Shown here: in pieces, positions 1 to 64,000 of the stretch
How the letters are laid out: the number at the start of each line of letters is the position of its first letter
Numbering within the stretch: position 1 is the first letter of the stretch
Source: Salegentibacter agarivorans
GTDB lineage: Bacteria; Bacteroidota; Bacteroidia; Flavobacteriales; Flavobacteriaceae
Assembly (NCBI RefSeq): GCF_900113135.1
Contig: NZ_FOOH01000017.1
Coordinates: forward strand, 1-64,000
Length of the DNA: 64,000 nt
Reading direction: 5' to 3'
The notes under the pieces: model-generated
The model's database searches: none
Told to the model about the DNA's origin: nothing
Seen by the model: only the letters and a program-made list of their open reading frames with translations
Translations under genes and position numbers: made by a program

Positions 1-216
1 AAAAGCTGGAAACCTCTTCACCGACAACTAAGGCGTATGGGCTATAAGGGGAATTTTCTTAAGATATCGGTAACCCGATGGAGAAACTCCTCCACCAATT
101 TAATACACTATGCCCTGCCCAATAAGTACTTCTCAGAATTAGGGTTGTACGCAATGGACACAGTTGAAGGGAACACTTTGCATCAGTACTATCAAACAGT
201 ACTGAATAAGATTTAA
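1..216 (+). CDS. Group II intron reverse transcriptase/maturase, C-terminal fragment
   Basis: Frame 1 is open from the window edge to a TAA at 214-216 (71 residues). It contains an arginine-rich stretch and a segment reading RWRNSSTNLIHYALPNKYF followed by SELGLYAM. This matches the layout of the C-terminal endonuclease/DNA-binding end of bacterial group II intron-encoded proteins, where the phrase 'ANxRKGxWRxSxSPxLNxALxNxYxxxxGLxSL' is typical. The identification is strengthened by an intron domain V that starts four bases after the stop codon. The RT and maturase domains would lie upstream of the window. Such proteins splice and mobilise their own intron. Whether the whole protein is intact cannot be judged here. 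Confidence 0.75.
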   Translation, partial: KSWKPLHRQLRRMGYKGNFLKISVTRWRNSSTNLIHYALPNKYFSELGLYAMDTVEGNTLHQYYQTVLNKI

Positions 217-219
217 CAT

Positions 220-303
220 GAGCCGTGTACGAGACCCGTATGCACGGTTCTGGAAGAGGGATGAAGATAATAAATGCTCAAATATTTATTATCTTCACCC
301 TAC
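220..303 (+). ncRNA. 3' end of a group II intron (domains V and VI)
   Basis: Directly after the RT stop codon, GAGCCGTG (220-227) pairs with CACGGTTC (243-250) to form the lower stem of a domain V hairpin. It carries the catalytic AGC triad at 221-223 and a short upper helix. It is followed by a long hairpin (about 257-301; arms GGGATGAAGATAATAAA and TTTATTATCTTCACCCT) with unpaired adenines near its base, as expected for domain VI. The intron most likely ends in the CCCTAC near 298-303. The exact 3' splice site is inferred. Confidence 0.75.
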
Positions 304-391
304 TTGATTATTTGGGTAACACAGAGGTAACACAAAAAGGCAAATTTTAGCCAAATATTAATTTTTAACGGATCAAGCCTAATTGTTGTGT

Positions 392-1380
392 TTAAGCAAA
401 AATTGTGGTTAATCTATATAAGAAGAATTCAACATTTTTCACTCCTCTAAACTGAGCCCTAAAGGCTTTTATCTTTGCATTAAAGGATTCTGCTGAAGCA
501 TTCGTACTTCTATTGATAAAGTAATTGAGAATAGACCTGTAATTAAGGGTGATGGTGTTGGCTATGGTATTAAAAGCCTTAAACCCGTATCCTCTACATC
601 CTTGTACCAGTGAGCTAGTTTTGTATAAGCCCCTTCTTTTGATTTCGCATGGTTAAATATATTTCTAAGCCTTTGTGTAAGCTTAAAGGCCAACTTTATA
701 TCCGCGTATTGCTCGAAGAGTATTTTGCTGCGCTCGTGCTGGTTCTCTGTCCAATTCGAAGGTGCTTTATAGAGCAGGTATCGGCTGCGGGCCAATAATT
801 GTTTTCTGGTATCTCCATTAGCAAAGGTTTCTGGACTAAAACTTTTCTGTTTTAACCTGGCTTGTTTAATTTGTTCGTTCTCCAGATCTATAGCTTCCCA
901 TCGGTGCTTGATCCTAATATCCTGCAGGGCTTCAAAGGTGAGTTTCTGCACATGGAAGCGGTCGGTGACCTGTACGGCCTTAGGGAAGCATTTCCTGGCA
1001 ATGGTTTTCATAGAATTGGCCATATCTAAGGTGATTTCCTTGACTCGTGCTCATTTTGAAGCGGGTATTTTAAGCAGTTGTTCTATAATGGGTTCTACCT
1101 TTGTTCCTGAGAAAATTGCTACGATACTGCCCTTTTTACCCTTAGCTTTTTTATTGGTAATAATGGTATAGAGCTCCCCTTTGGAGAGTGCTGTCTCATC
1201 TATAGAGAGCTTTGAGCTGATATTCTCGGGGAAGATGAGCCATTCTTTGGAATGTGGTTTTTGATCCCACTCTTTAAAATCACTTAAATAATCTTTGTAC
1301 TGGCGCTGGAGCTTCTTTCCATTTACCCCGTAAAATCCACCGATGGTATGACAGTCGGAGGCTTTAGTACTGACTAAGTA
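392..1380 (-). pseudogene. ISL3-like (ISAon1-type) DDE transposase, catalytic part, broken
   Basis: Read on the minus strand this encodes the DDE catalytic part. The first Asp is in SIDETALSKGEL (about 1200), the second in VTDRFHVQK (about 960) and the Glu in NASAESFNAKIKAFR (about 470). Two lesions break it: an in-frame TGA at 1051-1053 (between IPASK and ARVKEITLDM) and an apparent one-base loss near 583-590, after which the frame carrying FKAFNTIANTI continues to the natural stop at 392-394. The reading frame begins inside the 3' end of the upstream N-terminal ORF, as in two-ORF elements of this type. It is probably inactive unless complemented in trans. Confidence 0.8.
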
Positions 1381-1738
1381 CTTTTAAAAAAGCAGCGAAC
1401 TCGACGGTCATACGGGTTCCCTGTGCTACTAAGTTCCAGTCACGCTGAATAACCTGTTTGCTTTGTTTATTGAGCCAGCGACGGCGTTTTATATGCAGGA
1501 AAACCTTTTTACCACGCACAGGAAAATCCTGAATTGTTATTTCTTTATGGAACCCGTGTGCTATGACCAGGTTGGAAGAAAACTCTTTAGGAATTTCCGG
1601 CTTCTCTTCAAAATGCAGGTGTAGTATATCTCCTTCTGTTTGATGTCCGGTAAGATCAAAATGGGTGATTAATAATTCTGGTAATAATATCTTGAGTAGG
1701 TCTATATATGGATCCAATGCTTTCTGTTTAGAAAACAA
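1364..1738 (-). CDS. ISL3-like (ISAon1-type) transposase N-terminal region protein
   Basis: This 124-residue ORF is the first of the two ORFs of the insertion sequence and precedes the catalytic ORF, overlapping its 5' part in another frame. It is basic near the C-terminal half (FLHIKRRRWLNKQSKQ), consistent with the DNA-binding or zinc-ribbon-like N-terminal region that such two-part transposases have, although no CxxC pair is visible. The start ATG at 1736-1738 lies 47 bases inside the right end of the element. Its partner is a pseudogene, so the product probably has no function now. Confidence 0.7.
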   Translation of the reverse strand: MFSKQKALDPYIDLLKILLPELLITHFDLTGHQTEGDILHLHFEEKPEIPKEFSSNLVIAHGFHKEITIQDFPVRGKKVFLHIKRRRWLNKQSKQVIQRDWNLVAQGTRMTVEFAAFLKVLSQY

Positions 1739-1921
1739 AAATCAAAATAATATTTCAATTCACACACAACTTTTGAGAATGATCCTTTTTAACATAAATT
1801 CTGATTTTAAATTATATCCGACTTATTTATCTAAATTTTTGAATCAGCCTAATTTTTTAAAACTGATATTTTATTTAGATAGGATTATTAAGAAATTGGG
1901 TCTCTTATAAAATTCAGCAAC

Positions 1922-2761
1922 TTAAATATTATTTTTTAGGTATTCAGACGGGGTTAAACCCGTACTTTTTTTAAAAATCCTATTATAATAAGATAAACTG
2001 TTAAACCCAGATGCAAAACAAGATTTGGAAATTGAATAGTTGCTATGTACTTCTTTTAATAATTTACAGGAATAATTTATTCGTAGCTCGTTAAGATAGG
2101 TGATAAAAGATTTTCCGGTATGTTGCTTAAAAAATCTGCAAAATGCTGTTTTATTCATACCCGCTATGCCTGCAATTTTTTCAAGACTAATATCTTCTTT
2201 AAAATTCAACATTAAAAACTCCATGACCTCGCTTAAACGTTGATCTGATACCTGATGATGATTTAACCAGTTTACACTTCCTAAATAAGTGTTGTTAGAA
2301 TGAACAGAAAGCGAATAAAAAACCTGAAGTATGTTTATTGCTTGTAATGGCACCGGCAGCTCTCGCAATTGAAAAAGTAGATTTTCAATTTTATTCTTTT
2401 TAAAACTGTGAAAAGTGGCCCCTCTTTCGCTTAAGTTATGAATAAGTCTTATATATTGAAATTCCTCTTTGCTACTTTCAATGGCCTCAAAAAATAACTG
2501 ATTTAAATGAAGGACATAGGCTTCAGAAAAATTTTTAGAAGAGCTTTGGAACATATGTGGAATATTTTTTCCTATTAAAAATAGGTTTCCTTCTTCAAAG
2601 GTCCCAATAAAATCTCCTGCAAAAAGGGTTCCTTTTCCCTGTTTTATATATACCAGTTCAATTTCGGGATGATAATGCCATAAGCGTAGAAACTGCCGCT
2701 CTTTATGATGGCTAAATTCGAAGTTGCTTTTTAAATTTTTATGAAGAAAATGAAGTTTCAT
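1922..2761 (-). CDS. AraC-family transcriptional regulator with N-terminal cupin domain
   Basis: The 279-residue protein has an N-terminal cupin-like sensor region (about 20-150; HYHPEIELVYIKQGKGTLFAGD followed by a GNLFLIGKNIPH segment). The C-terminal pair of AraC helix-turn-helix motifs occupies about 175-279 (DISLEKIAGIAGMNKTAFCR and the signature FNSLSYYNRIFKKSTGLTPSEY). It is transcribed divergently from the 14-gene fucoside operon that starts at 3102, so control of that operon is the likely role, with L-fucose or a pathway intermediate as a plausible inducer (inference). The gene ends beside the mobile DNA at the left edge of the window. Confidence 0.93.
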   Translation of the reverse strand: MKLHFLHKNLKSNFEFSHHKERQFLRLWHYHPEIELVYIKQGKGTLFAGDFIGTFEEGNLFLIGKNIPHMFQSSSKNFSEAYVLHLNQLFFEAIESSKEEFQYIRLIHNLSERGATFHSFKKNKIENLLFQLRELPVPLQAINILQVFYSLSVHSNNTYLGSVNWLNHHQVSDQRLSEVMEFLMLNFKEDISLEKIAGIAGMNKTAFCRFFKQHTGKSFITYLNELRINYSCKLLKEVHSNYSISKSCFASGFNSLSYYNRIFKKSTGLTPSEYLKNNI

Positions 2762-3101
2762 TTTTTTTTTAAAGTTTAAGAAAAAACTATACGGTAATTT
2801 TCAAATTTATTAAATAATTGCTTCAAATGAGCAAATATTGTACAATAGAATGCAAATTAATGTGAAAGAAATGAGCTGGAAGAAGTATAATTTTGGTAGA
2901 GTATTTCTTTGAATTTAATGAAAAGCTGCTTGTAGCTTCAATAGAAGTGAATTAACCCTTATCAAGCCCTGGACTCTTTTTAAAAGGAAGATTTCTTCAA
3001 GATTCTGGTCTTTAGGTCTTTAGTGGTGAGGTGATGTTGATTAATTATAGCTTATAAATTTGGAGCAATACGAGTGTCTGTGTTATTATTTAAAATTTAT
3101 T
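2762..3101. promoter_or_regulatory. Divergent intergenic region between araC-type gene and fucoside operon
   Basis: These 340 bp separate the two divergent genes and must hold the promoters of both. A TAATTTTG at 2888-2895 fits the Bacteroidota -7 consensus TAnnTTTG on the plus strand, but no convincing TTTG -33 box is present at the usual distance. That would fit an activator-dependent promoter. It would give a leader of about 200 nt before the ATG at 3102. No coding potential is visible here. The in-frame ATG at 3060 is rejected because it precedes a good signal peptide that starts at 3102. Confidence 0.4.
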
Positions 3102-5684
3102 ATGAATAGAATTTTATCATTGTTTTTGTTTTTTACCTCTGTAGGCCTTACTGCCCAGGAGAGGGAGGGGAACATTGTAGAGTATTTTGGAAAAGAAAAG
3201 GTGGAAGATGTGCACGAAGGAAAAGTGCTGCACGTTTTTACCGAAGCCCTTATTTATAAAAAACAACAACTTCCAAAGGACACCGAGGCAGTAGAATATG
3301 ATCCTCTTTTCGCGAAATTTATAGGTAAAGCTAAAAGCGGAATAAAAAAGGGGAAGTCAGCCGGTAAAAATTATCGCGGACAAGCCATAAGCTGGGAAGA
3401 AATAGAAGTAAATGAAAATAATGAATTTCAGGATCCCGGTTTGAGAGATGGATATTTGTATCTTGAGTACGATGCTGCTGCAGAAGAAATAGTCTTATTA
3501 GACGCATCGGGTCATACCAGTGTGTTGATTAATGGTTTTCCTCACGAAGGGGATTATTATGATTTTGGTTGGAATCTAATTCCTCTTAAATTAAAGAAAG
3601 GAAAGAATGAGTTTATTCTTTCTTCCGGTCGTTTTTCCCGAATGCGTGCAAGGCTTATAAAGCCAAAAAAGGAGCTTCAATTTACGCAGCGCGATATGAC
3701 TTTGCCCGAAATCTTAATAGAGCAAAAAGAAAATTTCCCTGCAGCAATTAGAATAGCAAATGCAAGCGAGCAAAATATAGAAAATCTAAAATTAGTAGCC
3801 CGTGTAGCCAATGCTGTTGCTGAAACGGCTATAACAGAAATACCAGCTTTATATGTTAGAAAAGTACCTTTTGAAATTCCTTTTGCAGAAAATTATAAAG
3901 ATAAAAAAGAGGTAGAGGTTGTACTGGAGATGCTTGATTCTAATGGTAAAAAGTTAGATACTGATACTTTATTGCTTCCGGTAAAATCAAAGTACGAGCA
4001 CCATAAAAAAACCTTTGTGAGCGACATTGATGGTAGTGTACAATATTATAGTATGGCACCTTCTTTAGATACTGTTAGTGAAAACCAGGCTATGTTCTTT
4101 TCTTTGCACGGAGCTTCGGTAGAAGCTGTTAATCAGGCTAATGCTTATCAGCAAAAAGATTGGGGGCATATTGTTGCGCCTACCAATAGACGACCGTTTG
4201 GTTTTGCCTGGGAAGATTGGGGACGTTTAGATGCTCTTGAAGTTCTTGCTCATTCAGAAAATGAATGGAAAACCGATGCTGCACACACTTATTTGACCGG
4301 TCACTCTATGGGAGGTCACGGTACCTGGTATTTAGGCGCAACTTACCCCGATAAATTTGCGGCCATTGCGCCTGCAGCCGGCTATCCTGATTTACTGTTG
4401 TATCGTGAAAGCTTTAAACGGCGAATTACCGATAATCCTGAGCTGCTTCAGGAAAGGTTTAAAATGGGGGTAGAGGAATTTAATAAAAGAACTGCCGTTC
4501 AATTAAATTCAAAAAAAGAGGAAGACCTAAGTGCAATAATTAAAAGGGCCGGTAACACCAGCCGTACTTTAAAATTAATAGAGAATTATCTAAACTTTGG
4601 TATCTATGTGCTGCACGGCGAGGTAGATTCAGTTGTTCCAACATTTATAGCGAGAGATATGCGCGAGCGTTTGGGTACTTTTCATAACGATTTTGTTTAT
4701 TATGAATATCCCAAGGGTACTCATTGGTATGGTAATCACAGTATGGATTGGCCGTTAATATTTGACTTTTTTAAGGCGCACGATAAAAAAACCGACGAGA
4801 ACCAAAATGATTTTTCATTTAAATCGGCTTCCCCTGGGGTTTCAGAAAAAGCACATTACATAAATATCCTTCAGCAAGAGCGTCCTTTTGAAATTAGTGA
4901 TATAGCGGTAGAAAAGGATAGTATTTTACTCCAGATTTCTACGGAAAACGTAAAAACTATTCAAGTTGACTTTTCAGAGTTTTCTGTAAAACCAGATTCT
5001 ATAGCTATAGATGAGGTTCGCATTGCCGTAAATAAAGAGCTGGAGTCTTTGGTGATGAAAAAAATGAAATCTTATTGGGAAGTGAGTAAAAAGCCTGGAT
5101 ACCAGGAAAAAGGCCCGCATAGGTATGGCGGCTTTAAAGATGCCTTTAAAAATAAACCTGTTTTGGTTTATGCAACCCAGGGAAGTGACAGGGAAAACAA
5201 ATGGTATTATCATCGTGCAAAATTTGATGCCGAGAAATTTTATTACCGTGCCAATGGAGACCTAACCCTGGTAGCCGATGCAGAGTTCAATCCGGAAAAT
5301 TACCCAGATCAAAATATAATCTTATACGGAAACAGCGATAATCATGCAAGTTGGAAAACTTTGCTCAAAGATTCCCCTATTAAGGTTTCTAAAGGGAAAA
5401 TGACTGTTGATACGAAAACTTTGAAAGGAAATAATCTAGGAGCGTATTTTATTTACCCTAGAAAAGATAGTGATTTTGCAAGTGTTGGGGTAATTACCGC
5501 TACCGGAGAAAAAGGAATGGAAGCTGCCTGGGGCAACGATTATTTGTTAAACGGTACGTTTTATCCGGACTTTATGATTTTTAAAGACACGATGATACAT
5601 GAAGGGGTTCAGGGAATAGAAGCTGCCGGCTTTTTTGATAATTCCTGGAATATTGAAGAATACGATGTGATATGGAAAGAGTAA
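3102..5684 (+). CDS. Secreted alpha/beta hydrolase (prolyl oligopeptidase/esterase-like)
   Basis: The 860-residue protein starts with a signal peptide (MNRILSLFLFFTSVGLTAQ). The N-terminal 300 residues look like beta-rich modules (for example FGWNLIPLKLKKGKNEF). A hydrolase domain follows with nucleophile Ser402 in GHSMGG, probable acid Asp509 in LHGEVDSVVP and probable base His541 in GTHWYGNH. The C-terminal part (about 570-860) is unassigned. The fold fits S9-type peptidases and carbohydrate esterases. As the first gene of a fucoside operon, a deacylating esterase acting on a decorated glycan is more likely than a peptidase, but this is inference. The upstream in-frame ATG at 3060 would put 14 residues before the signal peptide and is not preferred. 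Confidence 0.8.
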   Translation: MNRILSLFLFFTSVGLTAQEREGNIVEYFGKEKVEDVHEGKVLHVFTEALIYKKQQLPKDTEAVEYDPLFAKFIGKAKSGIKKGKSAGKNYRGQAISWEEIEVNENNEFQDPGLRDGYLYLEYDAAAEEIVLLDASGHTSVLINGFPHEGDYYDFGWNLIPLKLKKGKNEFILSSGRFSRMRARLIKPKKELQFTQRDMTLPEILIEQKENFPAAIRIANASEQNIENLKLVARVANAVAETAITEIPALYVRKVPFEIPFAENYKDKKEVEVVLEMLDSNGKKLDTDTLLLPVKSKYEHHKKTFVSDIDGSVQYYSMAPSLDTVSENQAMFFSLHGASVEAVNQANAYQQKDWGHIVAPTNRRPFGFAWEDWGRLDALEVLAHSENEWKTDAAHTYLTGHSMGGHGTWYLGATYPDKFAAIAPAAGYPDLLLYRESFKRRITDNPELLQERFKMGVEEFNKRTAVQLNSKKEEDLSAIIKRAGNTSRTLKLIENYLNFGIYVLHGEVDSVVPTFIARDMRERLGTFHNDFVYYEYPKGTHWYGNHSMDWPLIFDFFKAHDKKTDENQNDFSFKSASPGVSEKAHYINILQQERPFEISDIAVEKDSILLQISTENVKTIQVDFSEFSVKPDSIAIDEVRIAVNKELESLVMKKMKSYWEVSKKPGYQEKGPHRYGGFKDAFKNKPVLVYATQGSDRENKWYYHRAKFDAEKFYYRANGDLTLVADAEFNPENYPDQNIILYGNSDNHASWKTLLKDSPIKVSKGKMTVDTKTLKGNNLGAYFIYPRKDSDFASVGVITATGEKGMEAAWGNDYLLNGTFYPDFMIFKDTMIHEGVQGIEAAGFFDNSWNIEEYDVIWKE

Positions 5685-5724
5685 ACTACCTGAAAGATAG
5701 ATAAACAACACAAAAGCTAAAAAT

Positions 5725-7332
5725 TTGAATAAAATTTTAAAAATAAGCGAACAGGATAACGTTGGTGTGGCCTTGTGCAATTTAATGGCGGGTGAAATTA
5801 TAGAACTTTCGGGAACACAAATAGAGGTATCCCAAAATATAGCGATTAAACATAAAATTGCCCTGCAGCATTTTAGTCCCGGTGATATTATTATAATGTA
5901 TGGCGTCCCTGTAGGGGAAGTGGTGTTGTCCATTGGTTGTGGGGATGCTTTGACTACTGAAAATATAAAACATCGTGCTGCCGATTATAAATATGAGGAC
6001 AGAACTTACAATTATAATTCGCCAGATATTACCTCTCTTCAGAACAAAACTTTTATGGGGTATCATAGAGAGGATGGCCAGGTTGGTACTGCTAATTACT
6101 GGCTATTTGTGCCCCTGGTTTTTTGTCAAAACAGGAATTTAAAAGTTTTAAAAGAAGCCTTTGAAACCGAGTTGGGTTATAAGCAGGAGAATCCATATAA
6201 ATTACAATTGAGGCAAATGCTCTCTGGAGACTCTGATGCAGCAGCTAGTTCTGAAGTCATTAATGAACAGGTCTTTAAAAATATTGACGGGATTAGATTC
6301 CTGGCTCATGAAGGTGGTTGTGGTGGTACACGGGATGATGCTCAGGCATTGGTGAATTTACTTGCGGGATATATTAAAAACCCCAATGTAGCAGGTGCAA
6401 CGGTATTGAGCTTAGGTTGCCAACACGCCCAAATGAGTTTGCTGGAAGAAGCACTGGCTAAATTGAACCCGCAGAAACCGGTTCTTTATTTTGAACAACA
6501 GCAGTTTTCTTCGGAAAAAGATATGCTACAGAAAATAGTTTCCAAAACCTATCCCGAGCTGGAAAAAGCTAACAGCATAGAAAGAAAACCTGCAGGTTTG
6601 GATAAACTCAATATCGGTTTAGAATGTGGCGGATCTGATGGATTTTCGGGCATTACCGCCAATCCATTAATTGGCTATATAGCCGATAAAATTACTGCGG
6701 TAGGTGGCCGTGCAATGCTCTCTGAGTTTCCGGAGCTATGCGGGGTAGAGCAAGATTTAATAAATCGTTGCGAAACCGAAGAAATGGCAGATAAGTTTAT
6801 AAAATTAATGGAGACTTATAACGCCGAGGCAAAAAAAGTAGGTTCCGGCTTTGATATGAACCCTTCCCCGGGCAATATAAAAGATGGCTTAATAACCGAT
6901 GCAATTAAATCGGCAGGTGCAGCGACCAAGGCGGGTAGGGCACCAATAAGCGGAATACTTGATTATACAGAATATCCCGTAAAAAGTGGCTTACATTTGC
7001 TATGTACTCCCGGAAATGATGTAGAATCTACCACCGGATTGGCCGGTTCTGGAGCAAACTTAATCCTATTTTCAACTGGGTTGGGAACACCAACAGGGAA
7101 CCCGGTTTGCCCGGTCATTAAAATATCATCAAATTCTGAATTGCCAAAGAGGATGACGGACATTATAGATTTTGATGCCGGTAAGTTAATTTCAGAAGAG
7201 GCAGATCTAGAAAATTTATCAGAAGATCTCTTAAATCTAATTGTTGAAATAGCAAGTGGAAAAACAGCAACCTGTGCGCAAAAATTGGGACAGGACGATT
7301 TTATTCCGTGGAAAAGAGGGGTTTCACTATAA
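5725..7332 (+). CDS. UxaA-family (altronate dehydratase-type) sugar acid dehydratase, probable L-fuconate dehydratase
   Basis: The 535-residue protein fuses an N-terminal SAF-like small domain (about 1-90) to the large UxaA catalytic region. Visible family phrases include GYHREDGQVGTANYW, RFLAHEGGCGGTRDDA, LECGGSDGFSGITANP and a late CTPGNDVESTTGLAGSGAN. UxaA proteins dehydrate altronate and related sugar acids to 2-keto-3-deoxy acids with a metal cofactor. The operon holds every other step of oxidative L-fucose breakdown but no enolase-superfamily L-fuconate dehydratase, so this protein most likely fills that step (inference). The start is a TTG at 5725, because the next Met would cut into the SAF-like domain. 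It lies 40 bp after the esterase gene. Confidence 0.82.
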   Translation: MNKILKISEQDNVGVALCNLMAGEIIELSGTQIEVSQNIAIKHKIALQHFSPGDIIIMYGVPVGEVVLSIGCGDALTTENIKHRAADYKYEDRTYNYNSPDITSLQNKTFMGYHREDGQVGTANYWLFVPLVFCQNRNLKVLKEAFETELGYKQENPYKLQLRQMLSGDSDAAASSEVINEQVFKNIDGIRFLAHEGGCGGTRDDAQALVNLLAGYIKNPNVAGATVLSLGCQHAQMSLLEEALAKLNPQKPVLYFEQQQFSSEKDMLQKIVSKTYPELEKANSIERKPAGLDKLNIGLECGGSDGFSGITANPLIGYIADKITAVGGRAMLSEFPELCGVEQDLINRCETEEMADKFIKLMETYNAEAKKVGSGFDMNPSPGNIKDGLITDAIKSAGAATKAGRAPISGILDYTEYPVKSGLHLLCTPGNDVESTTGLAGSGANLILFSTGLGTPTGNPVCPVIKISSNSELPKRMTDIIDFDAGKLISEEADLENLSEDLLNLIVEIASGKTATCAQKLGQDDFIPWKRGVSL

Positions 7333-7346
7333 AATTTAATCAACTT

Positions 7347-8657
7347 ATGAAAAAGCCAATTTTATTTATTTTAATGCTGATTCATTTTGTGGTTTTTGCA
7401 CAGGGGGATGAGGATTATATTCCGGCAAAAGAAAATTTAGAAGCGCGAGAATGGTTCCAGCATGCCAAATTTGGAATGTTTATCCATTGGGGAGTATATA
7501 GTGTTCTGGGAGATGGAGAATGGGTGATGAATAATCAGAATATCTCTAAAGAAAATTATGAGAAATTGCCTGGTTTTTTCAATCCTATAAATTTCGATGC
7601 CACAGAATGGGTGAAGATGGCTAAGAATTCAGGTGTGAAATATATTACAGTGACCACACGTCATCACGATGGCTTTTCTATGTTTAACACCGAGGCTTCA
7701 TCTTATAATATTGTAGATGCTACGCCATTTGGCCGGGATGTGATAAAAGAGCTTGCTGAAGCCTGTAGAGCAAACGATATTAAACTGTTTTTCTACTATT
7801 CCCTGTTAGACTGGTACCATAAAGATTATTACCCACTGGGAAGAACAGGCAATGGAATTGCGGATAAAAATACCACTGGTAACTGGAAAGATTACATAGC
7901 ATTTATGAAACAGCAATTAACCGAGTTACTTACAAATTATGGTGAAATTGGAGGTATTTGGTTTGATGGGCATTGGGATAAGAAAAATACCAATTGGCAT
8001 TATGATGAAATCTATGAATTGATCCATGAGCTTCAACCACAAGCTTTAATAGGAAACAATCATCATATAGCACCAATAATGGGAGAAGATTTCCAAATGT
8101 TTGAAAGGGATTTGCCTGGTTATAATACCACAGGTTTTGGAACAGCCAAAGAAAATATAGGAGAACTACCTAAGGAAATTTGTGAAACAATTAATGGTTC
8201 CTGGGGGTTTAATCTGCAGGATTCTAAGCATAAATCTCAAAAAGAACTAGTTCGTTATTTAATTAAATCTGCAGGATTTGGTAGTAATTTGCTGCTTAAC
8301 GTTGGGCCTATGCCCAATGGCGAAATTCAAAAAGAACATCAGGAATCGTTTCTGGAAATTGGAGATTGGCTGGAAACCTATGGAGAGGCAATTTATGGAA
8401 CCAGGCAGGGGCCGTTAGCACCCAGGGAGAATATGGTGTCTACCCTTAAAGATAATGAAGTGTTTTTATGGCTTTTGGGCGATAATGATACGTATTTTAT
8501 TGAAGACTTTTTTCCCAAAACAAAAACAATGGTTCATTGGAAGGATGGATCCACAATAAATTTTCAAAAGACAAAATTCGGAACTTTTATAGAAATCCCG
8601 GAGGCTAAGAAAAATGGCATAGCAACATTGGTGAGTTATAAAATAGAAAAAGATTAA
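7347..8657 (+). CDS. Secreted alpha-L-fucosidase, GH29
   Basis: The 436-residue protein begins with a signal peptide (MKKPILFILMLIHFVVFAQ) at the ATG at 7347. An earlier in-frame ATG at 7308 overlaps the dehydratase gene and is not preferred. GH29 hallmarks are the early FGMFIHWGVYSVLGDGEW, the TTRHHDGFSMF segment and GGIWFDGHW, in which Asp207 would be the catalytic nucleophile. The C-terminal beta-sandwich is short, with no extra binding module. It would release terminal alpha-L-fucose in the periplasm, feeding the FucP permease and the fucose pathway in the same operon. Confidence 0.93.
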   Translation: MKKPILFILMLIHFVVFAQGDEDYIPAKENLEAREWFQHAKFGMFIHWGVYSVLGDGEWVMNNQNISKENYEKLPGFFNPINFDATEWVKMAKNSGVKYITVTTRHHDGFSMFNTEASSYNIVDATPFGRDVIKELAEACRANDIKLFFYYSLLDWYHKDYYPLGRTGNGIADKNTTGNWKDYIAFMKQQLTELLTNYGEIGGIWFDGHWDKKNTNWHYDEIYELIHELQPQALIGNNHHIAPIMGEDFQMFERDLPGYNTTGFGTAKENIGELPKEICETINGSWGFNLQDSKHKSQKELVRYLIKSAGFGSNLLLNVGPMPNGEIQKEHQESFLEIGDWLETYGEAIYGTRQGPLAPRENMVSTLKDNEVFLWLLGDNDTYFIEDFFPKTKTMVHWKDGSTINFQKTKFGTFIEIPEAKKNGIATLVSYKIEKD

Positions 8658-8667
8658 GTAAAATAAT

Positions 8668-9444
8668 ATGGGTCATAAGTTAAAAGGAAAGTCGAGCGTG
8701 ATTACAGGTGGAGGAAGCGGTATAGGCAAAGCAATTTCAATGGAATTTGCGAGTGCCGGTGCCAATGTTTTTATTTTGGATTATAATGAAGAGACAGCAA
8801 AAAATACGGTAGAAGAAATTACTTTGGCCGGTGGTAAGGCAAGATTTTTTGGTTGTGATGTAACCAAAAAAGAACAGGTTGATAAAATAATGGTTGAGAT
8901 TGCCGCTGAATCATCAATTGATATTCTGGTAAATAACGCAGGTATTGCCCACGTAGGTAATGTAGAGAATACTAACGAAGAGGATTTAGATAGAATTTAT
9001 GAGGTTAATATCAAGGGTGTTTTTAACTGTTTAAAATCGGTTATTCCCTATATGAAATCAGCCAGGAAAGGCTGTATTATCAATATGGCGAGTATCGCTT
9101 CTGTAGTTGGAATTCAGGATCGTTTTGCCTATTCCATGTCTAAAGGTGCTGTACTTACCATGACTTACTCTATAGCAAAAGATTATATAGATTATGGTAT
9201 ACGCTGTAATAGTATTGCGCCCGCCAGGGTACATACCCCGTTTGTAGATGGTTTTATTACTAAAAACTACCCTGGGCAAGAACAAGAGATGTTTGAAAAA
9301 CTCTCCAAAACTCAACCTATAGGCCGTATGGGAAGTACTAAAGAAGTGGCAAATCTTGCCCTTTACCTGGCTTCAGATGATGCAGCATTTACAACAGGAA
9401 CCAACTTTCCAATAGACGGAGGTTTTATAAAATTACAAGGATAA
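8668..9444 (+). CDS. SDR-family 2-keto-3-deoxy-L-fuconate dehydrogenase (probable)
   Basis: The 258-residue short-chain dehydrogenase has the Rossmann motif TGGGSGIG near residue 15, NNAG near 90, and the Ser-Tyr-Lys set with YSMSK. The stretch NSIAPARVHTPFVDGF resembles the DHRS6/2-keto-3-deoxy-L-fuconate dehydrogenase subgroup rather than the L-fucose dehydrogenase encoded later in the operon. The predicted reaction is NAD-dependent oxidation of 2-keto-3-deoxy-L-fuconate to 2,4-diketo-3-deoxy-L-fuconate, which the FAH-family enzyme at 11243 would then cleave. The SDR assignment is secure. The substrate follows from the motif and the operon. Confidence 0.85.
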   Translation: MGHKLKGKSSVITGGGSGIGKAISMEFASAGANVFILDYNEETAKNTVEEITLAGGKARFFGCDVTKKEQVDKIMVEIAAESSIDILVNNAGIAHVGNVENTNEEDLDRIYEVNIKGVFNCLKSVIPYMKSARKGCIINMASIASVVGIQDRFAYSMSKGAVLTMTYSIAKDYIDYGIRCNSIAPARVHTPFVDGFITKNYPGQEQEMFEKLSKTQPIGRMGSTKEVANLALYLASDDAAFTTGTNFPIDGGFIKLQG

Positions 9445-9456
9445 TATATTGTAGAT

Positions 9457-11232
9457 ATGAAAAAAGTATTAATAGCTCTTAGTATTTTAATCGGCTTGCA
9501 GGGATATACACAATCTCCCGAAGAAAAAGCTATAAATGAGCATGGCTATCCAGAATGGTTTAAGGAAGCAAAACTCGGTATTTTTATTCATTGGGGCTTG
9601 TATTCAGTACCGGCTTATGGGGGTAAAGAGTCTTATGCCGAATGGTTCTTGAGAGGAATGCAAACCAATGATAGTTTACGTAACGCTTTTGTAGATGAGC
9701 ATTACGGAACTAACTTCACTTATAAAGATTTTGCAGGTGAGTTTAAAGCAGAACTCTTTGATCCCCAAGAATGGGCTGAAATTTTTAAAGAAGCCGGTGC
9801 TAAATATGTGGTGTTGGTTTCTAAACATCACGATGGCTATACCCTATGGCCAAGTAAATTTAACCGAAACTGGAATAGTGTCGATACCGGCCCAAAACGT
9901 GATATTGTAGGAGAATTAACAGAAGCCGTTAGGGACGAGGACCTTAAAATGGGGTTATATTACTCTCTAGCCGAATGGAACCACCCTTTACACCGCTGGT
10001 ATACAGATCCGCACGATAGTATTGGACGATATGTTGAAGAATATATGGTGCCGCAGTTTAAAGAATTGGTAAAGGAATATAAACCTACATTGATTTTTTC
10101 TGATGGTGAATGGTACAATACAGCCGAGCAATGGCAAGCTCCACAGCTTATAAATTGGTATTATGAAACAGTAGGAAAAGATGCCATAGTGAATAATCGT
10201 TGGGGCCATGGCCTTGATGTTGGTTTTTTAACCCCGGAATATAGTTCAGGAATTGTAGAAACCGAAAGACCCTGGGCAGAGGTAAGAGGAATTGGCCGTA
10301 GTTTTGGCTTAAACCGAAGTGAAAATTTAGAAGCCTACGGAACCGGAAAAGAACTCATTGAACGGTTTGTGCAAACCGTTGCCAATGGTGGTGGAATGAT
10401 CTTGAATGTTGGCCCAAGGGCCGATGGGCAAATTCCTATGATTCAACAGGAACGTTTAAAACAGTTGGGAACCTGGTTGGATATTAATGGAGAAGCTATT
10501 TATGGTGCTGAAGCCCATACAATAACCGGAGAAGAAAAAGAAGTTAGTTTACAAAAAGTAGATAGTGTAATTAACTTTAACTGGGTAAGAAATTCACCTT
10601 TAAAAGGAATACGTGAAGACGATTTTCAGGCAACCTGGGAAGGCTTTATTGTAGCGCCAAAAACAGGGAAATATACTTTTGAAATTGAAGTAGATGATGA
10701 GGCTATGGTGCAAATTGATGGCAAAACCATTATTAATAGTAATTATACAGCACCCGATAATGAAGCTGAGGTTATGGGAGCCAATACCGGGACTTCAGAT
10801 AAAGGCACAATTCGTTTAAAGGCCAACGAGCGCACTCCAATTAAAATTAATTACCGCGAGAAAAAGCAAAACGCCAAGATTAAATTGTTTTGGAGCACGG
10901 CTAACACTGAAAAGGAGCTAGTTCCTTCTAAGGCATTTTTTATTGATAAAAATGGGCAGGAAAAAGGTTTACAAGCGCAATTCATTTCTTTAAAAACCTA
11001 TTTAAGTTATACAAAGAATAACGATGCTTTATATGCTATAAGTTATGAATGGCCAGATGATGAGTTGGCGTTGGAAATAGACAAACCTGCTAAGGGTACA
11101 AAAGTTCATTTGTTGGGCTTAGATAGGGAATTACCCTGGACATACAGCAACAATACATTAATTATAGATACATCAGGTATTAAATATGGCGAATTACCCG
11201 GTCACGATGCCTGGACTTTTAAAATTCAGTAA
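9457..11232 (+). CDS. Secreted alpha-L-fucosidase, GH29, with PA14 domain
   Basis: The 591-residue protein carries a signal peptide (MKKVLIALSILIGLQGYTQ). A GH29 barrel follows, with KLGIFIHWGLYSVPAYG, VSKHHDGYTLW and LIFSDGEW, where Asp216 is the likely nucleophile. After the barrel, about residues 370-490 form a PA14-like beta-barrel (FEIEVDDEAMVQIDGKTI), which in other glycosidases shapes the active site or binds sugar. A final domain of about 100 residues follows. It is 12 bp from the upstream gene and 10 bp from the downstream gene, so it is co-transcribed. The PA14 module separates it from the simpler GH29 at 7347, suggesting another linkage preference. Confidence 0.92.
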   Translation: MKKVLIALSILIGLQGYTQSPEEKAINEHGYPEWFKEAKLGIFIHWGLYSVPAYGGKESYAEWFLRGMQTNDSLRNAFVDEHYGTNFTYKDFAGEFKAELFDPQEWAEIFKEAGAKYVVLVSKHHDGYTLWPSKFNRNWNSVDTGPKRDIVGELTEAVRDEDLKMGLYYSLAEWNHPLHRWYTDPHDSIGRYVEEYMVPQFKELVKEYKPTLIFSDGEWYNTAEQWQAPQLINWYYETVGKDAIVNNRWGHGLDVGFLTPEYSSGIVETERPWAEVRGIGRSFGLNRSENLEAYGTGKELIERFVQTVANGGGMILNVGPRADGQIPMIQQERLKQLGTWLDINGEAIYGAEAHTITGEEKEVSLQKVDSVINFNWVRNSPLKGIREDDFQATWEGFIVAPKTGKYTFEIEVDDEAMVQIDGKTIINSNYTAPDNEAEVMGANTGTSDKGTIRLKANERTPIKINYREKKQNAKIKLFWSTANTEKELVPSKAFFIDKNGQEKGLQAQFISLKTYLSYTKNNDALYAISYEWPDDELALEIDKPAKGTKVHLLGLDRELPWTYSNNTLIIDTSGIKYGELPGHDAWTFKIQ

Positions 11233-11242
11233 AAAATAGATT

Positions 11243-12100
11243 ATGAAATTAATACGATTTGGAGCTCCCGGACAGGAAAAACCGGGAATTGAATTAGAAA
11301 CAGGAAAAAGAATAGATGTTTCGGCATTTGGAAAAGATTATACCGAAGATTTTTTTGCCGAAAACGGTCTGGAAGATCTTAAAAACTGGCTAGCAGAAAA
11401 TAAAGATAATTGCCCTGAAATAGATTTACAAGAACGTTTGGGAGCACCGGTTAAACGTCCTTCCAAATTGGTTTGTATTGGTTTAAACTATGCAAAACAC
11501 GCCGAAGAAAGCGGTATGGAGGTGCCATCAGAGCCCGTTATATTTTTTAAAGCAAGTAGCGCTATTGTAGGGCCTAATGACGATGTAATTATTCCTAAAG
11601 ACAGCCAAAAGACCGACTGGGAAGTAGAATTGGGGGTTGTAATTGGTAAAAAGGCCAGTTATGTTTCTGAAGAGGAAGCCATGGATTATGTGGCCGGCTA
11701 TGTTTTGCATAATGATTATAGCGAGCGTGAATTTCAATTAGAGCGTTTAGGGCAATGGGTTAAGGGAAAAAGCTGTGATACGTTTGCACCCTTAGGACCA
11801 TTTTTGGCTACTAAAGATGAAATTCCAAATCCGCATAACCTTAATTTATGGCTAAAACTAAATGGTGAGATTAAGCAGCAAAGCAACACTTCAGATTTTG
11901 TTTTTAACATACCTCAGGTAATTAGCTATGTAAGTCAGTTTATGAGTTTATTGCCTGGAGATATTATTTCTACCGGAACTCCATTTGGGGTAGGTATGGG
12001 TTTAAAACCACAGCGCTACCTTAAACCCGGGGATGTAGTAGAATTGGGTATAGAAGGTCTTGGGACTTCTAAACAAGTGGCAAAAGCTTATAGAGAATAG
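11243..12100 (+). CDS. Fumarylacetoacetate hydrolase-family enzyme, probable 2,4-diketo-3-deoxy-L-fuconate hydrolase
   Basis: The 285-residue protein shows the FAH fold signatures: KLVCIGLNYAKHAEESG, PVIFFKASSAIVGP, the metal-binding DWEVELGVVIGKKA and the closing DIISTGTPFGVGMG. Family members of this subgroup hydrolyse 2,4-diketo-3-deoxy-L-fuconate to pyruvate and L-lactate, or act on similar diketo acids, using Mg2+ or Mn2+. Ureidoglycolate lyase is the alternative name often given to such sequences. The neighbouring fuconolactonase, SDR dehydrogenases and lactate dehydrogenase argue strongly for the fucose role. Confidence 0.88.
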   Translation: MKLIRFGAPGQEKPGIELETGKRIDVSAFGKDYTEDFFAENGLEDLKNWLAENKDNCPEIDLQERLGAPVKRPSKLVCIGLNYAKHAEESGMEVPSEPVIFFKASSAIVGPNDDVIIPKDSQKTDWEVELGVVIGKKASYVSEEEAMDYVAGYVLHNDYSEREFQLERLGQWVKGKSCDTFAPLGPFLATKDEIPNPHNLNLWLKLNGEIKQQSNTSDFVFNIPQVISYVSQFMSLLPGDIISTGTPFGVGMGLKPQRYLKPGDVVELGIEGLGTSKQVAKAYRE

Positions 12101-12103
12101 GCA

Positions 12104-12928
12104 ATGAGAATAGATAGCCATCAGCATTTTTGGAAGTTTGGGAAGGAGAAAGATGCCTGGATTCCCGATGAGATGTCGGTAATTAGGAAAGATTTTTTTC
12201 CTGAAAACCTAAAGCCTATTCTGGAAAGAAATAAGGTGGATGGTTGTGTGGCGGTGCAAGCTGCTCCCACTGAAAATGAGACCAAATTTTTGCTGAATCT
12301 GGCTAAAGAATATGAGTTTATAAAAGGAGTTGTAGGTTGGGTTGATTTTACTGGCGATAATCTTGAGGAACGCCTCGCACATTTTTCAAAAGACCCTAAA
12401 TTTAAAGGAGTTCGGCATTTATTACAGGCTAAACCGGCTAGTTATATGCTTCAACCCAAATTTTTGAAGGGAATGGAAGTTTTTGGGAATTTCAACCTAA
12501 CCTACGATCTTTTGGTTTTGGAAAATCAGTTGGCCAATACTATTGAATTGGTTTCTAATTTTCCAAACCAAAAGTTTGTTTTAAATCACCTCGCTAAACC
12601 TAATGTTTCAAAGGGAATTTCTAAAAACTGGAAAGAATTAATAACAAAACTGGCAGATAAAAAGAATGTGTCTTGTAAGCTTTCCGGTCTATTAACCGAA
12701 ACTGAGAGTTTTAATTGGAAACCCGAAGATTTTTATCCTTTTTTTGACTTTGCTTTGGAGGTTTTTGGACCCGATAGATTAATGTTTGGATCTGATTGGC
12801 CGGTTTCTTTGGCAGCCGGACAATATTCTGATACTGTTAATATTACTGAGGATTTTCTTAAAACTAGAAACGAAATCGTTTTAGAAAAAATAATGGGGCT
12901 TAACGCAATTAATTTTTACCAATTATGA
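12104..12928 (+). CDS. Amidohydrolase-family L-fuconolactonase (probable)
   Basis: The 274-residue TIM-barrel amidohydrolase starts with the metal-binding DSHQHFWKF and shows DGCVAVQA, KFVLNHLAKP and the closing RLMFGSDWPVS, the pattern of the COG3618 lactonases. These hydrolyse L-fucono-1,5-lactone and related sugar lactones to the open acids. It follows the FAH-family gene by 3 bp and its stop overlaps the GH95 start by 4 bp, a sign of translational coupling. It has no signal peptide, so it acts in the cytoplasm. Confidence 0.9.
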   Translation: MRIDSHQHFWKFGKEKDAWIPDEMSVIRKDFFPENLKPILERNKVDGCVAVQAAPTENETKFLLNLAKEYEFIKGVVGWVDFTGDNLEERLAHFSKDPKFKGVRHLLQAKPASYMLQPKFLKGMEVFGNFNLTYDLLVLENQLANTIELVSNFPNQKFVLNHLAKPNVSKGISKNWKELITKLADKKNVSCKLSGLLTETESFNWKPEDFYPFFDFALEVFGPDRLMFGSDWPVSLAAGQYSDTVNITEDFLKTRNEIVLEKIMGLNAINFYQL

Positions 12929-15306
12929 TCAAAAAATCATTGCTTTTAATTCTGGTACTCGGGCTTGGATGTTCGGCTCCTAAAGAGAAAAAAGAAGATA
13001 AGGAAGAAGTAAACGAACATGTATTATGGTATGCGCAGCCTGCATCAGACTGGATGGAGGCACTGCCCATAGGGAATGGTAGGGTGGGAGCAATGATTTT
13101 TGGGAACTCGAAGAATGAGCGAATTCAATTAAATGAAGATTCGCTTTGGCCTGGTGGCCCTGATTGGGGCGATTCAAAAGGAAGCCCGGAAGATTTAGAG
13201 GAAATAAGGCAGTTAATTTTAACTGGAAAGACCAGTAAGGCCGATAAAGAAATTATAGATAGGTTTTCGAATAAAGATATTGTGAAATCCCATCAAACTA
13301 TGGGAGATGTTTATTTGGATTTTGAACATGCCGGAGACATTGAGAATTATAAACGAAGCCTTAGCTTGAATGATGCTTTGGCAGAGGTGAGCTATACTAT
13401 AGACGGCGAGCAATATCATCGTAAAATTTTTGCAACCGCAGCAGATGATGCCATTATAATTCAATTAAGTACAACGGCAGAAGCAGGATTAAATTTTAGT
13501 GTGAACTTAGACCGACCAGAAGATGAAGGGCATAGAACAGTGGAAGTAAGTCACCCTGCCGAGAACCAAATTTCCATGTTAGGTGAAATTACCCAGATGG
13601 GTGCCGTAAAAAATTCAAAACCAAAACCATTGGATTATGGGGTTAAATTTGAAACTTTACTCCAGGCTGAAACAGATTCCGGAAAGGTTTATTCAGATGC
13701 TTCCGGCTTAAAAATAGAAGGTGCTAAAGAAGTTACCTTGTATTTGGTAGCTAATACTTCCTTTTATACTGAAGATTTTCAGCAGAAAAATAGACTGGCA
13801 TTAGAGAAGCTTAGTAAAAAAACTGTTGAGGAATTATTAGAATCGCACAAAAAAGATTACCAGGAATTATTTACACGAGTAGACTTTTCCCTTGAAGCAG
13901 CAGTTAATGACAGCGTACCTACCAATAAACGACTGGAGGCTTTTAAGAAAGGAAAGGAAGACCGGGCACTAATTACCGACTTGTTCCAGTATGGTAGGTA
14001 TTTGCTAATCTCTTCTTCCAGGCCCGGCACAAACCCGGCCAATTTACAGGGGTTATGGAACCAAAATATTGCCGCCCCCTGGAATGCCGATTATCACTTA
14101 AATGTAAATTTACAAATGAATTACTGGCCAGCAGAAGTCACCAACCTAAGTGAACTTCACGAGCCTTTATTTGACTATACTAAAGGTTTGGTTGAGCGGG
14201 GAAAAAACACGGCGAGAGAACAATATGGTTTAGAAGGAGCGGTGCTTCATAATGCTTCAGATCTATGGGGCGCACCTTATATGCAGGCTCGTGAAGCTTA
14301 TTGGGGCAGTTGGATTCACGGCGGCGGATGGCTTGCACAACACTTTTGGCAACATTACCTATTCACTCAGGATAAAGAGTTTCTTAAAACTACCGCTTAT
14401 CCCGTTCTAAAGGAGTTTGCTACATTTTATGCCGGCTGGTTGGTTAAAGATGAAAAAACTGGAAGTTTTGTTTCTTTCCCGGAAACTTCTCCCGAAAATT
14501 CTTACATCAATGAGCAGGGAGAAAGAGTTGCACTTTCTTATGGTAGTGCTATGGGGCATCAAATAATCGCCGAAGTATTTGATAACACCTTAAAAGCTGC
14601 AGAAATTCTAGATATAGAAGATGCTATTTTAGGAGAAATAGAAGAAAAAAGAAACAAATTAACCCCAGGGTTAAAATTAGGACCTGACGGTAGGATCTTA
14701 GAATGGACTGAGCCTTACGAGGAACCTGAAAAGGGACATAGACACCTTTCACATTTATACGCGCTTCATCCTGGTTCAGGAATTACTGAGGCCGATTCCA
14801 ATTTATTTGTAGGTGCTCAAAAATCTATTGATTATAGATTAAAACATGGGGGTGCAGGAACCGGTTGGAGTAGGGCCTGGATGATAAACTTTAATGCGCG
14901 ATTATTTGATGCTGAAGCTGCAAGGGAAAACATTCATAAGTTTTTTGAAATTTCCCTGGCAGATAATTTATTCGATTTACATCCTCCTTTCCAAATTGAT
15001 GGAAATTTTGGCTATACCGCTGGTATTGCTGAGATGCTATTACAATCTCATGAAGGTTTTCTACGAATATTACCAGCTTTACCGGAGGCCTGGGAGCAAG
15101 GACATATTAAAGGTTTAAAAGCAAGAGGTGATATAGGTGTCGATATACATTGGGAACTGGGTAGATTAAAGCAACTTACTTTAAGAACAAACAAAAAACA
15201 ACAGGTTAAAGTAAAATATGGCCAGGAAGAAATCAAAATTAAACTTCCCAGTAATAATCAAGAAGTAATATTGAATTCAGAATTAAAAATAATCCGTGAT
15301 TTATGA
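12925..15306 (+). CDS. GH95 alpha-L-fucosidase, lipoprotein
   Basis: The 793-residue protein has a lipobox at Cys16 (LVLGLGCSAPKE), so it is membrane anchored. GH95 features are the N-terminal WMEALPIGNGRVGAM and QLNEDSLWPGGP, the central SSSRPGTNPANLQGLWN and the (alpha/alpha)6 segment ending with DGNFGYTAGIAEMLLQS. The length is usual for the family. GH95 enzymes are inverting, mostly alpha-1,2-fucosidases, and some act on alpha-L-galactosides. It overlaps the preceding and following genes by 4 bp each. Together with three GH29 enzymes it broadens the set of fucosyl linkages handled. Confidence 0.93.
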   Translation: MIKKSLLLILVLGLGCSAPKEKKEDKEEVNEHVLWYAQPASDWMEALPIGNGRVGAMIFGNSKNERIQLNEDSLWPGGPDWGDSKGSPEDLEEIRQLILTGKTSKADKEIIDRFSNKDIVKSHQTMGDVYLDFEHAGDIENYKRSLSLNDALAEVSYTIDGEQYHRKIFATAADDAIIIQLSTTAEAGLNFSVNLDRPEDEGHRTVEVSHPAENQISMLGEITQMGAVKNSKPKPLDYGVKFETLLQAETDSGKVYSDASGLKIEGAKEVTLYLVANTSFYTEDFQQKNRLALEKLSKKTVEELLESHKKDYQELFTRVDFSLEAAVNDSVPTNKRLEAFKKGKEDRALITDLFQYGRYLLISSSRPGTNPANLQGLWNQNIAAPWNADYHLNVNLQMNYWPAEVTNLSELHEPLFDYTKGLVERGKNTAREQYGLEGAVLHNASDLWGAPYMQAREAYWGSWIHGGGWLAQHFWQHYLFTQDKEFLKTTAYPVLKEFATFYAGWLVKDEKTGSFVSFPETSPENSYINEQGERVALSYGSAMGHQIIAEVFDNTLKAAEILDIEDAILGEIEEKRNKLTPGLKLGPDGRILEWTEPYEEPEKGHRHLSHLYALHPGSGITEADSNLFVGAQKSIDYRLKHGGAGTGWSRAWMINFNARLFDAEAARENIHKFFEISLADNLFDLHPPFQIDGNFGYTAGIAEMLLQSHEGFLRILPALPEAWEQGHIKGLKARGDIGVDIHWELGRLKQLTLRTNKKQQVKVKYGQEEIKIKLPSNNQEVILNSELKIIRDL

Positions 15307-16823
15307 AAAACCTCTATTTTATATTTTTTTACATTCTATTTATCATTTTTTCGACTTTAAATGCTCAGGAACAAAAACCGAATGTGGTTTTGTTTCTTGT
15401 AGATGATATGGGCTGGCAAGATACTTCGGTTCCATTTTGGACAGAAGAAACAGCATTTAATAAACTTTATCATACTCCAAATATGGAACGTCTGGCAAAG
15501 AAGGGAACTAAATTCACCCAGGCCTATGCAACTCCTATTTGTTCTCCTTCAAGAGTAAGTATTTTAACAGGAGCCAATGCAGCAAGGCATCGAGTTACAA
15601 ATTGGACTTTAGATAAAAACGAGTCTAAAGATGCTGCCGATGAACACCTTGAGTTTCCAAGATGGAATATGAATGGAATTTCCAATAACGAAGATATTCC
15701 TAATTCTTTTGTGGCAAATACTTTACCTGAGCTTTTAAAAATGAACGGTTACTATACTATTCACGCAGGGAAAGCGCATTTAGGAGCTAAAAATACACCG
15801 GGTGAAAATCCTTTAAATTTAGGTTTTGACGTAAATATTACGGGTCACGCCGCCGGGGCACCGGAGAGTTTTTTAGGAACAGAAAATTTTGGGAATGGAA
15901 AAGCCGGCAAGTCAGAGTGGGCCGTACCCGGTTTGGAAGAGTATCACGGTAAAGATATTTTTTTAACCGAAGCTATTACGCGTGAAGCATTGCAAAGTTT
16001 AGATGAGGTGGTTGGTAAAAAGCCTTTCTTTTTACATATGTCACATTATGCCGTGCACGTACCTATTATGGCTGATGAGCGTTTTTATCAGAAATATCTT
16101 GATACAGGTCTGGATAAGACTGAAGCTAAATACGCTTCTATGGTTGAAGGAATGGATAAGAGTTTGGGGGATATTATGGATTATCTGGAAGAAAATAATT
16201 TAGAAGAAAATACGATTATTCTTTTTATGTCAGACAATGGCGGGTTAAGTGCACATGCTCGTGGAGGAGAACCACATACGCATAATACCCCTTTAAACAG
16301 TGGTAAGGGTTCTGCCTATGAAGGAGGAATTAGGGTGCCTATGTTGGTCTACTGGCCTGAAAAAACCAAACCTGCATCCAGTATTGATGATTATGTTATA
16401 ATTGAAGACTTTTTTCCCAGTATCCTGGAAATGACCAAAAGCCATATACCTGCTTTAAAACAAAAAGTGGATGGCCAAAGTTTTGTGTCATTAATTGAAG
16501 AAAATAATCAATCTCGTAATCAACGTCCATTATTCTGGCATTACCCTAATAAATGGGGTGGTAGTGGTCCTGGAATTGCCACATTTAGTGCAATTAGAAA
16601 GGGAGATTATAAACTTATTTATTACCATAAAGATCGCCGTTTTGAATTATTCAATATTAGAAAAGACATTGGGGAAACCTCCAATATTTCAGAAACTCAT
16701 ACTAAAAAAACAAAGGAATTAGCTACAATTTTGAGTTTGTATCTAGAATCGGTTGATGGGCAAATGCCTTTAGATAAAAGAACCAATAAGAAAGTAGAAC
16801 TACCTATTAAAATATTTAAATAA
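15303..16823 (+). CDS. Secreted sulfatase (S1 family)
   Basis: The 506-residue protein has a signal peptide ending in LNAQ. The sulfatase N-terminal metal site is in VVLFLVDDMGWQDTS. The active-site motif CSPSR, with Cys80 the residue to be converted to formylglycine, is followed by VSILTG. The downstream IILFMSDNGG gives the second pair of metal ligands. The substrate cannot be read from these motifs, but its position between a GH95 and a GH29 fucosidase suggests it removes sulfate from a fucose-bearing glycan. A maturase (anSME) is not in the window and would act in trans. The start overlaps the GH95 stop by 4 bp. Confidence 0.92.
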   Translation: MKNLYFIFFYILFIIFSTLNAQEQKPNVVLFLVDDMGWQDTSVPFWTEETAFNKLYHTPNMERLAKKGTKFTQAYATPICSPSRVSILTGANAARHRVTNWTLDKNESKDAADEHLEFPRWNMNGISNNEDIPNSFVANTLPELLKMNGYYTIHAGKAHLGAKNTPGENPLNLGFDVNITGHAAGAPESFLGTENFGNGKAGKSEWAVPGLEEYHGKDIFLTEAITREALQSLDEVVGKKPFFLHMSHYAVHVPIMADERFYQKYLDTGLDKTEAKYASMVEGMDKSLGDIMDYLEENNLEENTIILFMSDNGGLSAHARGGEPHTHNTPLNSGKGSAYEGGIRVPMLVYWPEKTKPASSIDDYVIIEDFFPSILEMTKSHIPALKQKVDGQSFVSLIEENNQSRNQRPLFWHYPNKWGGSGPGIATFSAIRKGDYKLIYYHKDRRFELFNIRKDIGETSNISETHTKKTKELATILSLYLESVDGQMPLDKRTNKKVELPIKIFK

Positions 16824-18871
16824 TGAAAAAACCAATTTTTTTACTGCTGTTATTAGTATTAATCAGCTTGATTTCTTGCAAAGAAAAAGTAACTGAACCG
16901 GAAGCGGTAGGACCTGTTCCATCACAAAGGCAATTAGCCTGGCAGGATTTGGAATACTACGGTTTTGTTCATTTTAATATGAATACGTTTACCGATATGG
17001 AGTGGGGCGAAGGCGGCGAATCTCCAAAGAATTTTAACCCTACGAACCTCGATACAAGGCAATGGGCAAAAACCGCTAAAGATGCCGGGATGAAAGGAAT
17101 AATCTTAACGGCAAAACATCACGACGGATTTTGTCTTTGGCCAACAGAAACCACGGAGCATTCAGTTAAAAATTCTCCCTGGAAAAATGGCGAAGGAGAT
17201 GTAGTGAAAGAACTGGCAGAAGCCTGTAAGGAATTCGGACTAAAATTTGGCGTTTACTTATCACCATGGGATCGTAATCATCCTGAGTACGCCAGGGAAG
17301 AATATGTGAAAGTTTTTCATAAACAATTGGAGGAGCTTTTAACAAACTATGGACCTGTATTCGAGGTATGGTTTGATGGAGCGAATGGCGGGACCGGTTA
17401 TTATGGAGGTGCTAATGAAAACCGCAAAATTGACGACGCAACCTATTATGAGTGGGATAAAGTAACCAAAATAGTTAGGGAGCTTCAGCCTGAAGCAGTA
17501 ATTTTTAGTGGTGGGAATCCAGATGTGCGTTGGGTTGGCAACGAACATGGCTTTGCAGCTGAAACAAATTGGAGCCCATTTACCCCAGGGAGTGGAAATC
17601 TCCAAAATGGAGATGATGACGGGACACATTGGATTCCCGCAGAAGCTGATGTTTCCATTAGGCCGGGTTGGTATTATCACGCCAGGGAGGACCACCAGGT
17701 AAAAACATTGCCACATTTGTTGGATATCTATTATAAATCGGTTGGTAGAAATGCCTCACTTTTATTGAATTTGCCTGTGGATACCCGTGGTTTGGTGCAC
17801 GAAAATGATGTAGAACAGTTGATGAAGTTGCGGAAGCAGTTAGATAAAGATTTTGCAGAGAATTTAGTTGAAGATGCCAACGTAGTAGCTTCCTCAGAGG
17901 CAGGCTCTCATTATAGTGCTCAAAAGACTATTAATGGGGATACTAAGGCTTATTGGATGCCACAAAAGGAAACCATAAAGTCAAACATAACGATTGAGTT
18001 CGATGAGCTGCAGGAAGTTAACCGGTTTGTAGTTCAGGAATATATTGCTTTAGGACAGCGTGTGAAGTCTTTTACTTTAGAAGGGAAGATTAATGGAGAA
18101 TGGAAGGAAATAGCATCTGAGACTACCATAGGCTATAAGCGAATATTAAGGTTTGATCCTGTAGAAGTTTCTGCATTGCGTTTGAATATTACAGATGCTA
18201 AAGCACGACCTTTAATTTCAAATATTGAGGCTTATAAGGCACCTTTAATGATGGAAGCTCCAGAAATTGTACAGCATAAAGATGGTTTGATTAGCATTGA
18301 AAGCTATGATAAAAACCTGGAGCTTTATTATACCTTAAATGCAGAAGAGCCTAACAAGGATTCTAAACGATATTCTGAAGAATTTTTACTGCAGGATCCT
18401 ACCCGTGTAATAGCGGTAGCATATAACCCCGGAACTAATTCATATAGTGAAGTTTCCAACATTAGGCTGGATATACCCAAGAAGGATTGGAAAGTATTGA
18501 ATGAAAATGATGATGCAGGAAAAATTATTGATGCCGATGAAAATTCAGTATGGACAAAACAAGGGAAACTTCCGCAGGAGGTAATAGTAGACCTCGGTAA
18601 AACCTATAATTTAAAAGGATTTACTTATTTACCCCAACAAAGTAGATGGCCACAAGGTGTAATTGCAGATTATGAATTTATGCTTAGCGAAAATGGAAAA
18701 CAATGGAAGCAAGTAAGTGAAGGTGAATTTTCAAATATTAAAAATAATCCTATAGAACAGCTTATTGAATTTAAAACTACAAAGGCACGATATTTTAAAT
18801 TCATAGGACAACGAAGTGCTGATGATACAGAAGTTCTGGGAATTGCTGAAATAGGAGTAATTACAGAATGA
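16823..18871 (+). CDS. GH29 alpha-L-fucosidase lipoprotein with two F5/8-type modules
   Basis: The 682-residue lipoprotein (Cys19 in SLISCKEK) has a GH29 barrel (about 30-345) with AKHHDGFCLWPTETT and FEVWFDGANGG, where Asp185 is the likely nucleophile. The shape resembles the GH29 subgroup that prefers branched alpha-1,3/1,4-fucosides. An F5/8 type C-like module follows (about 350-470), then a short chitobiase/FN3-like segment around YYTLNAEEP (about 485-545) and a second F5/8-like module (about 550-682). Such modules bind galactosides and similar sugars. Its start codon overlaps the last base of the sulfatase stop codon. Confidence 0.91.
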   Translation: MKKPIFLLLLLVLISLISCKEKVTEPEAVGPVPSQRQLAWQDLEYYGFVHFNMNTFTDMEWGEGGESPKNFNPTNLDTRQWAKTAKDAGMKGIILTAKHHDGFCLWPTETTEHSVKNSPWKNGEGDVVKELAEACKEFGLKFGVYLSPWDRNHPEYAREEYVKVFHKQLEELLTNYGPVFEVWFDGANGGTGYYGGANENRKIDDATYYEWDKVTKIVRELQPEAVIFSGGNPDVRWVGNEHGFAAETNWSPFTPGSGNLQNGDDDGTHWIPAEADVSIRPGWYYHAREDHQVKTLPHLLDIYYKSVGRNASLLLNLPVDTRGLVHENDVEQLMKLRKQLDKDFAENLVEDANVVASSEAGSHYSAQKTINGDTKAYWMPQKETIKSNITIEFDELQEVNRFVVQEYIALGQRVKSFTLEGKINGEWKEIASETTIGYKRILRFDPVEVSALRLNITDAKARPLISNIEAYKAPLMMEAPEIVQHKDGLISIESYDKNLELYYTLNAEEPNKDSKRYSEEFLLQDPTRVIAVAYNPGTNSYSEVSNIRLDIPKKDWKVLNENDDAGKIIDADENSVWTKQGKLPQEVIVDLGKTYNLKGFTYLPQQSRWPQGVIADYEFMLSENGKQWKQVSEGEFSNIKNNPIEQLIEFKTTKARYFKFIGQRSADDTEVLGIAEIGVITE

Positions 18872-18924
18872 TAAGATTTTCAAAAATTAGAATAAGAATA
18901 TAGATTTAAAGAAAAATTCCTCAT

Positions 18925-19707
18925 ATGGATTTAGGATTAAAAGATAAAGTAGTTTTAATAACTGGCGGTACTAAAGGGATAGGCGGAGCTATTAGCAAAG
19001 CGGTTGCCCGGGAAAATGCAATTCCAGTGTTTGTTGGCCGTGAGGAAGCAAGAGGTAAGGAAATGCTTGAAACCTTTAAAACCAGTGGAGTTAATGCTCA
19101 TTTTATACAAGCCAATTTAAATGAAGATGGCCAATGCAAAAGAATTGTTGATGAAGTTTTAGAGATCTTCGGAAAAATTGACGCACTGGTAAATAATGCT
19201 GGAGTGAATGATACTATTGGTCTAGAAACCGGTAACCCAAAGAAGTTTGCAAATTCAGTCTATAATAATTTGAATCATTATTATGAGATGGCGCATTTTT
19301 GCCTTCCAGCGCTTAAAAAATCAAAAGGGAATATTCTAAATATTAGCTCTAAGGTAGCCCTGGTAGGTCAGGGAGGTACATCGGGTTATGCAGCATCAAA
19401 AGGTGCGCAGTTAGCGCTAACTCGTGAATGGGCTGCAGAATTACTGCCATATAATATCAGGGTGAACGCAATTTTACCAGGGGAGGTTATGACGCCTCTA
19501 TATAAAACTTGGTTGAATTCTTTTGACAAGCCCGAACAAAAATTAAATAAAATCACCCGTAATATTCCAATGGGAAATCGAATGACTCTTGATACTGAGA
19601 TAGCCGATTTGGCAGCATTTATCCTATCTAAAAAATCTGGACATACTACCGCAGAGTGGTTTTCTCCCGATGGTGGTTATGTGCACTTAGACCGATCCTT
19701 AACCTAA
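18925..19707 (+). CDS. SDR-family L-fucose dehydrogenase (probable)
   Basis: The 260-residue SDR has TGGTKGIGG near the N terminus, NNAG, the catalytic Tyr-Lys in YAASKGAQLA and a C-terminal end PDGGYVHLDRSLT. That ending, with its GGY-HLDR, resembles SDR-type L-fucose dehydrogenases. It would oxidise L-fucopyranose to L-fucono-lactone, the substrate of the amidohydrolase at 12104. It is only about 40% like the other SDR of the operon by eye, so the two are not duplicates. A gap of 53 bp precedes it, the longest within the operon. Confidence 0.85.
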   Translation: MDLGLKDKVVLITGGTKGIGGAISKAVARENAIPVFVGREEARGKEMLETFKTSGVNAHFIQANLNEDGQCKRIVDEVLEIFGKIDALVNNAGVNDTIGLETGNPKKFANSVYNNLNHYYEMAHFCLPALKKSKGNILNISSKVALVGQGGTSGYAASKGAQLALTREWAAELLPYNIRVNAILPGEVMTPLYKTWLNSFDKPEQKLNKITRNIPMGNRMTLDTEIADLAAFILSKKSGHTTAEWFSPDGGYVHLDRSLT

Positions 19708-19712
19708 AATCT

Positions 19713-21023
19713 ATGTCTCAAGATTCTTTAGTTTCAAAGAAAGCTGTCGTTCCGTTTATTTTAATAACGGCCTTATTTGCTTTATGGGGGTTTGCCAATG
19801 ATATTACCAATCCTATGGTCTCGGCGTTCAAAAAAGTTTTGGAACTAAATAATTTTCAGGCTTCCTTAGTTCAGCTTGCTTTTTATGGAGGCTATTTTAC
19901 TATGGCCTTGCCAGCCGCGCTCTTTGTCAATAAATTTTCCTATAAAAAAGGAGTACTTATGGGATTGGCATTGTATGCTTTGGGAGCCTTATTGTTTTAC
20001 CCTGCTGCAATTTACCAGGAATATATCTTCTTTTTGTTAGCCTTATATATTCTAACATTTGGCCTTGCTTTTTTAGAGACTACTGCCAACCCTTATATCC
20101 TAGCTATGGGAACCGAAGCAACTGCTACCAGGCGTTTAAATCTAGCCCAGGCATTTAATCCCATGGGAGCATTAGGTGGCCTAATTGTAGCACAACATTT
20201 TATTCTGGGAGCCTTGGAATCTGATGATATAGACGTGAATGGGAACCCTATTTATAGTACACTTTCTAAAAATGCTAAGGCTACCATAAGAGATGCCGAT
20301 TTAGAGGTAATAAGTACTCCTTATGTGTTATTGGGATTGGTAGTTATAGTATTTTTCCTGGTTATACTTTTAGTTAGAATGCCTGAAAACAAAAAGAAAG
20401 AAGCCCGGGTAGCCGTAATACCAGCTATAAAAAGACTCTTTAGCAATAATAAATTTGTGGGTGGGGTGATAACCCAGGCTTTTTACGTGGGGGCGCAGAT
20501 TATGTGTTGGACTTATCTTTATCAATATGCCGAATCTATTGGTATTGATAATAAAAGTGCGGTAAATTATGGAATTGCCGCTTTGTTGGTATTTCTTATA
20601 GGACGTTGGTTAGGTACCTACCTGCTCCGTTATATAAGTTCAGGTAAATTGTTGATGTTATTTGCATTCGGTGCGATCTTAACCTGTCTGCTTTGTATTT
20701 TTAGTCAGGGATTGATTGGTTTATACGCCTTGGTAAGTGTTTCATTTTTTATGTCAATAATGTTTCCAACCATATATGGAATTGCGCTCGAAGGCCAGGG
20801 TAACGATGCAAAATTTGGAGCTGCTTTTTTAGTAATGGCAATTGTAGGCGGGGCACTAATGCCAACTTTACAAGGTATGGTATTAGATATTGGAGGTTCC
20901 GGTTATACAGATACTACAATATTAGGTGTACCAGAAATAAACTTCTCGTTCTTTTTACCGGTGTTATGTTTTATAGTTGTTAGTATTTATGGGTGTTATA
21001 TTTTTAAAAGAAACAAAGCATGA
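19713..21023 (+). CDS. fucP: L-fucose:proton symporter, MFS
   Basis: The 436-residue protein has about twelve hydrophobic segments and the FucP/GluP signature FALWGFANDITNPMVSAFKK early in the sequence, with the aspartate in ANDITNP that couples proton movement in this family. ATG 19713 is chosen because the 19 extra residues of the longer frame overlap the dehydrogenase gene and spoil the N terminus. It imports free L-fucose from the periplasm after release by the operon's fucosidases. Its stop overlaps the mutarotase start by 4 bp. Confidence 0.92.
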   Translation: MSQDSLVSKKAVVPFILITALFALWGFANDITNPMVSAFKKVLELNNFQASLVQLAFYGGYFTMALPAALFVNKFSYKKGVLMGLALYALGALLFYPAAIYQEYIFFLLALYILTFGLAFLETTANPYILAMGTEATATRRLNLAQAFNPMGALGGLIVAQHFILGALESDDIDVNGNPIYSTLSKNAKATIRDADLEVISTPYVLLGLVVIVFFLVILLVRMPENKKKEARVAVIPAIKRLFSNNKFVGGVITQAFYVGAQIMCWTYLYQYAESIGIDNKSAVNYGIAALLVFLIGRWLGTYLLRYISSGKLLMLFAFGAILTCLLCIFSQGLIGLYALVSVSFFMSIMFPTIYGIALEGQGNDAKFGAAFLVMAIVGGALMPTLQGMVLDIGGSGYTDTTILGVPEINFSFFLPVLCFIVVSIYGCYIFKRNKA

Positions 21024-21364
21024 AAACTAAGAAGTATGTATTGGCTTGTGATTTAAAGGATGAGGTTGAACTAATTAAAAAATATGAAGAGTATCACCGT
21101 GAAGTCTGGCCAGAGATTATTAAAAGTATACTGGAGGTAGGTATTTTAAATATGGAAATTTTTAGAACGGGTAACCGCCTGGTTATGATTATAGATACAC
21201 AACCAGATTTTTCTTTTGAAATGAAAGCGAAAGCCGATAAAGAAAACCCTAAAGTTCAGGAATGGGAAAGTTTAATGCAGCAATATCAGCAGGCTATTCC
21301 TTCGGCAAAAAATGGTGAGAAATGGACACCCATGGATAAAATATTTGATCTAAAAAACACCTAG
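21020..21364 (+). CDS. L-rhamnose mutarotase-family protein, probable L-fucose mutarotase
   Basis: The 114-residue protein belongs to the ferredoxin-like RhaM fold: the YHREVWPEI segment with its conserved His, then LNMEIFRTGNRLVMII and the C-terminal WTPMDKIFDL. RhaM-type mutarotases interconvert sugar anomers. In this operon the substrate would be L-fucose, supplying the anomer used by the dehydrogenase. The start overlaps the fucP stop. Confidence 0.87.
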   Translation: MKTKKYVLACDLKDEVELIKKYEEYHREVWPEIIKSILEVGILNMEIFRTGNRLVMIIDTQPDFSFEMKAKADKENPKVQEWESLMQQYQQAIPSAKNGEKWTPMDKIFDLKNT

Positions 21365-21369
21365 AAAAC

Positions 21370-22521
21370 ATGGCTAATAATTTCAATTCTCAATATCCTT
21401 CTATAGAAGATCTTCGAGCAAAAGCTAAAAAAAGAATACCTGATTTCGCATTTGAATACCTGGATGGTGGATGCAATGAAGATGTAAATTTGAATATAAA
21501 TACATCTGATATTCGTAAAATTCAGTTAGAACCGCGATATCTTCAAAATTATAAAGAAGCAGATACGACTACAAAATTATTTGGAAAAGAGTATAGTGCA
21601 CCTTTTGGAATTTCACCCGTAGGTTTACAAGGACTAATGTGGCCTAATTCGCCTGAAATACTCGCCAAAGCGGCTTTTGAACATAATATTCCCTTTATTT
21701 TAAGTACGGTTACTACTATGAGTATTGAGCGTGCCAGTGAACTTACACAGGGTAACGCCTGGTTTCAGCTGTATAATCCGGTAGAAGATGAGGTTAGAAA
21801 TGATATCTTAAAAAGGGCGGAAGTAGCAGAGTGTCCCGTTTTAGTACTTTTATGTGATGTGCCTACTTTTGGTTACAGACCCAGGGATATTAGAAACGGG
21901 CTGGCATTACCACCAAAAATGTCGGCGAAAAATATCTTTCAAGTTTTAGGAAAACCAAGTTGGGCATTAAATACTTTAAAACATGGAGTGCCAACTTTTG
22001 AAACCTTAAAACCCTATACTCCCGAAGGTTTAAACCTTAAACAGCTAGGGAAATTTATGGATAAAACCTTCTCCGGAAAATTAAATGCTGAAAAAATTAA
22101 ACCTATACGGGATAAGTGGAAAGGCAAGTTAGTTCTTAAAGGAGTTTCTGCACCACGTGATGTGGAAGATGCTATAAAAATGGGATTTGATGGGGTAATT
22201 TTATCTAATCACGGCGGGAGGCAGTTGGATGCAGCGCAATCAACTATTTCAACTTTACCCAATATCGCTAATAGATATGGTGATAAAATTGAAATAATGA
22301 TGGATAGTGGTCTTAGGTCTGGACCAGATATTGCCCGTACTATGGCTGCTGGAGCAAAATTCACCTTTATGGGAAGATCCTTTATGTATGGTACCGCAGC
22401 TTTGGGGAATAAAGGAGGAGATCACACCATAACTATGCTAAGAACACAATTTAAACAAGTAATGGATCAGTTATGTTGCGAGAAGGTAGAGGAACTGCCA
22501 AATCATTTCATACTTAACTAA
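21370..22521 (+). CDS. lldD: FMN-dependent alpha-hydroxy acid dehydrogenase, probable L-lactate dehydrogenase
   Basis: The 383-residue TIM-barrel flavoprotein shows FEYLDGGCNEDVNLN near the N terminus, the FMN-contacting ISPVGLQGLMWP and the catalytic ILSNHGGRQLDAA with the active-site His, followed by MMDSGLRSGPDIARTMAAGA. Family members oxidise L-lactate, glycolate or mandelate. The FAH-family step of the fucose route yields L-lactate and pyruvate, so an L-lactate dehydrogenase as the last gene completes the route to pyruvate. It is 5 bp from the mutarotase gene. A different 2-hydroxy acid substrate remains possible. Confidence 0.88.
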   Translation: MANNFNSQYPSIEDLRAKAKKRIPDFAFEYLDGGCNEDVNLNINTSDIRKIQLEPRYLQNYKEADTTTKLFGKEYSAPFGISPVGLQGLMWPNSPEILAKAAFEHNIPFILSTVTTMSIERASELTQGNAWFQLYNPVEDEVRNDILKRAEVAECPVLVLLCDVPTFGYRPRDIRNGLALPPKMSAKNIFQVLGKPSWALNTLKHGVPTFETLKPYTPEGLNLKQLGKFMDKTFSGKLNAEKIKPIRDKWKGKLVLKGVSAPRDVEDAIKMGFDGVILSNHGGRQLDAAQSTISTLPNIANRYGDKIEIMMDSGLRSGPDIARTMAAGAKFTFMGRSFMYGTAALGNKGGDHTITMLRTQFKQVMDQLCCEKVEELPNHFILN

Positions 22522-22526
22522 CGAAG

Positions 22527-22588
22527 AATTATTACAACAATTAAAGCGCTTAGAGTTGTAGTAATTTATCCTAGGCTGTTTTTTTGAT
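22527..22588 (+). terminator. Hairpin after the fucoside operon, probable transcript end
   Basis: Six bases after the last stop codon, AATTATTACAAC (22527-22538) pairs with GTTGTAGTAATT (22555-22566) over 12 bp with one G-U pair. The loop contains the palindrome AAGCGCTT. A run of seven T follows about 13 bases later (22580-22586). The distance to the T-run makes it an untypical intrinsic terminator, but it is the only candidate for the end of this long operon. Confidence 0.45.
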
Positions 22589-22678
22589 GTTTTAGACATT
22601 TAATGTGCAACCATATTAATCTAACTTTCTATTAGTGGTTCACGGTTTTATTGACTCAGGTAGAGGTAAAATGGCTGG

Positions 22679-22864
22679 ATGCTATTAAACCGGAATAATT
22701 TTAGTGTTTTAGACCTGTTAACTCCATTCCTGGAAAACGAGATTTTAGATAATTCGAAAAAGATTGAAATTATTGAAGCTATTTTAGTGGTAGATCCTTT
22801 ATTTGAGCCTACAGTTAAGGAAAAAGTTTCCTGTTTATTACAAAGATTAATGCAAAAATGCTAA
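22679..22864 (+). CDS. Small hypothetical ORF, uncertain
   Basis: This 61-residue ORF lies in the 458-bp stretch between two convergent loci, which otherwise holds only the operon-end hairpin. The product (acidic, Leu/Ile-rich; LLTPFLENEILDNSKKIEII) has a plausible helical composition but no recognised family or membrane segment. There is no visible promoter, and the codon pattern is not distinctive. It may be a chance ORF or a relic. No other coding signal was seen between 22590 and 22979. Confidence 0.25.
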   Translation: MLLNRNNFSVLDLLTPFLENEILDNSKKIEIIEAILVVDPLFEPTVKEKVSCLLQRLMQKC

Positions 22865-22979
22865 TTACAGATAATATTTGAGGTTGATTTATAAGTATGT
22901 TTTTTTGAGACACTATTCTTGGGACACACTCCTTAATAAAAATTTTTAAATTTCTGAATCTGCACCATTTACATTATTT

Positions 22980-23768
22980 TTATTTATAAACCCGCACCCA
23001 ATCTACTAGCATTTCAACTGGCAAATCTTCATCTTTAATGCTGCCAACCCAGTTTCCACCTAGTGCCTGGTCTAGAATAATAAAGAACTCCTGGTTGAAA
23101 GGCCATTGCTTTGAATCGGCATTTTCAATTTTTGGATAAGAAAATGTCTTTTTTCCATTAACAAAGAAATCTAAGCGATTAGGGTACCATTCCACGCCAT
23201 ATACATTATAGGTATCTATCTTAAATGGAATCGTGGTGAAATATGGCGGATACTCCTTTTTTTCCTGAATATCTATATAATTGGTGTGTAAGGTTTGATA
23301 AACAATGGTATCATAATTTAGGTGCTCCATGATATCTATTTCTCCACTATGCGGCCAACTACCATATTCGGGGTCTTGTGGCATCATCCATATGGCCGGC
23401 CAGGAGCCTTTTCCTTTATCCAGTTTAGCTTTCACCTCAATTTTCCCGTATTTAAAAGAAAATTTATCGGTGGTTCTAATACAACCGGTATTGTATTTTA
23501 CCGTATCATTTTTATTGGTATTTATAATGCCACGCAAATGTAATTTGCCATCTTTAACGAAGCGTGTAGCATCTGAGTCTGTACAAAAGCGTGCCCAATC
23601 TGCTGAATTTCTGGGTGCGTGAGACCATTTCTCAGTATCGGGTTTACCTTCATTTTCAAACTCATCCTGCCAAATTAGTTCCCATTTCCCATCGGGTTTA
23701 TCCTGGATATTTCCTGTACCACATGCGGCTAAAAGACAGGCAAAAAATATAACTACTATCTGTTTCAT
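22980..23768 (-). CDS. GH16 glycoside hydrolase lipoprotein
   Basis: The 262-residue protein has a lipobox at Cys16 (LLAACGTG) and is a single GH16 beta-jelly-roll. The catalytic signature is GEIDIMEHLN, with Glu143 as nucleophile, Asp145 assisting and Glu148 as acid/base. Trp-rich glycan-contacting segments are GSWPAIWMMP and VYGVEWYPNRLDFFVNG. Laminarinases usually read EIDIMEYVG. The EHLN ending is shared with the two other GH16 genes in this window and may mark an endo-beta-galactosidase-type specificity (inference). It is the last gene of the minus-strand locus, 27 bp after the GH20 gene. Confidence 0.9.
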   Translation of the reverse strand: MKQIVVIFFACLLAACGTGNIQDKPDGKWELIWQDEFENEGKPDTEKWSHAPRNSADWARFCTDSDATRFVKDGKLHLRGIINTNKNDTVKYNTGCIRTTDKFSFKYGKIEVKAKLDKGKGSWPAIWMMPQDPEYGSWPHSGEIDIMEHLNYDTIVYQTLHTNYIDIQEKKEYPPYFTTIPFKIDTYNVYGVEWYPNRLDFFVNGKKTFSYPKIENADSKQWPFNQEFFIILDQALGGNWVGSIKDEDLPVEMLVDWVRVYK

Positions 23769-23795
23769 CTGATTTAAAAGGTTTTGAAGATATTT

Positions 23796-25556
23796 TTAAT
23801 ATTCCGATTGTTCAAAAAATTCTGGGTGGAACCTAACTCCATTAGTCTTCCATCTGGTGTAGTGCCCCATATTTAAACGCCGGGTAAATTCCGTAAAATT
23901 TTTGTCTTTCCTATTGCTCCAAACCGCTTCGCTAAAGGCAGCCATTCTTGGTAATAACATGTATTCTAAATGTTCTACCGATGAGATAAACTCGGTCCAA
24001 ATTGCAAATTGTGATCCTAAAACGTATTTAGCCTCTTTTGCACTTAAAGCTTCTGGTACCGGTTTGTAATTATAAACTCGTTCTAGGGTGTTGATAGAGT
24101 AGGGGGCTGCCTGTGGCTCTAGTTCGGGATCAGCTTGGTAACGGTTAAAATAGAGAGGATCACTAGGGCTCATAACTACATCGTGACCAGATTTTGCAGC
24201 AGCAATTCCACCTTTTTCCCCCTGCCAACTCATTACGGTCGCGTTTGGTGCCAGGCCACCTTCCAGAATTTCATCCCAGCCCAGGAGTTTACGGTTGTTT
24301 GCCTGTAGAAATTTCTCCATGCGTTTTATAAAATAACTTTGCAGTTCTTTTTCATCTTTCAGGTTTTCATCTTTAATTCTTGCCTGGCAGGTTTCACATT
24401 TTTTCCAATAAGATTTATCTACTTCATCTCCTCCCATGTGAATATATTCTGACGGAAAAATATCCATAACTTCTACTAATACATCTTGTAAAAACAGGAA
24501 TGGAGCTTCTTTCCCGGCACAATAATTAAACGCCATATTTTCGGTGTCTATCACATCGTTCCAGAGGTTTGATCCTGGAGGATCCTGTTTTGGCTGTGCG
24601 CAGGAGAATTCTGGATAAGCGGCAAGAGCTGCGGCAGAGTGTCCCGGCATTTCTATTTCGGGAATTACCCTAATATTTCTTTTTGCTGCATAAGCAACCA
24701 CTTCCCGGGCTTGTTCCTGAGTGTAAAACCCGCCATAACGGTAAGGCTTCCCGGTTAATGGTTCAGCATAAGTAGAATCTTTTTTGTAAAAAACACTACC
24801 CGGTATTTCTTCCCGCCAGGCACCAATACTGGTTAATTTTGGATATTTTTTAATCTCCAATCGCCAGCCTTCATTATCGGTTAGATGCCAATGAAAAGTA
24901 TTTAGTTTATAAAAAGCCATTAAGTCCAATACCTCCTTAATAGTTTCTACGGAATAAAAATGCCTGCTTACATCCAGCATCATACCACGCCAGGCAAATG
25001 CCGGTTCATCGGTAATTTCCATAGCCGGAAGCGTAATTTTTTCGTTGGTACGAATGCCTGGAAAATATTGCAGAACGCTCTGCACTCCATAAAACACACC
25101 GGCCACAGCAGGTGCAGAAATAACAATACGGTCGGTGGATATTTGTAATTTATAACCTTCATTTTTTAGATCTAAATTTTTATCTATTTCCAGTTTTATC
25201 GTCTTGCCTGCAGTTTGGTTTATAGGGAGCTGAATTCCGCTTAAGCGTTTTATCTGTTTTTGGAAGTAGGTAGTCATCTCTTCTAAACCATGTTTTTTGG
25301 AAAATTGAAGAGAAGTATTTTTATCTACTTCAAATGCCCCTGCTGCAAGTTCCATTTTTGAAGGCGCAGGGATAAGTTGAGCTTGCATTAAATTAGATAC
25401 TCCAAAAATAAACAGAAAAAGAATTAGAGTGCTAAAGCTTTTTTCTAGCCACAAACTTTGCGGTGGCGGAATTAGTTTTACTGTAGTTTCCGGCACTTTT
25501 TGTGAGAGCAACTCCGGAGCTAAATTTGGGGAGTTGTTATTAAAATTGATTTTCAT
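23796..25556 (-). CDS. GH20 beta-N-acetylhexosaminidase
   Basis: The 586-residue protein has the GH20 N-terminal domain (about 60-180) and the catalytic barrel (about 185-520). The Asp377-Glu378 pair lies in HMGGDEVDK, and the substrate contacts FHWHLTDNEGWR and a late Trp in WTEFISSVEHLEYM are visible. It releases terminal beta-GlcNAc or GalNAc by substrate-assisted catalysis. The N terminus is odd: about 38 hydrophilic residues precede a hydrophobic segment (STLILFLFIFGVSN) ending MQAQ. A TTG at codon 35 would give a normal signal peptide. It sits 9 bp after the sulfatase gene at 25566. Confidence 0.92.
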   Translation of the reverse strand: MKINFNNNSPNLAPELLSQKVPETTVKLIPPPQSLWLEKSFSTLILFLFIFGVSNLMQAQLIPAPSKMELAAGAFEVDKNTSLQFSKKHGLEEMTTYFQKQIKRLSGIQLPINQTAGKTIKLEIDKNLDLKNEGYKLQISTDRIVISAPAVAGVFYGVQSVLQYFPGIRTNEKITLPAMEITDEPAFAWRGMMLDVSRHFYSVETIKEVLDLMAFYKLNTFHWHLTDNEGWRLEIKKYPKLTSIGAWREEIPGSVFYKKDSTYAEPLTGKPYRYGGFYTQEQAREVVAYAAKRNIRVIPEIEMPGHSAAALAAYPEFSCAQPKQDPPGSNLWNDVIDTENMAFNYCAGKEAPFLFLQDVLVEVMDIFPSEYIHMGGDEVDKSYWKKCETCQARIKDENLKDEKELQSYFIKRMEKFLQANNRKLLGWDEILEGGLAPNATVMSWQGEKGGIAAAKSGHDVVMSPSDPLYFNRYQADPELEPQAAPYSINTLERVYNYKPVPEALSAKEAKYVLGSQFAIWTEFISSVEHLEYMLLPRMAAFSEAVWSNRKDKNFTEFTRRLNMGHYTRWKTNGVRFHPEFFEQSEY

Positions 25557-25565
25557 AATTACTAC

Positions 25566-27242
25566 TTATTTATCTTCGTAGACCTTAATAAACTGCTTAT
25601 CCAACTCTTCAGAGTCTTTATATTTTTTTCGAGTTTCTTCTAACTTTTTCATCATCATTTCTTTTACTTCGGCATAATCTGGATCGTAGAATACATTGTG
25701 CAATTCTTGCGGATCATTTTTTCGGTCATAAAGCTCCCATTCATCTACATCATAATAGAAGTGGATAATCTTATAATCTTTAGTAGCAATACCATAATGT
25801 CTTTTTACAGTATGCTCGCCAGGATATTCATAATAATGGTAATAAACAGCATCTCTATCCCAGGCCTGCTTTTCACCTGTTAGTAATGGTAATAAACTCT
25901 TACCCTGCATCTCATCTGGAGCATTAACACCTGCAGCATCTAAAAAGGTTTGTGCAAAATCCAGGTTCTGCACCATTTCCCCTTCGGTGATACCTGCTTT
26001 TATTTTATTTGGCCATTTTATAAGTAAAGGAGTTCTAAAAGATTCTTCATACATAAATCTTTTATCGAACCAACCGTGCTCTCCCAGATAGAAACCCTGG
26101 TCTGAAGTATAAACAACTATGGTGTTATCAGATAGGTTATTGTCATCTAAATAATCCAACACCCGACCTACATTCTCATCTACTGAGGCAATAGTCCCCA
26201 GGTAATCCTGCATATAACGTTGATACTTCCATTTCATTAAATCTTCATCATCCATCTCTGGATATTTCTCAGCAAACTCTTTATTTATAGGATCGTAGAC
26301 CCTATCCCATGCAGCTTTTTGCTCTTTATTCATCCTATTGGTAGGATCTCCCAGGTAACGCTCTTTTATTCCCAGTTTTTGAATTGTTGTATCCTTCAAT
26401 TTATTATCATTAGTTAGGATCATGTGGGTAAGAATATTCATTTCAGCCGTTTTTGCGGCTGTACTTTTACGGCTTTTTGGAGGGGCTAAATTGTATTTTT
26501 TAGATGCTGCATCGGGAGAACTGGCTTCAAGGTCTTCAGGATGGATACGGGTGTAATTATCAAAAAGCGTTTCGGGTAATGGGAATTCTTTTTTAGTAAA
26601 TTCTTTATAATGTCTTTCTGCCGGTAACCAGGCCCGGTGTGGCGCTTTGTGTAGATACATTAATAGGAATGGTTTTTCTTTATCGCGTTTTTCCTCCAGC
26701 CAGTTAATAGTGAGATCTGTAATTATATCGGTAACATAACCATCTATGACGGTATCCCCGTCTTTGGTTATAAAGCGAGGGTTATAATAACTACCCTGGC
26801 CGGGTAGGATTTTAAATTCATCAAAACCTTTTGGATTGTTTCCAAAGTGTAATTTTCCAAACATTGCTGTTTGGTAACCGGCATCCTGTAAGATTTGTGG
26901 GAAAGTTATATTAGTAGTATCAAACTTACTAAGGTTGTCAATTTTCCCATTTAAATGACTGTGCTTGCCAGTTAATATAACAGCTCGCGATGGGGCGCAA
27001 ATAGAATTGGTTACAGAAGCATTGTTGAAAAGAACCCCTTCACTGGCCAGCCTGTCAATATTTGGTGTATTGATAAGTTTATCATTATACGCACTTATTG
27101 CCTGGTATGCATGGTCGTCAGACATCATAAATACAATATTTGGCCGTTTGTTTTCTGTCTTTTTCTGTTCCTCTTGATTTTTACAGGAGAATAAAGCTGC
27201 TACTATACATAGCGAGCAAAGGAATGTTTTGTAATTTAACAT
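25566..27242 (-). CDS. Sulfatase (S1), N-acetylglucosamine-6-sulfatase-like lipoprotein
   Basis: The 558-residue lipoprotein (Cys20) has the metal site NIVFMMSDDHAYQAIS and the maturation motif NSICAPSRAVILTGKHSH with Cys82 as the future formylglycine. It ends with DYKIIHFYYDVDEWELYD. The 'DDHAYQAISAY' opening and CAPSRAVILTGKHSHLNG context resemble S1_11-type GlcNAc-6-O-sulfatases. The subfamily call is from memory of motifs and not from a search. Next to a GH20 hexosaminidase, removal of 6-sulfate from GlcNAc before hexosaminidase action would be a logical order. Confidence 0.87.
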   Translation of the reverse strand: MLNYKTFLCSLCIVAALFSCKNQEEQKKTENKRPNIVFMMSDDHAYQAISAYNDKLINTPNIDRLASEGVLFNNASVTNSICAPSRAVILTGKHSHLNGKIDNLSKFDTTNITFPQILQDAGYQTAMFGKLHFGNNPKGFDEFKILPGQGSYYNPRFITKDGDTVIDGYVTDIITDLTINWLEEKRDKEKPFLLMYLHKAPHRAWLPAERHYKEFTKKEFPLPETLFDNYTRIHPEDLEASSPDAASKKYNLAPPKSRKSTAAKTAEMNILTHMILTNDNKLKDTTIQKLGIKERYLGDPTNRMNKEQKAAWDRVYDPINKEFAEKYPEMDDEDLMKWKYQRYMQDYLGTIASVDENVGRVLDYLDDNNLSDNTIVVYTSDQGFYLGEHGWFDKRFMYEESFRTPLLIKWPNKIKAGITEGEMVQNLDFAQTFLDAAGVNAPDEMQGKSLLPLLTGEKQAWDRDAVYYHYYEYPGEHTVKRHYGIATKDYKIIHFYYDVDEWELYDRKNDPQELHNVFYDPDYAEVKEMMMKKLEETRKKYKDSEELDKQFIKVYEDK

Positions 27243-27336
27243 ATAACTTAATTTAGATTTTCGCTTATTTAATGCTAGGAAATAAAGGTTCGGAAATGGG
27301 TTACAAGGATTTTGTAAGATTTATATTTCCGGGTTG

Positions 27337-28893
27337 TCAGTCAGTTGTGCTTTTGCCTAATACTTTAGAATCTCTAATTTTATTGAGGGCTGCTTCCATT
27401 TCTTTTGTTTTTTCTGGCATTTTTGAAGCCAGGTTTTCTGTTTCACCCGGGTCTTTTTTAAGGTTATAAAGCTGTGGCTCTTGATTAAAACCTGTTTCTA
27501 TTTCTACACCCCAGGGCACCATTGAAGGTCCAGAATGAGGTTCAATATATTTATAATTCCCCTCAATATAAGACAGGACATTTCTAATCGCTTGTTGAAC
27601 CACGGACTTCCTACCTTTAGCTTGTTTTCCAATTAGAGCGTTCCAGTGGTTTTGACTGTCTATAGCTATATCTTTGGGAAGATTTTGTCCTGTAACAGTG
27701 GCAAAGGACCTTAAGAAATCTACTTGGCTCATCAACGCAGTAGATTCCTGATTGGATTTTACTTTACCTTTCCATTGCACTAGAAAGGGGACTCTTGTGC
27801 CGGCCTCGAAGGTGCTGTATTTTCCACCACGAAAGTTTCCGAAGGGATCGTGTTCTGCTAATCTTTCTGCAGCGCCATCGACATAACCATCGTCTAAGAC
27901 GGGACCGTTATCACTGGTGAAAATTAAGAGGGTGTTTTCTTCTAAACCTAATTCCTTGAGCTTTTTTTGAACTGCGCTTACCGTATAATCCAATTGCACA
28001 ATTACATCACCACGCGCACCTTTTCCGGTAGTGCCGGCAAAACGCTTATGGGGTACACGAGGTACATGAATATCATGGGTGGCCAGATAGAGGAAGAATG
28101 GAGAGTCTTTGTTCTCTTCTATAAACCCAACCGATTTATTTATAAGAACATCGGCGATATCTTCATCCTGCCATAGGGCTTTTTCCCCGCCGCTCATATA
28201 ACCAATTCGGCTTATCCCGTTGGTGATACTTTGGTTGTGCCCATGGGAATACATCATTTTTAATTGTTCTGGGTTTTTACTGCCGGTAGGACCCTCATTT
28301 AAGTTTTTGAGATAGCTTACAGTTATTGGATCTTCAGGGTCCCGGTTTACTACACGGTGGTTTTCTACAAAAACGGTTGGTACCCTATCACCTGTAGCGG
28401 GTAGGAGGTATGCATAATCAAAACCTATTTCCAAAGGGCCCGGTTTAATATCTTTGTTCCAATTAACCGGCGCCTTTTTTCCCAAGCCAAGATGCCATTT
28501 TCCTACTACGGCAGTTTTATAGCCAGCTTTTTGCAAAACTCCCGGTAAAGTAGTGCTTCCGGGCAATATAAGACTCGTAGCATCGCCTGGCGCCACTCCG
28601 GTACCTTTCTTTCTCCAGGCATATTCCCCGGTAAGCATGGCATATCGGGAAGGCGTGCAAGTTGCTGCAGCTGCATAGGCGTTGGTGAATTTTAAACCAT
28701 TTTTAGCTAAGTTGTCTATATGCGGAGTAGGAATATCCCCTCCATAACTGCTAATATCTCCGTATCCAAGATCATCCGCATAAATTAGTACGATATTGGG
28801 AGAGGTGATATTTTGGCTTTTCACTTGTAAGGGAATAAGCCCCAGGGAATTAAATATTAAAAGATATATATAAGATTTTAGATAAATTTTCAT
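27337..28893 (-). CDS. Sulfatase (S1), galactose/GalNAc-6-sulfatase-like, secreted
   Basis: The 518-residue protein has a signal peptide ending near QVKSQ, the metal site NIVLIYADDLGYGDISSYGG and the maturation motif TCTPSRYAMLTGEYAWR with Cys79. HDIHVPRVPHKRFAG and LLIFTSDNGPVLDDG give further active-site residues. The 'ADDLGYGD..YGG..PTPHID' opening and TGEYAWR resemble S1_15-type galactose-6-/GalNAc-6-sulfatases (inference from motifs). It is separated from susD by a 270-bp gap with a strong hairpin and leads a four-gene enzyme block reaching 22980. Confidence 0.88.
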   Translation of the reverse strand: MKIYLKSYIYLLIFNSLGLIPLQVKSQNITSPNIVLIYADDLGYGDISSYGGDIPTPHIDNLAKNGLKFTNAYAAAATCTPSRYAMLTGEYAWRKKGTGVAPGDATSLILPGSTTLPGVLQKAGYKTAVVGKWHLGLGKKAPVNWNKDIKPGPLEIGFDYAYLLPATGDRVPTVFVENHRVVNRDPEDPITVSYLKNLNEGPTGSKNPEQLKMMYSHGHNQSITNGISRIGYMSGGEKALWQDEDIADVLINKSVGFIEENKDSPFFLYLATHDIHVPRVPHKRFAGTTGKGARGDVIVQLDYTVSAVQKKLKELGLEENTLLIFTSDNGPVLDDGYVDGAAERLAEHDPFGNFRGGKYSTFEAGTRVPFLVQWKGKVKSNQESTALMSQVDFLRSFATVTGQNLPKDIAIDSQNHWNALIGKQAKGRKSVVQQAIRNVLSYIEGNYKYIEPHSGPSMVPWGVEIETGFNQEPQLYNLKKDPGETENLASKMPEKTKEMEAALNKIRDSKVLGKSTTD

Positions 28894-28984
28894 CTATATA
28901 GTTTAAAAATACGTTGCAGTTCTATCATTCAATTTATATAAATTTTGAGTGATATATGTTTAAGATTTTTTATATAATACTGGT

Positions 28985-29023
28985 AATAAAAAGACAGGTT
29001 ACTATTTCAAACCTGTCTTTTAT
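28985..29023 (-). terminator. Strong hairpin between susD and the enzyme block
   Basis: AAAGACAGGTT (28990-29000) and AACCTGTCTTT (29010-29020) form an 11-bp stem around a 9-base loop. Read on the minus strand it is followed by TTTTTATTACC, the form of an intrinsic terminator. It lies 140 bp after the susD stop and about 95 bp before the sulfatase start, so transcription of susCD probably stops here in part. No convincing separate promoter for the enzyme block was found in the remaining bases. Confidence 0.75.
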
Positions 29024-29163
29024 GGCTATTCAAAAAATCTTCTACTTGTTCTGAATTGTACTTTCCAAATGGATTAAAAGTAGATTTTTATAATGCTTAA
29101 GAATTAGCGTATTGGTTGCCTACATTCTCCATAATCCTTTTAAATCCAATAGGATAAGAATAA

Positions 29164-31155
29164 TTAGAATTCAGCCCCGGTACCTGCCTGTGTAGACCAT
29201 CCGGGATTTTGATAAATTATAGAGCTGGAAGGATCTGTTGACCCCTCAGGACCTGTGATAAGAAAATGTTCTGTAGCAATAGGATTCAAATAATGTGCAA
29301 AAGCCCAGGAGAATCCATCGCTTACGGGATTACCGGAACCAGTATTTATTCGATAAGGCATTAAGTAATTACTTTCTTCACTACTCGAAACATTTGGTAC
29401 ACCCCCCTGGCCGGGTTCTATCAACAAAGAATTTCCGTCTTCATCCTCATACCACTCCTCCATGGGTCCCCAAACTTTAAAGCCTTCGATAATATGAGGC
29501 TCACTCTTTAACTGATCCAGTGCTCTCCAGCGCTTTAGATCAAAAAGTCGCATTCCTTCTGCTATTAATTCGCTTCGTCTTTCCCTTCTAATATTGTATA
29601 ATACTGGATCATTTAGTAATTCTCCAGCAGAATAGGCCGCAAAATCATTTTCAGCTTCTTTAGCCATATCAGTTGCAGAAACAGTTATTTCGTAATCAGG
29701 CTCTATCCCTGCTCTGGATCTAATGGCTTTCCAATATTGCCCGGCTTTTTCATTTATACTTCCCTCCATCAAATAGGAAGCTTCAATATAATTTAGGTAG
29801 GCTTCAGCGGCACGAAATACGATACTACCAGTTGAGCCACTATTACCTTCTACATTGCTTTCCAGGTAAGAAAAACCTTTTTTTACAGAATATCCGGTCA
29901 CGTCTTTTGTTTCTTGCAAACCTATAATATCGGGTATTCCAATAAGAAGAGGACTTCCATCAGAATCGACAGCATCTGTAAGTCGTAATTCTCCCGGAGC
30001 TTTCATAAAAAGCTGAAGTCTGTGGTCGCGATTTTCTTTAACATCTTGAATAAAATCATCACCTGCATAACCTGAACCAGACGCATAAATAGGTAGACCG
30101 TTATCCATCAGAAAATTGTCAACAAAACTGCGTGTGTATCCCGAGTTCCCACCATTCTGGTTAATATAGTGGTTAACGTTATGGCTTATACCAAGAGTTG
30201 GGTCGTAGTCTCTCCATAGTAAAACTTCGTCATATGATTCTAAATTTTCGGAACCAAACATTGTAAAGTATGGGTTGCCCGACGAATCATAACCAATATC
30301 TTCACCTGGAATATTTTGTGCCAAAGAAATATTATCTGCCACCTGTGCGGATGCTTCCATGGCCTCGGTCAGGAAAAAATCAATTTCTGTATCAATGTCA
30401 ATATTAAAGTCACTTATAACTCCCGCACCCGGCCAATCTGGTCCTCCGGGTACAAAAGGGGTACCTTTATGGTAGGTGAGCCAACTTCCTTCATGAAGAG
30501 CTACTCTTGATTTTAATAAAAGGGCAGCGTATTTTGAAATTCTATTTTTACCGTTTGGTGGTACATCTTGAAGTAATTCAATCGCATGCTCAAGATCTGA
30601 AAGTACAAAACGTGCTACTTCATTTCTTGGTCTTCGCTCAGATTCTGCAATTAATTGCTCCATGTCATCTTCAAGGGTATTTGTCACTATGGGGAAATCA
30701 CCCAATTCCTGAATTTTTTGAAAATACTCGTAAGCTCGTAGGAAATAAGCCTCACCTATGTAGTGATCAACATATTGGGGACTACCTTCAATATCTCCTG
30801 CTTCCCACCTTGGAATAACGGTTTCTAAAAAATAGTTTAACTGACGGATATTACCAAAGCTCCAGCTTCCACCTGATTGTGAAACCCTCCATTCACCAGG
30901 TGCCCAAATATTACTGTGACCTGATGATGCTTGATTATCTGTATGGTTATCCATTCCAAAGGTCCCTATATTCCAGCCGCCATGTGTGGGAAAATTATAT
31001 CTTGCTATAGTATAAGCCGCAAGATCTGCTTCTCTATTCAAATAGTCCTTCGGAGTTACATCAGAGAGAGGTTCTCTATCCAAAAACTCATCGGCCTCAC
31101 AACCCGCCAGAAGCAAGAATGTCAAACAGACAAAAAATGATTTTATTGATTTCAT
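29164..31155 (-). CDS. SusD/RagB-family outer membrane glycan-binding lipoprotein
   Basis: The 663-residue lipoprotein (Cys19 in LLLAGCEADEFLD) opens with FLDREPLSDVTPKDYLN, as usual for SusD proteins. It has the TPR-type helical segment AYFLRAYEYFQKIQELGDFP and the late RAAEAYLNYIEASYLMEG and RRERRSELIAEGMRLFDLKRW, all conserved in the family. At 663 residues it is longer than the usual 500-600. It pairs with the SusC 20 bp upstream and captures oligosaccharides at the cell surface. Confidence 0.94.
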   Translation of the reverse strand: MKSIKSFFVCLTFLLLAGCEADEFLDREPLSDVTPKDYLNREADLAAYTIARYNFPTHGGWNIGTFGMDNHTDNQASSGHSNIWAPGEWRVSQSGGSWSFGNIRQLNYFLETVIPRWEAGDIEGSPQYVDHYIGEAYFLRAYEYFQKIQELGDFPIVTNTLEDDMEQLIAESERRPRNEVARFVLSDLEHAIELLQDVPPNGKNRISKYAALLLKSRVALHEGSWLTYHKGTPFVPGGPDWPGAGVISDFNIDIDTEIDFFLTEAMEASAQVADNISLAQNIPGEDIGYDSSGNPYFTMFGSENLESYDEVLLWRDYDPTLGISHNVNHYINQNGGNSGYTRSFVDNFLMDNGLPIYASGSGYAGDDFIQDVKENRDHRLQLFMKAPGELRLTDAVDSDGSPLLIGIPDIIGLQETKDVTGYSVKKGFSYLESNVEGNSGSTGSIVFRAAEAYLNYIEASYLMEGSINEKAGQYWKAIRSRAGIEPDYEITVSATDMAKEAENDFAAYSAGELLNDPVLYNIRRERRSELIAEGMRLFDLKRWRALDQLKSEPHIIEGFKVWGPMEEWYEDEDGNSLLIEPGQGGVPNVSSSEESNYLMPYRINTGSGNPVSDGFSWAFAHYLNPIATEHFLITGPEGSTDPSSSIIYQNPGWSTQAGTGAEF

Positions 31156-31175
31156 AAGTATTTATTTTTAAATTT

Positions 31176-34100
31176 TTAGAAATTAACATTAAGACCAACA
31201 GAAAATACCTGAGAATAGGGATAAGTTTTGCCATCATTCCAGCCTCCCAGCCCTATAGATTCGGGGTCGAAAATATCTATCATATCCGTAAAGGTGAGTA
31301 GGTTTTCACCTGAAATGTAGAACCTAACTCTCGATTTTTGAAATGCTTTAAAGGAATAACCCAGCTGCACATTTTTTACTCTTAAATAAGAAGCATCTTG
31401 AATATATCGTGTTTGTGTTTGCTGATTTTTGCCACTACCAAATAAAGGGCGGGGATAATAAGCCTCGCGATTCACCTCTGCGATACCTGCCTGAACCATC
31501 TGGGAATCCTCGTCTCTAAAGAAATCCATGTGCTCATCAAATCCGGCAGATTGCCACATTCCTCCGTTGGCTCCCCAGAAATAAGGTCCATTTGGCATAT
31601 AATCTCTTTTTCCAAAACCTTGTAGAAAAATCCGGAAATCAAAGTTTTTGTAATCACCACTTAAGTCAACTCCAAACCTATATCGTGGTGTAGAATTGCC
31701 TATTACCGATAAATCACCTGTATTCTCCAATGTTCCATCTCCGGAATTAACTTCCCCATCACCATTGAGGTCTGCATACATAATATCGCCGGCTTCCCAG
31801 TTACTCCCAAGTTGGTTTTGACTGGTGTTTTCTAAATGATTCTGCATCTCTTGATCGGTTTGGGCAATGCCTAGGGTAGTATACCCCCAGATTTCACCCA
31901 TCATTCTACCATCGTACCAATCCGAAATACTATTAGTTGGATTAGGATAATTAAGAACTTTCTGTTGAGAATCTGAAAAAGTTCCTCTTATACTGTAATT
32001 AAAGTCTCCGATTTGATCTCTCCAATTAATTTCCGCTTCAAACCCAGTAGATTCCATATCAGCGTTATTAATTCGTGGTACTGCTGTTCCCAGAATAGCA
32101 GGCAGTTCCGGTGCGGGCCCTACCATATCCAGGGTCTTTCGATTGAAATATTCCAGACTTAAGTTTAATTTATTCTTAAGTAAAGCTAAATCCAATCCCA
32201 GGTTCCAGCTCGTTACTCTTTCCCATGTAAGTTGTGAACTAACTAAGCCGGGAGCTCCTGATGTGTTGGGTCTCTCTCCATTTAAGAGCCAGTTTCCATT
32301 CGCCGTACCAATTGGCATGGATTGATAAAAAGGATACCAATTACTCGTATTTTGATTCCCCAATTCACCATAAGAACCTCTTAATTTAAATAAATTTATA
32401 GCATCCAAATTCCAAAAGTCTTCTTCGGCTATGTTCCATCCTGCGGATATAGAGGGAAATAAATTCCAGCGTTTATCATCAATAAATCGTGAGGAACCGT
32501 CATATCTGGCATTAAGTTCTAATAGGTATTTCTCTTTAAAATTATAATTTAACCTCCCGAAATATCCTGCCACAGCCCAGTGCTGATACTGTCCTTCCGT
32601 CGCTCTACTTTCATCTGTAGCCGTATTTATTGTGGGGAGGTCTGGAGTTATTAAACCACTTCTGGAAGCACCAATTGTTCTGTACTTGGTTACTTCAGAA
32701 TTATAGCCGGCCATCACTTTAAAATTATGAGCGTCATTTATATTAAAGCTATAATCAGTATAGAGGTTTGTGCTATAATAATCTTCCTTACGGTGATATT
32801 CGTAAACAGAACTATATCCGGGTGAATTGTATCCCACCGATACGGGGAAAGGATCTCCCGCGACATCGTAAGCATAGGCCGGAAGAACGTTTGCGTGATT
32901 GTTGTTGTTTGTAAGTTTATAGTTACCAATGGCATAAATATTCCATCCTTCTAAAGGAGTAATTGTAAATTGTCCCTGCATAAATAACCTATCTGTAAGA
33001 TTATCCGTGCGACCTCCCTGTTCTAGCTGGACGATCTCTCCAGAGGCATCTCCAAAATTTCCATTTGGATCTCTAACAGGTACGGTAGGCCATCTTCTAG
33101 CAATGTTGTGATAAAATAATCCGCTCTGCTGGGTAGCTTTATTATAACTTTTTCTAGAAAATCTTGTGCTATAATTGAAACTGATCCAATCAGTTATTTC
33201 TGTATTTAGTTTTCCTGTAAAATCGTAATCATCAAAGGTATCTTCGCCATAGGCTAATAAACCATTCTGATCCATAAATCTCGCTGATGTGTAATATGTT
33301 GTTTTATCGGTACCTCCGCTAAGACTTATATTATGCTCTTGAGAAAAGGAAAAATCCTTATAAAGCTCGTCAAACCAATCTGTATTTGCATTAGAACCCG
33401 TGTAATACTGAAACCTGTCTCCAGTAGCATTTGGTACAGTTCCGTAATCTATTTCACCGTTTTGATACTGTACTATTCTATCAATAACTTCCTGTGAAAA
33501 AGGAGGTGCTTGTCCAGAATTGTTAGCGGCTTCATTCCAATATAAGGCAAAGGTATGTGAGTCCATCATATTGGGAACGTGAAGAGGTGAGGTGAAGCGG
33601 AAATTGTTGTTGTAATTGATTCTCGGGGCACCAGGTTTACCATCTTTGGTGGTAATCAGTATGACTCCAAATGCAGCTCTGGAACCATATACTGCAGAAG
33701 CAGCTGCATCTTTTAATACAGTAATGGATTCAATTATTTGGGGGTTAATGGCATCAAGGTCTGCTTCCATACCATCTACTAAAACCAGGGGAGCTGAGTT
33801 AGACCCGGATCCAATAGTACCGGAACCCCTAATGTTAAAGTTAAGACCTGAATTTAGCTCGCCTCCCAGGCCCGAAGTTTGAAAATTTAACCCAGGCACT
33901 ACCCCTTGTAGCATTTGACTAACATTGGGTACAGGTCTGGATTGAAGAACTTCGGAATCAACTGTAGTAACAGCACCTGTAAGATTCGCTTTTTTCTGCG
34001 TACCATATCCAACCACTACAACTTCTTCAAGTGCCGATTCTTCTGTTTCCAGTTGTATGTTCAGCGTAGCATTTCCATCTACAGGAACTTCCTTAGTAGC

Positions 34101-34334
34101 GTAACCAATATAGGAAATACTTAGAATGGCATTAGATGGTACTTCGATACTGAACTCTCCATCGAAGTTGGTCATAACCCCGTTAGAAGTTCCCTTTTCT
34201 ATAATATTAGCACTGGGTACCGGTATCCCTGATTCCATTTCGGTTACTTTTCCCGAAACGGTAATAGACTCCTGTGCTATTAAAATTGATTGACACGATA
34301 ATAAGATCGTGCAAAAAGTCAAAAATCTTTTCAT
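31176..34334 (-). CDS. SusC/RagA-family TonB-linked outer membrane transporter
   Basis: The 1052-residue protein has a signal peptide ending LIAQ, a carboxypeptidase regulatory-like domain (about 25-100; SYIGYATKEVPVDG) and the TonB-box region LEEVVVVGYGTQKKANLTGAV. A plug (about 115-225, ending SAVYGSRAAFGVILITTKDG) and a 22-strand-type barrel follow, ending SVGLNVNF. It imports glycan fragments across the outer membrane, energised by TonB. It is the first gene of the minus-strand locus and lies divergently to the regulator at 34657. Confidence 0.95.
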   Translation of the reverse strand: MKRFLTFCTILLSCQSILIAQESITVSGKVTEMESGIPVPSANIIEKGTSNGVMTNFDGEFSIEVPSNAILSISYIGYATKEVPVDGNATLNIQLETEESALEEVVVVGYGTQKKANLTGAVTTVDSEVLQSRPVPNVSQMLQGVVPGLNFQTSGLGGELNSGLNFNIRGSGTIGSGSNSAPLVLVDGMEADLDAINPQIIESITVLKDAAASAVYGSRAAFGVILITTKDGKPGAPRINYNNNFRFTSPLHVPNMMDSHTFALYWNEAANNSGQAPPFSQEVIDRIVQYQNGEIDYGTVPNATGDRFQYYTGSNANTDWFDELYKDFSFSQEHNISLSGGTDKTTYYTSARFMDQNGLLAYGEDTFDDYDFTGKLNTEITDWISFNYSTRFSRKSYNKATQQSGLFYHNIARRWPTVPVRDPNGNFGDASGEIVQLEQGGRTDNLTDRLFMQGQFTITPLEGWNIYAIGNYKLTNNNNHANVLPAYAYDVAGDPFPVSVGYNSPGYSSVYEYHRKEDYYSTNLYTDYSFNINDAHNFKVMAGYNSEVTKYRTIGASRSGLITPDLPTINTATDESRATEGQYQHWAVAGYFGRLNYNFKEKYLLELNARYDGSSRFIDDKRWNLFPSISAGWNIAEEDFWNLDAINLFKLRGSYGELGNQNTSNWYPFYQSMPIGTANGNWLLNGERPNTSGAPGLVSSQLTWERVTSWNLGLDLALLKNKLNLSLEYFNRKTLDMVGPAPELPAILGTAVPRINNADMESTGFEAEINWRDQIGDFNYSIRGTFSDSQQKVLNYPNPTNSISDWYDGRMMGEIWGYTTLGIAQTDQEMQNHLENTSQNQLGSNWEAGDIMYADLNGDGEVNSGDGTLENTGDLSVIGNSTPRYRFGVDLSGDYKNFDFRIFLQGFGKRDYMPNGPYFWGANGGMWQSAGFDEHMDFFRDEDSQMVQAGIAEVNREAYYPRPLFGSGKNQQTQTRYIQDASYLRVKNVQLGYSFKAFQKSRVRFYISGENLLTFTDMIDIFDPESIGLGGWNDGKTYPYSQVFSVGLNVNF

Positions 34335-34656
34335 CTTATAAAAATTTATTGGTATTTAGTTAGTAAAATCTCTTATTTTTCAACCTGTTGAAAATTAATT
34401 AGTATTAAGTAATTTTGCTTGCATATTGTTTGTGTTAATTTTTAAGGATTAAAATTTAAGTTTCGTTAAAATTGCATTTTAAAAAAGTTTCGGTTTTTAA
34501 GAAACTTCAGACTATATCGTTTTCGGGTTAATATTATGTGGAGACGAATTTATAGATATGTTAAATAAATTTGTATTTTGTGGGTATACATTTGGGTTAC
34601 ATTAACATTACTTTTGAGTTAGCGAATACGAATAAAATACTGATAATCATAGATAT
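34335..34656. promoter_or_regulatory. Divergent intergenic region between susC and its probable regulator
   Basis: These 322 bp separate the divergent susC and regulator genes. On the plus strand TACATTTG (34587-34594) and TACTTTTG (34609-34616) both fit TAnnTTTG, and TTTG lies upstream at 34570-34573, though the spacings (13-14 bp) are shorter than usual. The octamer AAGTTTCG occurs at 34458-34465 and 34485-34492, with GAAACTTC in the opposite sense near 34501. These could be operator parts. No coding potential is seen. Confidence 0.4.
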
Positions 34657-37600
34657 ATGTTATTTTATCCATTTACAAGGCTAGAAATTCTGTTATTTAA
34701 TAGTTTCACTTCACACTTTTTTAAGAGTATTTTTTTTCAAACCATATTTATTTTTGTGTCGATAGTAACTTATGGGCAAGAACCCGTTTTGCAGTTTGAG
34801 CATTTAGATATGAGTGATGGTTTTTCTGATAACAGAATAAATCAGGTGATGCAGGATCAACATGGAATTATTTGGGCTGCTACAAAATTTGGTGTCAATA
34901 GATACGACGGAGATAAGGTAAGATTGTATCCTTTAGCTAACAGCATTACTATTTATAAGTTACAGGTAAAAGGAGAAAATAATATCTTGGTTGGAACCGA
35001 TAGAGGTTTATACAACTATCATAAGGAAAAAGACCGATTTGAGCTTTATCGTCCCGTGGATAAGAAAGCCACTGACACTATCTTTAACCAGAAGATTTTT
35101 AGCATTTCCATTTCCAATTCTCAAGATTTCTGGATTGGGGGAAGTACAGGAAAATTTTATTTTATTCAGGAAGGTAAAAAGAATTATAGCTTTAATGCCT
35201 GCCGGTTGAACCCGAGCTTTCCCAATGCGGATATTATTTCCCTTTCACAGGATAGGTTTGGGAAGATATGGCTGGGTACAAGTAACGGTGAAGTCTGGAG
35301 TTTTGATCCACGATCAAAAGCACTGCATCCTTTACAAGAAATAGAAAATTATTATCCCATTAGTGATATTTTAGTTGATAGTCAAAGTCAGGTATGGATA
35401 GCTAGCTTAGGTAATGGCCTTTATAGATATAATTTGGAGTCCAAAGAACTAAGTCACTATACAGCTAAGGCTAAAAGAGGAGAAAGTATTAATAACAATA
35501 TAGTTCTGGGATTATATGAGGGTAATAATGAGCGGGTTTTTATAGGAACTGATGGAGGTGGGATTAATTTGTATGAGCCGATAAAGGATAAATTCACCTA
35601 TTTTAAACAGGAAGATGGTGAATGGGGATTGTCGGATAATTCTATATTATGTTTTGGTAGGGGGATGCATAACGTAATATTTGCGGGTACCGTTCACGGT
35701 GGCATTAGCTACTTTAAGGATCGTATGAGTGTATATAATGTTTCTCCGCATAAATTAGCTTTTGAAACAGATAAACAAGGCTCCCGAATTCTTGAAGATT
35801 CTCAGGCTAATCTGTGGATCACAGCGGGGAGAAATGGCTTACGAAAGTATAATCCACAAACAGGTGAGGTTGATATTTTTATTGATGACAAAAATAACGA
35901 CAAGGATCTATCGGGCGATATTATTCTTTCCATCATAGAGGATGAAAAAGAGCGTATTTGGATAGGCTCTTTAAGAGAAGGCTTGAATATTTATGATACC
36001 AAAGAGCAAAAATTTATAAGTTTCACAGGAAAAGAGAATTTAAGTGGTATTTACGCTATTGAAAAAGGATCAGATGGACATATTTGGGTAGGAACTACAA
36101 ATGGAATTGTAATATACAATGAGCAGCTTAACATTATAAAACGACTCAATACCCATACCTGCGAAGGTCTAAGTAATAATAGAATAACCAGCCTTTATAA
36201 GGATGCAAAAGGGGAAATTTGGGTAGGTACTGAAAATGGGTTAAATATTCTATCTGCAGAAGGTGAGTGGTTAGAAAGTTTTTATACTTCTAATAAGGAC
36301 AATACAAGCTTAAGTGGAAACCACATACTCTCAATTCAGGAAGGCCCGGATTTATCGGTTTATGTAGGAACCTATGGTTTTGGATTAAACAGGTATTCCC
36401 GAAGAGATAAAAAATTTGAACGAATAGGGGTGCAGAAAGGCTTATACGGAAAAATAGTCCGCGGCATTCTAATAGATCATCAAAAAAATATTTGGCTTAG
36501 TACCAACCTGGGGTTAAGCCGAATTAATAATGACACGATTAGTAATTTTGGAATACAGGATGGGATTACTCCCTTTCGTGGAGGGGAGGCGAGTTTAAGT
36601 AATTCGGGTCGTATTTATTTCGCGGGAAATGAAGGTTTATCATACTTTGAACCGGAAAGCCTACATCAGGAAATATCTCAACCACGTGTTTTTTTTACGG
36701 GTTTTAAAATAGTTGAAGAAGAAGATTCTAGAGAAATAGAACCTTCCGGTTTTTGGGATAAGCAAGGATCGGATATTTTAAAACTCCATGCGGATTTTAG
36801 CCTTTTCACCGTTAATTTTTCGAGTTCCAATTATTTCGATCTTGAGGACACAGAGTATTTTTATAAGTTAGAAGGCTTAAATAATGAGTGGCAAGCTTTA
36901 AACAAACTTAATTCCATAACTTTTTCCAATCTTGCACCCGGAGCATATAATTTACATGTGACAACTAAAAAGGGTACAGAGGAACCCTCCATTCATAAGG
37001 CAAATATTGAGTTTTTGGTGTTACCTGCTTTTTGGCAACGCCGGGAAGTGCAAGTAATCTCAATATTGTTATTAGGCTTGAGTATATTTTTTCTTACCAA
37101 CTGGCGTAATAGAAATATTAAAAAACAGCGTGATGATTTTAAAAAGATTGTTGCTATTAGAACCCGGGAAGTAGAAAAAGAAAAGGATAAGGCCTATAAA
37201 AATGAATTGGAATTATTGGAAACGGAAAGACAAAATGAGCAACTCAAGCAAAAAAGGTTGAGTGATGAATTGAAATTTAAAACTGAAGAACTTACTAATA
37301 GTACCTTGAGAACCGTTCATAAAAATAACCTACTAGTTGAAATAAAAGAAGATTTCATTGCGGAAGGAAAAAAGCATATTGAGCTTAAAAAATTTTTCGA
37401 TCAAATCGTAGGAAAAATAGACGATAGTTTAGCAATCGATACCGAATGGAAACAATTCTACTCCATATTTAAACAGGTACATCCCAGTTTTATACCCAGC
37501 TTAAAAAAGGAGAACCCTTCTCTTACTGATAGAGAATTGCGTCTGTGTGCATTGATTAAATTAAATTTTCCTTCTCAACAAATTGCTACATTATTTGGTA

Positions 37601-37704
37601 TTTCCCTGAACTCTATTAAAGTGGCCCGGCACAGACTAAGAAAAAAATTAAAGATAGAAGAAGGTATGTCTTTTGAAGATTTTTTTAAGCTTAAGGGACT
37701 CTAA
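34657..37704 (+). CDS. Propeller-sensor membrane regulator with C-terminal LuxR-type HTH
   Basis: The 1015-residue protein has a signal-like N terminus ending TYGQ and repeated two-component-regulator propeller motifs (for example GKIWLGTSNGEVW, GHIWVGTTNGIVIYN, GEIWVGTENGLNIL) over about 40-690. A Y_Y_Y domain (about 700-785; FYKLEGLNNEWQAL) precedes a transmembrane segment near 797-818, a charged coiled coil (about 825-895) and a C-terminal HTH (LTDRELRLCALIKL and SQQIATLFGISLNSIKVARHRLRKKL). No histidine kinase or receiver domain is present, so it is not a classical hybrid two-component system. Periplasmic glycan binding probably signals straight to DNA. It is divergent from susC, its likely target. 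Confidence 0.88.
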   Translation: MLFYPFTRLEILLFNSFTSHFFKSIFFQTIFIFVSIVTYGQEPVLQFEHLDMSDGFSDNRINQVMQDQHGIIWAATKFGVNRYDGDKVRLYPLANSITIYKLQVKGENNILVGTDRGLYNYHKEKDRFELYRPVDKKATDTIFNQKIFSISISNSQDFWIGGSTGKFYFIQEGKKNYSFNACRLNPSFPNADIISLSQDRFGKIWLGTSNGEVWSFDPRSKALHPLQEIENYYPISDILVDSQSQVWIASLGNGLYRYNLESKELSHYTAKAKRGESINNNIVLGLYEGNNERVFIGTDGGGINLYEPIKDKFTYFKQEDGEWGLSDNSILCFGRGMHNVIFAGTVHGGISYFKDRMSVYNVSPHKLAFETDKQGSRILEDSQANLWITAGRNGLRKYNPQTGEVDIFIDDKNNDKDLSGDIILSIIEDEKERIWIGSLREGLNIYDTKEQKFISFTGKENLSGIYAIEKGSDGHIWVGTTNGIVIYNEQLNIIKRLNTHTCEGLSNNRITSLYKDAKGEIWVGTENGLNILSAEGEWLESFYTSNKDNTSLSGNHILSIQEGPDLSVYVGTYGFGLNRYSRRDKKFERIGVQKGLYGKIVRGILIDHQKNIWLSTNLGLSRINNDTISNFGIQDGITPFRGGEASLSNSGRIYFAGNEGLSYFEPESLHQEISQPRVFFTGFKIVEEEDSREIEPSGFWDKQGSDILKLHADFSLFTVNFSSSNYFDLEDTEYFYKLEGLNNEWQALNKLNSITFSNLAPGAYNLHVTTKKGTEEPSIHKANIEFLVLPAFWQRREVQVISILLLGLSIFFLTNWRNRNIKKQRDDFKKIVAIRTREVEKEKDKAYKNELELLETERQNEQLKQKRLSDELKFKTEELTNSTLRTVHKNNLLVEIKEDFIAEGKKHIELKKFFDQIVGKIDDSLAIDTEWKQFYSIFKQVHPSFIPSLKKENPSLTDRELRLCALIKLNFPSQQIATLFGISLNSIKVARHRLRKKLKIEEGMSFEDFFKLKGL

Positions 37705-37987
37705 TTCACCTGACCGAATGATGAGATGCCCAAAGTCAAAATTATAGTGAAGTCCGCTTCTTTTGTGGTAAGAATGCTAATAATAGGGTGAAAAAAGTAT
37801 GACAAAATTTGCTCCAGATATGTACTTCAGAGTGAAAGACCTGTAAAGATATGTACTTGTATTTTAACGTTCAACTTGCAATACACAAGTATAGAAAGTA
37901 TTTGGAAGAAAATAGGTTAACTATATTCCTAGAGCTTCAAACTTTCTTAAAAGATAAGGCAGGAAAGCGAATAGAACCAGAAAAACC
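37705..37987. other. Gene-free stretch between regulator and IS256-family element
   Basis: No supported gene lies here. A 12-bp direct repeat, AGATATGTACTT, occurs at 37816-37827 and 37847-37858. A short open frame from 37851 (about 48 codons) runs into the insertion sequence and looks like chance or a relic. The left target duplication of the IS (GAAAAACC) occupies 37980-37987. Confidence 0.4.
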
Positions 37988-39325
37988 GGGTCTGTAAATT
38001 AAACTCTGTCTGATATTTCAATTCCTCTGAGGCTAGCCTCAGAGGAATTGGCGTTTATGTCCAGTGGTATCCGGTCTCCAAATTTAATATAAAATTGCTG
38101 GATCGTTAGGCTCCAATTATGCAAAGGAGCGGTCCATTTCTTCTCAATGTTTCTTGTGGCCAGGTAGACCAGCTTGAGTAGTGACATATCATTAGTGAAA
38201 GCACCTTTGGTCTTGGTAACTTTCCTGATCTGACGATGGAAGCCCTCTACGGCATTGGTGGTATAAATGATCTTCCTAATGGGTTCTGTATACTCAAAAT
38301 ACTGGGATAGCTGTTCCCAGTTACGCTGCCAGCTTTCAATGACTACAGGATATTTACTACCCCATTTCTCCTCCAGGTTCAACAGCTCATCTTCGGCTAC
38401 ATCTTTAGTGACGGCTCTATATACTTTCTTCAGATCTTTCATAAATTCCTTCTGATCCTTTGAAGCCACGTATTTAAGTGAGTTACGGATTTGATGTACA
38501 ATACAAAGCTGAACCTGGGCCTTTGGATAAACGCTTAAGATGGCCTGCGTAAAGCCTTTAAGGTTATCCGTACAGGCAATCAGGATATCCTGTAATCCAC
38601 GGTTCTGAAGATCGGTTAAAACCTGTAGCCAGAAATTAGCACCTTCACTCTCAGAGATGTACATCCCCAGGATTTCCTTTTTTCCTTCTTTTGTAATCCC
38701 CAGGATATTATAGAGTGCTTTATGGGTAATCTTCCCATCCACTTTAACTTTATAATGCATGGCATCAAGCCAAACAATACAGTAGAGAGGCTCTAAAGGA
38801 CGACTTTGCCAGGCTTTGATATCAGGAATGATCTGATCAGTGATCTGGCTTAAAACCGTATGGGAAATATCGGTATCGTACATTTCCTTGATATGCCCGG
38901 AGATGTCACGGTAGCTCATCCCAAGTCCATAAAGACCGATGATTTTCTCTGAAAGATTATCCGCTAGAATCGTCTGTCGTTTTTTGACCAGTTCCGGTTG
39001 GAAGCTGCTTTGACGGTCTTCAGGGGTTTCAATATCAAAGGAGCCAAATCCACTTTTGAGTTTTTTATTTCCCTTGCCATTACGCTTATTCCCTTTGGAG
39101 CGTTCATCGCTATTCAGATGGGAGTCCATCTCAGCCTCAAGGGCTTTCTCGATAACGTTCTTTAGCATCGGTGCAAAAGCACCGTCTGCACCAAAAAGGC
39201 TCTTGCCAGACATGAACTGGTCAAGTACCTTCTTCTCGAATTCTTGTTGTTCTTTTGTGGTCATAATTCTGTATGAATGAAATTAATAAATAATTCAATT
39301 CAGACAGAGTTTATTTTACACCCTC
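37988..39325. mobile_element. IS256-family insertion sequence, intact
   Basis: The inner parts of both ends read TGTAAA(A/T)TAAACTCTGTCTGA as inverted repeats (left from 37993, right inward from 39320), with weaker outer bases GGGTC/GAGGG. An 8-bp direct repeat GAAAAACC flanks the element at 37980-37987 and 39326-39333, the duplication size typical of IS256. The 1338-bp element carries one full-length transposase on the minus strand. The clean ends and intact gene suggest a recent arrival. Confidence 0.9.
37999..39264 (-). CDS. IS256-family transposase
   Basis: The 421-residue protein is full length for the family. The DDE residues appear in CIVWLDAMHYKVKVDG, ILIACTDNLKGFTQAI and TTNAVEGFHRQIRKVTKTKG, and the Mutator-type context VQLCIVHQIRNSLKYV lies between the second Asp and the Glu. 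An N-terminal segment KSLFGADGAFAPMLKNVIEKALEAEMDSHL is typical. No stop or frameshift is visible, so the element may still be active. Confidence 0.96.
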   Translation of the reverse strand: MTTKEQQEFEKKVLDQFMSGKSLFGADGAFAPMLKNVIEKALEAEMDSHLNSDERSKGNKRNGKGNKKLKSGFGSFDIETPEDRQSSFQPELVKKRQTILADNLSEKIIGLYGLGMSYRDISGHIKEMYDTDISHTVLSQITDQIIPDIKAWQSRPLEPLYCIVWLDAMHYKVKVDGKITHKALYNILGITKEGKKEILGMYISESEGANFWLQVLTDLQNRGLQDILIACTDNLKGFTQAILSVYPKAQVQLCIVHQIRNSLKYVASKDQKEFMKDLKKVYRAVTKDVAEDELLNLEEKWGSKYPVVIESWQRNWEQLSQYFEYTEPIRKIIYTTNAVEGFHRQIRKVTKTKGAFTNDMSLLKLVYLATRNIEKKWTAPLHNWSLTIQQFYIKFGDRIPLDINANSSEASLRGIEISDRV

Positions 39326-39361
39326 GAAAAACCACGAGGCTGCCTTGAATGTGGCAGCTTC
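39326..39361 (-). terminator. Intrinsic terminator after the GH16-F5/8 gene, hit by IS256
   Basis: On the minus strand GAAGCTGCC (39361-39353) pairs with GGCAGCCTC (39344-39336) with one mismatch over 9 bp, followed by GTGGTTTTTC. It lies 39 bp after the GH16 stop. The IS256 target duplication (GGTTTTTC in this orientation) is exactly the T-tract, so the element inserted at the terminator end and copied the T-tract to its other side. Confidence 0.75.
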
Positions 39362-39399
39362 ATGGTAATTAATAGATCTTTATACAGTAATTATAGAAA

Positions 39400-40959
39400 T
39401 TAGTAGAACACTCTATAATCTTTTACATCTTGCATTCCTATAGAATTATAAGTTACTCCATCATTCGACAGGGATACTTCAACATCTTGATAAGTTCGAT
39501 TATCCCCGTTAAAGGCACCTAATTTTATAGCATCAAAAGAGATTTCCTGTCCCAGATCAATAATGAGTGTTCCTGTGGAATCTAATCCATAGTAACCGGA
39601 ACTGCCACCATTTATCCCGACACCATCTGCTAATATGGAGGGAGCGTTATGTCCGGCAGGCAGAACAAATTCAGTTTCTTCATTAATGAGGGTAACCTCT
39701 GTTAAATGACTCCACATATTAACCGTACTGCCATTCATTTGGATCTTTATATACTTGTAACCCGTAAAACTGAAAGTATTAAAATTTTCGATATCTTTTA
39801 TTACCGCATCTTCATATTGGTTTCCATCTGCTGAAACAGATACTTCTACGTCCTCATAAATACGAATATCACCATTATACACTCCTAATTTCACAGCATC
39901 AAATTCATAACCTTGCCCTAGGTTTATAATTAATTTGCCATCAGAATCTAACCCATAATAATTAGTATTTGAACCATTCACACCTATCCCATCTCCTAAA
40001 ACTGCCGGTGCATTATGGCCTGCCGGAAGTGTATATTGAGTACCATCATTTATTAAGGTAACCTCAGTTAAATGACTCCAGTTATTTGTAGTACTACCAT
40101 TCATCTGTATTTTTATATACTGATCTGAACCCGAAGGGGGACTAGGAGCAGGGATGTATTCGTAGTATTTCACATAATCAATTACGAAATCGACCGGTAA
40201 TTGACTGGAATCGACATTACCTACCCAGGCTCCTCCCAGTTGTTGAGATAAAATAAGGTGAAAGTCCCGATCGAATGGCCATTGCCGCCAATCAGCACCT
40301 GCTTCTTTATGGTATGTAAATGTGGGGGTTCCGTTTATAGTAAACACTATTTTGTTGGGATACCATTCCACTCCGTAGGTATTAAATTCACCAGGGTTTA
40401 CATTTACAGTTTTAGTGCTCGGCGAGCTCTTGGTGTTACTATGAATAGTGGAATGGATAAAATTGTCAAAATTGAGGTGTTCCATAATATCTATTTCGCC
40501 GTAATCAGGCCATCCTCCATATTCACTTGTACTACCAAGTAACCAGATTGCTGGCCAACTTCCCTGGGCTGATTCCATTTTAGCACGTACTTCCACCTTG
40601 CCGTAGGTGAAATTGAATTTATCTCTGGTCCAAACTCCACCGGTAAGATATGGTCTGGGATCAGTTTGAGTATCCGTGTTAACCAATCCTTTCAGATAAA
40701 GATAGCCATCCGATACTTCATACACCTGATCGTCTGTGGTCATATAATTTCTCCAATCGGGAGTCCCTTCTGTAATCCTGCTCCATTTGGTGGTATCAAG
40801 CACGGAGCCATCAAAATCATCTTCCCAAAACAATTGGAAATTTGCTGATGCTGTTAAGTGAGCAGTTTTACTCGCTAATTGTTCGGTACTATCCATTTCA
40901 TCCCTGTCACATCCAAGACATAGGATAGTAGAAAATAGAATAATCCATTTTTTTCTCAT
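39400..40959 (-). CDS. GH16 lipoprotein with two C-terminal F5/8-type repeats
   Basis: The 519-residue lipoprotein (Cys17 in LCLGCDRDEM) has a GH16 domain (about 40-270) with GEIDIMEHLN (Glu155, Asp157, Glu160) and YGVEWYPNKIVFTING. Two tandem modules of about 120 residues follow (about 282-400 and 401-519). Both repeat YIKIQMNGST, WSHLTEVTLIN and LPAGHNAP and are F5/8 type C/CBM32-like, suggesting galactose- or amino-sugar-binding. The catalytic part is nearly identical to the next GH16 gene (41318), so this is a recent duplication in which only one copy has the binding modules. Confidence 0.9.
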   Translation of the reverse strand: MRKKWIILFSTILCLGCDRDEMDSTEQLASKTAHLTASANFQLFWEDDFDGSVLDTTKWSRITEGTPDWRNYMTTDDQVYEVSDGYLYLKGLVNTDTQTDPRPYLTGGVWTRDKFNFTYGKVEVRAKMESAQGSWPAIWLLGSTSEYGGWPDYGEIDIMEHLNFDNFIHSTIHSNTKSSPSTKTVNVNPGEFNTYGVEWYPNKIVFTINGTPTFTYHKEAGADWRQWPFDRDFHLILSQQLGGAWVGNVDSSQLPVDFVIDYVKYYEYIPAPSPPSGSDQYIKIQMNGSTTNNWSHLTEVTLINDGTQYTLPAGHNAPAVLGDGIGVNGSNTNYYGLDSDGKLIINLGQGYEFDAVKLGVYNGDIRIYEDVEVSVSADGNQYEDAVIKDIENFNTFSFTGYKYIKIQMNGSTVNMWSHLTEVTLINEETEFVLPAGHNAPSILADGVGINGGSSGYYGLDSTGTLIIDLGQEISFDAIKLGAFNGDNRTYQDVEVSLSNDGVTYNSIGMQDVKDYRVFY

Positions 40960-41317
40960 CTTTTTAAATTTTGGTTAATAATTAGTTATAAAAAAACCTT
41001 TGCCAGATTAAGCTCATTATTCTATGAGGGTATTTTGTCGATAGCGACCCTTCTAAGGCTTAATAGGTACGATGATTATCAAATTGAAATAGTATTAAAA
41101 TCATTAATTTGCCAGATTGGTAACTCATAAAGCTTCGCTACCTAAACCAAAGTAAATTGGAATCTAAATTCCTATCGAAATTTCTAGAATTAAAGTTGCC
41201 ATATGGTGGAAGGGTAAAATTTAGTCCATAACTTCCTTATTAAACTGGCTTTGGTTAAAAGACTCCAGGCAATTAAGTTATGAGCATCTACTATCATTTT
41301 TAATTTACATTGATATT
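40960..41317. other. Gene-free stretch between duplicated GH16 genes
   Basis: These 358 bp contain several stops in all frames and no supported gene. The word TTTGCCAGATT occurs near 41001 and again near 41110. No clear terminator or TAnnTTTG promoter box was found for the downstream gene. It may be a leftover of the event that duplicated the GH16 gene. Confidence 0.4.
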
Positions 41318-42133
41318 TTAGTTCGATCCTAAGGCTGTAGTACGAGATGGATTATATTCGTAGTACTTCACATAATCAATCACGAAATCAACCGGTAACT
41401 GACTGGAATCGACATTACCTACCCAGGCTCCTCCTAATTGTTGGGATAAAATAAGGTGAAAGTCCCGATCGAATGGCCATTGACGCCAATCAGCACCTGC
41501 TTCTTTATGGTATGTAAATGTGGGAGCTTCATTAATAGTAAATACTATTTTGTTGGGATACCATTCCACTCCGTAGGTATTAAATTCACCAGGATTTACA
41601 TTTACAGTTTTAGTGCTCGGCGAGCTCTTGATGCTGCTGTGAATTGTGGAATGGATAAAGTTGTCAAAATTAAGATGTTCCATAATATCTATTTCCCCAT
41701 TAGCAGGCCAACTATCATCATTTTTCCGGCCGAGTAACCAGATTGCCGGCCAACTTCCCTTTGCCGATTCCATTTTAGCACGTACTTCAACCTTACCGTA
41801 GGTAAAATTGAATTTATCTCGAGTCCAAACTCCACCGGTAAGGTAAGGTCTGGGATCAGTTTGAGTATCCGTGTTAACCAGTCCTTTCAGATAAAGGTAT
41901 CCATCTGCAACTTCATAAACCTGATCGTCCGTGGTCATATAGTTTTTCCAGTCCGGGGCTCCTTCTGTAATCCTGCTCCATTTAATTGTATCAATCACGG
42001 AGCCATTAAAGTCATCTTGCCAAACCAATTGAAAATCTGCTGCTGTAGTTTTAGGTTGTTCGGAAATTTTCTTTTTTGCCAAACATCCAAGGCATAAGAA
42101 AGTAGAAAATAGGATAATCCATTTTTTTTTCAT
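41318..42133 (-). CDS. GH16 glycoside hydrolase lipoprotein (duplicate)
   Basis: The 271-residue lipoprotein (Cys17 in LCLGCLAKKK) consists of a single GH16 domain with GEIDIMEHLN (Glu147, Asp149, Glu152). From about residue 35 to 262 it matches the GH16 of the 39400 gene almost residue for residue, and the DNA is also close. Differences cluster in the linker after the lipobox and in a loop near the active site (LGRKNDDSWPANG here, LGSTSEYGGWPDYG there), which could alter substrate fit. It lies between susD and the longer GH16. Confidence 0.9.
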   Translation of the reverse strand: MKKKWIILFSTFLCLGCLAKKKISEQPKTTAADFQLVWQDDFNGSVIDTIKWSRITEGAPDWKNYMTTDDQVYEVADGYLYLKGLVNTDTQTDPRPYLTGGVWTRDKFNFTYGKVEVRAKMESAKGSWPAIWLLGRKNDDSWPANGEIDIMEHLNFDNFIHSTIHSSIKSSPSTKTVNVNPGEFNTYGVEWYPNKIVFTINEAPTFTYHKEAGADWRQWPFDRDFHLILSQQLGGAWVGNVDSSQLPVDFVIDYVKYYEYNPSRTTALGSN

Positions 42134-42286
42134 TTCAAGTATTTAAATAGTGTTAAAAAGAAATTCGTGTGCCAATTCTTACTAAAAAATTGAATTAGAA
42201 AACATTCATTTTTTAAAATGGAACTAGATCCTTTTTTATATAGACCAGTTTCGTTAAGATGATTGTTGCACATAATAGCACTTTTT

Positions 42287-43750
42287 TTAGAGGTTTTCAT
42301 TTATAGATGTATCAGAGAAAGGTAAAGGAAAAGTGTAATCTTCTTTTGTTATTTCTCCTAATGTTTGTAAATCATCCGGGTGTTTATTGGCATTAGCTTC
42401 CTCTACCATTTCTAATCGAATTAAATCAAACCAACGTGTTCTTTCTGCTGCAAATTCCCACGCCCGTTCCTGCACAACTGCCGCTGCGAATTCGGAACCT
42501 GTCAAGCCACTTAAATCTTCCAGGCCTGCTCTGTGACGAATAGCATTTATACTTTCATAGGCTAAGACATCAGGACTGCCTGTGGCTCGTGCTTGTGCTT
42601 CGGCGTAAATAGTCAGTACGTGAGCATAGCGCATCATAGATTCGGGAACTGATGAACTCCAGGTTCTTTCATCTCCCTTGATATAATATTTTTCATAGTA
42701 AGGGTGCTCTGTTTGGCTTTCCTGCCACGGAATCACCTCTCCATCACCGGTAATAAATTCAGTGCGAAATGTAATTTCCTTTCTTACTCCTTCAGGAAAA
42801 TTATTAAAGAAATTTAATTCGGCGAAAAAATCATCCCACCCCGATTCTTCCCCCGGCATAGCGGCAGATCCATAATTACCATTGGTTGTAGTGCCATTAC
42901 CTCGAAATGTCGAAATCTGAAATACAGTTTCCTTGGTACCATTTTTTTCGGGATCATTTTCAAAAACTTCGGCAAGGCTAGAGAGCAGTTCAAATCCGTA
43001 TATTTCCTTATTATCAATTACTTCTTTTGCTTTTGCAGCGGCAAGAGCATACTTGTCAGTTTGTTTTAATGGCCATCCCGCTGCGGTTAAATATACACGG
43101 GCCAGATAAGCTTTAACCGTCCCTTTATTAGGGCGACCAGCATCTCGTTTAGTATTGGGAATTTTTTCCTCGGCAAGTTTTAAATCAGCCTCTATTAAGG
43201 CATAAACTTCTTCGGGAGAAGATTTTTCTATGGTCAAGAGATCTTCAGAATATTCCGCTTGGGTAATAAGAGGAATTTCTCCATATAACCTTACCAGCCA
43301 GAAGTAGGAAACCGCTCGTACAAAATAGGCTTCGCCTGCAATGGTGGTTATAGTCTCTTGATTTCCTGTAGCATTTTGAAAATTTGCAATAATATTATTT
43401 GCTCCCTGAATAGCTTTATAACAACCAGTGTATAAAGCCTGAGTTCTTTGGTTGGTTTCTGAAACATTGAATTGATCAAACTCTCTAAAACTTGCTTTAT
43501 TGCTGGCTTTATGGGTGGTAACATCATCAGCCCCCATGGTAGCCGCTATTGAAGTTGAATGTAAAAAGCCAGAGCCCCAGGTGGTTCCCCATCCCTTGTA
43601 GGCTCCTGTAAGGGCTGCCTCCAATCCTTCTTCACTGTTTAAAGCTGATTTTCCTACTAGTGCTCCATTGATTTCCTCATCAAGGTAATCTGAACATCCT
43701 GTTAGAATAGTGATCAAAGATGCTATATATAATATTTTAAAATTTTTCAT
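42287..43750 (-). CDS. SusD/RagB-family outer membrane glycan-binding lipoprotein
   Basis: The 487-residue lipoprotein (Cys19 in ILTGCSDYLDE) has the SusD pattern: GEAYFVRAVSYFWLVRLYGEIPL, KGTVKAYLARVYLTAAGWPL and MMRYAHVLTIYAEAQARATG. The C-terminal AVVQERAWEFAAERTRWFDLIR is the conserved family ending. It follows its SusC by 15 bp. It is only distantly similar to the SusD at 29164, so the two loci probably bind different fragments. Confidence 0.94.
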   Translation of the reverse strand: MKNFKILYIASLITILTGCSDYLDEEINGALVGKSALNSEEGLEAALTGAYKGWGTTWGSGFLHSTSIAATMGADDVTTHKASNKASFREFDQFNVSETNQRTQALYTGCYKAIQGANNIIANFQNATGNQETITTIAGEAYFVRAVSYFWLVRLYGEIPLITQAEYSEDLLTIEKSSPEEVYALIEADLKLAEEKIPNTKRDAGRPNKGTVKAYLARVYLTAAGWPLKQTDKYALAAAKAKEVIDNKEIYGFELLSSLAEVFENDPEKNGTKETVFQISTFRGNGTTTNGNYGSAAMPGEESGWDDFFAELNFFNNFPEGVRKEITFRTEFITGDGEVIPWQESQTEHPYYEKYYIKGDERTWSSSVPESMMRYAHVLTIYAEAQARATGSPDVLAYESINAIRHRAGLEDLSGLTGSEFAAAVVQERAWEFAAERTRWFDLIRLEMVEEANANKHPDDLQTLGEITKEDYTFPLPFSDTSINENL

Positions 43751-43765
43751 TTAATGATTTTTTGG

Positions 43766-46700
43766 TTAAAATGTTAAATTAAGTCCGACAGTATAAGTTT
43801 TGGAATTAGGGTAGGCTCCATAGTCTATACCTTGAGCTGTATCTGTAGCTGAACCAATATTGCTGGATTCAGGATCTATACCTGAGTACTCTGTAAAAGT
43901 GAGTAAATTTGTTGCGCTGAGATATAAGCTCAAATTTGCATCCTTCAAAAAGGAATCTGGTAGATCATAAGCGAGGCTTATGTTCTTTAATCGAACATAA
44001 TCTCCTTTCTCCACAAACCGACTAGATTGGGTAAACATTATATTTGAATTGCTAAAAGCTGGTATATCAGAAGTTTCATTTACACCAGGGATATATCGAT
44101 CCTGTATGTCAGACAAAATAAATTGTCTAGCATCCCCACTTCCAGTCATCGCGGCACCTCGTGTATAATTTAGCTTATCTATGCCGAAGACCCCTTGAAA
44201 AAATAAGTTTAAAGTAAAGCCATTATAGGTGAAGGTATTGTTCCAACCAGCTGAGGTAGTGGGAATTCCCTTACCTATTATTTGAAAATCATCTGTAGTA
44301 ATAGTACCGTCACCATTAATATCTTCGTATCTTGAATCCCCGGGCACCGCATTATATCTGCTTGCCTGTTCTTCCTGTCCTGGTTTCCATGTTCCCAGGT
44401 ACTCGAGTCCCCAATAGGAGGCTAAAGACTCACCAGGCATTAACATAAATTCATTAGTTGTAGATAATCCTCCACCCACATGGGTACCCTGCGGTATTCT
44501 TGATGCGATACCTCCAAGGCTTTCAACCTTATTTTTTACTGTTGATACGTTTAGATTACTTGACCAGCTAAATAAATCTGAGTTTAAAATATCAGCACTT
44601 AAAATAAATTCAAATCCTTTATTTTCAATTTCTCCTACGTTTTGGGTTTGAGTTCCACCTCCTACATAGGAGGGCAATGCCTGATTTAAAAGTAAATCTT
44701 TTGTATTTTTCTTAAAATAATCTACTTCTACAGAGAGTCTTCGATTAAAGAATTGCATTTCTAGGCCAATATCCGTCTGAGCGGTTGTTTCCCATTTTAA
44801 ATTTGGGTTTCCTGGATTACCTATTTGAATTCCGCTTCTTACGCCCCCACTGTTAAAGGCCATAGGAGTATTTGTATTATAAGTGCTTAAAGTTGCATAT
44901 GGATTTATAGCCTGACTACCGGTTTTACCCCAGCTACCACGTATTTTTAATTGATCGAATACATTTAACTTCTGGATAAAATTTTCTTCCGAAAGTACAT
45001 AGCCCAATGCAAGTGAAGGGAAGGTGCTAAATTTATTGCCTTCCGCAAACTTAGAAGATCCATCTCTTCGTATCGCTGCCGAAGCCAATAGTTTATCGTT
45101 ATAGGTGTAATTGAATCTACCTAAATAGGATAATAAGCTCCAATTAGTAAAACCCGAACCTACCGTATATGATTCGGCCAGAGGTAAATTATAGTATCCT
45201 AATGAAGGAAATAGTAAGGTGTTTCCTGCTGAAGAAAAATAATTGTTAGTAAACTCCTGAGTTTCAAATACAGCTACCGCGTTAATCTTATGAACCTCAT
45301 TCAAAGTTCTATTATAGTTTAAGGCATTTGTAGCTTGCAATGTAATTTGTTCGGCTGAAGAACGACTTGCACTAGGATTATTTTGGCTGGCGGCATTCCC
45401 AACAAAGCTCTGGCCTTGGGAATTAAGGTAGTTGACTGCATAATTTAAATCTAAAGATAACCCCTCTATCGGTAGTTTATAATTAACATTAGCTATGATA
45501 TTGGCAATATTTCTTTGATTATCATTATTTCTTTCATAGAGTAGGGCAGCAGGGCTATAGGTAAATGAGCCTACGGGGTCTGAAAGTATATAATTGCCAT
45601 TTTCATCATAAACGGCAGTTGTAGGGGCCCAGGCCAGTGCTTGTACTACCGGGTTAGATGCTCCGCTTTGTAATCCTGTATTATGGTTTTCCAGACGTGT
45701 GCCGCTAATATTGACACCAATAGACAAATTATCATTTATTTCAGAAGAAATATTGGATCGTATCCCATACCGTTTAAAGTCGGAATTTTCTATGATACCT
45801 TTTGAATCTATGTAATTTCCAGATACCAAATAGGAGGTTTTTTCACCACCTCCTGATACGTTCACTTTATGTTCTTGTCCTATAGCAGTTCTAAATATTA
45901 CATCCTGCCAATCTGTACCCCCGTTCGATTCATATCCAGAGATTTCTTCAGAAGTGAATACCGGTGAAATGCCTAAGGCTTCAGAACGTTGATTAACTAC
46001 CTGAGCAAATTCGCTTGCTCCTAAAACATCCCATTTCTGTATAACCTCAGATACTGAAAAATTTCCTTCGTACGAAACTTGTATCTCCCCTGGAGTACCA
46101 TCTTTTGTGGTAATAATTACCACACCATTAGCACCTCTGCTTCCATAAATCGACGTTGATGCCGCGTCTTTTAAAACTTGAATAGATTCAATATCGCTAG
46201 GATTTACCATATTGAAATCGGCTCCAACGTAGCCATCAATAACATATAGAGGATCATTATTTCCTAATACAGAATTGGCCCCTCTTATTCTTACCCGGGA
46301 TTCTCCTCCGGGAGCACCACCTGCTTGTGTCACTTGTACTCCAGCTGCACGTCCTTGTAGTACTTGGTCAACTCTGGTTACAGGTTGTTGTTCGAAATCT
46401 TCGGTAGAAACCACGGAAACCGAACCTGTAAGATCTTTTTTCCGCTGAGTACCATATCCAACTACCACCACATCTTCTAGAGCAGAGGTTTCTATATCCA
46501 TTTCAATATCGATTTGGTTCTGGCCATTTACTTCTATTTGTTCTGTTGCGTAGCCAATATAACTTACTATAAGAATAGCATCTTCCGGAACTTCAATGGA
46601 AAATTTTCCATTAAAATCAGTCATCACCCCGTTTCCAGTATCTTTCTCTAAGATGTTGACTCCGGGAAGGGAAATACCTGTTTCTGCTTCGGTGACCGTT

Positions 46701-46783
46701 CCTGTCACTTCAATAGATGTTTGAGCAAGCATATCGAATTGAACCGATAGAAGTGCTACGCATATGACTAAAATTTTTCTCAT
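43766..46783 (-). CDS. SusC/RagA-family TonB-linked outer membrane transporter
   Basis: The 1005-residue protein has a signal peptide ending MLAQ, a carboxypeptidase regulatory-like domain (about 25-95; SYIGYATEQIEVNG) and the TonB-box region LEDVVVVGYGTQRKKDLTGSV. A plug domain follows, with RVRIRGANSVLGNNDPLYVIDG and STSIYGSRGANGVVIITTKDG, and then the barrel, ending VGLNLTF. Unlike the susC at 31176 it has no adjacent divergent regulator. The nearest candidate is the HTH membrane protein at 50419. It leads the susC-susD-GH16-GH16 group. Confidence 0.95.
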   Translation of the reverse strand: MRKILVICVALLSVQFDMLAQTSIEVTGTVTEAETGISLPGVNILEKDTGNGVMTDFNGKFSIEVPEDAILIVSYIGYATEQIEVNGQNQIDIEMDIETSALEDVVVVGYGTQRKKDLTGSVSVVSTEDFEQQPVTRVDQVLQGRAAGVQVTQAGGAPGGESRVRIRGANSVLGNNDPLYVIDGYVGADFNMVNPSDIESIQVLKDAASTSIYGSRGANGVVIITTKDGTPGEIQVSYEGNFSVSEVIQKWDVLGASEFAQVVNQRSEALGISPVFTSEEISGYESNGGTDWQDVIFRTAIGQEHKVNVSGGGEKTSYLVSGNYIDSKGIIENSDFKRYGIRSNISSEINDNLSIGVNISGTRLENHNTGLQSGASNPVVQALAWAPTTAVYDENGNYILSDPVGSFTYSPAALLYERNNDNQRNIANIIANVNYKLPIEGLSLDLNYAVNYLNSQGQSFVGNAASQNNPSASRSSAEQITLQATNALNYNRTLNEVHKINAVAVFETQEFTNNYFSSAGNTLLFPSLGYYNLPLAESYTVGSGFTNWSLLSYLGRFNYTYNDKLLASAAIRRDGSSKFAEGNKFSTFPSLALGYVLSEENFIQKLNVFDQLKIRGSWGKTGSQAINPYATLSTYNTNTPMAFNSGGVRSGIQIGNPGNPNLKWETTAQTDIGLEMQFFNRRLSVEVDYFKKNTKDLLLNQALPSYVGGGTQTQNVGEIENKGFEFILSADILNSDLFSWSSNLNVSTVKNKVESLGGIASRIPQGTHVGGGLSTTNEFMLMPGESLASYWGLEYLGTWKPGQEEQASRYNAVPGDSRYEDINGDGTITTDDFQIIGKGIPTTSAGWNNTFTYNGFTLNLFFQGVFGIDKLNYTRGAAMTGSGDARQFILSDIQDRYIPGVNETSDIPAFSNSNIMFTQSSRFVEKGDYVRLKNISLAYDLPDSFLKDANLSLYLSATNLLTFTEYSGIDPESSNIGSATDTAQGIDYGAYPNSKTYTVGLNLTF

Positions 46784-46911
46784 AAGTTTTTTAAAATTGT
46801 TTAGTTAGTAGAGTTTATTATTAATATTTCGAATCTTGTAGTTTGTTGTTTTTATAGGCTAATTGGAAATCTATGCCGCTTACAAATGATTAGGACTCGA
46901 TAGTTTGATGG

Positions 46912-49900
46912 TTAATGCTTCATCATTATTTTCGCCCATAGGTTATTTGGATATATGTTTATTGCCGTTTTAAACTCTTGCTTTGCTTTACCTGAATTTT
47001 TTAAGCCTTTATAGCCAAGTGCTTCCAGGTAGTAGGCATAAGAAATTGTTTTATTATTTCCCAGTGTAGCCTGTGCAACTCCGATGGATCTGTTATCTGA
47101 ATCACCTTCCCTAAGCTTTTTTCCTTTAGTGATTAAGTTTTCGAAAATCTGTTTTGCTTTTTCGGGTTGATTAAGTTTCTCAAATGCTTTGCCTTGGAAA
47201 TAAAGTAGATCGGTCATTCCTGGACCATTTTGAGATGTAATACTTTTCTCATAACTTCTTTGAGCCTGTTTGTTTTCACCCATTTTCTGATAAGCCTCTC
47301 CCATAAAATAATAGATCATCGCATTTTTTTCATCGTGTAGAGGCTTTCCTACTTCAAGATTTTCTGGATATAGAAGAGCTTTATTTAATTCATTAATTGC
47401 AATTTCGATTTGGTTATTCTTCAGCAATTCCATAGCTTGAAGGGTATGAGCGTTCACGTAGCTCCAGTAAGTTTCTCTTCCGCCTTCCCAGGTTCTAAAG
47501 TGATAATTTTCCAGAAAGTTAATAGCCTCCTCATAGTCGCCATTAAGGTTTAATAATTTTATATAAGCTTTGGGTGCCGCAACATCCTTTTTTACCACAT
47601 CCAAGTTGTCTCTGAGAATTGCTAAGATGTTCTTATAGTCGCGCCTGGACTCATCATAGTATCGTGATAATTCATCAAACCAAAGAGGGTGGGAATTATC
47701 CCGGGAAATTGCTTTGGTTAAATAGTTTATGGCCTGCTCAGGATCTTTTTGATGATAAAATGTCCCAAAAGCAAGGTTACGCCAGGCCATAGAAAAAGAG
47801 CTGTTCAATTCAATGGCTTTTTTCCAGTAAGTCATGGCCTGCTCAGGTCTTTTGTCATAAAGCAGGTTTCCTAATAAGTAATTTGCCGTAGCATCAGAAT
47901 TATCTCTTTTCAGCGTATTTTTAAGTACTTTTTCAGTTTCCGCTCTGTAAGGAAATACAAATTTTAATGAAGCGGTTCTGGCCATTTTTTGCATCCTTAT
48001 AGTTTTTTGAATATTTCCAGATTTTGCATAAAACCAGGAAAGATAATAAGGGATCAATGGATTCTTCGGATTTTCAATTTCAGATAACAAAGAAATTCCT
48101 TCATTAAATAATCCTGCATTCATATAGCGGGTGGCGACTTCTATATAGTTATTTTCGACATCCTGCATATTTTTATGCCAATTACCAAGCGAAGCCTTAC
48201 CCTGTAAAATGCTTTTTTCGTATAAGGCTGAGAAGTCGAGTGGATCATAAGCCAATAAGCCATCGATCAATTCCATTGCTTTATCCGGTTTTCCTAATTT
48301 TCGTAGGATGGCACTATATAGAGTATTAATTCTGCCATCTTTGGTATTGGTTGAATAAGCGGCCTTTATATGTTCCAATGCCTTTTGATAGTTTCCTTTT
48401 TTAGTTTCCAGTTGTGCTAATTCGAAGTTAGCAGAAGACAACCATTGATAATACCAGGTAGCTCGACCCAAATTTTCGTATGCCTTCTGGTCAAGTCCTA
48501 ATGCTTTCTGCGCAAGTCCCATATAATAGTAGAGCTCTCCTTCTTTTGGTTGATAGTATTTCACTTTAAGTGTGTGCGCGGCACGTTGAAAATAGGATAG
48601 TGCCTCTTGGTATCTAGTTTGGTTCAATCGCCGTATTCCTAAAGCAATATTTACCCTGTAATCATTTGGTGATATTTTTAATGCGGTTAGATAGTAATGG
48701 TCAGGGTTTATTCCTGCTCTTTTGAATTGTTCTACAAATCGCCCAGTGAGATAGAGTTCTTCTACCGTTTTTAATTCTTCAGGTTTTTTAATTTTTTCCT
48801 GTGGTTCGGGTAATTCGGGTTGTTGAGGTTTATATGGGGAATAGGATACCAGAATATTACCCTGACTATCTTTTAGTTCAAGATGAAGTTTAAATTCATC
48901 TATTTCTTCCTCACTTCTAAATGTGGCTGTAAAAGGAATATTCGGGGCAATTTCCAGATATCTTTTTACCAAAGTATCATTTCCATTCTTTAAAATTAAC
49001 TGAGCATTTTTAAAAACCCTTGTGGTGTTAGCCCCGTAAAAAATTGTATTAGAATTACGCATCTGGAGCGTGATTGAAGCATCTTTAGATGAATTTTTTA
49101 CGATTTCCAAATCGCGAATAGGGTACCAATAATTCTTAGCATCTTTTACCGAGTGTGGAAGTATCCAACTATAATCTGGTTGATTATTGGAGAAGGTGCC
49201 TGTCATTAATTCTACATAGGCTTTACCGTCGTCGGTAAGTTTTCTTCTGGCATTCTGACCTTGCTGTCCTGGGCCAAACTGCCAGAGTTTTGAAGTAGCG
49301 TTTTCAATAGGATCTCCCAGGTGGATCGTCCCGGCATTTTTACCGTAATCATATCCGCCAAGAAATCCTTCTTTAGCTTGCCACATAAATATAGAAACCG
49401 GATTAGGATGATTCTTCCACCAGGTTAGATCGATACCTTGAGTATAATCAATACCATTATAATTTTGATTTGAAACAGGCCATTGTGTGAAACTAGTGTT
49501 GTTATGAAAGACGCCTATCTCCTGGCTGGGAGGCCAAAAAGTTCGAAAGTCATCGTTCGCAGTAATTGCCACATTGGCCCAAAAAAGAAAGTTCTGGGTT
49601 AAGGTATTTGTATTGTTAATACGATAATCTACTTCAATATAGGAACGGCCAGGATGTAAGGTCATTCCCACTACGCCCCGCAGATCCATAGTTTTTTCCG
49701 TCTCACCAATCCAGATAGTAGCACTACCATCTTTATTTTTTACCATTCTATAGTCACTGGGAAGCATCGTAGTAGTTCGGTGATGATGGGGGAAACACCA
49801 TTCAATGCCTCCTGAAACCCAGGCCCCAAGTGTACCTATGAGGTCTGGTTTTATGACGCTATTGGTATGGAATAATTCATGTCCGTTAGTTTTGTCTATT

Positions 49901-50220
49901 GCAGAGAATAATCGACCACCAAAGGCCGGTAAAACTTTAAGTTTGATGTATTGATTTTCTAGGTAGACCATTTCATATTCGGTATCTACAAGTTCACTTC
50001 CTAAATTTGTCTGGGACGGATACGGATAAACTCGGCCCTGCGCCCCTTGAACAGCTCTTCCTGTATAGAAGATAGGGCTGGTTTTATCTTCTCCCATCTG
50101 GTATGTAGGAATTACTTCCGTTCCCTGGTATATTTTCACCTGAGCAATAAGATTTGTACCTATCAATAGTAAAATGATAAGAGCAATCTGTAGAGATCGA
50201 CAAGGTTGTAGATTTTTCAT
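46912..50220 (-). CDS. DUF5107 domain protein with long TPR array
   Basis: The 1102-residue protein has a signal peptide ending NLIAQ. The N-terminal 330 residues are a DUF5107-type beta-supersandwich (KLKVLPAFGGRLFSAIDKTNG, WVSGGIEWCFPHHHRTTTML, a fold related to sugar epimerase and galactosidase domains). A hinge region is followed by about fifteen tetratricopeptide repeats (about 480-1100; for example EALSYFQRAAHTLK, QAMTYWKKAIELNSSFSMAW). A carbohydrate-active or carbohydrate-binding role is likely from the fold and the locus, but no activity is established that I can vouch for. It is divergent from the HTH protein at 50419, and 128 bp separate its stop from the susC start. Confidence 0.85.
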   Translation of the reverse strand: MKNLQPCRSLQIALIILLLIGTNLIAQVKIYQGTEVIPTYQMGEDKTSPIFYTGRAVQGAQGRVYPYPSQTNLGSELVDTEYEMVYLENQYIKLKVLPAFGGRLFSAIDKTNGHELFHTNSVIKPDLIGTLGAWVSGGIEWCFPHHHRTTTMLPSDYRMVKNKDGSATIWIGETEKTMDLRGVVGMTLHPGRSYIEVDYRINNTNTLTQNFLFWANVAITANDDFRTFWPPSQEIGVFHNNTSFTQWPVSNQNYNGIDYTQGIDLTWWKNHPNPVSIFMWQAKEGFLGGYDYGKNAGTIHLGDPIENATSKLWQFGPGQQGQNARRKLTDDGKAYVELMTGTFSNNQPDYSWILPHSVKDAKNYWYPIRDLEIVKNSSKDASITLQMRNSNTIFYGANTTRVFKNAQLILKNGNDTLVKRYLEIAPNIPFTATFRSEEEIDEFKLHLELKDSQGNILVSYSPYKPQQPELPEPQEKIKKPEELKTVEELYLTGRFVEQFKRAGINPDHYYLTALKISPNDYRVNIALGIRRLNQTRYQEALSYFQRAAHTLKVKYYQPKEGELYYYMGLAQKALGLDQKAYENLGRATWYYQWLSSANFELAQLETKKGNYQKALEHIKAAYSTNTKDGRINTLYSAILRKLGKPDKAMELIDGLLAYDPLDFSALYEKSILQGKASLGNWHKNMQDVENNYIEVATRYMNAGLFNEGISLLSEIENPKNPLIPYYLSWFYAKSGNIQKTIRMQKMARTASLKFVFPYRAETEKVLKNTLKRDNSDATANYLLGNLLYDKRPEQAMTYWKKAIELNSSFSMAWRNLAFGTFYHQKDPEQAINYLTKAISRDNSHPLWFDELSRYYDESRRDYKNILAILRDNLDVVKKDVAAPKAYIKLLNLNGDYEEAINFLENYHFRTWEGGRETYWSYVNAHTLQAMELLKNNQIEIAINELNKALLYPENLEVGKPLHDEKNAMIYYFMGEAYQKMGENKQAQRSYEKSITSQNGPGMTDLLYFQGKAFEKLNQPEKAKQIFENLITKGKKLREGDSDNRSIGVAQATLGNNKTISYAYYLEALGYKGLKNSGKAKQEFKTAINIYPNNLWAKIMMKH

Positions 50221-50418
50221 TTCAGTTTATTACATTAAGAGTTAATACCGGGAAATAGAAGTAAAAAACGCTATAGAGTCTTAGTCATTTTCCTTACTTT
50301 TATAAAAACCTAACCGACTTTTATAAAAACTTCATCAATCTTATGGATTTATTCACAAAACTTTATATATATAGGCTATTCAAAGCCTGTGCAAAGTTTT
50401 GTATAGCTTTGAATACCT
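50221..50418. promoter_or_regulatory. Divergent promoter region with a 21-bp-spaced direct repeat
   Basis: The 14-mer ACTTTTATAAAAAC occurs twice, at 50296-50309 and 50317-50330, exactly 21 bp apart (two helical turns). It is nearly palindromic at its core (TTTTATAAAA). A TAGCTTTG at 50404-50411 fits TAnnTTTG but is only eight bases from the ATG at 50419. The repeats are a good candidate operator for a dimeric regulator, perhaps the divergent HTH membrane protein itself. Confidence 0.55.
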
Positions 50419-51705
50419 ATGAATGACCATAAATACATACAATTTTGTTTAAGTCAGATCGAAAAAAAATTAGGCTGGGGAAAGTCCGATTCGTGGAAGG
50501 AATCCGAATTTATAGGCTTATCTGAAATAATCTTTAAAGAAACTGAGATTTCAATAAGTCCACATACCCTAAAGAGGCTTTATGGAAAAATCAAGTATAA
50601 AGAACACTATAATCCGCAGCGCGCTACCAAGGATGCTCTAGCTAAATTTACAGGACACACTAATTGGATAGCATTTATAAATTACTATGATCGCGAGAAT
50701 GGTAGTGAACCAGGGAAAATATATTTCTGGAAGAATAAAAAGATAAAGATAGGACTTCTCATTTCCTTGGGTCTAATGATGCTATTATTCCTTCCTCAAT
50801 GGACCGGGGTAATGAATGCCTTTGTCAAAAACGAACAAAAAAGTTCTTATTCTTTTAATACCATTGATACTATTGCCAGCGTACCTTATACGGTATCGGT
50901 AAATTATAGTATTGCAAATATGGCTTCTGATAGTGTTTATCTTGATTTTGATTTTGACCATCCCATCACTGGCCCGGAAATAAAGAAATTAGATAAACAA
51001 CGATCCTTATATAATTATACTTATCAGATTCCTGGATATTACCATATTAAATTAACCAGCGAGAACCGGATTCTTAGCGGTCAGAATGTATTGGTAACTT
51101 CAGAAGATTGGTTAAGTTATTACTATCCAGAAAACCGGCAGATTCTATGGCTTAATAACCAGATAAATAATATAAATAATGATGGATATTTATATCAATC
51201 TCCTGAAAATTTAATGAATAATGGATTTGATATTACTTCCGTATACTATGTAGACAATCAATTGTTTAAAGACTTTGGGATTGATGGGGATAATTTCGAA
51301 ATGGAATTAAGGTTCAAGAATTCAGGTGAAACTGGTGGAATATCCTGTTATGATTTTGTTTTAACCTTATTGTGTGAAAAGGACTTTTCCCATTTCAAAC
51401 TAATGGAAAAGGGGTGTTCAAGTTATTCTGGGATAAAGGTTGGGGAGTTAGATTTAAATGGGGTCGATCAGGATCTTTCATCATTAACTTTTGATCCTAA
51501 ATGTTGGATCGATCTCAATGTAGTAGTAAAAGCACAAACAGTTAATATTATAATTAACGACGAATTAGTTCTTTCGAAACCGTATAAAGGTTCTAATGGA
51601 AACATTGTAGGTATAGAACAATTGTTTAAGGGTACCGGATTTTTAGATTATATACGCATAACAGATCTTGGTACACAAAATTCGTTTTCTGATGATTTTG
51701 ATTAG
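50419..51705 (+). CDS. Membrane-anchored HTH-like regulator with extracytoplasmic beta-sandwich domain
   Basis: The 428-residue protein has no signal peptide. Residues 1-90 form a cytoplasmic DNA-binding-like domain seen in many Bacteroidota proteins (QIEKKLGWGKSDSWKESEF, ISPHTLKRLYGKIKYKEHYN, ATKDALAKFTGHTNWIAF). One transmembrane segment (about 108-128) follows, then a PKD-like segment (about 150-215; PGYYHIKLTSENRILSG) and a C-terminal concanavalin/LamG-like fold (about 225-428; ending GTGFLDYIRITDLG). The layout fits a one-component sensor of extracellular glycan that controls the neighbouring genes. DNA binding is inferred from the domain type. Confidence 0.75.
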   Translation: MNDHKYIQFCLSQIEKKLGWGKSDSWKESEFIGLSEIIFKETEISISPHTLKRLYGKIKYKEHYNPQRATKDALAKFTGHTNWIAFINYYDRENGSEPGKIYFWKNKKIKIGLLISLGLMMLLFLPQWTGVMNAFVKNEQKSSYSFNTIDTIASVPYTVSVNYSIANMASDSVYLDFDFDHPITGPEIKKLDKQRSLYNYTYQIPGYYHIKLTSENRILSGQNVLVTSEDWLSYYYPENRQILWLNNQINNINNDGYLYQSPENLMNNGFDITSVYYVDNQLFKDFGIDGDNFEMELRFKNSGETGGISCYDFVLTLLCEKDFSHFKLMEKGCSSYSGIKVGELDLNGVDQDLSSLTFDPKCWIDLNVVVKAQTVNIIINDELVLSKPYKGSNGNIVGIEQLFKGTGFLDYIRITDLGTQNSFSDDFD

Positions 51706-51823
51706 GGGTTTTGAATCATTCTATTTGCAGAGATAGGATGAGTGGTAAATAACCTGGGCCAGATTTACAACTTTAGCTTTCATTACATGAAAATAATAAA
51801 AACCTCAAAATAATCCAACAAAA

Positions 51824-51856
51824 AAGGCTGCCTTTTCAGACAGCCTCTTTTGTTTA
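51824..51856 (+). terminator. Intrinsic terminator after the HTH membrane protein
   Basis: AGGCTG (51825-51830) pairs with CAGCCT (51841-51846), preceded by an A-run and followed by CTTTTGTTT. It lies about 120 bp after the stop at 51705. The A-run on the left side means it could also work for minus-strand transcripts, though the IS982 element now lies there. Confidence 0.7.
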
Positions 51857-51896
51857 AGCATTGAAAAATACTGAAAGAGTAGAGAACTTACCTATA

Positions 51897-52916
51897 ACCT
51901 GAATTCGATCTAAGGATTTAATAGAACAGTGCAATTTGATTGGTTGTTTGAGTTTCAAATTTGATCGCTGGTTTTTTTTCCTGGAAAGAATAGGCTATGA
52001 GACTGGCTACGAGATTTGTAATGAAATTCCCAAAACTTCTGTGCCTGGAATGTTCAGCCTGGCAGATATTTTTGAGCTGGTCGTTGATGGTTTCTATAAT
52101 TGACCTCTTTCGTAACAAGATTTTATCTCGCATGGTCATCAGTACATTCTTCATATTATTTCTGATTCCTGTCACCAAATGTAGTCCCTGATCAAATAGT
52201 AGCGCGGTGAGTTCCTTAGAGAGGTTCCCTTTATCAGCATATAAACTGCCAAAAATCTTCTTTAGAAAATTATCTTGTTTGATAGGTGTTCGGTCATCCA
52301 CATTGGCTTGGGTGATAATAAAATCAAGCAATTCTCCTTTATCATTTACAACGATATGGAGCTTAAATCCATAAAACCATCCCATCGTTGATCTGCCAGT
52401 GGTGGCAATATCTTTGAATACTTTATTATTCTTTATCCGCTTATTTTTACAAGCTCGTATGGGAGTAGAATCTACGAATGAAATTCCGGTACATTCTCCA
52501 AGACAGCAAGTTTTCATATAAAGAGTCAGTGGAAGCATATTGGCCTGCATCAATTCTACAAAGCGGTTGTAAGAAACTGTTTGGGGAAATTCTTTTTGTA
52601 AATGTTCCTGAACATAGTATAAATAGAAGTGTTTAAAGGTGCGATGACCACTCAGGTGAAACAGCACAGTGATGGTTAATATTTCACTGGTAGACATCTT
52701 AAAGGATCGATTTCTTTTGTTTTTACCCCTGGTTAGTGTTGTGCAGGTTCAAAAACTTTACAAAAGTCATCGATAGAACAGAAAATTTCAGTAATTTTAT
52801 CAGTAGAAATCATAAGCAGAAATTAGGTTAGTATTTTGGTTTTCAGATACTTAAATATAACCATATTTCTGCTTTTTTCATGCTAAAAAACTACTTTTCT
52901 TACGTCGAACTCAGGT
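51897..52916. mobile_element. IS982-family insertion sequence with broken transposase
   Basis: The left end ACCTGAATTCGATCTAAG (51897-51914) and the right end read inward, ACCTGAGTTCGACGTAAG (52916-52899), match at 15 of 18 positions. The flanks carry the short direct repeat CTATA (51892-51896 and 52917-52921). The 1020-bp element holds one minus-strand transposase gene. It lies between the glycan loci and the sulfur/efflux genes. Confidence 0.85.
51918..52813 (-). pseudogene. IS982-family transposase, frameshifted near the N terminus
   Basis: The open part (259 residues from the ATG at 52695-52697) has the DDE residues in ISFVDSTPIRACKNKRI, GSLYADKGNLSKEL and KRSIIETINDQLKN. The true start appears to be the ATG at 52811-52813 (MISTDKITEIFCSIDDFC), whose frame hits a TAA after FEPAQH. 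The missing family segment TRGKNKRNRSFKM, leading into MSTSEIL, is in another frame. A frameshift of one or two bases near 52735-52745 therefore splits the gene. The catalytic part alone is unlikely to transpose well. Confidence 0.8.
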
Positions 52917-52944
52917 CTATAGATAGCTTTTAGAACAATATTAT

Positions 52945-53160
52945 CTAATAATTAGATTCTTCTGACCTTACTTCGCAAGTTCCGGTAGAACAATTTCTTC
53001 CCGCACAGGCAAGTCCAAAAAGCCCCATAGCAGCAGGCCAGGCGCCGAGAAGAATACCAATCCATTCTCCTTCAAATGCGCTTTGCACGATTACAAAAGT
53101 TCCTATTAAAAAATAGGCAGCTCTTATCCAGGTCCAACCGGTAGCAATTCTTTTTAGCAT
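52945..53160 (-). CDS. YgaP-like inner membrane protein (DUF2892-type)
   Basis: The 71-residue protein has two hydrophobic segments (AAYFLIGTFVIVQSAF and WIGILLGAWPAAMGLFGLA), the layout of the membrane part of YgaP, where it is fused to a rhodanese domain. A cysteine-rich tail (CAGRNCSTGTC) follows. Here the rhodanese partners are separate genes just upstream, 7 bp away. It may move or sense sulfane sulfur across the membrane together with them (inference). It is the last gene before IS982. Confidence 0.82.
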   Translation of the reverse strand: MLKRIATGWTWIRAAYFLIGTFVIVQSAFEGEWIGILLGAWPAAMGLFGLACAGRNCSTGTCEVRSEESNY

Positions 53161-53167
53161 ATTAAGA

Positions 53168-53482
53168 TTATATTTTACCTTTTAGTGCGGCCCAGCTGCC
53201 GCCGTTATGCACATTTGAGAATCCGTTAGATTTTAGTACACTTTTGGCGGAAGCACTTCTCATCCCCGAAGCGCAACAGGTAATTATTGGCTTATTTTTA
53301 TCTTTTAATTTTTCAAAATTTGCAGATAGTGTTTGCAAAGGAATATTTTTTGATCCTTTAATATGACCGCCCGAGAATTCTGCTTTACTTCTTACATCTA
53401 CGATAATTCCGCCTTCCTGCAGGAGTTCTTTATAATTAGGAGCAGGTTTTATTCCTAAAAGCTCTTTAAGTTTTGAAATCAT
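53168..53482 (-). CDS. Single-domain rhodanese-like sulfurtransferase
   Basis: The 104-residue protein has the rhodanese fold signatures GIIVDVRSKAEFSGGHIKGS and the active-site loop TCCASGMRSA, with the second Cys of the pair in the catalytic position. It ends NVHNGGSW. Such proteins carry a persulfide on the active cysteine and pass sulfane sulfur to acceptors. It lies 2 bp after a second rhodanese gene and 7 bp before the membrane protein. Confidence 0.93.
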   Translation of the reverse strand: MISKLKELLGIKPAPNYKELLQEGGIIVDVRSKAEFSGGHIKGSKNIPLQTLSANFEKLKDKNKPIITCCASGMRSASAKSVLKSNGFSNVHNGGSWAALKGKI

Positions 53483-53484
53483 AA

Positions 53485-53769
53485 TTAGGCTGTTTCTGAG
53501 GTTAAAAAATTAACTTCAAGCCACGATCCGCCATTTACACAATCAAATCCCTTGCTGCTTAGATAATTTGCAGCCTGTCCGCTTCTATTTCCCGAGGCAC
53601 AACATAGAATCAAAGGAGATTCTATTTCTTTTAACTCATCAAGCCTTAGTGGAATTTCATTTAACGGGATATTTACGGCTGTAGAAACACTTCCTCCCAT
53701 AAATTCGTTAACGGTCCTTACATCTACTATTGTTCCCTTATTATTTTTAATTAAATCTTCTGTTTTCAT
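53485..53769 (-). CDS. Single-domain rhodanese-like sulfurtransferase
   Basis: The 94-residue protein shows GTIVDVRTVNEFMGGSVSTAVNIPL and the active-site loop LCCASGNRSG, ending VNGGSW. It is related to the next rhodanese but not a close copy. It is the first gene of a three-gene unit whose promoter, with a Crp/Fnr-like site, lies just upstream at 53830-53876. Confidence 0.93.
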   Translation of the reverse strand: MKTEDLIKNNKGTIVDVRTVNEFMGGSVSTAVNIPLNEIPLRLDELKEIESPLILCCASGNRSGQAANYLSSKGFDCVNGGSWLEVNFLTSETA

Positions 53770-53829
53770 ATTTTAATATTTTATTTGAAAATCATTTTAA
53801 TCTGTATTGAAGAATACAGAATTGAAAGA

Positions 53830-53876
53830 CAAAATTACTACGAATGCCTTCTTGCTACAGTCACTTTTGTTACATA
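53830..53876 (-). promoter_or_regulatory. Promoter of the rhodanese operon with Crp/Fnr-type inverted repeat
   Basis: On the minus strand TAATTTTG (53837-53830) fits the -7 box TAnnTTTG. Exactly 25 bases upstream lies the 3' end of TATGTAACAAAAGT. The inverted repeat is GTAAC-AAAA-GTGAC (53873-53860). Its centre would be about 41-42 bases before the start of transcription, the class II activator position. The leader would be about 55 nt. The same arrangement with the same spacing occurs at 62227-62273. Confidence 0.7.
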
Positions 53877-53901
53877 ACCGATTAAAAAACAAAGAGAAAG
53901 C

Positions 53902-53935
53902 AAAAAAAATCAGGATGGTATAATGACCATCCTGA
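53902..53935 (-). terminator. Intrinsic terminator after the DUF302 gene
   Basis: TCAGGATGGT (53935-53926 on the minus strand) pairs perfectly with ACCATCCTGA (53919-53910) around a 6-base loop and is followed by eight T residues (53909-53902). It lies 30 bp after the DUF302 stop and ends that transcript before the rhodanese promoter. Confidence 0.93.
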
Positions 53936-53964
53936 CATTAAGATTTAAGAAACTTGCTCGAAAT

Positions 53965-54354
53965 CTAAGAAAGTCTTTCAATCACCATTTTTAATTTAGA
54001 GCGCACTTCTTGTGCAACATCTCCAAGTTTGTGGTTTTCTACGGCACTCATAGAAGCCACAGGATCTACTGCAGAAACTTCAGTTTTTCCATCTTCTGTT
54101 TCCTGTACAATTACGTTACAGGGTAGCATGGTGCCAATCTTGCTTTCAGCAGAAATTGCCTGGTGGGCCATTTTCGGGTTGCAGGCTCCAAGAATTCTGT
54201 ACTTTCTAAAATCTACATCGAGTTTCTTTTTGAAAGTTTCTTTTACATCTATTTCAGTAAGAATACCAAAGCCTTCTTCTTTTAATTCTTTGGTCACTTT
54301 ATCTATAGCCTCATCGAATGAATCGTTGAGGACTTTTGAAAAATAATAGCTCAT
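53965..54354 (-). CDS. DUF302 domain protein
   Basis: The 129-residue protein has the DUF302 pattern: KELKEEGFGILTEIDVKETFKKKL, the ILGACNPKMAHQAI segment and TMLPCNVIVQE, with one Cys in each. The domain is common in sulfur-related and oxygen-stress clusters but has no established biochemical role that I can name. It has its own short upstream region and is closed by a strong terminator. It has no signal peptide. Confidence 0.9.
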   Translation of the reverse strand: MSYYFSKVLNDSFDEAIDKVTKELKEEGFGILTEIDVKETFKKKLDVDFRKYRILGACNPKMAHQAISAESKIGTMLPCNVIVQETEDGKTEVSAVDPVASMSAVENHKLGDVAQEVRSKLKMVIERLS

Positions 54355-54533
54355 AATATAAATTTTTTGGTTACCCTTAAAGTTAATTGTTTTCTAGCGA
54401 GGGAAGAAAAAGGAATTATTAATCTTGTGTGAATTTCCTAAGAATTTTTTCTCCTCAAGCTTATTTTTAGAAAATAATCCAGATCCAGTTTAAAACTATT
54501 TTTAAGCTGAATTCCTGGAATCTGCTCGATTAT

Positions 54534-54743
54534 TTAGCACTTCTGGCCGGGCTTCACTTCATCAGTCACTCCCAGCCTTTCCAGGATCTTATCCATAAGA
54601 CACCAGTGCGTAAGGGAGGATTGAAGCAGGTTTGCCCCCACAAAAGCGGTAAACCACAACCAGTTAATATTTACATAAACGGCTAATAAAAGACTTCCAA
54701 GCACAAAAGTTCCTGCAATTCCACGTACAACTCGATTTTTCAT
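54534..54743 (-). CDS. YgaP-like inner membrane protein (DUF2892-type)
   Basis: The protein (69 residues from the ATG at 54743) has two membrane segments, GIAGTFVLGSLLLAVYVNI and WFTAFVGANLLQSSLTHWC, and the LMDKILERLGV ending of the YgaP/DUF2892 type. A longer frame starts at 54776 and overlaps the upstream gene by 17 bp, but it adds 11 residues unlike the family. It is another separate membrane part without a fused rhodanese domain, like 52945. Confidence 0.85.
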   Translation of the reverse strand: MKNRVVRGIAGTFVLGSLLLAVYVNINWLWFTAFVGANLLQSSLTHWCLMDKILERLGVTDEVKPGQKC

Positions 54744-54759
54744 TTTAAAAAATTTTAGG

Positions 54760-55065
54760 TTAGATATAATTTTCAATGTTCACCACGGCAGCTCTAATGG
54801 GATTATTGGTTTCCAGGTTCTCATTAAATTCTGAAACCAATTGGAACAGTAGTTCAATCTTTTCATTTTCGGTAAAAGAGAAGAACATAAGCGATTCGTT
54901 CCCGCCTTTTTCTCCCGGAAACCAACTTCTGGTTGCAATGACCGAATTGGTATTTTTATAACCGTCTATTTCAGTACGGCTGAAGGCTTCAATATTTGCC
55001 TTTTTAAAAATGCTGAGGATCTCTTTTTGAAATTCCGCAACACTTGTTACAATTAGTAGTTTCAT
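54760..55065 (-). CDS. Hypothetical protein, possibly PII/CutA-like fold
   Basis: The 101-residue protein is not firmly recognised. Its start KLLIVTSVAEFQKEILSIFKK, an internal acidic helix and the end NPIRAAVVNIENYI give a beta-alpha-beta pattern like small ferredoxin-fold regulators (PII or CutA1). It has no cysteine and no signal peptide. It lies 123 bp after the RND permease gene and just before the YgaP-like gene, so it may be an accessory of the efflux system. Confidence 0.65.
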   Translation of the reverse strand: MKLLIVTSVAEFQKEILSIFKKANIEAFSRTEIDGYKNTNSVIATRSWFPGEKGGNESLMFFSFTENEKIELLFQLVSEFNENLETNNPIRAAVVNIENYI

Positions 55066-55188
55066 TTTTTTAAGGTCTAATGTTCAAAGTTTAATGGTGA
55101 TTCAGTTCTCAGTTTTAGGTTGTGAGTTATCAGTTATTGCTTTTCCAGCGCTCATCACCGACAACCCACAACTCCAAACTGTCTTACA

Positions 55189-58100
55189 TCACTTCCTCAG
55201 TTTTTTTTCTTCAACAACAATTTCTTTTTTCTCCCGTGTTTCATATTTCTTGCGCTCTATGATATAATACACTAAAGGCACTACCAGCAGCGTAAGAATC
55301 GTAGAGACAATAGTTCCTCCCATTAATGAGATTGCCAGCCCCTGGAAAATTGGGTCAAATAGTATCACGAATGCACCTATTACAACAGTTCCTGCAGTTA
55401 GAAGAATAGGAGTAGTTCGCACAGCACCGGCTTCTATCACTGCTTGTTTCAACGGAATTCCGTCTTCCAGGCGTAGGTTCACAAAGTCGATGAGCAGCAC
55501 CGAGTTCCTAACCATAATTCCTGCAAGGGCGATCATCCCTATAAAAGAGGTAGCGGTAAAGAAGGCTCCCATGATCCAGTGCCCAAGTACGATCCCAATT
55601 AGGGAAAGCGGAATGGCCACCATCATCACGATTGGCGCACGATAGTTTTGGAACCAACCAACAATTAGGATATAGATGATAAAGATCACTCCCAGGAAGG
55701 CAATTCCAAGATCTCTAAAGACCTCAAGGGTAATTTGCCATTCTCCATCCCATTTTACGGTATAATCATCTTCCATTTCGGGTTGTTGTATGTAAAGCTC
55801 GTCTAGCTCATAACCGGGAGGAAGTTCGATCTTTTTTAATTTCTCCTCCATTCCTAAGATGGCATAAACAGGACTTTCAAGCTCTCCGGCCATATCTGCC
55901 AGCACATACACCACGCGCTTTTGATTCTTTCTGAAAATGCTTTTCTCCCTCACCTTTTCCTCGATTTGAACAAGATCTGCCACACTCACCATTTGTCCGG
56001 TTTGTGATACCATTTTGATCTGGGAAATATCTACCGGAGTGGATTTTTCCTGCTCTGCCAGAGCAAGAAGGATTCCCACTCTTTGAGTAGCATCTTCATC
56101 ATATAAATGTGCAATTGCTCTTTCCCCCAAAGCGGCATTCATTGTATAAACGATTTGCTGCGGAGCAATTCCATAGCGCATTGCTTTCTCTTTGTCGATC
56201 TCAAAATGATATTCAGTCTGGTCTGCCTCTACCATCCAATCCACATCTATCACATCTGGGGTTTGTTTTAATATGTTCTGGATCTCATCAGCAATTTCCA
56301 TTTGCTTCTCGTAATCGGGTCCGTAGACTTCAGCAACAATTGTTGACATTACAGGAGGTCCCGGTGGTACTTCCACGATTTTCACATTGGCATCAAATTT
56401 TGCCGCAATCTTCTGAATATCGGGTCGTAATATTTTCGCGATGTCGTGGCTTTGCTCACTTCTTTCGCTCTTGTCTTTCAGGTTTACCTGAATATCGGCC
56501 GTATTACTTGCACCTCTCAGGTCATAATGTCTTACTAGTCCGTTAAAGGTTATGGGTGCAGATGTACCCACATAGCTCTGATAATTCACCACCTCCGGTC
56601 TTTGGGACAGGTACTGCCCAATTTCCCTGGAAACAGTCGCAGTTCGCTCTAAAGTTGTGCCTTCGGGCATATCTATCACCACCTGGAATTCATTCTTGTT
56701 GTCAAACGGAAGCATTTTCACAGCGACCGATTTGGTAAAGAACAAGGCAACAGAGCCCAACAACAACAGCATAGTGGTACCCAGGAAGATCCAGCGGGTC
56801 TTTTTGTTGTTAATAAGCGGCCTTTCCAGTTTATTATAGATCTTATATATTCTAGTGTCCTCAATTTGTTCTGCCGATTCTTCCTCAACACTGTCTTTGC
56901 CTTTGCTTTTCTCTCTTAAAAAGATGAGCCCCAGGTATGGTGTAATAGTTAGTGCTACGAATAATGACAGGATCATTGCAATGGAAGCTCCAATAGGCAT
57001 CGGGCTCATATAAGGTCCCATCAATCCACTTACAAAAGCCATTGGCAATACCGAAGCAATCACCGTGAAAGTGGCCAGGATAGTCGGGTTCCCCACTTCG
57101 TTAATGGCATAAAGCGCCGCCTGCTTGAACGGCAGCCGTTTCATCTTGAAATGCCGGTGCATATTTTCGGCTATGATAATGGAATCATCTACCACGATTC
57201 CTGTTACAAATACAAGAGCAAAAAGGGTAATTCTATTAAGCGTGTAATCCAGCAAATAGTAACTAAGCAGCGTAAGTGCAAAAGTCACAGGGACAGAAAG
57301 GAAAACCACTAGTCCGCCGCGCCAGCCCATAGCCAGCATCACCACCAGGGTAACTGCGATAATGGCCCCGATCAAATGCAGCAGTAATTCTGACACTTTA
57401 TGAGAAGCTGTTTCTCCATAGTTTCGGGTAACTTCAACGTGTACATCATCAGGTATAAGATTTGTTTTCAGGTGTTCCACCTTATCAATGATCACATCGG
57501 CTATTTTCATAGCATCCGCCCCTTTGATCTTAGCCACCGATATGGTCACTGCAGGATATTCCGAAGAAAAATTACTTCCCGCTGCAGAGCCTTTTCCGTA
57601 GCCAAAAGAAACATATTCCTTGGGTAATTCCGGTCCTTCGATCACTTCAGCAATCTGGTACAGATAGACCGGTTGTTGCTGTTGAGTGCCAATGATCAGG
57701 TTCTCCACATCTTCAGCAGATTCGAGGAAACTTCCGGTGTTCACCAGAAATTCAGTATCATTTTGATTGAAACTGCCGGAGGAAAGCTGCTGGTTGCTGG
57801 CCTGAATCATTTCAGCCACCCCAAGAAAATCCACTCCACTGGATGCCATTTTATCTTTGTCCAGCACGACGCGCACTTGTCTGCTACGACCACCAATCTT
57901 GTTAGTAATGGAAACATCGGGCACTTTTTCTATTTCGTGCGTAAGCTCATTGGCAATTTGCCTAAGCTGGTAATCATCATAAGTTTCACTCCACAAAGTA
58001 AGGCCCAGCACGGGTACATCATCAATGGCGCGGGTTTTTACCAGCGGCATCGTGGCGCCCAGCGGCATCTGGTCCATATGCTTCATAAGTTCATTATAAA

Positions 58101-58437
58101 GCTTTACATAGGAGCGTTCAATATCTTCGCCCACCAGGAATTGCACGGTCACCATTCCCTGTTCCTTCATTGAAGTGGAGTAGATATATTCTACCCCGGG
58201 AATATTGGAAACCATTTTCTCCAGCGGTTGTATCACCCGCGACTCAAGTTCTGTGGAGCTTGCACCTGGATAACCAACAAAGATATCGGCCATTGGCACG
58301 TCAATCTGGGGCTCTTCTTCCCTGGGGATCAAAAACGAACTGTACACTCCAATGACCATAAACACGATCATTAGTAGCACCGTAAGCTTCGAATCCATAA
58401 AACCTTTGGCAATTTTGCCTGCTAATCCTTCTTTCAT
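55189..58437 (-). CDS. RND-family efflux permease
   Basis: The 1082-residue inner membrane protein is full length for the AcrB superfamily. The first TM is near 15-35, two large periplasmic loops follow, and a central conserved helix reads FVTGIVVDDSIIIAENMHRH with the paired Asp of the proton relay. A later TM block carries GMIALAGIMVRNSVLLIDF. The charged C-terminal tail (ERKKYETREKKEIVVEEKKLRK) is short. With the adaptor and TolC genes directly upstream it forms a tripartite pump. The substrate is not readable, but the sulfur genes around it suggest a sulfur compound, thiol or related toxicant. Confidence 0.95.
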   Translation of the reverse strand: MKEGLAGKIAKGFMDSKLTVLLMIVFMVIGVYSSFLIPREEEPQIDVPMADIFVGYPGASSTELESRVIQPLEKMVSNIPGVEYIYSTSMKEQGMVTVQFLVGEDIERSYVKLYNELMKHMDQMPLGATMPLVKTRAIDDVPVLGLTLWSETYDDYQLRQIANELTHEIEKVPDVSITNKIGGRSRQVRVVLDKDKMASSGVDFLGVAEMIQASNQQLSSGSFNQNDTEFLVNTGSFLESAEDVENLIIGTQQQQPVYLYQIAEVIEGPELPKEYVSFGYGKGSAAGSNFSSEYPAVTISVAKIKGADAMKIADVIIDKVEHLKTNLIPDDVHVEVTRNYGETASHKVSELLLHLIGAIIAVTLVVMLAMGWRGGLVVFLSVPVTFALTLLSYYLLDYTLNRITLFALVFVTGIVVDDSIIIAENMHRHFKMKRLPFKQAALYAINEVGNPTILATFTVIASVLPMAFVSGLMGPYMSPMPIGASIAMILSLFVALTITPYLGLIFLREKSKGKDSVEEESAEQIEDTRIYKIYNKLERPLINNKKTRWIFLGTTMLLLLGSVALFFTKSVAVKMLPFDNKNEFQVVIDMPEGTTLERTATVSREIGQYLSQRPEVVNYQSYVGTSAPITFNGLVRHYDLRGASNTADIQVNLKDKSERSEQSHDIAKILRPDIQKIAAKFDANVKIVEVPPGPPVMSTIVAEVYGPDYEKQMEIADEIQNILKQTPDVIDVDWMVEADQTEYHFEIDKEKAMRYGIAPQQIVYTMNAALGERAIAHLYDEDATQRVGILLALAEQEKSTPVDISQIKMVSQTGQMVSVADLVQIEEKVREKSIFRKNQKRVVYVLADMAGELESPVYAILGMEEKLKKIELPPGYELDELYIQQPEMEDDYTVKWDGEWQITLEVFRDLGIAFLGVIFIIYILIVGWFQNYRAPIVMMVAIPLSLIGIVLGHWIMGAFFTATSFIGMIALAGIMVRNSVLLIDFVNLRLEDGIPLKQAVIEAGAVRTTPILLTAGTVVIGAFVILFDPIFQGLAISLMGGTIVSTILTLLVVPLVYYIIERKKYETREKKEIVVEEKKLRK

Positions 58438-58463
58438 TTCTTAGTAGTTTTTTTGCTGAAGGC

Positions 58464-59540
58464 TTATCGAATTTCGAGTTTGGCCCCATTATATAATTTC
58501 CCTTCGGCTGAAGAGATATAAGACTCCCCGGCATTAAGACCTGAAAGAACTTCCACCTCATCCCCAACCGTTCTGCCCAGACGCACCCATCTTAGAATGG
58601 CTGTATTTTGCTGGCTAGGAGTATAAATTCCTTGGAGATCGCCACGTGTCACAAGTGCTGAAGACGGAATGAGAACAACGTCCCGGTGTTCTCTAGCTGT
58701 GGTAGGAAACTGAACGCTGGCATACATCCCCGAATAAATCGAAGCATCGGTCTCGTCTAATGCGACTTTTACCACATACTGCCCGCCTGAATTCTTTGCG
58801 GAAGTGCTTATTTCTGAAACTATTCCTTTTAAGGTTTCTCCTGAAGATTTCACCTGTACATCCACTTGTGTTCTCTGTTTAACCGAAGCTATTTCAGATT
58901 CCGGAACACTTGCCCTTACTTCAAATTTTCCCGGAACTTCCAAGTTTAGCAACGGCATACCGGGATTTGCCATATCCCCAACCTCAACATTTTTTGAAGT
59001 AACTATCCCACTAAATGGTGCGACAATATTGGAATAAGCGAATTGCGCGTTGATCTCGTTTTTTTGCTGCCTGGCACCTTCAAGCCTGGCCTTTGCCATT
59101 TCATACCGGGCGGTGATATCATCCATCTCCTTTTGGGAAGCGCTGTTATCTGCAAACAATGAACTGTATCGCTCATAATCTTTTTCTGCATTTCTAAAGG
59201 CCGCTGTGGCTTCAGTAATTCCTGCATTTACCTGCGCCCGCTTTGCCTGCAGGTCCGCATTATTGATCTCGATAAGCAGCTGACCTTTTTTTACCTTATC
59301 GCCTACTTTTGCATTTACGCGGGTTACATAGCCCATATTTCGGGTGCTTAAAGTGGCATTTTCAACGGCTTCTATTTTTCCGCTAAAAGTGAGGAAAGAT
59401 TGATCAGATTCTGAAGGAGTTTCTACGGTAACTTCCACTGCCGGAGTATTTTCTGTAATATTTTTTTCTGAAGAGTCCCCGCAACTAAAGAGTAGGGTCG
59501 TTGCTCCCAAAAGACTCAGGATATATAATTTGGTTTTCAT
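58464..59540 (-). CDS. RND efflux periplasmic adaptor (membrane fusion protein)
   Basis: The 358-residue lipoprotein (Cys20 in LLFSCGDSSEK) has the biotinyl-lipoyl-like halves (VNAKVGDKVKKGQLLIEINN and PFSGIVTSKNVEVGDMANPG), a helical hairpin between them and a beta-barrel domain ending in VLSGLNAGESYISSAEG. It links the inner membrane permease 26 bp downstream to the TolC protein 10 bp upstream. Confidence 0.95.
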   Translation of the reverse strand: MKTKLYILSLLGATTLLFSCGDSSEKNITENTPAVEVTVETPSESDQSFLTFSGKIEAVENATLSTRNMGYVTRVNAKVGDKVKKGQLLIEINNADLQAKRAQVNAGITEATAAFRNAEKDYERYSSLFADNSASQKEMDDITARYEMAKARLEGARQQKNEINAQFAYSNIVAPFSGIVTSKNVEVGDMANPGMPLLNLEVPGKFEVRASVPESEIASVKQRTQVDVQVKSSGETLKGIVSEISTSAKNSGGQYVVKVALDETDASIYSGMYASVQFPTTAREHRDVVLIPSSALVTRGDLQGIYTPSQQNTAILRWVRLGRTVGDEVEVLSGLNAGESYISSAEGKLYNGAKLEIR

Positions 59541-59550
59541 AAAAAGACTG

Positions 59551-60858
59551 TTATTTAATTAAAAAATCGAGTTGTGCCTGTGCGTAATTGTATTCGAAGA
59601 TTGTTTGTGCGTATTCCAGTTGTTTTTGGGAATATTGTGCTTCGGCCGTAAGCAGGTCGCTGGTTTTTTCAAGCCCCTGTTCAAACCTGTTGGAGCGTAT
59701 GCGCAAAGATTCTTCAGCTTGTTCCAGTGCAAGTCGGGTTAGGTTCAGCTTATTTTCGGCATCCTTTACTGCCCGGCTTGCCCTGTTGCGTTCCATTTCG
59801 CTTTTGGAAACATAGGAATCATATTCCAGCCTGGCTTTTTCATAAGTTGCTTTACTTTTCTGAAGTTTTCCGAAGCGCTTGTAACCTTCAAACAAGTCCC
59901 ATTTCAACTGAATGCCTGCGAGATATCCGCTGGCATCGCCAGAAAATATTTCATTATCATAAAGTTCATAGCTTCCAAAGGCATTCAGACGAGGTAGAAA
60001 AAACATTTTATCTGCCTGCAGCATTTCGCCGTAAGCCTCAGTCGCCAGTTCCATTGCCCGAATATCTGCTCTGTCTTTAGAAACAGTTTCAATATTTTCC
60101 TGAACAGGAATTGAAACTTCCAAAGGATCTGTAGGTTCGAAAATAATATTTACTGGTTCGTTTAAAAGATATGCCAGATAATCTGATGCATTGATCACAT
60201 TGCTCTTTGCATACTGAAGCTGATTATTGACTTCAGAAACCCTTATTTCTACTGAAAGTACATCTGATCTTTGCAGATATCCCTGTTTATAAATGTCATC
60301 CGCGAGTTTCTTATTGGCAAGTGCTGCCTTTTGGGCGCTTTCTAAAACTGTTACTGCCTGGTGTGCGAGTTGCAGTTGCATATAAGCTTTCTCCACTTCC
60401 AGCACCATATGGTTTATGGTTCGATCTGTTTGTAAAGCAGTGGCGTCCATTTTCTTTTTTGCCGCTTTTCGCTGGTAGATCCCGTCTAAATTGATAAGCG
60501 GTTGCTCCACTTCGATCTTTGTGGCAAAATTGTTGATCCTTTCAGGATTGTTTAAAAAATCAGGATTGAAGTCACTCTGCGTAACAATTTCCTGGTTCAG
60601 TTTAGACCCAAAAGCCATCAAAGGATTGGTAGTGGTCATCCCGGTATGGGAAACTGCCACGTTTGGTAAAAAGATTGAATTTGTTTGCCGGTAATCTCCC
60701 CTGGATTCGAGGAACTCCTGCTGTGAGATCTTGATCTCCCTGTTGTTTTCCTTTACCAGCTGGACGGCTTCACTTAAGGATATGGGCTTCGTTTCCTGCG
60801 CCTGTAACCATAGCCCCGGCAGTAAAGCCAACATTGTAAATATATATTTGATGTTCAT
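59551..60858 (-). CDS. TolC-family outer membrane efflux protein
   Basis: The 435-residue protein has a signal peptide ending WLQAQ and two TolC repeats of long coiled helices, with ISLSEAVQLVKENNREIKIS at the start and TSDLLTAEAQYSQKQLEYAQ in the second half. It forms the outer membrane duct of the tripartite pump encoded with the two following genes. A gap of 20 bp separates it from the flavoprotein gene. Confidence 0.95.
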   Translation of the reverse strand: MNIKYIFTMLALLPGLWLQAQETKPISLSEAVQLVKENNREIKISQQEFLESRGDYRQTNSIFLPNVAVSHTGMTTTNPLMAFGSKLNQEIVTQSDFNPDFLNNPERINNFATKIEVEQPLINLDGIYQRKAAKKKMDATALQTDRTINHMVLEVEKAYMQLQLAHQAVTVLESAQKAALANKKLADDIYKQGYLQRSDVLSVEIRVSEVNNQLQYAKSNVINASDYLAYLLNEPVNIIFEPTDPLEVSIPVQENIETVSKDRADIRAMELATEAYGEMLQADKMFFLPRLNAFGSYELYDNEIFSGDASGYLAGIQLKWDLFEGYKRFGKLQKSKATYEKARLEYDSYVSKSEMERNRASRAVKDAENKLNLTRLALEQAEESLRIRSNRFEQGLEKTSDLLTAEAQYSQKQLEYAQTIFEYNYAQAQLDFLIK

Positions 60859-60878
60859 CGTTTGTATATTATCTCTGA

Positions 60879-62030
60879 TTAAAAGTTTTTGAAGAACCAG
60901 AATTTTTCATCCCACCATTTGGAGAAATGTCCCCACTGGGCGGGGGTTTTCATCTTTACCTCATTCTTCCCGGTAGCCGAAAACCTTCCTCCGGTCTCAC
61001 TCGCTTTACCTTCGCCCGCTTCGATAAAGTATTTTCCTTCGGGCACGAAAGTTTGATCTGGTTTTTGATTTGAAAGTATTCTGCCAATATTATGAGCTAC
61101 TACCGCTGCCTGTTGTCTTGCAAAAACCCCGATCTTTGGAAGCACAGATCCGGTTTCAGCTTTTACGTGGGTGATATCTCCTATCGCATAAACATTTTCA
61201 TATTTGGTTTCCAAGGTCTTGTTATCCACATCTACCCATCCGGAATTTCCTGCTAAATCGCTCTTTTTGATCACCCCGGGTAGCTGGTGCAGTGGAGTAT
61301 AGGCCAGGAGATCATAAGCATAGGTTTCTCCATTGCTGAATTCCAGTACATTTCCTGAAACAGCTTTCAGTTCGTGGTTTGGGAAATATTTGATCCCTTT
61401 TTTTCCCAGCAGTTCCTTTAGTTCCCGCGAAGCTTCAGCACCGGCGAATTCCATTGGGCCGGCTTCAGGCGTATACAGAGAAATATTAGTGGATTTAGGA
61501 AGGTTGTTCTTTCTTACGAAATCTTCTATAAGCATCGCAGCTTCATAAGGCGCTGCCGGGCTTTTAAACGGAAGGGAAGAAACTAAAATAGCAACTTCAC
61601 CTCCGTCAAACTTTTTTAGTTCAGCATAAAAATCCTGAGCTCCTTTTAGGGTAAAGAAATTAGAGCCAAATTGTTCAAGGTTATAAACATCTGCCTGCTC
61701 CACGCCCAGGGAAACTACCATATGATCTCCTTTATACTGCTTCCCTTTTACGGTTACAGCAATATTTTCTGGATCTATGTTTTCTATTTCCCCTCTAATA
61801 ACTTCCAGGCCTGAAGCCTGCAGTTTATCTGTACGTTCTATGATCTCCTGCTGTTTGCTTTTTCCAACCATTATCCATGGGAGAGATGGCGAATACACGT
61901 TGGTTTCCTCTTTCTCGAAAACCAGGATCTTTACAAGATTGATATCTTCTTCATTCCCGCTGTGTCTGCTCAGTTCTCTTGCAGTGACAATTCCGCCTTG
62001 TCCGGCTCCTAATACTAAGATGGTTTTCAT
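60879..62030 (-). CDS. SQR-like FAD-dependent oxidoreductase without cysteines
   Basis: The 383-residue flavoprotein has an FAD-binding ILVLGAGQGGIVTARELSR at the N terminus, a second dinucleotide region (GGEVAILVSSLPFKSPAAPYE) and the closing YENVYAIGDITH, the layout of sulfide:quinone and flavocytochrome c-type sulfide oxidoreductases. In those enzymes the PFKCPPAPYE motif carries a catalytic Cys. Here it is Ser, and the whole protein has no cysteine at all, so classical sulfide oxidation is unlikely. The C-terminal half ends in an amphipathic, Trp/Phe-rich tail (WWDEKFWFFKNF) typical of membrane-bound SQRs. It is the second gene of its operon. Confidence 0.85.
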   Translation of the reverse strand: MKTILVLGAGQGGIVTARELSRHSGNEEDINLVKILVFEKEETNVYSPSLPWIMVGKSKQQEIIERTDKLQASGLEVIRGEIENIDPENIAVTVKGKQYKGDHMVVSLGVEQADVYNLEQFGSNFFTLKGAQDFYAELKKFDGGEVAILVSSLPFKSPAAPYEAAMLIEDFVRKNNLPKSTNISLYTPEAGPMEFAGAEASRELKELLGKKGIKYFPNHELKAVSGNVLEFSNGETYAYDLLAYTPLHQLPGVIKKSDLAGNSGWVDVDNKTLETKYENVYAIGDITHVKAETGSVLPKIGVFARQQAAVVAHNIGRILSNQKPDQTFVPEGKYFIEAGEGKASETGGRFSATGKNEVKMKTPAQWGHFSKWWDEKFWFFKNF

Positions 62031-62167
62031 AATTGATTATTTTTAAAATTGATGCTGTGAATGCTTATTGCAATAGCTTCAGCTGGTGCTGTGGGATGCA
62101 CCATAGAAGCCAAAATTTTTGGAAATTCTATCAGGATTTCTCTTAAGTAGTCTTGTAGGTTGTTCAT
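62027..62167 (-). CDS. 46-residue small ORF, first gene of the flavoprotein/efflux operon
   Basis: From the ATG at 62165-62167 an ORF of 46 codons (starting MNNLQDYLREILIEFPKI, ending IHSINFKNNQL) stops at 62027, overlapping the next gene's start as ATGA. That 4-bp overlap and the fitting position about 55 nt after the promoter at 62227 argue that it is translated. No family is recognised, and it has no signal peptide or cysteine. It might be a small partner or a leader peptide for translational coupling of the flavoprotein. Confidence 0.6.
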   Translation of the reverse strand: MNNLQDYLREILIEFPKILASMVHPTAPAEAIAISIHSINFKNNQL

Positions 62168-62560
62168 TATTCAATTTTTATGTTGTTGAGGTCAATCTTC
62201 AAACAATTTTATTTCTAATTAGATGACAAAATTAGTGGGTGGATTACCTGTGGGAAGCAACTTTTGTTACATACAGGTCTGGTTGGCAGGTGGGTATACG
62301 GGAATATTTTTTAGGGTCCTATGAGGAAAATCAGGTTTTTGGAAACCTGTTGAAATTTTAATTCATAGTAAGAAAATACTTACATTAAAAAATAATTTTA
62401 TCCTTAAGAATCCCTGGAAATAAATAGGGCCAGACTGAAAATTTTATAAAATTAAAATAATCATATTATCAAATTATTAAGATAAAAGTTTGGAAATTGT
62501 CGATAAAGTGATAGATTAGACGAATCTATTAACCTTTTATTAATCAAACATTTTATTTTT
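62168..62560. promoter_or_regulatory. Divergent intergenic region between efflux operon and S8 protease
   Basis: This 393-bp stretch holds no supported gene. Its left part has the minus-strand promoter described separately. Just before the protease gene, ATAGATT (62511-62517) and AATCTAT (62523-62529) form a 7-bp inverted repeat with a 5-base spacer, 31-50 bases before the ATG. No clear TAnnTTTG box was found for the plus strand. Confidence 0.45.
62227..62273 (-). promoter_or_regulatory. Promoter of the flavoprotein/efflux operon with Crp/Fnr-type inverted repeat
   Basis: On the minus strand TAATTTTG (62234-62227) fits TAnnTTTG. TATGTAACAAAAGT ends exactly 25 bases upstream, and its inverted repeat GTAAC-AAAA-GTTGC (62270-62257) is centred about 41-42 bases before the expected start. 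The leader to the ATG at 62167 would be about 55 nt. Motif, spacing and leader length are the same as at 53830-53876. Confidence 0.72.
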
Positions 62561-63811
62561 ATGGATTTAAAAAACTTTAAATCGTTCGCGGTAACTGCAA
62601 TAGCTGCCGCTTTTTCTGTTTCATGTTCTCAGGACCAAGCACGAGAACAACCTATGGATGAAGAATTGGTAGCTCCTTCTTCAGCCGATATTATTGAAGG
62701 CCAGTATATCGTAGTTTTTAATGAAGATTTTACCGGAAATGCTTCTTCAAAATATCCGGAAAGTTATACCAAAGCTCAGGAAGAAGTGGCTAATACTACC
62801 AAAAGGGTATTATCTGAAGCTAATATTCCTGACACTGAACTTTTAGCTGTTTATAGTAAAACAATTAATGGTGCAGCCCTTAAACTTAACCTGCAGCAGG
62901 TGGAAGCTTTAAGAGGTAAAAAAGAAATTGCTTTCATCGAGGAAGATAGAATTGTGCAATTTGCCCCTCCTTGTGGAACGCCAAACGGCGGGCCCTGTGA
63001 TGAAGATCCGGGAGATGGAGACGATGGGGGAGGAGACTCTTCCCAGGATGTACCTTACGGAATTACCCGGGTTAATGGAGTAGCTTCTTACACTGGTTCT
63101 AATGTTGCGTGGGTAATTGATAGCGGGATAGACACAGATCATCCAGATCTTAATGTGGATGCTTCAAGAGGATTCAATGCATTTACCTCTGGAAGAGATG
63201 GAAAATCTACCGATGATGGTAATGGTCATGGAACACACGTTGCTGGAACTATCGCAGCTTTAAATAATGATTTTGGAGTTGTTGGGGTAGCACCGGGAGC
63301 TTCAGTTATTCCTGTAAAAGTTTTGGATAGTCGTGGTAGTGGTTCTTACTCTGGCGTAATAGCCGGTGTAGATCACGTTGCTGCTTACGGAAGTGCTGGC
63401 GATGTTGCCAATATGAGTCTTGGTGGTCCAACTTCAGATGCCTTAGATAGCGCAGTACTTTCAGCTTCACAAAACGGAATTATTTTCGCTCTTGCAGCCG
63501 GAAATGAAAGTTCTGATGCGAATACCAGTTCTCCTGCGCGAGTAAACGGAGCAAATATCGTAACGATCTCTGCAATGGATTCTAACGATAACTGGGCTTC
63601 TTTTTCTAACTACGGAAATCCGCCGGTAGATTACGCTGCTCCAGGAGTTGCGGTTAATTCTACCTGGAAAGACGGTGGTTATAATTCAATAAGTGGTACT
63701 TCTATGGCTTCACCACATGCAGCCGGAGTTCTATTATTAGGAAGTGCCTCTACTGATAGAACTGTAAATGGAGATCCAGATGGAACGGCAGATGCGATTA
63801 TTGTACACTAA
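62561..63811 (+). CDS. S8-family subtilisin-like serine peptidase, lipoprotein
   Basis: The 416-residue protein has a lipobox-like Cys22 (FSVSCSQDQ), an I9-type propeptide (about 48-125; GQYIVVFNEDF to FIEEDRIVQF), an acidic Gly-rich linker (DPGDGDDGGGDSS) and the protease domain. The triad is Asp187 in VIDSGIDTDHPD, His223 in GNGHGTHVAG and Ser381 in SGTSMASPHAAG. The propeptide keeps it inactive until it is exported. It has no type IX secretion tail. A strong terminator follows, so it is a single-gene transcript. Confidence 0.95.
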   Translation: MDLKNFKSFAVTAIAAAFSVSCSQDQAREQPMDEELVAPSSADIIEGQYIVVFNEDFTGNASSKYPESYTKAQEEVANTTKRVLSEANIPDTELLAVYSKTINGAALKLNLQQVEALRGKKEIAFIEEDRIVQFAPPCGTPNGGPCDEDPGDGDDGGGDSSQDVPYGITRVNGVASYTGSNVAWVIDSGIDTDHPDLNVDASRGFNAFTSGRDGKSTDDGNGHGTHVAGTIAALNNDFGVVGVAPGASVIPVKVLDSRGSGSYSGVIAGVDHVAAYGSAGDVANMSLGGPTSDALDSAVLSASQNGIIFALAAGNESSDANTSSPARVNGANIVTISAMDSNDNWASFSNYGNPPVDYAAPGVAVNSTWKDGGYNSISGTSMASPHAAGVLLLGSASTDRTVNGDPDGTADAIIVH

Positions 63812-63834
63812 AAAATAGCTTAAATTTTATACTG

Positions 63835-63863
63835 AAAAGCACCGCCAGGGCGGTGCTTTTTTA
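63835..63863 (+). terminator. Intrinsic terminator after the S8 protease
   Basis: AAAGCACCGCC pairs with GGCGGTGCTTT over 11 bp with a minimal loop and is followed by a T-run (63857-63862). The A-run on the other side lets it serve a convergent minus-strand gene too. Confidence 0.92.
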
Positions 63864-63940
63864 TTTAGTTAATGCTTTTATGATTCGTTGTTCATTAATT
63901 AGAACATCCCGGAATAATACATGTGGAAACTGATTATTTC

Positions 63941-64000
63941 TTATTTCCGCTTTTCCTTGTTATCAGCCCCACTTAAGCTCTTTTTAATTTGAGGGAGTTT
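63941..64000 (-). CDS. Possible C-terminal end of a minus-strand gene
   Basis: The minus frame is open from the window edge to a TAA at 63941-63943 (19 residues, ending SGADNKEKRK). The hydrophilic, Lys-rich end is like many protein C termini, and the bidirectional terminator at 63835-63863 is well placed for it. It is too short to identify and may be chance. Confidence 0.3.
   Translation of the reverse strand, partial: KLPQIKKSLSGADNKEKRK

Follow-up and report, generated by a model that had tools for sequence, protein, structure and literature searches.

Two neighbouring units on the minus strand of the DNA analysed here, from the marine flavobacterium Salegentibacter agarivorans (a stretch of 64,000 nt, hereafter the window), one with genes of an efflux pump and the other with rhodanese genes, are preceded by the same composite site, which raises the question of which protein would read this site and to what end. 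A first-pass annotation had suggested that a Crp/Fnr-type activator joins efflux with sulfur transfer in a small regulon. The analysis described below retains the join, replaces the small local regulon with one that extends across the family, and points to a specific candidate regulator.

Composite sites and genes in the window

The arrangement TATGTAACAAAAGT-N25-TAATTTTG was found with zero mismatches on the minus strand at both 62273-62227 and 53876-53830, as the first-pass annotation had reported, and these two remained the sole composite matches in the window when up to 3 mismatches were allowed, far above the chance level (mean of 0.01 over 100 shuffles). Operator 1 (TGTAAC-AAAA-GTTGC; minus strand, 62257..62271), which was also recovered in the genome-wide search, is followed after 22 nt by promoter box 1 (TAATTTTG, of the sigma-A type TAnnTTTG; minus strand, 62227..62234). 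Operator 2 (TGTAAC-AAAA-GTGAC; minus strand, 53860..53874) is followed by a TG 20 nt before promoter box 2 (TAATTTTG; minus strand, 53830..53837), both being parts of the second composite match. Comparison of the two 25-nt spacers confirmed that they are unrelated, and the leaders, put at about 55 nt in the annotation, came to 55 and 56 nt by arithmetic. A third in-window match, TGTAACAAGTGTTGC at 55037-55051, lies inside a 101-aa ORF, gave no composite match and was rejected as coding.

All genes of the two units lie on the minus strand. The first unit begins with a 46-aa ORF (62027..62167) that has no family match and shares its last 4 bases with the following gene; a short ATG ORF resembling it was present in 4 of 7 other orthologous loci and was not found in the remaining 3. 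The next gene encodes an FAD oxidoreductase (60879..62030; Pyr_redox_2) that resembles a type III sulfide:quinone reductase (SQR; SQR_III_seleno, E 1.3e-51) and misses the cut-off of that NCBIfam model (175.8 vs 525 bits), which describes a selenoprotein subtype. It is followed by a TolC-type outer membrane efflux protein (59551..60858; OEP, E 5.6e-43), a HlyD/CusB-type membrane fusion protein (58464..59540; HlyD_3, HlyD_D23) and an RND efflux pump (55189..58437; ACR_tran, E 2.2e-166). Three further genes probably belong to the same operon, namely those for a 101-aa protein without a family match (54760..55065; gap 123 nt), a YgaP-like membrane domain protein (54534..54776; YgaP-like_TM, E 3.2e-11) and a DUF302 protein (53965..54354; DUF302, E 3.9e-28; gap 179 nt). 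Between the units stands a hairpin resembling an intrinsic terminator (minus strand, 53909..53936; 11 pairs, then a T run), a kind of structure that was not enriched in the region (9 found vs 9.8 expected from shuffles). The second unit consists of a rhodanese (53485..53769; Rhodanese, E 2.3e-11), a second rhodanese (53168..53482; Rhodanese, E 9.4e-19) and, at its end, a 71-aa small membrane protein (52945..53160) with no Pfam or NCBIfam family.

Related promoters were compared in two sets for which loci were found through their proteins and promoters were chosen by motif match, so that the high identity of operator and box is partly due to selection: for the genus (8 orthologous promoters), pairwise identity was 93% in the 16-nt operator and 94% in the TAnnTTTG box, against 47% for the spacer and 49% and 52% for the sequence upstream and downstream, and across 10 rhodanese promoters the corresponding values were 92%, 84%, 47%, 41% and 40%. 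Among 9 SQR-like loci from the window's genus (its own locus counted), 8 kept the operator-1 site, the sole exception being a 60%-identical paralog. The rhodanese-locus site was present in 19 of the 30 loci read, 7 of the 19 being second copies beside a counted first copy. Ten of the 11 rhodanese loci lacking the site belong to other genera; in the eleventh, from genome G160, the rhodanese gene lies ~200 nt behind an SQR-like gene.

Further sites in the genome

Additional sites of this kind and a Crp/Fnr-family gene had been named by the first-pass annotation as the things to look for elsewhere in the genome (4.30 Mb in 56 contigs, the window belonging to contig C18), and both were found. The pattern TGTAACN4GTKRC-N22-TAnnTTTG matched the whole genome 4 times exactly, twice with one mismatch and twice with two mismatches, while its reversed control gave 2 matches; a relaxed pattern gave 6 sites and no control match, and a seventh site has 2 mismatches. 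Of these seven, 2 are those of the window and 5 are on another contig, C32 (C32:32002-54935), where they sit among clustered genes that are mostly of the sulfur type. The first of the five lies 5 nt past the end of a Crp/Fnr gene, P0001 (C32:31364-31996). One C32 site precedes a TauE gene; another precedes a fatty-acid-hydroxylase-type gene with a metallo-beta-lactamase/rhodanese (persulfide-dioxygenase-type) gene downstream; a third has Sulf_transp and DUF6691 genes downstream. The remaining two stand back to back: one precedes an acetolactate-decarboxylase-like gene, which is followed by genes for DoxX and DsrE, and the other precedes a small ORF, a protein without a Pfam family and an MFS transporter; the first-position genes at both are not plainly sulfur genes. 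Near-matches at C46:5078 (2 mismatches) and C47:27817 (3 mismatches) were presumed to be chance matches.

The candidate regulator

P0001 has the composition of the Crp/Fnr family, a cNMP-type effector domain (PF00027, 38.4 bits; cut-off 27.5) followed by a Crp helix-turn-helix (HTH_Crp_2, 33.2 bits; cut-off 27), and its nearest named relative is a Salegentibacter salinarum protein of 96% identity. Structure comparison of the predicted model returned CRP-type folds (VIA Z 15-17) and confirms the CRP fold only; many of the 50 matches listed have an rmsd near 13, presumably reflecting differently placed domains, and the absence of NtcA and 3dv8 among these 50 is no evidence against either. The genome encodes 9 cNMP-domain proteins, P0001 included, and within the last 75 residues of each, an R-V-x-x-x-R recognition helix was seen only in P0001. 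Arg182, Val183 and Arg187 of this helix were invariant in 81/81 sequences, as were Cys77, Cys83 and Cys84 of the effector domain in 81/81 orthologs (a count that leaves out locus L223, with no aligned regulator). These three, all in one loop, are the only cysteines of P0001, which is not the four-cysteine Fe-S motif of the FNR oxygen sensor. In the available text of PMC1274295, positions 180 and 181 of CRP are related to operator bases and the operator GTAACnnnnGTTAC is linked to replacement of Glu181, a link with which the Val of P0001 agrees.

Spacing and promoter geometry

The geometry of the site was assessed around the P0001 orthologs of 80 named loci, taken with 10-kb flanks where the contig allows (1.51 Mb; mostly Flavobacteriaceae, one genome being represented twice). 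These loci contained 179 physical GTAAC-N4-GTTAC palindromes, equal to 358 counted on both strands, and 59 permuted control arms averaged 2.6 palindromes in the same loci on both strands, no arm exceeding 16. A strict TAnnTTTG box stood exactly 22 nt downstream on one side in 102 of the 179, and in at most one case for any control arm. Weaker boxes were found at that distance in 55 more (5/6 bases) and in 18 (4/6); at least 5/6 box bases at exactly 22 nt were thus present at 157 of 179 palindromes.

The logo of 123 unique sites was asymmetric, its promoter-distal half reading TGTAAC, whereas the proximal half was followed by a T (75%) and a G (71%), 20 nt before the box. Promoters of Bacteroidetes carry a TTG element at -33, and the asymmetry fits a remnant of that element merged into the operator. 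We take an operator centre at -41.5 to be the class II position, as for CRP. The sigma-A box of Flavobacterium psychrophilum is placed at -12 to -5 in the accessible part of PMC9723704, and the palindrome centre, 36.5 nt from the last G of the box, therefore falls at -41.5, in agreement with the centre near -41.5 proposed in the annotation; relative to the start that the box predicts, this is the operator position of class II Crp-dependent promoters.

Target genes

We read out 80 sites from among the survey matches listed, in list order, leaving out the site at the end of contig G106:C40 and adding that of genome G010, and at 78 of them an ORF of 60 aa or longer followed within 350 nt; one of the other two is cut by a contig end, and the second is the site of G010. 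Classified by Pfam (n = 78; one protein may count in several families, and 25 of 43 families were listed), the first genes were TauE (20), rhodanese domain (18), Lactamase_B (15), TolC-type OEP (11), AhpC/TSA (4), thioredoxin (3), Sulf_transp (2), sulfate permease (2) and YgaP (2). Cytochrome bd and cytochrome c genes were also among the targets, and at one site (L346, by eye) the first gene was the regulator itself. Among 53 control genes behind boxes without a palindrome (54 control ORFs less one frame of 2,972 aa), rhodanese was found 5 times and Lactamase_B 3 times, and TauE and OEP can have occurred at most once each because neither was among the 25 families listed. Since the control genes derive partly from regulator neighbourhoods, the control is a conservative one. 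The TolC-type efflux genes that made up 11/78 first genes recurred in other genera.

Co-occurrence and covariation of regulator and operator

In a survey of 149 genomes of the family, an ortholog of P0001 (threshold E 1e-40 or better) was present in 119 and the exact composite site in 94. The exact site occurred in 92/119 genomes with the regulator vs 2/30 without it (p 6.6e-13 by Fisher's test, the values of which, here and below, overstate the effect because the sequences are related), leaving 27/119 regulator-bearing genomes without an exact site. The reversed control pattern was found in 1/149 genomes (G129). In G010, one of the two genomes with a site and no ortholog, no ORF of at least 60 aa lay within 350 nt behind the site.

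Val183 is often Glu in more distant relatives. The idea that helix and operator are connected came from an earlier comparison of 8 genomes (four Val, four Glu), and we evaluated it in 53 genomes, limited to regulators with Cys77 and Cys83 and leaving out G261, G371 and G178, each of which has both helix types. Exact sites in the 23 Val genomes were 39 GTAAC and 2 GTGAC, and in the 30 Glu genomes 4 and 6, respectively (p 2.8e-4); when 7 hypothesis-generating genomes were dropped, the Val genomes retained 32 GTAAC and 1 GTGAC and the Glu genomes 2 and 4 (p 8.7e-4). These counts point to a clear trend for operator and helix to change together, but the code is not strict because exact GTAAC sites occur in Glu-helix genomes (two in G332, and those in G324 and G272, the four preceding TauE, metallo-beta-lactamase, rhodanese and TolC genes) and exact GTGAC sites occur in Val-helix genomes (2; G001 and G214). 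Second regulator copies, of which those in G001 and G032 were outside the helix typing, may explain part of the exceptions.

Genome-wide searches allowing up to one mismatch gave 9 GTGAC-type sites in four Glu genomes, and the genes behind these were, by eye, of the rhodanese, metallo-beta-lactamase, cysteine-dioxygenase-like, DoxX, sterol-desaturase-like, TauE and porin-like kinds, together with a single folate-type ligase and a single small membrane protein. Of 5 GTGAC-type matches in four Val genomes, three stood in front of a rhodanese or metallo-beta-lactamase gene; at the same tolerance, 3/8 genomes each contained a single match to the reversed control. In genus g127, neither exact site type was found in 12/13 Glu-helix genomes, and two Glu-helix genomes of this genus without exact sites carried mixed GTAAC-N4-GTCAC sites. 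A search near Glu-helix regulators for other palindromes 22 nt before a box gave nothing useful.

Cysteines and possible signal

A sulfur-type gene was found within 2.5 kb at 31/31 loci whose regulator has Cys77 and Cys83 vs 16/28 with Cys77 only. The loci in this comparison are interrelated, and the 13 query genes included TolC and cytochrome bd, without which three of the 31 loci would not have counted. In relatives, Cys83 and Cys84 are variable. In the predicted model (mean pLDDT 86.3) strand 65-71 is connected to strand 93-96 by a loop and a short helix in which the cysteines lie, the cysteine loop being the part of lowest certainty (pLDDT 64-66); in CRP, the phosphate of cAMP is bound in this region. 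Because of the linkage to sulfur genes, the position of the cysteine loop and the Cys-x5-Cys of the solved chain 3dv8, a persulfide/polysulfide switch is our best guess, and the formation of persulfides or polysulfide bridges at Cys77, Cys83 and Cys84 seems to us a reasonably probable signal.

Discussion

We propose, with a probability of roughly 0.8, that P0001 is a Crp/Fnr activator of both window operators and of a reactive-sulfur regulon. The sites with their fixed spacing, the targets, the co-occurrence with the regulator and the conservation of the cysteines are legible in the DNA and proteins themselves, and from them we infer that P0001 binds the sites, that it activates rather than represses, and to which signal it responds. 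A dimer of P0001 would bind TGTAAC-N4-GTTAC centred at -41.5, where the operator would overlap the -33 region of promoters in which TAnnTTTG is the only strong element, and would recruit RNA polymerase as a class II activator, probably after persulfidation or polysulfide bridging of the three cysteines. The regulon would handle reactive (sulfane) sulfur through sulfite export, rhodanese and persulfide-dioxygenase-type enzymes, YeeE/YedE-type sulfur transport, SQR-like oxidoreductases and a TolC-HlyD-RND pump with DUF302.

P0001 might instead repress from the same operators by blocking RNA polymerase, with reactive sulfur causing its release, in the manner of SqrR and CstR. The overlap of the operator with the -33 region would suit such a role, and CstR, CsoR, SqrR and BigR are described as repressors in the portions of PMC9918477 and PMC9774590 available to us; however, the centre falls where a class II activator would sit, the logo retains no more than a TG of the -33 element, and a distance that is constant in 157/179 sites is expected for polymerase contact rather than for simple blocking, so that we regard repression as unlikely. 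That another protein binds the palindrome and P0001 is a mere neighbour is very improbable: the exact GTAAC sites found four times in genomes with a Glu helix would be in keeping with it, but against it stand the co-occurrence of regulator and motif, the proximity of the P0001 gene, the covariation of helix and operator, and the fact that no further Crp/Fnr protein with a matching helix was seen in the genome.

More serious, though still doubtful, is a different signal, such as nitric oxide, a metal or general redox stress, with the sulfur genes forming only part of the response; an HcpR2-type regulator would be an example, and this reading is compatible with P0001 acting as an activator. The published HcpR2 motif, GTAACnnnnGTTAC, is identical (PMC1274295, in the text available), and efflux, thioredoxin, AhpC/TSA, cytochrome bd and cytochrome c genes are among the targets. 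Identity of P0001 with HcpR2 was considered on account of that motif and set aside, as Val occupies the position of CRP Glu181 in 81/81 aligned sequences, whereas HcpR2 is given Pro (or Ser, Gln) at 181 in the same text. Sulfur families were the commonest among first genes, and inspection of the targets listed, by eye, showed no hcp-like gene.

If P0001 is the activator of a reactive-sulfur regulon, the outcome is a specific regulator, operator and target list for the whole family. The role of the RND pump in sulfur handling becomes directly testable, and the natural series of operator and helix changes suits tests of DNA choice by Crp-type proteins. Thiosulfate oxidation in marine sediments is attributed to a wide range of Flavobacteria and Proteobacteria (PMC12345210, as far as its accessible text goes), and no description of flavobacterial control of such genes was found in the accessible text of the literature searched. 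Sulfur sensors named in the available portions of PMC9918477 and PMC9774590 comprise CstR, CsoR, SqrR, BigR, FisR, OxyR, MexR, MgrA, MarR and NreBC; no Crp/Fnr member was found among the sensors in those portions or in that of PMC12170894, nor was a Crp/Fnr sulfur sensor found in open-licence literature among the matches listed (titles and abstract starts). We put at even odds the fuller proposition that P0001 is the first Crp/Fnr sulfane-sulfur sensor, in which a cyclic-nucleotide pocket would have turned into a Cys-x5-Cys-Cys thiol switch commanding a class II regulon across Bacteroidota, with a dedicated TolC-RND reactive-sulfur pump and GTAAC/GTGAC operators that shift with one recognition-helix residue.

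Among known systems, the closest solved sequence to P0001 is the Crp/Fnr chain of PDB 3dv8 (E 8.5e-17), in which a Cys-x5-Cys aligns to Cys77 and Cys83, but which is without the third cysteine and has Glu, not Val, in the recognition helix. NtcA of cyanobacteria is likewise of the Crp/Fnr family and by alignment shares the R-V-x-x-x-R recognition helix; it acts by class II activation from the operator TGTA-N8-TACA, senses 2-oxoglutarate and controls nitrogen genes, and, unlike P0001, aligns without the three cysteines. HcpR2 (Rodionov et al. 2005, PMC1274295) resembles P0001 as a Crp/Fnr protein with the operator GTAACnnnnGTTAC and loss of Glu at the specificity position, but in the available text it is tied to hcp and nitrogen oxides, has Pro at that position and is given no sulfur regulon. 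SqrR/BigR, CstR and FisR are like the proposed P0001 in that sulfane-sulfur sensing controls sulfide/sulfur oxidation genes (PMC9918477, PMC9774590, in the parts available); SqrR (ArsR type) and CstR (a CsoR homolog) belong to families other than that of P0001, and FisR is described there only as an activator. Crp/Fnr regulons and reactive-sulfur responses are each of a known kind, and it is their combination that appears new.

The operon that carries the SQR-like gene and the TolC-HlyD-RND efflux genes is headed by a 46-aa ORF (window 62027-62167, minus strand) sharing 4 bases with the start of the following gene. A similar short ORF was present in 4 of the 7 other orthologous loci and was not found in the remaining 3; the ORF may encode a leader peptide. 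Immediately downstream of the rhodanese operon lies a 259-aa ORF (window 51918-52697), which, judging by eye, we take to be transposase-like.

Motif matches on C32, another contig of the same genome, included two operators placed back to back (C32:42093-42198; positions 16094-16199 of locus L022) and facing divergent units, one decarboxylase-like and the other with a transporter. Genome G438 held seven exact motif matches. There, at C1:2653669-2653742 (loci L253 and L271), a single palindrome is flanked on each side, at 22 nt, by a TAnnTTTG box, and this predicted site may therefore serve two divergent promoters.

Among the Crp/Fnr relatives encoded at loci L212-L247, Cys77 was retained and positions 83-84 were Gly-Gly or similar. 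Sulfur-type genes occurred within 2.5 kb of such regulator genes at only 16 of 28 loci, and these proteins may respond to another signal.
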